This document shows positions 1 to 22,698 of a stretch of 22,698 nt of DNA, piece after piece. Source of the stretch: a virus. The notes under the pieces were generated by a model. That model saw only the letters and a program-made list of their open reading frames with translations, had not been told where the DNA came from and searched no databases. The stretch covers positions 1 through 22,698 of the IMG/VR virus record IMGVR_UViG_3300028925_008699. One strand, 5' to 3'. The position numbers were made by a program, and so were the translations under genes. Positions within the stretch are counted from its first letter, which is position 1. Every line of letters starts with the position of its first letter.

Positions 1-1743
1 ATCGGTGCGGCACCTAAAACAATGCTTATCTATCGCGCAAACGCGGCGACGACAAAGCGCAAGACGGCAGTCTATGACGTTGACGGCAAGGATGCCTGCG
101 TCGAGATACTCGCCGAAGGCCAACAGTTTGTCGCCAGCGGCATCCACCCCGACACCAAGCAAAAATACACATGGCCGTCTGACAGCCTTATGGACTACCC
201 GGCAAGCGAATTGCCGCTCGTTAACGGCGACGATATTAGCGAGTTCCTGGCCGCTGCGAACACCGTACTCGGCAACCATGGCGTGATAAAGTCCAAATCG
301 TTGTCAAATGGCAGCGGCTCGGGGAGGGGGCTGGACTTCTCATCGCACCCAAAAGAGGCCGAATATGAGCGTATTTTAGCGGCGCTGGCGCATGTCAGCA
401 ATGACGATTTGCATTATGACGACTGGGTATATGTGGGCCACGCCATAAAGGGTGCATTGGGCGATAATGTGCCGGCGTTTGATCTGTTCCACCGCTTCTC
501 TGAAAAATCCAACAAATACGACAGTGGCGAAACCGACCGCATGTGGCAGTCGATTGGCGATGTCAAAACGATTGGCGCCGGCACGATATTTCATATGGCC
601 GCCGCGGCTGGTTTCTATGTGCATGAAGATAACTTTGGGCCGGGGGATCTGACCGAGAGCGTGGTGGGCGCGCCCGACGAATTCCCAGACGCAGTGGAGG
701 TAGCGGCGGACGGCGACGGCTCATTCTGGGCGCACAGCGTCCACGCCCCTATAGCGCCTCGTGAGTGGGTCATAGAAGACTGGGTGCCCCGCAAGACTGT
801 GACTATGCTGTTCGGCGCTGGTGGTGTAGGCAAGACGCTCCTGGCGCAACAACTGGCCAATTGTGTGGCGGCCGGGGAGACATTTTTCGGCATCAAGACG
901 CAGCAGATGCCGGTTATCAACGTGTCGTGCGAGGACGACGGGGATGAACTATCCCGCCGCCAGCTAGACATAAATCAGTGGATGGGCATCAACGAATTCG
1001 GCTCCGGGCCTGACAATCTGCTGCTCTGGCCGCGCGTCGGGCACGACAATATTTTGGTTACATTCCCCGGCCATGGCGAGGATCAACCCGGCAAATTCTA
1101 CGAGACACTGTGCAACAAAGTAGAAGATGTCAAAGGCGATGCAGATCACATTCTGGTGATCCTGGACACCGCTGCGGACCTGTTCGGAGGCAGCGAAATC
1201 TCGCGGCGCGAGGTCAATACCTTCGTGAAAACGTACCTCGGAAGCATCGTGCAAAAGTACAACGCCACGGTCATCCTGCTGGCGCATCCCTCGTTATCCG
1301 GCCTGGCCAGCGGCAGCGGAATGTCGGGATCGACGGCCTGGTCAAATAGCGTCCGGTCGCGCTCATATCTGCACAGTGACGACGACGACAATAGCATCAG
1401 GACGCTATCCAGAATGAAGTCAAATTATTCGAGCATTGGCGCCGACAACGACATCAAATTGATCTGGGACGAGGGTGTTTTGTGCGTCCCGACGACGCCG
1501 GCGCACTTCGACAAGATCAATAACATCAGCCTCAAACGGGACGTTATGGAGCAAGTTGATGTCGCCTGGTACAGCAAAAACCCGCTCCGGGAGAGGGGCG
1601 CGAGGCGATGGGAAACAGCCCTGGCGGCGACGCTGCCGCAGCATAAAAAGGGCGCCGTTGTGAAGGCATTTAAAGACCTCGTGGGGAGCGGAAATATCGT
1701 CCACGAAGAGCGAAAGGGGTACAAGACGGAAATTGCCCCGTAA
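1..1743 (+). CDS. Primase-helicase (Prim-Pol end, PriCT-2, RecA-like ATPase), 5' partial
   Basis: Probable replicative primase-helicase that makes primers and unwinds phage DNA. The frame is open from base 1, and the residues before the first ATG at 22 (GAAPKT, then MLIYRA) fit the end of a bifunctional primase-polymerase domain, so the true start lies upstream. Numbering from that ATG: residues about 1-75 are the end of the Prim-Pol domain (GIHPDTKQKYTW); about 113-195 fit PriCT-2 (W135, then FSEKSNKYDSGETDRMW); about 245-440 form a RecA/AAA_25 ATPase with Walker A GAGGVGKT at 265-272 and Walker B ILVILD ending at D382. The last 70 residues look like a winged helix. Domain order is typical of phage and plasmid primase-helicases. 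The catalytic acidic residues of Prim-Pol are outside the window, so priming activity is inferred. Confidence 0.88.
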   Translation: MGAAPKTMLIYRANAATTKRKTAVYDVDGKDACVEILAEGQQFVASGIHPDTKQKYTWPSDSLMDYPASELPLVNGDDISEFLAAANTVLGNHGVIKSKSLSNGSGSGRGLDFSSHPKEAEYERILAALAHVSNDDLHYDDWVYVGHAIKGALGDNVPAFDLFHRFSEKSNKYDSGETDRMWQSIGDVKTIGAGTIFHMAAAAGFYVHEDNFGPGDLTESVVGAPDEFPDAVEVAADGDGSFWAHSVHAPIAPREWVIEDWVPRKTVTMLFGAGGVGKTLLAQQLANCVAAGETFFGIKTQQMPVINVSCEDDGDELSRRQLDINQWMGINEFGSGPDNLLLWPRVGHDNILVTFPGHGEDQPGKFYETLCNKVEDVKGDADHILVILDTAADLFGGSEISRREVNTFVKTYLGSIVQKYNATVILLAHPSLSGLASGSGMSGSTAWSNSVRSRSYLHSDDDDNSIRTLSRMKSNYSSIGADNDIKLIWDEGVLCVPTTPAHFDKINNISLKRDVMEQVDVAWYSKNPLRERGARRWETALAATLPQHKKGAVVKAFKDLVGSGNIVHEERKGYKTEIAP

Positions 1744-1762
1744 TCCTATGTCAGCTAAAAAC

Positions 1763-1786
1763 TGTTTAAAAACAAAGACTTAGGTA
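1763..1786 (+). promoter_or_regulatory. Copy 1 of the TGTTT-N9-GACTTAGGTA element
   Basis: TGTTT, nine bases, then GACTTAGGTA. The same arrangement recurs at 3820-3843, and 19 of the 24 positions agree. Here the block is followed by TATATG, so CTGTTT (1762-1767) and TATATG (1785-1790) would be 17 bases apart, as in a sigma70-type promoter with a poor -35. It begins 20 bases after the primase-helicase stop and precedes the next gene. Promoter or operator function is inferred from position and duplication. Confidence 0.4.
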
Positions 1787-1846
1787 TATGGGGGTAATTC
1801 AAAACACACAAGTATCTAAGCCATTGAAATCATTAAGGAATCGCGT

Positions 1847-1909
1847 GACACACATATCCACCCCTATAGGGGGACACCACTTGTGTGTCTCCCCCACGGC
1901 GATCTGGGG
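1847..1909 (+). promoter_or_regulatory. Alternating C/G-block leader with mutually exclusive hairpins
   Basis: This leader, 25 bases before the start codon of the next gene, alternates four complementary blocks: CCCC (1861-1864), GGGGG (1869-1873), CCCCC (1891-1895) and GGGG (1906-1909). Blocks 1-2 pair around TATA, inside an outer 8-bp inverted repeat (GACACACA 1847-1854 with TGTGTGTC 1882-1889). Blocks 2-3 can instead form GGGGGA with TCCCCC plus CAC with GTG. Blocks 3-4 can pair as a third option. The topology resembles an attenuator, but there is no U-run terminator and no recognised ligand motif. It could equally be a protein-binding operator. Confidence 0.35.
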
Positions 1910-1934
1910 CAAACGACTTACAGAGGATGGCAAC

Positions 1935-2516
1935 ATGGCAACCAAAACGTACCGCCGAAAACCAGATGCGTTGACGCAACGCGACGGCTACACGGACCCG
2001 ATAGCAGAGGGCATACACCACAGCATCAAACCGCTCGACCGCGTTGCGACCGAGATGGAGTTGAAGTGGGGCTGCGACCGACTGGCGGGTCTCGTGTCGC
2101 CAGAGATGGCCGCAAAGTTCGGATCGGCAAAAGCAAAGCTCGACGCCGCCATCGAATTGAACGCGGCGACCGACGTGGCACGCACCGCCGGCGTCATGGT
2201 TCGAGGCTGGGCGGCGTTGGATGCCGAGGCAACCAAAGGCGGGCACAAGCCGCTCGAGCCGAACATCTGGTCGCACACGACAGAGGCCGGCTTTACGTTC
2301 GCCGTTGCGCAGGGTAACGCGGACGCGATCAAGGCGATCAAGACGCGGCCCGACCTCGATGGCGTGCGTGTTTATTCGCTGGACGAAATCGGGCGCCTGC
2401 TGGAAAGCGGGAGCATGGATCTGGTTAACACGGTCAAGGATAGCTGGCCGGGGGCGACGGTGACGGCGGTCAGGCCGCTGCGGGGCGACGCGATGGATGA
2501 CGAGGTGCCGTGGTGA
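1935..2516 (+). CDS. Conserved-looking phage protein with SSB-like C-terminal tip
   Basis: A protein of 193 residues with no function I recognise. The reading frame extends up to 1788, but ATG 1935 is preferred: it has AGAGG at 1922-1926 and lies after the hairpin leader, and the upstream codons would read through that structure. The middle is mixed helical (for example LAGLVSPEMAAKFGSAKAKL, then VMVRGWAALDAEA). The last residues are DAMDDEVPW, close to the acidic tip of bacterial SSB proteins (DD-x-IPF). It follows the primase-helicase and its stop overlaps the next gene, so a replication accessory role is plausible but inferred. No catalytic motif or membrane segment is visible. Confidence 0.75.
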   Translation: MATKTYRRKPDALTQRDGYTDPIAEGIHHSIKPLDRVATEMELKWGCDRLAGLVSPEMAAKFGSAKAKLDAAIELNAATDVARTAGVMVRGWAALDAEATKGGHKPLEPNIWSHTTEAGFTFAVAQGNADAIKAIKTRPDLDGVRVYSLDEIGRLLESGSMDLVNTVKDSWPGATVTAVRPLRGDAMDDEVPW

Positions 2517-3013
2517 AAAAACGCACCCGCACGGCAAAGGCTAAGACCAAGCGCGACATTGGCGTCGCCGACGGGCCGACATCTGAATGGCGACGGCACC
2601 ACGATGCGGTGGTCGAGGATCGCGACATCAAGGGAACGAAGGGAATTCGTGCATTATCACAGAATGCGTTCGACAGATATTACCGCCGCACCGAATTGGC
2701 GCCAGGCGACAAGACCCAAAATATGCGCCTCTACATGGCTGGCGAGCGCCTGCGGGGCGATTGGGAACGAGCCGGGCTGGACACACGCGCCAGGCAATCG
2801 TTTGAGCGCCAGCCTGCCGCCAGCGTCGAGGAGTTTTCTGCGGCCAAGATTGACGCATGGAACCGGGTGAGGCGGGCGATGGTGGCGCTGGGTCCAACGA
2901 GGAACGTGGTGGTTAATGCCGCGGTTTATGGTGATCGCGTCGGCAAGGCCAAAATTGAGATGCTGCGCGCTGGGCTGGACGCGCTGGCGGATATGTATTC
3001 AGGGCGAAAATAA
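2513..3013 (+). CDS. DUF6456-like protein
   Basis: A basic protein of about 166 residues of unknown function. The C-terminal half resembles DUF6456 of Alphaproteobacteria: the pattern AGERLRGDWERAG, then a DAWNRVRRAMVALGP helix, then EMLRAGLDALADMY. The N-terminus is Lys/Arg-rich (KKRTRTAKAKTKR), which suggests nucleic-acid contact. Two GTG codons are adjacent at 2510 and 2513. The second makes the four-base overlap GTGA with the preceding stop and has GAGG (2502-2505) seven bases upstream, so it is preferred. The overlap implies translational coupling with the gene before it. DUF6456 assignment is from pattern memory and needs a profile search. Confidence 0.72.
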   Translation: MKKRTRTAKAKTKRDIGVADGPTSEWRRHHDAVVEDRDIKGTKGIRALSQNAFDRYYRRTELAPGDKTQNMRLYMAGERLRGDWERAGLDTRARQSFERQPAASVEEFSAAKIDAWNRVRRAMVALGPTRNVVVNAAVYGDRVGKAKIEMLRAGLDALADMYSGRK

Positions 3014-3017
3014 CCGC

Positions 3018-3046
3018 TTGACACTAGGGAACCCTGCGGCTACCGT
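3018..3046 (+). promoter_or_regulatory. Candidate host-type promoter
   Basis: TTGACA at 3018-3023 matches the -35 consensus exactly. GCTACCGT at 3039-3046 shares GCTA with the Caulobacter-type -10 (GCTANAWC) at a 14-base spacing from TTGACAC, within the range known for that promoter class. Read as an E. coli -10, TACCGT gives only three matches at 17 bases. The spacer holds the inverted repeat AGGG-AA-CCCT (3026-3035), a possible operator. It lies just after the DUF6456-like gene and would drive the ArfA-like ORF and small terminase. Confidence 0.45.
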
Positions 3047-3090
3047 AATTGTCATATTCAATTGGCGCGTCAGCATCAGGCGACGAAGCC

Positions 3091-3222
3091 ATGAAAACAG
3101 CTAAAAATCTCAAAACAAATGGAAATCCTGTGGCCCGCGCGTTGCGGTCGCGGCATTTGCGTGCGCGTGTCGTGCGTAGTCGAAAGATTTATTCGAGGAA
3201 GGGGCGGGGTATTGATGCCTGA
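3091..3222 (+). CDS. ArfA-like small basic protein, candidate ribosome-rescue factor
   Basis: A 43-codon ORF. The core reads NPVARALRSRHLRARVV, then RSRKIYSRKGR. This follows the layout of ArfA (a short hydrophobic/Arg helix with A-L and R-x-R-V, then Lys/Arg, Y-x-RKG), the factor that brings RF2 to ribosomes stalled on mRNAs without a stop codon. E. coli ArfA has ALLHDPLFRQRVE and KGKGSYMRKG at matching places; here the KGKG part is shortened to RKI. It is almost 40% Lys/Arg. Its end overlaps the small-terminase start by eight bases (ATGCCTGA), and it follows the candidate promoter. The ribosome binding site is weak (AGG 3078-3080). Coding status is supported by the motif, not by length; a DNA- or RNA-binding role is the alternative. 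Confidence 0.55.
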   Translation: MKTAKNLKTNGNPVARALRSRHLRARVVRSRKIYSRKGRGIDA

Positions 3223-3763
3223 TTTGGGATTGAAAAAGCACGCTAATCAGCGCCTGACCGCCAAGCAAGAAGACTTTTGTCGTAAGTTCATGGAACTCAA
3301 GTCAGCGTCGGCAGCGTACCGGGCGGCGTATGACGCCGAGAACATGAAGCGGGAAACGGTGCATAGGCAGGCAACGGCGTTGCTGGATAACTGCAAGGTT
3401 GCCGCACGCCTCGACGAACTGCGCGCTCAAGTGACCAAGCACGTTGAAATCACGCTGGGCGAAGTGTCCGGCGCATTGCGCGAAGCACTGACAATGGCCC
3501 TGGAACGCGGGCAAACTGGCTCTGCCGTTGCCGCCGCGAATGGCCTGGCTAAGCTTGCGGGGCTCATCACAGACCGGCAGCGGATCGAGAACGTGGACGC
3601 CAACGAGGCGCACCTGGAGGCTCTGAGGGAGCTTGCAGCGGCCCCGGCAGCACCAGCCTCGCCGTCCCCAGCGCCTGCACCGACGGACCCGCTTCCAGAG
3701 CAGGCGGAAGCGCCACATGTATTTGACATAACGCCTAACTCTGACGACACCGTAAAGCATTGA
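3215..3763 (+). CDS. terS: Terminase small subunit
   Basis: A protein of 182 residues that would recognise phage DNA and hand it to the large terminase. The opening, LTAKQEDFCRKFMELKSASA followed by AYRAAY, is the helix-turn-helix signature of the Terminase_2 small-subunit family. The segment ETVHRQATALLDNCKVAARL continues the usual pattern, and EITLGEVSGALREAL starts the oligomerisation helices. The last 50 residues are Ala/Pro-rich and likely disordered. The frame is open to 3119, but ATG 3215 is preferred: GAGGAAGGGG lies upstream, family members start near this point, and it overlaps the ArfA-like ORF by eight bases, suggesting coupling. The large terminase follows after an unusually long gap of 405 bases. 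Confidence 0.85.
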   Translation: MPDLGLKKHANQRLTAKQEDFCRKFMELKSASAAYRAAYDAENMKRETVHRQATALLDNCKVAARLDELRAQVTKHVEITLGEVSGALREALTMALERGQTGSAVAAANGLAKLAGLITDRQRIENVDANEAHLEALRELAAAPAAPASPSPAPAPTDPLPEQAEAPHVFDITPNSDDTVKH

Positions 3764-3819
3764 TATTGCAACGCAAAACGCAGCCATTTGTCATAATGTC
3801 CGTTATCGGATTGTAACAT

Positions 3820-3843
3820 TGTTTGTTATCAATGACTTAGGTA
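3820..3843 (+). promoter_or_regulatory. Copy 2 of the TGTTT-N9-GACTTAGGTA element
   Basis: The second occurrence of the element seen at 1763-1786, again just after a gene end (57 bases beyond the small terminase). TTGTTT (3819-3824) and TAATTG (3842-3847) are 17 bases apart, but the latter is a weak -10. Close upstream are TCCG-TTAT-CGGA (3799-3810) and a repeat of GTTATC (3802-3807 and 3825-3830). A phage-specific promoter or a regulator site is the simplest reading. Confidence 0.4.
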
Positions 3844-3844
3844 A

Positions 3845-4153
3845 TTGTTGCGCTGCACAACGCTAATCGTTCCCGCAATGGTGGCAATCCCGGTGCGCTG
3901 CAACAGGCGCGGACGCCCGGTCATTACACCCTGGTCACGGCCGCTAGACGTCATTTGTGGTGCCTTAGAGGCCCGTACAGCGGAATGTCGGAAGTTTTGG
4001 TACCCATATGTAGGTTTTGGGCATTTTCCGCCTGACGCCGCTTACGGGGCATTTGAGACACCCCCCCCCTTGACCGAGACGGAGGGGGCTTGTTATTGGA
4101 ATACCACCCACGTCTATGTACCGCCAAAAAAAATGCGCCGCAAAAAAAATTAG
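3845..4153 (+). CDS. Doubtful ORF in the interval between the terminase genes
   Basis: A 102-codon open frame with TTG at 3845 (or ATG at 3878) that fills most of the 405-base space between the terminase subunits. I recognise no family. It contains four cysteines (CNRRGRP, ICGAL, AECRKFW, GACYW), a stretch rich in aromatics and proline (FWYPYVGFGHFPPD), and a basic end (PPKKMRRKKN). Neither start has a convincing ribosome binding site. Two homopolymers lie in the frame (C9 at 4061-4069, A8 at 4126-4133). It may be a real small protein, a decayed gene, or a chance frame over a packaging or regulatory region. Confidence 0.3.
   Translation: MLRCTTLIVPAMVAIPVRCNRRGRPVITPWSRPLDVICGALEARTAECRKFWYPYVGFGHFPPDAAYGAFETPPPLTETEGACYWNTTHVYVPPKKMRRKKN
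4065..4088 (+). other. Hairpin between C9 and G5 runs
   Basis: CCCCC (4065-4069) can pair with GGGGG (4084-4088), with an inner CCG-AGA-CGG (4074-4082). No T-run follows, so it is not a standard terminator. Two A8 runs (4126-4133 and 4142-4149) sit 16 bases apart just downstream, in front of the large-terminase start. Possible roles are a packaging site or mRNA structure; none is proven. Confidence 0.3.
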
Positions 4154-4168
4154 AAAATTGGGGATCGG

Positions 4169-5587
4169 ATGCCGGAATCTACCCGCGCCGCCACCAAAGC
4201 CATGTACGCCGATTTCACCGCGCGCTACAGAGACGATCCTGTAGGCTTCGCCCGCAACTGCCTCGCCCTGGATCCGCTGGAATGGCAGTGCGAGGTCATG
4301 CTGGCAGTCGCCACAGGCGAGCGCCGCCTTTCGGTACGCAGCGGCCATGGCGTCGGAAAATCGACCTGCGCGGCGGCCCTAATGCTCTGGTATCTTCTGA
4401 CCAGATACCCGTGCAAGGTGATTACCACGGCGCCCACCGCCAGCCAACTTTACGACGCCCTGTTCGCCGAATGCAAGAATTTGATGAAGCGCCTACCGCC
4501 ACCCATCTCCAAGCTACTCGAGGCAACCTCCGACCGCGTGGTCTTGAAATCGTCTCCGACGGAAGCATTTATATCCTGCCGCACCGCCAGCCGTGATCGC
4601 CCGGAAAGTCTTGCCGGCGTACATAGCCAGCATGTGCTGTTGGTTGCCGACGAGGCCAGCGGCATACCCGAAGAGGTCTTCGAGTCTGGCGCCGGATCGA
4701 TGTCAACGCACAACGCCACGACGCTGCTACTGGGCAACCCTGTACGCAACCGTGGCTTGTTTTACAGAACGCACCATGAATTAGCGGATAGCTGGAAAAC
4801 CTGGCGCATATCGTCGGCCGACAGCCCGCTTGTGGCGCCTGATTTTCTCACCGACATGGCGCAACGCTATGGCGAGGAGAGCAACGCCTACCGCGTCCGC
4901 GTACTTGGTGAATTCGCCATGGACGACGGCGAGAGCCTGATCCAGCCATCACTGGTTGAGGCGGCCATCGCCCGCGACGTTGACGTGGTCGAGACGGCCC
5001 CATTGGTTTACGGCGTGGACGTGGCGCGCCACGGCAGCGACAAATCGGCCCTGGTGAAGCGCCGCGGCAATGCCGTGGTCGGCATCAAGACCTGGCGGCA
5101 ACTAGATTTGATGCAGCTTGTGGGCGCCATCGTGCATGAACTTGAGCAGGAGGAAGACCATGTTGAGGAAATATTGGTGGACGCCATTGGACTGGGCGCA
5201 GGGGTTGCTGATCGCTTGCAGGAACTGGGTCACCCGGTTGTTTCGGTCAATGTATCTGAGAGTTCGGCGATGCATCCCACGGCTGTGCGCCTGCGGGACG
5301 AACTCTGGCTCCGGGCGAAAGAATGGCTAGAGGCCAAGGATTGCACCTTGCCGGACAACGAGACGCTGGCCAAGGAATTGGTTGCGCCGCGCTACACATT
5401 TACGAGCAGCGGAAAAATGAAAATTGAATCCAAAGATGAAATGAAAAGGCGTGGCATCTCCAGCCCTGACGTGGCCGACGCATTTTGCCTCACCTTTGCT
5501 GGCGTGGCAGCCATGGTCACCCGTGGCGCGATGTCGAAGCGTTGGAAGCAGGCTATTGATTATCCTTCGTCTGCTTGGATTGTTTGA
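4169..5587 (+). CDS. terL: Terminase large subunit
   Basis: The packaging motor: an ATPase that drives DNA into the prohead through the portal and a nuclease that cuts the concatemer. It has 472 residues, a normal length. Residues about 35-220 are the ATPase: EWQCEVM, Walker A SGHGVGKS at 58-65, HVLLVADEAS with Walker B D161-E162, and a coupling motif LLLGNP at 187-192. Residues about 278-445 are the RNase H-like nuclease, with VYGVDVARHG (D284), ILVDAIGLGAG (D338) and SPDVADAFCL (D434, D437) as probable metal ligands. Start ATG 4169 has TGGGGAT upstream. The stop overlaps the next start by one base (TGATG). It lies between small terminase and portal, the usual place. Confidence 0.95.
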   Translation: MPESTRAATKAMYADFTARYRDDPVGFARNCLALDPLEWQCEVMLAVATGERRLSVRSGHGVGKSTCAAALMLWYLLTRYPCKVITTAPTASQLYDALFAECKNLMKRLPPPISKLLEATSDRVVLKSSPTEAFISCRTASRDRPESLAGVHSQHVLLVADEASGIPEEVFESGAGSMSTHNATTLLLGNPVRNRGLFYRTHHELADSWKTWRISSADSPLVAPDFLTDMAQRYGEESNAYRVRVLGEFAMDDGESLIQPSLVEAAIARDVDVVETAPLVYGVDVARHGSDKSALVKRRGNAVVGIKTWRQLDLMQLVGAIVHELEQEEDHVEEILVDAIGLGAGVADRLQELGHPVVSVNVSESSAMHPTAVRLRDELWLRAKEWLEAKDCTLPDNETLAKELVAPRYTFTSSGKMKIESKDEMKRRGISSPDVADAFCLTFAGVAAMVTRGAMSKRWKQAIDYPSSAWIV

Positions 5588-7809
5588 TGGTTGGGTTGTT
5601 GGACGATCTATCCGCCGGCAAGTACCAGAAAGCTGCGCGCGGCCTGTTAGGACCAGCCTACGAACCGCTGGCGGCATTGCCAGGTCTGTTGGGCGAGTTC
5701 TCGATGGGCGCTGACGTTAGGGACTACCAAGCCTACGGCAGTGAAGCGATACAGAAGGCGCTGCGCGGCGACTACGGTCAAGCCGGTTTGGATGCGTTGT
5801 GGGCGGCAGCGGCGTTGGCCGGCACGGTGGTGCCGGGCCGTGCTTCCATGGCTGACCCGCGAAAATTGAAGAAAAAGGTTAAGAAAAAGGCGAAAGCGAA
5901 AAAGGTCAAGCGGATGACCGATTTGCCGAACATTCGGGAAATGCCGGTCGATGAAGCCATCGCAATCGCCAGAAAAGAGCCCCACCTGATACCCGGCGGC
6001 GCTGCGACCGAGGGGAAATATGTCGCCGGCCCCCGCAACATAGATACCAGACAGAAGCTGACCAAGATGAGGCGGGACTTGGACGCCAGCATCGATGCTG
6101 GCGCCGAGGGCGGCGATTGGTACAACCGCTATCGCGGCGGCGTCTATGATGTCACGGGCGGCAGTCCCGAACAGGCCGGAGCGATGGCCAGGATCGAAGG
6201 CATGTTTTCAGCGGGCGTCGATCCAGCATCAGAACTTGGCTACAGCATCAAGGAAACCAGCGGTCTAATTGGCGGCACCCCGGTGAAGGCTGCGCGCCCC
6301 GCCCAGCATGAGGCGCTTCTGAATGCCGCGGCGGCAAATGATATGTCCAAACTGATGCTAGGGCCGAAGACCGGCGAATATGCGAAAAGGGTGACGCCCG
6401 GCCTGTTGAGTCCCGGCGCAACCGGCGTCAACGATTTCCGGCACTTCAGAAACCTGGGCTACACCGACGCTGCCGGGAAGCCGGTTGATCAGGTCACTGG
6501 CACACCGCACATCTTTGCCGACTACGAAACCGCTCTGGCTGTGGATCGGGCGAACAAGCGAAAACTGGCTGGGCGCAGCGATTGGACCGGCGAACAGATA
6601 CAGGCTACGGCGTGGGTCAAGCAGAAGTCCGACGATCTGTATGCCCGTGGCAAGAAACGATATGACGCCCAGGCCCTGGAGCAAATGAAGAAGGACCGGG
6701 TCAACGACATCAGTCCTGAAGGGGTCGAGGAAGCCGGGCGCAAGTTGGCCTTTGGTGACGCCAACCGGACCATCGCGGATTTCTTTCCGAAGCATACCGC
6801 CTTTGACACTTATGAAATGCAGCCGGGGCCATCCACCGGGCATCTCCCCGCATCTGTGAACATGAACCAGGCCCAGCGAGACGCCCTGGCGGCAGACCCG
6901 CGTGGATCATTTGCGACAGCACCGGGCGGCCGCGATGCCGTCTATGCCGGCCTGCACGTTCCTACGGCGCCCGGCATCAGTATGCGCGTGCGCCCCACGA
7001 CACCCATGCAGGGCATCTACGATGGGGGGCAGGGGCTTGAATTAAACCAGGGCGCGGTTGCCCGTCCTTTGGTTGGCTACACCACCCACGGCGCCTCTCC
7101 GAAAACCTTGGCAACCGCTGACAGGGATATCTTGGAAGCGGGCACCGGATTGCGGGCTGGCTTGCTGGCCCAGGATGCGGGCGCCGCCCATGTTATCACC
7201 GACAGTGGCAGGATGAGCGACAGGAACGCGGTCGGCGCTGGCCTGCTGGGCAAACTGACGCCGCAAGAGGCCCTCGACCTCCGCGATGTCGGTGCCAAGT
7301 ACGGCTACGGCGATCTGGTGGATCGTGGCGAAGGCATCACCATGACCAATTTTGGCGGTGATCCCACGGTGCCGTCTACCAAAGAAATGGCCGCTCTTAC
7401 AGAAGAGGTCAGGGCAATCAGGCCCGACCTGACGACCGCCAAGCGGATGAGCCAGGACAGCGTCTATACCGATCTGACCGACGAATGGAAAGCCGGCGAA
7501 GGGTCCGGCGAGGTCACCAAGAAGATTTTGGGTTGGGTCGAGAAGACGCCAGAGTTGGCGGCGGCGATGGATAACAATCCTTACATCGCCCAGAACGCCC
7601 TCGACCTGATTGCCAGGGACAAAGGCCTTGCAAAAATTTGGGGACCGGGCCGCGCCGATCTGGAAACATTCAGATCGATCATCGGCGCCGGCCCCGGTTG
7701 GGTTGGAAGGTTAAAGAAAGCGGTCAAAAAAGGCATCGTGCCGGCCATAGCCGCAGCGGCTGTGTTCCAAAGGGTGTCTGTGGAATTTACCGAGGACGAC
7801 GCGTCATAG
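5587..7809 (+). CDS. Large probable virion-associated protein between terminase and portal
   Basis: A protein of 740 residues. ATG 5587 is preferred over the upstream TTG 5575 because it makes a TGATG junction with the terminase stop. The N-terminus (MVGLLDDLSAGKYQKAARGL, then ADVRDYQAYG and a hydrophobic Ala-rich helix ending VVPG) is of a type I associate with large, multi-domain phage proteins carried in virions. Residues about 92-109 are a Lys-rich linker, with 13 of 18 residues Lys or Arg. The middle has a GDWYNRYRGGVYDVTGG segment and a later stretch (HIFADYETALAVDRANKRKL, then QIQATAWVKQKSDDLYARG) resembling DUF7178-like modules. A short hydrophobic stretch lies near the C-terminus (VPAIAAAAVF). 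Injection with the genome is an inference; no catalytic residues were identified. Confidence 0.75.
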   Translation: MVGLLDDLSAGKYQKAARGLLGPAYEPLAALPGLLGEFSMGADVRDYQAYGSEAIQKALRGDYGQAGLDALWAAAALAGTVVPGRASMADPRKLKKKVKKKAKAKKVKRMTDLPNIREMPVDEAIAIARKEPHLIPGGAATEGKYVAGPRNIDTRQKLTKMRRDLDASIDAGAEGGDWYNRYRGGVYDVTGGSPEQAGAMARIEGMFSAGVDPASELGYSIKETSGLIGGTPVKAARPAQHEALLNAAAANDMSKLMLGPKTGEYAKRVTPGLLSPGATGVNDFRHFRNLGYTDAAGKPVDQVTGTPHIFADYETALAVDRANKRKLAGRSDWTGEQIQATAWVKQKSDDLYARGKKRYDAQALEQMKKDRVNDISPEGVEEAGRKLAFGDANRTIADFFPKHTAFDTYEMQPGPSTGHLPASVNMNQAQRDALAADPRGSFATAPGGRDAVYAGLHVPTAPGISMRVRPTTPMQGIYDGGQGLELNQGAVARPLVGYTTHGASPKTLATADRDILEAGTGLRAGLLAQDAGAAHVITDSGRMSDRNAVGAGLLGKLTPQEALDLRDVGAKYGYGDLVDRGEGITMTNFGGDPTVPSTKEMAALTEEVRAIRPDLTTAKRMSQDSVYTDLTDEWKAGEGSGEVTKKILGWVEKTPELAAAMDNNPYIAQNALDLIARDKGLAKIWGPGRADLETFRSIIGAGPGWVGRLKKAVKKGIVPAIAAAAVFQRVSVEFTEDDAS

Positions 7810-8092
7810 AAACCGGCGGCAACCCCAGCATCCGATCGGACCAAGCCTTGACCCAGGCCGGTTCATTGTCGGCCCAAAAGGGTACCTGCTTGTCGCCGTC
7901 ATAATAAAAGCCCAGCACGTTCTCTTCAGTGTGAGGCACTGGCTCGACGTGGGGCCAGTCCAGGCGGGCATCATACTGCCGCTCTGCTTCGCTCAGCGCC
8001 AACTGTTGTTCAGCGGTCAGCGCGTCCCTGTCGATGTACTCTTCTTCCGCCAATTGGAAAAAGTAGTGATCGACCATTTCGTTATAGGTCAT
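7787..8092 (-). CDS. Counter-transcribed small acidic protein of unknown function
   Basis: The only convincing minus-strand gene in the window: 101 residues, no recognised family. It reads MTYNEMVDHYFFQLAEEEYI, then TAEQQLALSEAERQYDARLD, then FYYDGDKQVPFWADNEPAWV, acidic and aromatic and protein-like. This start has GAGGGG about ten bases upstream, inside the inverted repeat GAGGG-GAA-CCCTC. The frame is open upstream to ATG 8179, giving 130 residues, but that start has no ribosome binding site and the extra codons have a lower third-position G+C. Its 3' end overlaps the large + strand gene tail to tail by 23 bases. The + strand here has no credible ORF. Its position suggests a moron-like cargo gene. 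Confidence 0.6.
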   Translation of the reverse strand: MTYNEMVDHYFFQLAEEEYIDRDALTAEQQLALSEAERQYDARLDWPHVEPVPHTEENVLGFYYDGDKQVPFWADNEPAWVKAWSDRMLGLPPVSMTRRPR

Positions 8093-8205
8093 TTTGAGGG
8101 TTCCCCTCTTTAGTGCTTTAGGCCCAATGCCACGGCGCACAAGCTGAAGATCAAATGCCGTAGGCCTTTTATACATCATGGGTCCGCGATAGGTAAGGTA
8201 AAAAT

Positions 8206-10254
8206 ATGCCAAAGCTAGACGACACAGAAATTCATCGCATCGTGCAGCATGAGATAGATGATGCCGTCCTCTATCAGGACGAGGAGCACACTGGCTTTCG
8301 CGACACTGCGACGAAATATTACTATGGCGAGAAATTCGGCAACGAGGTCGAGGGGCAGAGCCAGATAGTCAGTCGCGACGTGGCGGACACCGTCGGATTC
8401 GTTATGCCGTCCCTGATGAAGATATTTGCCAGCAGCAAGGATTTTGTCAGCTTCCAGCCGCGCCACCCCGAGGACGAAGACGCTGCCAAGCAGGCCAGCG
8501 AGTACGTCAACTGGATCGTCACGGATCAGAACCCCGGCTTTAAAATAATCCACAATTGGCTCCACGACGCGCTCGTCTTCCGCCTGGGCGTGGTTAAATT
8601 TTATTGGAAAGATCCTGAATTTGATACGCCGGAAAGCTACGAAGGTTTAACCGAAAATCAACTGGCGCTGTTGGTCAACGATCCCAAGGTCGAGGTCTTA
8701 GAGCAGGACGTTAGCTACCTAGACGCAGACGACGATGATCCAGAAGATGTCTATGGCGATATGGCCTCCGCTCTGCCGCCCACCTACTCTGTAAAAATCC
8801 GGCGCAAGTTGGAAAACGGGCAATGCATTTTGGAGAACGTGCCGCCTGAAGAATTCCTGTATTCGCGCCATGCCAAGTCGTTAGAGGATGCGGACTTCGT
8901 TGGCCACCGCCGCATGATGACGATCAGCGAACTGGTCAGCATGGGCTACGATAAAGACGTGATCGAGCGCTATGCCGGCGGCGAAGAGAGCGGCATGAGC
9001 GACGAGGTGACCACCCGCTTCCAAGACCTCTCCAGCAGCGGCGGCGATAGCACTATCGATGCATCACGCCGCGAGGTCGAGGTGATCGAGGCGTACATGA
9101 AGATCGACGATGGAACTGGCGTCAGTGAATTGCGCCGCTTTTTCTGCGTCGGAGCCGGGCGCGAGATACTCGAAGACGAGCCGTTCGACAGCCTGCCTTT
9201 CGCCGCATTAACGCCGCACCTGATACCCCACCGCCTGGTGGGTAGGTCGGTGACTGACGACACGCAAGACTTGCAATTGATCAAATCAACGGTGCTGCGC
9301 CAAATTATGGACGGCGCCTACCAATCCACTAATCCCCGTATAATGGCCGTAGAGGGCCAAGTCAACGTATCGGATCTAATGGAGAACCGCCCCGGCGGCA
9401 TCGTGCGCGTTCGCGCTCCTGGCATGGTGCAACCGCTGCCGGTGCAGCCGGTCTGGCAGTCCACGTTTCCGCTGCTTGAGTATCTTGACAATGTGCGAGA
9501 GGCGCGCACGGGCGTTTCCAAGGCATCAATGGGTTTAGACCCCGACTCGCTCCAGAGCAGCACGGCCACGGCCGTGGCGGCCACTGTCAGCGCGGCGCAA
9601 GGCAAGGTGGAACAGATCGCCCGTGTGTTTGCCGAGACAGGTTTCCGCGATTTATTTCGCGGCATCCTTCGCCTTGTCACGCACTATCAGGATGCGCCGC
9701 AGATCATCCGCTTGACGAATAATTTCGTGGAGATGGATCCGCGCGCCTGGGCGAACGGCTTCGATCTGATTGTCAACGTCGGCCTGGGCACCACGCAACA
9801 GGATCAGAAGCTGGCGCTGCTGGCGCAGATCGCCGGCAAGCAGGAGCAGATTTTACAGACCCTCGGGCCATCAAATCCTGTGGTCGGCATCAACCAGTAC
9901 GTCGGCACTCTTCGCAAGATGGTAGAGGCCGCCGGCTTCAAGGACGCTGGGCAATTCTTCACCGACGTACCAAAAGAGGTGGTGGATCAGATGGGTCAGC
10001 AGGGGCAAGAGCAACAGCCCGACCCGATGGCGCAAGCCGCCATGGCCCAGGTCGAGATTGCCAAGGCCAAGGCCGAGGCGGAAATCGCCATCAGGCGCGA
10101 GAAGATGCAGGCCGATATCCAGTTGGCCAGGGAAAAATTACAGATGGAAATGCAATTAAAGCAGGCCGAATTAGAGGGCGAAGCGAGGCTGCAAGGCATC
10201 AAGCTGGCCAACAAGATCGGCGAGCAAGGCACTAACATCAGGAGCGTTGTCTGA
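8206..10254 (+). CDS. Portal protein (P22/SU10-type)
   Basis: The dodecameric ring at the capsid vertex through which DNA enters and leaves. It has 682 residues, near the P22 portal length of 725. The N-terminal region has RDVADTVGFVMPSLMKIF, then FQPRHPEDEDAAKQASEYVN and a LHDALVFRLGVVKFYW helix, the order seen in SU10/P22-type portals. The central part includes DDTQDLQLIKSTVLRQIMDG and a SKASMGLDPDSLQSSTATAV segment. Residues from about 600 form a long charged coiled coil (EIAKAKAEAEIAIRREKMQA onward), probably the helical barrel. GGTAAGGT precedes ATG 8206. The stop overlaps the next start (TGATG). Confidence 0.9.
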   Translation: MPKLDDTEIHRIVQHEIDDAVLYQDEEHTGFRDTATKYYYGEKFGNEVEGQSQIVSRDVADTVGFVMPSLMKIFASSKDFVSFQPRHPEDEDAAKQASEYVNWIVTDQNPGFKIIHNWLHDALVFRLGVVKFYWKDPEFDTPESYEGLTENQLALLVNDPKVEVLEQDVSYLDADDDDPEDVYGDMASALPPTYSVKIRRKLENGQCILENVPPEEFLYSRHAKSLEDADFVGHRRMMTISELVSMGYDKDVIERYAGGEESGMSDEVTTRFQDLSSSGGDSTIDASRREVEVIEAYMKIDDGTGVSELRRFFCVGAGREILEDEPFDSLPFAALTPHLIPHRLVGRSVTDDTQDLQLIKSTVLRQIMDGAYQSTNPRIMAVEGQVNVSDLMENRPGGIVRVRAPGMVQPLPVQPVWQSTFPLLEYLDNVREARTGVSKASMGLDPDSLQSSTATAVAATVSAAQGKVEQIARVFAETGFRDLFRGILRLVTHYQDAPQIIRLTNNFVEMDPRAWANGFDLIVNVGLGTTQQDQKLALLAQIAGKQEQILQTLGPSNPVVGINQYVGTLRKMVEAAGFKDAGQFFTDVPKEVVDQMGQQGQEQQPDPMAQAAMAQVEIAKAKAEAEIAIRREKMQADIQLAREKLQMEMQLKQAELEGEARLQGIKLANKIGEQGTNIRSVV

Positions 10255-12014
10255 TGCCAATTCAGCCAATCGGCGGACAATCGTCAGGGGTATACGGCAC
10301 CGGCGTTGTCCGCGTCCCCAGCGGCGATGGCAGTTATACACTCGTTCCGCAGAGCATGCACGGCGACCCATCGTTATATGAAAACAGTATTTCAAAGACT
10401 GTCGCTGCCCCCGGCCAGACGTTTGCACCGAATTTGGGAACCTGGGCACCACCGACGCCCGAATATCTGACGGCGCCTGGCTATGAAACCTATGCGCCGA
10501 CCGCGGCTTATGGCTACTCGCCAACAGGCGGCGACTGGTCTGGTGCGTATCCAGGCTATGGTGGCGGTGGCGGTGGTGGCGGTTTGACCTCGGGCGACTT
10601 CGGCGGCGGCGCGGACAACAGTACACTTGGCGGCCTGCTGTCGGCTGCGAGCCTGCTGGGTGGCGCCAACGACCTGTCCAGTTTCTTGACGGGATCCAGC
10701 CTGCTTGAGCACGCTGGCATCCAGAACCCGTTCAGTGGCTTGCTTGGCGGCGGCGAGGGGCTGAACTTACAAGCCCTGAACCCGTACAGTAACACTCCCC
10801 TGACGGCGCTGTTTGGAGAAGCCGGTCGCAATCTTGGCCTCGCCCCGTCGGCATTCCCAAACGCACTCCCCGGCGGCGTGGGTGGTTCGGTAGGCATTGG
10901 GCCGTCTGGTTATCTATCGCCGGACGCACTGGCTGGTGTAAGCAACGCTGTCCCGCCAGGTTCGCCTAGCTTGCTGCCCTTCGATCCATCCGGCGGGATG
11001 GCGCTACCATCAGTGCCACCGCCTGGCGGCACGGCTCCATTAACCGACGTATTTGGTCCGTATGAATTGCCACGGCAAGCTGTTGATTTGAGTTTGCCTG
11101 CTGAGGCATGGAACCCGACAACTGGCGAATTTAATTTCGTTCAAGCGGGGGAGCCGGCTACTGGACAATTCACGACAGCAGCGGGGCTTTCTAATATACA
11201 GGGCGGCGCCGGATTGTCTACGGGATTGCCGTCCAGCGCAGCCGAAATCGCAGCGGGGCAAGCCGCTGAATTTGGCGCTGGCGGGTTCTTTGGCTCTGGT
11301 TCGGGGGGCGCAGCCCAATTAGGCACAGCATTGGCCAATGCTGGGCTCACCGCCGCAGCAGGCGCAATGCCGGGTCTGGCTGCGGGTATTCCATTCGCTG
11401 GCGTTGGCGCGCCAAGTTTATTCGGCGCGGGCACTGCCGCTGCCGGAACCGCCGCCGCAGGGGCAGGAGCAGGAGCAGGAGCAGGGCTAGGCTTGGCCGC
11501 GCTTGGCCCGGCAGCTATGATTGCTCTCCCGTTCCTCGCGCGGGCGCTGCTTGACAAACCAACTGACCCCACGATAAACGCGCGCCTAACCCATCAGCTT
11601 GAAGGCACTGCGCAGGCCAAGGGCATTAAGGGTCTGGAAGAAGCTATCTACGAGAACCCTAATCTGTACGACCTGGGACGAATAGCCACTTCCGGCAGAA
11701 CGGGGGGCCACGGACGAGTTCAGTTGGCACCCCCTGGAACGAAGCCCACAAACGGAGGCATCGCAGTAATACCTTGGTCTTCTGAGCTATCCGACCTGTT
11801 CAATAAAAACATAGATAGTTTACAAGCGGCCAGCAACGCGGGCCAGCAAGCAACCTCTGCCGGGCCGGATGACATTGACCCGAATAAATATCATCCGATT
11901 TACAAACCCGACCCAAACACATACAAAATGGTTGCGGGCGATTATGGCGTCATGGAACCCCGGTTGGTTGGGGGGCCAGCTTTCGACGCCTATATGGAGG
12001 ACGGACCCGGATGA
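10254..12014 (+). CDS. Gly/Ala-rich low-complexity phage protein
   Basis: A 586-residue protein of unknown function, coupled to the portal by TGATG. It is low in complexity: a run of eight glycines at 103-110 (10560-10583), a long Gly/Ala/Ser/Leu/Pro-rich middle, and an (Ala-Gly)4 run coded by four near-perfect hexamers GCAGGA (11463-11486). That run leads into a hydrophobic stretch of about 25 residues (LGLAALGPAAMIALPFLARA), the only membrane-like segment. The C-terminal 150 residues are more ordinary and may be the folded part. Composition resembles internal virion or ejection proteins, but its place between portal and scaffold also fits a structural or assembly role. Confidence 0.7.
   Translation: MPIQPIGGQSSGVYGTGVVRVPSGDGSYTLVPQSMHGDPSLYENSISKTVAAPGQTFAPNLGTWAPPTPEYLTAPGYETYAPTAAYGYSPTGGDWSGAYPGYGGGGGGGGLTSGDFGGGADNSTLGGLLSAASLLGGANDLSSFLTGSSLLEHAGIQNPFSGLLGGGEGLNLQALNPYSNTPLTALFGEAGRNLGLAPSAFPNALPGGVGGSVGIGPSGYLSPDALAGVSNAVPPGSPSLLPFDPSGGMALPSVPPPGGTAPLTDVFGPYELPRQAVDLSLPAEAWNPTTGEFNFVQAGEPATGQFTTAAGLSNIQGGAGLSTGLPSSAAEIAAGQAAEFGAGGFFGSGSGGAAQLGTALANAGLTAAAGAMPGLAAGIPFAGVGAPSLFGAGTAAAGTAAAGAGAGAGAGLGLAALGPAAMIALPFLARALLDKPTDPTINARLTHQLEGTAQAKGIKGLEEAIYENPNLYDLGRIATSGRTGGHGRVQLAPPGTKPTNGGIAVIPWSSELSDLFNKNIDSLQAASNAGQQATSAGPDDIDPNKYHPIYKPDPNTYKMVAGDYGVMEPRLVGGPAFDAYMEDGPG
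11463..11486 (+). repeat. GCAGGA hexamer repeat (4 units)
   Basis: Three copies of GCAGGA followed by GCAGGG, in frame, coding for alternating Ala and Gly just before the hydrophobic segment of the surrounding gene. Being a multiple of three, unit gain or loss would change linker length without a frameshift. Confidence 0.8.
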
Positions 12015-12098
12015 ACATGTGCTTCGTTTGGCTATGGCAAATGCACAGTCCAACATCGATCCGTCTCAACCCGGCGGCAGGTGGCGGCGCTTTTTAAA

Positions 12099-12347
12099 AT
12101 GACACGCGAGGAAGAAGTCGCCCGCGGCAAAGCCGCCGAGCTTTTGCTGCGTAACGAACTGCTGGCGGATGCATTCGAAAAACTTGATCTGACCTACACG
12201 GCGGCATGGAAAGCCACCGCCGCGGATCAGACACCCGAGCGCGAAAAATTATTCGCGTTGACCACGGCCCTGCGCGACGTGCGCGGCCACATCGAGCAGA
12301 TCGCCCTGACCGGCGAACTCGCACGGCGGCAACTAGGCATCGACTAG
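12099..12347 (+). CDS. Small conserved-type phage protein before the scaffold
   Basis: An 82-residue charged helical protein of unknown function. It reads MTREEEVARGKAAELLLRNE, then AFEKLDLTYTAAWKATA, and a C-terminal half with REKLFALTTALRDVRGHIEQ. Proteins of this shape are common beside the scaffold and portal genes of podoviruses. ATG 12099 is preferred over GTG 12081 because it matches the usual N-terminus of such proteins. AGGTGG lies at 12079-12084, slightly far upstream. Two short frames end across this start and could feed ribosomes to it. Confidence 0.65.
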   Translation: MTREEEVARGKAAELLLRNELLADAFEKLDLTYTAAWKATAADQTPEREKLFALTTALRDVRGHIEQIALTGELARRQLGID

Positions 12348-12377
12348 ACCGCCCCCAACCAAAGAGGTTTATTTATT

Positions 12378-13421
12378 ATGGCTATAACCAGCAACCCCGA
12401 GGGGACTGGCACCGGACCGCTGTCTGTTCACAGCGCGGTCGAACATCTTCTGGCAACGTCGGATCCTGAACAACAGGAAGCCCCGACTGAAGCGGAAGAG
12501 CAACCAGCGGCGGAATTAGCTGCCGCTGATGCAGACTACGCCGAGGACGACGCGCCCGCGGAAGCGGCAAGCGTAGACGCCGAGGATGATGACAATGAAG
12601 TCTCCGACGATGATGACGACGACGGTGAAGAGGCCGCCATCGATTACTACACGGTCAAAGTTGACGGTGCGGAAGTCGATGTATCGGCCGATGAACTGAT
12701 TGCCGGATATCAGCGAAATGGGGACTACACGCGCAAGACGCAGGCAGTGGCCGAAGACCGCAAAGCGGTCGAAGGCGAACGGCAGCAATTTGCGCAAGCG
12801 CAGCAAGAACTCCACCAAATGAGAGAGCATCTTGCTGCCAGGCTACAGCAGGCCGACAGTATGTTGCAGACAGGGACCGGGGAACCGGAGCCCAACTGGG
12901 ACCAGCTACGCGAAGACGACCCCATGGAATACATGGTCCAGCGGGATCGGTTTCGCGACAGGCAGGAACAACAGCGCCAAATCCATACGGAACGGGAAGC
13001 GCTCCAGGGTCAGCAGAACGCCGTTGCACAGCAGCAGTGGCGGCAACATCTTCAGAGCGAACAGGCAGCATTGCTCGAACGAATACCCCAGTGGCGGGAC
13101 GCCGACGTGGCAGCGAAAGAGAAATCTTCGGTGATCACCTACGCCCAGCGAGCCGGATTCAGCGAGCAAGAGCTTGAGCAAGCATCTGACAGTCGGGCCA
13201 TTTCGATCCTCCGCAAGGCAATGCTCTACGACGCCTTGCAAGACGAAACGCCAAAGGCCAGGGCCAAGACCAAGGCCGCACCAAAAATGGTGCGGGCCGG
13301 GAAGCCCAAAAGCAAGTCTGAAAAATCATCGCGGCAGAAGGCGCAGAAGCTCGACCGCATTAACAAAAACACTGGCAGAGATGCCATGGCAGCAGCCGTG
13401 GATTACCTGCTTGACCCGTAA
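12378..13421 (+). CDS. Scaffolding protein
   Basis: Internal assembly protein that directs capsid shell formation and then leaves or is cleaved. It has 347 residues, mostly helical and highly charged. Residues about 30-95 are very acidic (NEVSDDDDDDGEEAAIDYYT), followed by a small ordered module, YTVKVDGAEVDVSADELIAG and DYTRKTQAV, seen in many phage scaffolds. The middle is Gln-rich coiled coil (QQFAQAQQELHQM, and later WRQHLQSEQAALLER). The C-terminus is basic (KARAKTKAAPKMVRAGKPKS), the usual capsid-binding end. AGAGG at 12363-12367 precedes ATG 12378. It sits directly before the major capsid gene, which strongly supports the call. Confidence 0.85.
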   Translation: MAITSNPEGTGTGPLSVHSAVEHLLATSDPEQQEAPTEAEEQPAAELAAADADYAEDDAPAEAASVDAEDDDNEVSDDDDDDGEEAAIDYYTVKVDGAEVDVSADELIAGYQRNGDYTRKTQAVAEDRKAVEGERQQFAQAQQELHQMREHLAARLQQADSMLQTGTGEPEPNWDQLREDDPMEYMVQRDRFRDRQEQQRQIHTEREALQGQQNAVAQQQWRQHLQSEQAALLERIPQWRDADVAAKEKSSVITYAQRAGFSEQELEQASDSRAISILRKAMLYDALQDETPKARAKTKAAPKMVRAGKPKSKSEKSSRQKAQKLDRINKNTGRDAMAAAVDYLLDP

Positions 13422-13438
13422 ATATAAGGAGCTACAAG

Positions 13439-14380
13439 ATGGCAACATGGACCTCAAGCGCTGCAATCGGGCAGCGGGAAGACCTCACGGACGTTATCAC
13501 CCGGATCGACCCGGCTGAGACGCCCATTTTTTCTAACGCCAAGCGTGAAGTCACGAAGGCAATCTACCATGAGTGGCAAGTGCAGGAACTCACCGCTGCC
13601 TCAGACACCAATTATGTGAATGAGGGCGCTGATTACTCGTATGTTAATCCCACCGCCACTACGAGATTGGGCAATTATCACCAAATCTCGGTCCAGGCCG
13701 CGCAAGTTTCCGGCACTCTCGATGCCGTGGATTTAGCCGGGCGGACGAAAGAAACCGCTTATGTGAAAATCGCGAAGTCTCTGGAACAACGTCGCGATAT
13801 CGAAAAGGCCCTGTGCAAAAACGAAGCTCGTTCCGCGAGCGACGCGCGCAAGGCCGGCAAGTTGATGTCCTATATTACCAACATCAACGTCATCTCGGCG
13901 TCAACGACCCCCGCTGGGACAGGCGCGAACGTCAGCGATCTGGCCGGGACTAACGCGGCTCTGACGCTGGCTAAGATTGATGCGGCAAATTTGCTGGCAT
14001 ATACCGACGGCGGAACTCCCGACATGATGGTCGTGAGCCCGGCGAACAAGGTTGCGTTCTCGGACCTGTCATCCGGCAGTGCTGTGACCAACCAGTTGCA
14101 TATGACGAGCGCGAAGGAAGCAACCATCATCGGCGGCGTGTCGATGTATTTGACCGATTTCGGCCTGTTGAATGTTGTCATCGATCGTTTCAATGCTGAT
14201 GATCGCATCTTCCTGCTCGATAGCGATCACTACAGCATCGGGCATCTTCCCGGCCGTATGTTCTCGGTGGCCGACGTGGCAGCTGTCGGGGATGCAAGTC
14301 GCTTCTCGATTACGAGTGAATGGACCCTCATAATGAAGGCTCCAAAAGCACACGCCGGTGTTTACGACTTGAACACCTAA
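13439..14380 (+). CDS. Major capsid protein (SU10/DUF5309 family)
   Basis: Main shell protein, expected to have the HK97 fold. It has 313 residues, the usual size for the family. The N-terminus (DLTDVITRIDPAETPIFSNA) and the segments YHEWQVQEL, GADYSYVNP and NYHQISVQAAQVSGTLDAV are typical of DUF5309 proteins, which include the SU10 capsid protein. The C-terminal part has PDMMVVSPANKVAFSDL and a SEWTLIMKAPKAHAGVYDL ending. AAGGAG at 13426-13431 lies seven bases before the start, one of the best ribosome binding sites in the window, as expected for an abundant protein. Two tandem terminators follow. Confidence 0.92.
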   Translation: MATWTSSAAIGQREDLTDVITRIDPAETPIFSNAKREVTKAIYHEWQVQELTAASDTNYVNEGADYSYVNPTATTRLGNYHQISVQAAQVSGTLDAVDLAGRTKETAYVKIAKSLEQRRDIEKALCKNEARSASDARKAGKLMSYITNINVISASTTPAGTGANVSDLAGTNAALTLAKIDAANLLAYTDGGTPDMMVVSPANKVAFSDLSSGSAVTNQLHMTSAKEATIIGGVSMYLTDFGLLNVVIDRFNADDRIFLLDSDHYSIGHLPGRMFSVADVAAVGDASRFSITSEWTLIMKAPKAHAGVYDLNT

Positions 14381-14397
14381 GTTAGCGAAAACCTATC

Positions 14398-14427
14398 GGG
14401 GGCGGTTTCGGCCGCCCCCACCTTTTT
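14398..14427 (+). terminator. Rho-independent terminator after the capsid gene (first)
   Basis: An 8-bp perfect stem, GGGGGCGG (14398-14405) and CCGCCCCC (14412-14419), closes a six-base loop and is followed by ACC and TTTTT (14423-14427). It begins 18 bases after the capsid stop. Confidence 0.85.
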
Positions 14428-14429
14428 CC

Positions 14430-14451
14430 AGCGGCTTCGGCCGCTTTTTTT
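14430..14451 (+). terminator. Rho-independent terminator after the capsid gene (second)
   Basis: AGCGGC (14430-14435), a TTCG tetraloop, then GCCGCT (14440-14445), followed at once by a T run to 14451. UUCG loops are exceptionally stable. It starts three bases after the first terminator, giving a double stop that isolates capsid transcription from the tail genes. Confidence 0.88.
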
Positions 14452-14462
14452 ATGGCGAGGCA

Positions 14463-14789
14463 ATGGGCAAAACATTAATTTCATCCGACCCGCTGACGCG
14501 GAAAAAAACATGGCTGACCGATGACGCTGACGGCCTGGGCATAACGACAGAGCAAGACGTAACGCCCGTGGTCGACATCGCCAAGGCCGAGGAAGCCGAG
14601 TGGCGCCCAGGCCAGATGACCGGAAACACGCAGAAGCATAGACAGAAAGTCGCCGAGATTCCGACCGCGCTTTACTTCGATCTTCTCGCAAGATTTGGGC
14701 CGCCGAAACATAACCAGAAAAAATGGATGCAGTGGCTCCAAGACCCCGACAACAAATATTTCCGCACGTCCGGCGGCAGGTTGGTTTAG
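14463..14789 (+). CDS. Small virion-region protein of unknown function
   Basis: A 108-residue charged protein. Features visible are a polar N-terminus (GKTLISSDPLTRKKTWLTDD), a helix (AEIPTALYFDLLARFGPP), and a conserved-looking end, KKWMQWLQDPDNKYFRTSGG. The latter pattern is familiar from small podovirus proteins coded between capsid and adaptor genes. GCGAGG lies immediately before ATG 14463 but with short spacing. It begins 11 bases after the second terminator, so it needs readthrough or a promoter not seen here. Its stop abuts the next start directly (TAGATG). A head-completion or decoration role is possible but unproven. Confidence 0.7.
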   Translation: MGKTLISSDPLTRKKTWLTDDADGLGITTEQDVTPVVDIAKAEEAEWRPGQMTGNTQKHRQKVAEIPTALYFDLLARFGPPKHNQKKWMQWLQDPDNKYFRTSGGRLV

Positions 14790-15413
14790 ATGGCCATCAC
14801 GACATTCGATGAATTAAAAACCTCGGTAGCGAACTGGCTCGGGCGAGACGACCTGACGGACCGCATACCCGAATTCGTCGCACTGGCCGAGGGCCGCATG
14901 AGCCGCACCATCTTTGCCCGCGCCCAGGAAGCCAGAGCTACGGCCACTCTGACAGCCGACGACGCCTATACTTCGTTGCCAACTGACTTACGTCAAATCA
15001 GGTCCGTGCAACTGAACACCACGCCGACTACTGTTCTGCGTTTTATGCCCCCTGGCATGTTGGAGCAAACATATCCTAGTACAGCCAGCGGCAAGCCGTT
15101 GGCCTACACCGTAATCGGGACAGAAATCAAGTTTGCGCCGACGCCAGATAGCGGCTACGTCGCCGAGATTTTGTACGTCCAGGGCATCCCGGCGCTGTCC
15201 GCCACACAGACCAACAACACCTATTTAACACGCAGCCCGGACGCCTACCTTTATGGCACCCTGGTTGAGGCGCATCGATATCTGATGGACCCAGCGCAGG
15301 CCAACAATTTTGATCAGCTATTCTCTCGCTCTATGGGCGAAATCAAAGCCGAAGACGAAGAGGCCCGCTGGGGCGGATCGCCCCTTCAAATGAAAACATC
15401 ATCTGCCCCATAG
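14790..15413 (+). CDS. Head-tail adaptor (SU10-adaptor type)
   Basis: Probable ring protein that binds under the portal and links it to the tail nozzle. It has 207 residues, the typical size. The N-terminus (TFDELKTSVANWLGRDDLTD, then IPEFVALAEGRMSRTIFARA) matches the helical opening of podovirus adaptors. The middle has short beta segments (LPTDLRQIRSV, YTVIGTEIKFAPTPDSGY), and the C-terminal half is helical again (DAYLYGTLVEAHRYLMDPAQ, then MGEIKAEDEEARWGG). Location after the capsid protein and before the nozzle agrees with SU10-like gene order. A six-base-spaced AGGAG overlapping its stop serves the next gene. Confidence 0.82.
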   Translation: MAITTFDELKTSVANWLGRDDLTDRIPEFVALAEGRMSRTIFARAQEARATATLTADDAYTSLPTDLRQIRSVQLNTTPTTVLRFMPPGMLEQTYPSTASGKPLAYTVIGTEIKFAPTPDSGYVAEILYVQGIPALSATQTNNTYLTRSPDAYLYGTLVEAHRYLMDPAQANNFDQLFSRSMGEIKAEDEEARWGGSPLQMKTSSAP

Positions 15414-15422
15414 GAGACCATC

Positions 15423-15809
15423 ATGGCTGCACTAAGTAACTTTGCCGAAAATGAAATGCTCGATCACATGCTCGGGACCGGTGCCTACACGGCGCCCTCC
15501 AACGTGTTCCTGTCCTTGTGGACTACGGACCCGACCGACGCCGGTAGCGGCAACGAATTGAGCGGGTCAAGCTACGCCCGCCAGGATATCAATTTCAGCG
15601 CATCATCAAGCGGCGCGGCCGTAAGCTCTGGCGTCGTGACTTTCCCGACTGCAACCGGCACTTGGGGCACGATCACGCACATAGGAGTCCATGACGCGGC
15701 ATCGAGCGGCAACCTTTTGTTTCACGGTGCCTTGACGGCGTCCAAGGTTATTGCCACTGGAGACGTGTTTCAAGTCGCCAGCACCGGAATATCGATCACG
15801 GCGGCCTAG
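15423..15809 (+). CDS. Phage tail-fibre-type protein, gp80-like
   Basis: A 128-residue, mostly beta protein. The pattern PSNVFLSLWTTDPTDAGSGN, then SSYARQDINFSASSSG, then GTWGTITHIGVHDAASSGNL is characteristic of small proteins annotated as phage tail fibre (gp80-like). The biochemical role in the family is not firmly known; it is probably a structural or accessory piece of the head-tail region. AGGAG (15412-15416) lies six bases before ATG 15423. It is followed after 12 bases by the repeat protein. Confidence 0.72.
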   Translation: MAALSNFAENEMLDHMLGTGAYTAPSNVFLSLWTTDPTDAGSGNELSGSSYARQDINFSASSSGAAVSSGVVTFPTATGTWGTITHIGVHDAASSGNLLFHGALTASKVIATGDVFQVASTGISITAA

Positions 15810-15821
15810 CGGCGTCCAGCC

Positions 15822-16376
15822 ATGGCAGATATTACCGGCCCGACACTTGACCAGCTAGACAGTTGGTACGGCGGCAACCTAGACAACTTCTCGACATCCC
15901 TGGACAACTCTTTCTGGGAGGGTGTGACGTTACGCGATGCCGCGTCCGCGCTTAACGTATCGGCCACAGCAACGTCTGCCGGCGTCATTACCGCTTCGGG
16001 GGCGTCCGCCCTCAACGTAGCCGCAACCGCGGCCGCGGCTGGGGTCCGGGTACGGATTGGTGCAGCCGCGCTTAACGTATCGGCTACGACCGCTGCGGCG
16101 GGGCTCCGAATACGGATTGGCGAGAGCGCACTAACGGCAACGGCCGGCGCAGCGGCGGCGGGCAAGATAACCGCCAGCGGCGCGGGCGCGCTGTCTGTCA
16201 GCGCCACGGTTGCTGCTGCTGGCGTCATCGCCGTATTTGGTGAGGCGGCGCTATCGGTATCCGCAACGGTTATAGCGAACGCCGAAGAGCTTGGTGAGGA
16301 TTGGACGGATATCGTCCCTGGCGTCGAGGTCTGGGCGACAGTGACCACGGGAACTGAAAACTGGGTGCGCATATGA
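15822..16376 (+). CDS. 20-residue tandem-repeat protein
   Basis: A 184-residue protein with an N-terminal polar segment (DQLDSWYGGNLDNFSTSLDN), six tandem repeats of 20 residues (residues 41 to about 158), and a C-terminal tail with Trp motifs (DWTDIVPGVEVWATV, then GTENWVRI). The repeat reads roughly A-x-A-L-x-V-x-A-T-x-x-A-A-G-x-x-x-x-x-G. The alternating hydrophobic pattern and a fixed Gly at each unit end suggest a regular beta solenoid or stacked hairpins, as in fibre-like or adhesive surface proteins. This is inference from the pattern. The stop overlaps the next start (ATGA). No signal peptide is present. Confidence 0.72.
   Translation: MADITGPTLDQLDSWYGGNLDNFSTSLDNSFWEGVTLRDAASALNVSATATSAGVITASGASALNVAATAAAAGVRVRIGAAALNVSATTAAAGLRIRIGESALTATAGAAAAGKITASGAGALSVSATVAAAGVIAVFGEAALSVSATVIANAEELGEDWTDIVPGVEVWATVTTGTENWVRI
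15942..16295 (+). repeat. Tandem 60-base coding repeat (5 full units, 1 partial)
   Basis: Units start at 15942, 16002, 16062, 16122, 16182 and 16242 (the last is incomplete). DNA conservation is partial: units 1 and 3 share a perfect 19-base match starting at 15946 and 16066, and units 2 and 3 share TACGGATTGG at their ends. The period is exactly 20 codons, so duplication or loss would keep the frame. Confidence 0.85.
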
Positions 16377-17812
16377 CTGAAGTAAATTTTGGCGAGTGGA
16401 CGCCTGACCAGCCCGACTTCAACGCTGGTTGCGCGGATGCGCTGAACGTCATTCCTACGGCCAAGGGCTACCGCCCGTTGCCGAGCCTGGCGGCTCTGTC
16501 TGGCGCTGCCGACGCTCGTCTGCGCGGGATTTTCCCGGCCAAGCAAAGCGACGGCACGGTTAAGATATTCGCTGGAGACGGCACGAAATTATATCTTTTT
16601 GACAGAAGCGACAGCAGCCTCGATAACGTCAGCAAATCTGGCAACTACACCTTGGCCGCCGACGAGCCCTGGCGCTTCGTACAGTTTGGCAACATCGTCA
16701 TCGCCGCCAGTGATTCCCAAATCCTACAGAGCTACACGATTGGCAGTTCGTCACTTTTCGCTGACGTGACCGGCGCCCCGACGGCCAAATATATCGCTGT
16801 CGTTCGCGACTTCGTGATGACGGCAAACACCTCGACCAGCAACCAACAGGTGGTTTGGTCGGGGATCGGCGATTCCACAAGCTGGTCGGCCAGCGCCACA
16901 ACGCAGGCAGACAGTCAAACGATCTACGGCCTTGGTGCTATTACCGGGCTGGTCGGCGGCGAGTTCGCCACGATCCTGTGCGAGGAGGGTATCGTTCGCG
17001 GCACATACGCGGGTTCGCCTTTGGTGTTCCAGTTCGATGCCGTCGAGACAGCCCGCGGCTGTGCGATACCCGGTAGCGTGGCGGCAATTGGCAGCAACAC
17101 AATTTACTGGTCAGGCGACGGATTTTACCAATTCGATGGCTCGAGATCGACGCCAATCGGCACAGAGAAGGTTGATAGATATTTTTCTGATGACCTGAAT
17201 ATCGCCGACATCGACCGCTGTTCAGCGGCGATAGACCCGGTCAATAAATTGTACGTCCTCGCCTATTCGAACGGCGGCACGGCGCAACCAAACAAGCTGC
17301 TGATCTACAATTATTCCCTGGGCCGGTGGGCACGGGGCGAACTGAACACCGACCTGGTCGCGCCAATCTTCACGGCTGGATACTCGCTGGAGCAGCTTGA
17401 TACGATCAGCAGCAGCCTGGATGCCTTGGGGACATCGCTGGACAGTCCGCTATTCAAAGGCGGGCAATTCGCCTTCGCCGGATCGGACGCCAGCAAGATA
17501 TCTACATTCACCGGCGCCTCTTTAACCGGCGTAATTGAAACCGGCGAGCAGGCGATGCCAGACGGCCAGCGGATAATGATTAACGCCGTGACCCCTCTGG
17601 TGACCGGCAGCCCCACGACAACGGTGCAGGTTCTGACGCGCAACCGGCAACAGGACAGTGCGACAGCGACCGCGGCCGCCAGTGTCAATGCGGACGGCTG
17701 GGCGCCGGTTCGCGCCAATGGGCGCTTTCATAGGGTGAGGCTGAACGTAAGCGGCGTCTGGACAAACGCCCAGGGCGTTGACGTGCAGGTGAAGAGCGCT
17801 GGTATGCGCTGA
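16373..17812 (+). CDS. Tail nozzle / packaged-DNA stabilisation hub (P22 gp10-like)
   Basis: Probable tail-tube end that plugs the portal channel and opens on infection. It has 479 residues, close to P22 gp10 at 472. Beta-propeller-like repeats are visible: GIFPAKQSDGTVKIFAGDGT, WRFVQFGNIVIAASDSQILQ, YIAVVRDFVMTANTS, VVWSGIGDSTSWSAS, TIYWSGDGFYQFDGSR and KLYVLAYSNGG. This alternation of 'not visible in plain text' blades with Trp-Ser-Gly strands is what gp10-type hubs show. The C-terminal 120 residues are a separate beta domain (TTTVQVLTRNRQQ, FHRVRLNVSGVW). ATG 16373 overlaps the preceding stop (ATGA), and the stop overlaps the next start (TGATG). Confidence 0.8.
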   Translation: MTEVNFGEWTPDQPDFNAGCADALNVIPTAKGYRPLPSLAALSGAADARLRGIFPAKQSDGTVKIFAGDGTKLYLFDRSDSSLDNVSKSGNYTLAADEPWRFVQFGNIVIAASDSQILQSYTIGSSSLFADVTGAPTAKYIAVVRDFVMTANTSTSNQQVVWSGIGDSTSWSASATTQADSQTIYGLGAITGLVGGEFATILCEEGIVRGTYAGSPLVFQFDAVETARGCAIPGSVAAIGSNTIYWSGDGFYQFDGSRSTPIGTEKVDRYFSDDLNIADIDRCSAAIDPVNKLYVLAYSNGGTAQPNKLLIYNYSLGRWARGELNTDLVAPIFTAGYSLEQLDTISSSLDALGTSLDSPLFKGGQFAFAGSDASKISTFTGASLTGVIETGEQAMPDGQRIMINAVTPLVTGSPTTTVQVLTRNRQQDSATATAAASVNADGWAPVRANGRFHRVRLNVSGVWTNAQGVDVQVKSAGMR

Positions 17813-18132
17813 TGGCCAACCAATACAGACGCCTGCCACAGGATGGCGCATCGCCGCGCCAGGTCGCGGAGGTGGTCAACCGGACCCTGGACGGTGGCAT
17901 CAACGCCACCGGCAGCGTGACACTGACAGCCAGCGCTGGCAGCACAGTGGTGGCTGACAAGAGACTGAGCGCTACCAGCTATTTCGGCCTGATGCCGACT
18001 ACGGCCAACGCTGCCGCCGAGGCTGGCAACGGGACCATCTATGTGAGCAGCCAAGGAAAACAAACTTTAACGCTGACCCATGCCAACAACAGCCAGACAG
18101 ACAGAACCTACAGATACGCCATTCTGGGATGA
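17812..18132 (+). CDS. Small conserved-type tail-region protein
   Basis: A 106-residue protein of unknown function. It reads QYRRLPQDGASPRQVAEVVN, then RTLDGGINATGSVTLTA, and ends THANNSQTDRTYRYAILG. Proteins with this start (PR-x-VAEVVN...LDG-x-INATG) and this end are frequent in podovirus tail modules, just after the nozzle gene. The N-terminus is helical and the remainder is probably a small beta domain that may form a trimer on the tail. Its last 53 bases are shared, in another frame, with the next gene. Confidence 0.78.
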   Translation: MANQYRRLPQDGASPRQVAEVVNRTLDGGINATGSVTLTASAGSTVVADKRLSATSYFGLMPTTANAAAEAGNGTIYVSSQGKQTLTLTHANNSQTDRTYRYAILG

Positions 18133-18478
18133 ATGGCGGCGCTTGCGCCACCACATCCTGGCGGCGCTGGAACACGCCGGCGATACGCATACGGAGCATG
18201 ACGTGCTCGATCTTTTGCGGAACGACCAGGCCCAGTTCTGGCCTGCTGAAAACTCGGCGATGGTGACCGAAATAGTCGGCTACCCCAATGGCAGCCACTG
18301 CCGCATCTGGTTGGCTGGCGGCAACTACGAAGAGGTGCGGGCACTGGAGCGCGACCGGGTCATCCCGTGGGCGCAGCAGAAGGGGTGCCGTCGGATTGAA
18401 ATGGTCGGGCGCAAGGGCTGGGCTCGGCGACTTAAAGATTATCGAGAAGTGGCCACAGTGTTGGTCAAGGAGATATAA
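18080..18478 (+). CDS. Conserved-type protein of the tail module
   Basis: A 132-residue soluble protein. After a polar leader it has FWDEWRRLRHHILAALEHAG, then FWPAENSAMVTEIVGYPNGS, a IWLAGGNYEEVRALERD segment, and IPWAQQKGCRRIEMVGRKGW near the end. This pattern is familiar from small podovirus proteins next to tail genes, with an overall look reminiscent of a reduced acetyltransferase-like fold, but I cannot confirm activity. ATG 18080 is the only in-frame start before the conserved part, so it overlaps the upstream gene by 53 bases. An AAGGAGAT at its end serves the next gene. Confidence 0.75.
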   Translation: MPTTARQTEPTDTPFWDEWRRLRHHILAALEHAGDTHTEHDVLDLLRNDQAQFWPAENSAMVTEIVGYPNGSHCRIWLAGGNYEEVRALERDRVIPWAQQKGCRRIEMVGRKGWARRLKDYREVATVLVKEI

Positions 18479-18480
18479 AG

Positions 18481-19335
18481 ATGTCTAAAGGCGGATCGAA
18501 TCAGCCATCAGGCCAGACCGTAACGACCACCAACCAAGACCCGTGGTCTGGTCTACAGCCATACCTCGGCTACGGCCTGGGAGAGGCTCTGAACCAGTAC
18601 CAGACTGCGCCGCAGGAATTCTTCCCGCGCAGCACGGTCGCGCCACAATCGGCGGATACCATCGCATCGCAAAACCTAATTCGCCAGCGGGCGCTTGGCG
18701 GTAATCCGCTGAACCAAATGGCGCAGCAGGGGGCGATGGATACTCTGTCCGGCAGTTGGCTGGGCGGCCCCAGGTATCAGGAAATGTATAACGCGGCCGT
18801 CAGGCCCGCCATGCAGCAATTCACCGAACAGGTTCTGCCGGGCATCACGAGCCAATTCGCACGCAGCGGCCGTCTGGGCAGCAACCAGCAGCAACTGGCT
18901 ACAGAGCGCGCCACAGAGTCGTTCGGACGCGGCCTCGCCGATGTTGGCGCGCAGCAATTCGCTGCGGAGCGGGCGAGACAAAATCAGATGATTGGAATGG
19001 CGCCGCAGCTCGCTGCGACTGATTACGCTGACCCGGCTAGGCTGGGGGCAATCGGGCTGGCGCAGGGCGCGCAGGCGCAGCAGCGAATAGCTGACGAGGT
19101 TGGCCGCTTCAATTTCTACCAGCAGCGACCGAGCCTCATGCTCAATAACTACGTCAACCAGATTCGAGGGATGCCTATAACCGGCAGCCAAACCCAGGCC
19201 GCCACGCCGTACTTCAGCAACCCGACGGGCGATGCCATGAGCGGCGCCATGAGCGGCGCTGCCCTGGCGAATATGATGAAAATATCGCCATGGCTTGGCG
19301 CCGCTGGCGGCGCTGGCCTGAGTTTATTGAGCTAG
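18481..19335 (+). CDS. Probable internal virion / DNA-ejection protein 1
   Basis: A 284-residue protein with Gln- and Ala-rich helices. It opens MSKGGSNQPSGQTVTTTNQD and continues with PWSGLQPYLGYGLGEAL, a start I associate with podovirus proteins beside ejection genes. The centre (QFTEQVLPGITSQFARSGRL, and SNQQQLATERATESFGRGLA) is helical. The C-terminus is hydrophobic and Ala/Gly-rich (ALANMMKISPWLGAAGGAGL), possibly membrane-active. AAGGAGAT (18467-18474) precedes ATG 18481. It is the first of three similar-composition proteins in a row, as in podovirus ejection sets. Function is inferred from composition and order. Confidence 0.68.
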   Translation: MSKGGSNQPSGQTVTTTNQDPWSGLQPYLGYGLGEALNQYQTAPQEFFPRSTVAPQSADTIASQNLIRQRALGGNPLNQMAQQGAMDTLSGSWLGGPRYQEMYNAAVRPAMQQFTEQVLPGITSQFARSGRLGSNQQQLATERATESFGRGLADVGAQQFAAERARQNQMIGMAPQLAATDYADPARLGAIGLAQGAQAQQRIADEVGRFNFYQQRPSLMLNNYVNQIRGMPITGSQTQAATPYFSNPTGDAMSGAMSGAALANMMKISPWLGAAGGAGLSLLS

Positions 19336-19339
19336 GAGG
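19334..19339 (+). promoter_or_regulatory. Consensus ribosome binding site AGGAGG
   Basis: A perfect AGGAGG five bases before ATG 19345. It decides the start over the GTG at 19339, which overlaps the site itself. Confidence 0.8.
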
Positions 19340-19344
19340 TGGCA

Positions 19345-20532
19345 ATGGCTAACCCATTATTTTCGGGACTACTCGGGCAGGTCGGTGGCCAAGGCTCCAG
19401 CCTTTTCGGCATAGACCCTCAGACCTCCGGCCTTCTCGCGGCCGCACAGGCGCTGGGGCAAGCATCTGCGCCGTCGCGTACGCCGCAGGGTACGGGCGCG
19501 ATGATGTCCAACGCCTTGGCTGCGGGGGTTGGTGGATATCGCCAGGCGCAGCTTGCCGGGATGCAACAGCAGATGCAGAAAATGCAATACCAGAATGCGC
19601 AGCGGGCGCAGGCTGCCGCGCAAGCAAGGAATCTGGCGCGTGACAGGTACGTTAATGCCCTCCAGGCTGACGGAAAAGACATGGCCGGTAACCCGGTTAA
19701 TATGAACGCCCTGGCAGCAGCGGCGGCGCCGGATGCATTCATAGGCGCGGCAATTAAGTCAGGACTCAAGAAGCCAGGGAATACTTTCAAAAACGATTAC
19801 ATGCAGTATGTTTACGCTCTTGGCGAGAAGGTTAAGGCCGGCACGGCAACGCCCGAAGAGGTCAGAAAATACAGATTATCGGCGGCATACTTAGCCCGCC
19901 CACGGCAGTACACCGTGCAGACGGCAACGGGACCGGAGACGCGACAGCAACCAGGTTTTAATGTCGGTGAATTGGGATACCCTGTACCTGGGCAGGGAAC
20001 GGGAGAAGCACCCCACCCGCAACAGGCGGCGCAGCCGACCGTGGTGGCGAAAGGAATATCGCCGCTTGCGCAAGGCACAATTGAAATGCAAGGCGCAGTC
20101 GAGCAGAAGTGGGAAGCATATAAAACTACGCTGCGAGAAATCGGACCCGCCATTAACCCGTTTTCGGCGGATTATAAAAAGATACAAAGTGCTTACACGG
20201 CTGTGCTGCTGGCATTGAAGGACGCAGCAAAGTTGGGTGTTTTGGCGGGGCCGGACTTGGACTTGCTGCACTCGTGGCTGCAAGACCCAACATCTATTAT
20301 GGCGCAAATTGGCCGCATAGACCCCGATTACCTCATGGCCGACGTCGAAAATATCGATGCCACAATCAGCGCCAACAGAAAACGTCTCAATCAACAGTTT
20401 GGCATTAAGCAGGCGCCGGGGAAGGCTGACGTGCCAAAGGGCATGCCCCGCGGTTCAAGGCCGACAGGCAGAATGTTTGGGGGGCAGCAAATTTGGAAAG
20501 CCCCTGATGGCACAGAACTGGTGGCCAACTAA
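19345..20532 (+). CDS. Probable internal virion / DNA-ejection protein 2
   Basis: A 395-residue protein. The N-terminus is Gly/Ala-rich with a short hydrophobic helix (SGLLAAAQALGQASAP), then a Met/Gln-rich coiled coil (QLAGMQQQMQKMQYQNAQRA). The middle is Pro/Gln-rich. The C-terminal 170 residues include AKLGVLAGPDLDLLHSWLQD, a DPTS and a NRKRLNQQFGI helix, then a short basic and Gly-rich tail with MFGGQQIWKAPDG. The LGVL-x-GPDL pattern recurs in phage proteins coded beside ejection genes. The stop overlaps the next start (TAATG), so protein 3 should be made in proportion. Ejection function is inferred. Confidence 0.68.
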   Translation: MANPLFSGLLGQVGGQGSSLFGIDPQTSGLLAAAQALGQASAPSRTPQGTGAMMSNALAAGVGGYRQAQLAGMQQQMQKMQYQNAQRAQAAAQARNLARDRYVNALQADGKDMAGNPVNMNALAAAAAPDAFIGAAIKSGLKKPGNTFKNDYMQYVYALGEKVKAGTATPEEVRKYRLSAAYLARPRQYTVQTATGPETRQQPGFNVGELGYPVPGQGTGEAPHPQQAAQPTVVAKGISPLAQGTIEMQGAVEQKWEAYKTTLREIGPAINPFSADYKKIQSAYTAVLLALKDAAKLGVLAGPDLDLLHSWLQDPTSIMAQIGRIDPDYLMADVENIDATISANRKRLNQQFGIKQAPGKADVPKGMPRGSRPTGRMFGGQQIWKAPDGTELVAN

Positions 20533-22499
20533 TGGCGCGGGTACTAACACAGGCAGAGACGGCGGCGTCAGTGCCGATGCCGAAGCAGATCGATGCGGAG
20601 CGCGGCGCCCCCGCCGCTGTTCGGCGCGATGTAGGCGGCGCACCAAACCCGCAGGCGCGGCTGGCAACCATGCGGCGTTACTATCCAGATGACGCCGAAC
20701 CATACGGCGATGACAATTTCGTCTTCACTGATCCCGACACAGGCAGGCCAACCCTATACAATCCACCTGGGTTGGATTGGGGCGACGTAGCCGCTGTGCT
20801 GCCTGAAATTGCCGAGACTATGGGCGGCGTCTTCGGCGGCGCGCTGGCGGCACCGCCTGCACTTGCCACGGCCCCGGCAACGGGCGGCGTGTCCTTGCTT
20901 GGAATCCCCGCTGGCGTCGGACTGGGCGCTGCCGCTGGCAAGGAAGTTGAAAACTTTATCGCAAGCAACTTGTACAAACGCGTTGACCCCAGAGGCTTGC
21001 CGGAACGGGCGTTGGACGCCGCCGGCGTGGCCGCTCTGAATGTCGCCGGGCATCGTCTTGGTGAAGTGGCGCCAACAGTGGCCAAGAACCTGCTTGGCGG
21101 CGGCAAGGACGCGCTGGCAAGGCTACAGGCTTTCCAACGTCTCGGCGTGACGCCAAGGGCGGGTGCCGTGACGGGCAGTGCTGGAGTACAAAGTGCAGAA
21201 CATGCCGCAGCCATCGCCCCTGGCGGCTCCGGGGTAATGCACGCCGCCTATGACAAAACCCTTGGAGAATTAACCGCGGCATCAAAAAGGATCAGCGGCA
21301 AATTCGGCCCGATACTGGATAGCCCCCAGAGATTAGGCGCCCATGTGAAAGCGGCATCGGAGAAGGCCGCGAAGAGGTTCATGGACAATGCCGAAGTTCT
21401 TTACAATCGCGCCTATAGAAACTTCGACAGGAACACGCCCGTTGATATCACACCAATCGCAGATGCCCTTGAAGGCGTCATCCGCCCGTTGGCAACTTCT
21501 CCTCGCCTGCTAAAACGCTTTGCCGGCGAACACGAAAAGCTGCTTGCTGATTTTATGGAGGACGCCACAGGGGGCACCGTTACGTTCGCCGCAGTGAGGC
21601 AGATACGCACCGCCATTGGCAAGAAGTTGAACAGTCCGCTATTTGTTGGCGACGAGCAGCATGCGGCATACGCCTCTTTGTACGGCGCCCTAACCAAGAC
21701 GCTGGACGACACCATTGCCAGCAAGGCAGGCCCTGCCGCGCAAAAATCCTGGGGAAGAGCAAACCAATGGTATGCGAAAGCCCGCGCTAATAGGATCGAC
21801 TTTCTTAACGATATCGCCAAAAAGGATCTGCCCGAAAAGGTGGCGAAATACGTCCAGTCGGGCATGAATGACGGCGGGTCACTGCTGACAAAGCTGCGCA
21901 AGTCATTATTGCCGGAAGAGTTCGACGCTGTCGCCGGGACGGTCTTGTATCAGCTAGGCCGGGCTAAACCTAACGCGCAATCCCTTGGCGATGACATATT
22001 CGATACGGCGGCCGACTTCTCACCCAATACATTTATGACCAACTGGGCCAAGTTAGCGCCGGAATCAAAAAAGGCGCTGTTTGGCGGCACAAGATACGCC
22101 AAGCTAAGGCCTCATCTCGATGATTTGGCCAAAGTGTCCGATGCCCTCAAGGATGCGGATAAATTTCGCAACTACAGCAATACCGCGCGCAATCTTTTAT
22201 GGGGGTCTTTGTTTACCGGCGGTGGCGCCAACCTTGCTTATTCAGGTGGAATTGAAGCAGCGGCCACTGGAGCCGCGACGGCGGTAACGCTGGGCTTCCT
22301 GGGCGCAAAGCTACTGACCAGCCCCCGCTTCGTGCGATGGGTAACCGACGGCATGCGGATAGTTGGCGACGACGCCACCAGTTGGAACCGCCACCTAACT
22401 CGGCTGATTACGGTCCAGGCGGCCGAGCCGCATCTGAAGGAAGAACTTCAGCAATATCGAGACGCGATGCGATCCGCGCCGCGTCCCTGGACGCAATAA
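20532..22499 (+). CDS. Probable large internal virion / DNA-ejection protein 3
   Basis: A 655-residue protein, mostly helical. Residues about 90-140 are a Gly/Ala-rich hydrophobic zone (GGVFGGALAAPPALATAPAT, then LLGIPAGVGLGAAAG) that could span or perturb a membrane. Two Ala-rich helices near 555-600 (LWGSLFTGGGANLAYSGG, then ATAVTLGFLGAKLL) may form a second such zone. The long middle is charged and helical, with no catalytic motif seen. Size and order match the largest member of three-protein ejection sets, although no similarity to P22 gp16 or T7 gp16 can be claimed by eye. A terminator follows nine bases after the stop. Confidence 0.7.
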   Translation: MARVLTQAETAASVPMPKQIDAERGAPAAVRRDVGGAPNPQARLATMRRYYPDDAEPYGDDNFVFTDPDTGRPTLYNPPGLDWGDVAAVLPEIAETMGGVFGGALAAPPALATAPATGGVSLLGIPAGVGLGAAAGKEVENFIASNLYKRVDPRGLPERALDAAGVAALNVAGHRLGEVAPTVAKNLLGGGKDALARLQAFQRLGVTPRAGAVTGSAGVQSAEHAAAIAPGGSGVMHAAYDKTLGELTAASKRISGKFGPILDSPQRLGAHVKAASEKAAKRFMDNAEVLYNRAYRNFDRNTPVDITPIADALEGVIRPLATSPRLLKRFAGEHEKLLADFMEDATGGTVTFAAVRQIRTAIGKKLNSPLFVGDEQHAAYASLYGALTKTLDDTIASKAGPAAQKSWGRANQWYAKARANRIDFLNDIAKKDLPEKVAKYVQSGMNDGGSLLTKLRKSLLPEEFDAVAGTVLYQLGRAKPNAQSLGDDIFDTAADFSPNTFMTNWAKLAPESKKALFGGTRYAKLRPHLDDLAKVSDALKDADKFRNYSNTARNLLWGSLFTGGGANLAYSGGIEAAATGAATAVTLGFLGAKLLTSPRFVRWVTDGMRIVGDDATSWNRHLTRLITVQAAEPHLKEELQQYRDAMRSAPRPWTQ

Positions 22500-22507
22500 C
22501 CACCCCG

Positions 22508-22527
22508 CCCGCCGCGGCGGGATTTTT
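22508..22527 (+). terminator. Rho-independent terminator after the ejection genes
   Basis: CCCGC (22508-22512) and GCGGG (22517-22521) enclose CGCG, and A plus TTTTT (22523-22527) follow. It separates the long tail/ejection operon from the fibre gene. Confidence 0.82.
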
Positions 22528-22539
22528 CGGAGCTAGAAA

Positions 22540-22698
22540 ATGGTAACCAAAATAACCGACTACAGCACGACTGCCGGGTCTAATACTGACGTGGCGGGGA
22601 TATCCTTGGCCGAGGGCTGGGCGCCCAGCACCGTCAATAACTTGATGCGCGCGCTGATTGCCCAGATGGCTGGCGCCGCGCAGTCGGAAGGCGGCTGG
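22540..22698 (+). CDS. Tail fibre-like protein, N-terminal part (3' partial)
   Basis: Fifty-three codons before the window ends, with no stop. It reads MVTKITDYSTTAGSNTDVAG, then ISLAEGWAPSTVNNLMRALI and AQMAGAAQSEGGW. The AEG-x-APS-x-VNN-x-MRA-x-x-AQM pattern is the common virion-attachment start of phage fibres and spikes, including many marine phages. GGAG (22529-22532) sits seven bases before ATG 22540. It lies directly after the ejection-gene terminator, so expression should depend on its own promoter or on readthrough. The receptor-binding domain is beyond the edge. Confidence 0.72.
   Translation, partial: MVTKITDYSTTAGSNTDVAGISLAEGWAPSTVNNLMRALIAQMAGAAQSEGGW

Follow-up and report, generated by a model that had tools for sequence, protein, structure and literature searches.

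A probable SAM-V-type riboswitch ahead of a small antisense gene next to the portal gene of a phage

Phage morons are extra genes on the opposite strand that have their own promoter and form exchangeable cassettes. The SAM-V riboswitch (RF01826) is known from the leaders of metY, bhmT and mmuM in Pelagibacter (PMC2704228, PMC5069961), where sulfur limitation is reported to raise expression of the genes behind it (PMC5069961). Binding of S-adenosylmethionine (SAM) is described as hiding the Shine-Dalgarno sequence in SAM-V (PMC6061858). The SAM-II riboswitch (SAM_alpha, RF00521) has the same ligand and a similar pseudoknot. Riboswitches have been described as rare in phages (PMC9004378). The glutamine riboswitches of phages (Melnitz, Mosig; PMC9004378) are likewise phage-borne metabolite riboswitches, but, as described there, they differ from the RNA reported here in their ligand, in the RNA itself and in their association with ssrA (tmRNA). 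A literature search returned phage riboswitches of the glutamine and other types, and none of the SAM type.

The locus described here lies in a 22,698-nt stretch of viral DNA (the window; IMG/VR record IMGVR_UViG_3300028925_008699). A sequence-only reading of this DNA had placed a minus-strand gene between a large plus-strand ORF, p744, and the portal gene, running antisense over the 3' end of the former. The coordinates of the neighbors bear out this placement (Table 1), and the overlap amounts to 23 nt. The portal gene matches PF23899 SU10_portal (E = 1.2e-210) and phrog_1216 (E = 7.7e-163). Pfam DUF7178 was matched in two of nine aligned p744 homologues, and the window's own copy had no match. 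A contig that is 99% identical shows zero differences from the window across 5601 to 10254. Like a moron, the window gene lies in an exchangeable cassette, is on the opposite strand and has a predicted promoter to itself; unlike a moron, it is led by a metabolite-sensing RNA, and its position is tied to one partner gene. The minus-strand feature is likely a module of promoter, SAM-V-type riboswitch and small gene, in which a self-promoted accessory gene would be translated when SAM falls.

Table 1. Features of the minus-strand module and its neighbors (positions in the window)
Feature	Position	Strand	Basis and remarks
p744 (DUF7178-related), convergent partner of the minus-strand gene	5575..7809	+	744 aa; Pfam via homologues
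Minus-strand gene proper	7787..8092	-	101 aa, MTYNEMVDHYFF...; codon usage, MAG homologue, dN/dS
Hairpin GAGGG-GAA-CCCTC	8096-8108	-	Minimum-energy fold; 5' arm shared with Shine-Dalgarno-like GAGGGG
SAM-V-type riboswitch aptamer	8100..8169	-	Rfam RF01826, model R3, covariation
Shine-Dalgarno-like GAGGGG, aptamer 3' end	8103..8108	-	Sequence; followed by ATG 8092
Aptamer P1	8161-8158/8135-8132	-	
Aptamer third strand GCAUUUG	8158-8152	-	
Aptamer P2	8142-8137/8116-8110	-	
Aptamer P3	8131-8129/8123-8121	-	
Predicted promoter	8168..8196	-	-35 TTACCT 8196-8191; 17-nt spacer; -10 TATAAA 8173-8168
Portal protein, SU10 type, divergent neighbor	8206..10254	+	Pfam, PHROG

The leader of the minus-strand gene resembles SAM-V, as described in PMC6061858, in its predicted H-type pseudoknot with P1, P2 and P3, its third strand, its GCACUAA motif and the Shine-Dalgarno sequence at its 3' end. 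The bases of the SAM site (AUUUG of the third strand, UUGUGC and CACUAAA) are kept in the window, and across 37 leaders the third-strand UUU and CACUAAAG are unchanged. The leader differs from the Pelagibacter examples in being phage-borne and in preceding a small gene rather than a methionine gene, and from SAM-V more generally in having C for A just before UUGUGC. It scores 32.8 bits against RF01826 (E = 0.0027 for 801 nt searched with 4227 families, and 0.00067), below the curated value of 41, which is a search cut-off and not a structural feature, and Rfam at the gathering threshold gave no match in the window. Because of this score, the RNA is labeled SAM-V-type, a variant. Model R3, built with the window left out, gave the leader 82.5 bits (E = 1e-16). 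Leaders in the same alignment fall on both sides of the RF01826 cut-off, with L126 (43.0 bits) and L124 (41.5) above it and L102 (26.6) below. The leader is of the SAM-V type rather than SAM-II, since the SAM-II-like model R2 gave it only 19.5 bits.

Evidence for the structure came from 34 distinct leaders. Column pair 14/41 of P1 is CG in 15 leaders, GC in 10, AU in six, GU in one and unpaired in two, and changes on both sides occur in two P1 pairs and two of the three P3 pairs. The covariation score was 0.167 versus 0.050 for shuffled alignments (0 of 500 shuffles as high), and 94.7% of paired cells were filled by pairs versus 88.2%. Two of the five covariation measures were not above shuffles: the value for both-sided pair changes was equaled or exceeded in 40 of 500 shuffles, and that for the number of pair types in 216 of 500. 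Of the 34 leaders, 19 do not form the outer P1 pair, and P2 is uninformative on covariation because it is invariant. By this comparison, covariation supports a predicted structure of P1/P2 pseudoknot and P3. The leader's plain fold, in a model that leaves out pseudoknots, was not unusually stable (z = -0.94). The window RNA presumably binds SAM, and the leader presumably switches.

That the minus-strand gene is real, as had been proposed, is upheld by gene-like codon usage confined to its own frame (0.164 bits per codon, by the codon usage of the same phage, versus -0.13 to -0.41 in the other five frames). The ORF, whose stop ends at 7787, is open back to ATG 8179, which would give 130 aa; when the region was shuffled 2000 times with dinucleotides preserved, 14 shuffles contained an ATG ORF of at least 130 codons on one strand or the other. 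The start at 8179 in the sequence-only reading did not hold. It is extremely unlikely that the whole 130-codon ORF is the protein and the likeness to SAM-V a chance match of coding sequence. While the frame is open throughout, and several relatives are also open through the aptamer, from GTG, the leader of a homologous locus in a Rhodospirillaceae MAG is put out of frame by a 1-nt indel and is followed by a different gene. The two leaders are also more alike (86 of 89 nt, 97%) than the DNA of the homologous genes (91%). Furthermore, phage relatives have 11-15 nt between aptamer and ATG, a spacing that does not vary by multiples of three, the predicted -10 box lies downstream of ATG 8179, and P1 and P3 show paired changes. 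The start at 8179 was dropped because of the indel, the non-triplet spacing and the presence of the aptamer in 8093-8179; this segment comprises promoter spacer, SAM-V-type aptamer and ribosome-binding site. The most likely translation start is ATG 8092, giving 101 aa, and the first 29 codons of the earlier reading are most likely promoter spacer and aptamer. Extending such ORFs to the first ATG swallows the riboswitch, and caution is warranted. Comparison with the MAG homologue (dN 0.083, dS 0.21) indicates that the small protein is under purifying selection.

Homology between the window and its near relatives ends at 5601 or 5855 and returns at 8184 or 8194. Among the near relatives listed, two (L005 and L012) have no minus-strand gene at this place and instead carry a plus-strand gene that reaches to 24 and 22 nt ahead of the portal gene, the arrangement that the sequence-only reading had named as telling against its proposal. 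Because of these two relatives, the module is variable, not fixed. Judged from these sequences, it fits an accessory (moron-like) gene in an exchangeable segment. The earlier suggestion of a moron-like, separately expressed gene thus agrees with the predicted promoter and the exchangeable segment, though it missed the riboswitch and had the wrong N-terminus.

Homologues of the 101-aa protein outside this strain were found only in the Rhodospirillaceae MAG (85% amino acid identity over 96 residues) and in three near-identical phage contigs (L130/L145/L147), where the homology covers the C-terminal half of the protein behind the same riboswitch type. Every homologue found has the riboswitch upstream, with one gene intervening in the MAG. 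Searches of 50,697 phage and 72,556 plasmid records gave no homologue of the protein at E up to 1 and no match to the riboswitch DNA at E up to 0.1. The MAG homologue is flanked by host genes, and leaders of a similar kind were present in 13 of the 385 alphaproteobacterial genomes. These observations, together with an extra hairpin over the ribosome site of the window leader, are consistent with a riboswitch that is a relic, brought along with a captured host gene and no longer of importance to the phage. We regard this as improbable, given the invariant SAM-site bases noted above and the recurrence, in about ten distinct phage groups, of SAM-V leaders ahead of diverse genes at this one antisense site, where SAM-II-like leaders are also found. 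Moreover, some of the copies in bacteria have a phage-type primase, integrase ORFs (identified by eye from sequence) or tRNA genes nearby, and flow may therefore be from phage to host.

This recurrence emerged from a pattern of RNA features only, blind to position, that picked out 19 SAM-V leaders among viral contigs. These contigs form about 12 groups, with near-copies by leader and gene (L130/L145/L147, L131/L136, L133/L146, L137/L143, L129/L134 and L139/L144). In 16 of the 19, the riboswitch leads a gene or gene pair that is antisense to, convergent with and adjoining the 3' end of a p744 homologue; in L132, L133 and L146 the p744 end is reached by the second of the riboswitch-led genes rather than by the first. 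Two of the other three (L142 and L144) stop short of the site, and L135, with metK, is an exception. A second riboswitch pattern had two matches, a convincing leader in L149 and a likely chance match in L148. Among the best 80 of 117 p744 loci, which were not dereplicated, model R1 had 17 matches (10 strong, seven weak), all on the minus strand and at most 380 nt past the p744 stop; the 10 strong matches are contigs of the 19-contig set plus the window's twin (L154). With R2 added, 22 of these 80 loci have SAM-V or SAM-II-like leaders, all at the same site and on the same strand. R2 was built from seven p744-locus leaders, of which five were R1 matches or copies and two (L165 and L218) were chosen by eye at the site, while L162-L164 were detected by R2 itself. 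Rfam assigns two of these leaders to SAM-II, with scores just short of its cut-off of 36 (L227, 35.3 bits; L215, 33.1). At the gathering threshold, Rfam had no match in 18 p744 loci that lack an R1 match (L162 and L218 among them are R2 matches). Even among phages of this group the switch is rare, because the SAM-V model found nothing in 99 portal-selected loci besides the window's twin (16 of the 100 searched hold less than 300 nt upstream of the portal gene).

The antisense arrangement itself is widely conserved. After dereplication, 54 of 57 p744 ends are crossed by an antisense ORF versus 24 of 104 control ends, and 51 of the 54 are in one relative frame versus 10 of the 24 at controls. 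The frame bias is the better contrast because the free space downstream of control genes is often smaller. These counts started from 74 of the 80 loci, after exclusion of L170, L180, L198, L199, L205 and L212, where the match ends at or near the locus edge; removal of loci that lacked a stop or 300 nt after it, and of those that were 85% alike in the region of the stop, then left 57. Such conservation could mean that the antisense transcript is the main product, pairing with and regulating the p744 mRNA, and that the small protein is secondary. This explanation is quite improbable in light of the purifying selection on the protein, the recognizable protein families present among antisense genes at p744 ends, an overlap of merely 23 nt in the window and the action of translation-type riboswitches on the protein start.

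The coding frame, the riboswitch sequence with its covariation and the conservation of the site are observed directly, while OFF-switch control of translation would carry over by analogy from published work on other SAM-V RNAs. In the proposed mechanism, minus-strand transcription would start near 8161, where the aptamer has its 5' end. The predicted -10 box ends 8 nt ahead of the aptamer's GG, and nine of 13 phage leaders have a -10-like box ending 7-10 nt ahead of the aptamer. The window promoter score alone is at chance level (shuffle p = 0.18), and a simple promoter scanner did not list the site; use of this promoter and transcription of the minus strand are what we infer. With plentiful SAM, a SAM-bound pseudoknot/triplex would hide the ribosome-binding site and no 101-aa protein would be made. 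A drop in SAM, in a sulfur-starved host or with a pool drained by infection, would open the site and allow synthesis of the protein. The module would be an accessory cassette lying antisense to p744, a variable gene, at its 3' end. In the modeled fold, the ribosome site could stay shut within the GAGGG/CCCTC hairpin regardless of ligand.

A further proposal is that p744 itself has a SAM-lyase-like domain that lowers SAM and so turns on the antisense gene, making a two-gene infection timer. VIA comparison aligned residues 393-640 of the p744 model with the phage SAM lyase 6zm9 (Z 6.5, rmsd 4.7, 125 of 129 residues) and the p744 model with 6znb (Z 6.4, rmsd 3.9, 120 of 125 residues). However, efflux-pump matches had equal or better scores (up to Z 6.8), a Z under 8 may, by the tool's own warning, reflect a common arrangement alone, Foldseek gave E = 4.1 for 6znb, and the p744 model has a pLDDT of 62.5. 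A phage SAM lyase would be expected to combine a ferredoxin-like domain with a catalytic Glu. This catalytic residue is given as Glu69 (PMC7877911), and no equivalent was placed in p744. The timer, which depends on this structural model, is highly unlikely.

For the 101-aa protein, no recognizable relative of known function was found among the families and folds searched. There was no match in Pfam, PHROG or PADLOC (the last covering defense, not anti-defense, families), and NCBIfam gave one chance-level match only (E = 0.044, 12.8 bits versus a cut-off of 444). The structural model (pLDDT 74.9, pTM 0.43) had no match in the PDB at E 0.001, and its best VIA Z was 5.4, on N-terminal helices. 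Assignment of the window gene to the common HEPPYTEEEE family of antisense genes found no support (hhalign probability 0.24%). None of these searches directly supports the host-takeover, exclusion or anti-defense roles named in the sequence-only reading. An anti-defense role is possible, and a host-interaction protein, for takeover or counter-defense, is a tentative suggestion that may well prove wrong.

A broader model, which goes well beyond the module and is rather unlikely as a whole, is that a phage lineage, probably of alphaproteobacteria, gauges infection or host state by host SAM. An antisense gene frame-locked on the p744 3' end would be held off by SAM-V/SAM-II-type riboswitches until SAM drops, possibly lowered by p744 or another phage product, and promoter, riboswitch and small genes would be exchanged together, as one cassette, among phages and integrated elements. 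The repeated occurrence of SAM-V and SAM-II-like types at one antisense site suggests that these phages gauge the methionine/SAM state of the host. SAM is the methyl-donor pool around which restriction-modification and T3-type SAM lyases also revolve, and the finding raises the question of what purpose is served by a small protein that would need to stay off at high SAM.

Minus-strand codon usage supports a gene between p744, the 744-residue + strand gene, and the portal in the 22,698-base IMG/VR viral contig. Only the frame of the minus-strand open reading frame (ORF) has codon usage like that of the phage's own genes (0.164 bits per codon; the five others are negative), and of 2000 shuffles just 14 produced an equally long ORF when both strands were counted. 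The sequence-only reading of a single minus-strand gene before the portal holds to that extent, as does the proposed antisense crossing of the preceding gene's 3' end, since the final 23 nt of the ORF overlap the end of p744. The 89 nt taken for the N-terminus are instead an RNA leader, and the gene itself most likely encodes 101 residues.

Features of the p744-portal region
Feature	Position	Strand	Remark
p744	5575-7809	+	
SU10-type portal	8206-10254	+	
Minus-strand ORF, 130 codons	7787-8179	-	between p744 and portal
GAGGGG	8103-8108	-	sequence
ATG of 101-aa gene	8092	-	sequence

Evidence for the leader came from a pattern-based scan that took one genome from each of 84,980 species of bacteria and archaea and returned a single homologue of the window protein. 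This homologue, in a Rhodospirillaceae MAG (L102), has 85% amino acid identity over 96 residues and is the middle gene in a row of three small ones. The 89 nt share 97% DNA identity with the MAG (86/89), where they stand before the first small gene, the protein homologue being the second. This position before another gene, together with a 1-nt indel in the copy, argues against 8179 as the coding start. Rfam matched window 8100-8169 (-) to the SAM-V riboswitch, for which Poiata 2009 is said to be the original paper, at 32.8 bits (E 0.0027, or 0.00067 in a 201-nt stretch) against a family cut-off of 41; at the gathering threshold it gave no match in the window. The leader was matched in 13 of 385 alphaproteobacterial genomes searched, and two bacterial copies in the same alignment, L126 (43.0 bits) and L124 (41.5 bits), exceed the SAM-V cut-off.

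The structure was tested on an alignment of 37 leaders, 34 of them distinct. The P1/P2 pseudoknot and P3 had 94.7% standard pairs (88.2% shuffled) and a covariation score of 0.167 (0.050 shuffled), a value reached in 0 of 500 shuffles; the best slid version of the structure gave only 55.9% pairs and a score of 0.068. Neither pairs altered on both sides (4 versus 2.5 shuffled; 40/500 as high) nor further pair types (9 versus 8.3; 216/500) were outstanding. The leaders show CG, GC and AU at P1 pair 14/41, and GC, CG and AU among the P3 pairs; P2 is invariant across the alignment, and 19/34 leave the outer P1 pair (13/42) unpaired. A set of 28 leaders lacking the window and MAG copies gave the same result (94.0%; 0.178 versus 0.051). 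A model from this set, which includes a bacterial leader (L114) with a core 97% identical over 59 nt, matched the window's leader at 82.5 bits and had no other match in the window. For SAM-V riboswitches, PMC6061858 describes how bound SAM completes a triplex and so occludes the Shine-Dalgarno sequence. The GAGGGG site is also an arm of a 5-bp hairpin in both window and MAG.

A TATAAA box ends 8 nt ahead of the aptamer's GG and is preceded, across 17 nt, by TTACCT. The window's predicted promoter is not significant by itself (shuffle p 0.18). Among 13 phage leaders, some of them near-copies, nine have 7-10 nt between the end of their best -10-like box and the aptamer; in the remaining four this distance is 5, 18, 18 and 22 nt. 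Transcription probably begins at the aptamer, in which case ATG 8179 would be outside the RNA.

A search pattern made of the RNA alone, blind to protein and position, matched 19 viral contigs. A small ORF, or the visible start of one, lies 11-15 nt downstream in 18 of these (two run off the sequence); in the other, L135, the leader precedes metK. This SAM synthetase gene, recognised by eye, is either carried by a phage and regulated by SAM, or a piece of host DNA among the viral contigs. In 16/19 contigs the one or two genes behind the riboswitch run antisense to a p744 homologue and converge on it; L142 and L144 stop short of the site, L135 lacks this arrangement, and the p744 homologue of L137 was identified by way of its twin, L143. 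Of the virion genes that could be recognised, the next one along is the portal (L131, L133, L136, L137, L141, L142, L143, L146), scaffold (L130, L132, L145, L147) or terminase (L140). The near-identical L130, L145 and L147 encode a 67-aa homologue of the window protein's C-terminal half (45% over 56 aligned positions), and L140 a homologue of the MAG's first small gene (41% over 59).

The site was also approached from p744, taking the best 80 of 117 loci (536,600 bases). The SAM-V leader model, R1, gave 17 matches in these 80, of which 10 are strong and the other 7 weak (E 1e-4 to 0.3), all on the minus strand and at most 380 nt beyond the p744 stop. Rfam labels two of the weak matches SAM-II (L227, 35.3 bits; L215, 33.1; cut-off 36), and adding a SAM-II-like model, R2, raised the count to 22 of the best 80. 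Over 100 portal-selected loci, 16 of which hold <300 nt upstream of the portal, R1 found nothing beyond the window's twin; R2, over the window and 89 other loci, found only the window's leader (E 0.093). Counted without regard to riboswitches, an antisense ATG ORF crosses the stop at 54 of 57 dereplicated p744 ends versus 24 of 104 other gene ends from the same loci (Fisher p 4e-20), with one relative frame in 51/54 and control frames split 10, 9 and 5. These overlaps (7787-7809 in the window; L154-L233) have many lengths and nearly always the same frame. A common antisense family at p744 ends, HEPPYTEEEE, had zero Rfam matches among the loci tested, and comparison did not support membership of the window protein.

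Portals of near relatives are 87-91% identical to the window's. DNA homology ends at window 5601 (L005, L012) or 5855 (L006-L011, L014) and returns at 8184 or 8194. The sequence-only reading had named a + strand gene in this space of relatives as counting against it, and L005 and L012 have one, reaching to 24 and 22 nt from the portal, respectively. Given this break and return of homology and the different gene, p744 and the minus-strand gene are part of an exchangeable segment. The terminase-portal gap, 5601-8184, is a hypervariable cassette with unrelated large genes in relatives, presumably ADP-ribosyltransferase-like in L016 and polyvalent-protein-like in L005 (EEIQSDWHQ motif), both judged by eye. 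The close relatives L006-L011 lack SAM-V and have another short minus-strand ORF, overlapping the variable gene's end by 4 nt (for example L011:5691-5879 (-), 62 aa from TTG). A 99% identical contig, L003, has 93 differences over the shared stretch, almost confined to window 3000-3500, 5250-5750 and near 11,750, a clustering that suggests local recombination.

Among 15 bacterial loci examined, seven also have a SAM-I/IV riboswitch (L116-L119, L125-L127), directly beside SAM-V in four (L117, L125, L126, L127). The tandems of L125-L127, from 1.4-Mb genomes, precede proteins of 220-225 aa that look outer-membrane-like by eye. Other bacterial SAM-V leaders (L114, L115, L118, L119, L121) precede small or unknown genes. 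Their surroundings suggest integrated mobile elements: tRNA genes lie near L115, L119 and L121, ORFs that look integrase-like by eye near L118 and L121, and a relative of the window's primase/helicase near L114.

Published phage riboswitches or related RNAs include glutamine riboswitches in Melnitz-like phages, in a paper that calls riboswitches rare in phages (PMC9004378), the manA and wcaG RNAs of cyanophages (PMC2864571), and, in cyanophages of the T4-like kind, the glutamine riboswitch along with other RNAs (PMC9964418). A survey of pelagimyophages reports no riboswitches (PMC7029224), and the word "phage" is absent from two Pelagibacter SAM-V papers (PMC2704228, PMC5069961). No SAM-type leader in a phage was found in literature judged partly by titles and abstract starts, with subscription papers under-covered, and earlier sightings are possible.

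An acidic product (pI 4.5, charge -11), the 101-aa protein has no family in Pfam, PHROGs or PADLOC and no fold match. The pI values of eleven proteins encoded behind other phage riboswitches span 4.7 to 10.5, which makes DNA mimicry unlikely as a common role. By sequence, p744 is related to DUF7178, found in 2/9 of its homologues. In a structural comparison of its model (pLDDT 62.5) with a phage SAM lyase, 125/129 residues align (Z 6.5); because efflux pumps match equally or better, a SAM-lyase-like p744 is only a lead. The small size, diversity and turnover of the riboswitch-led genes would fit host-interaction genes.
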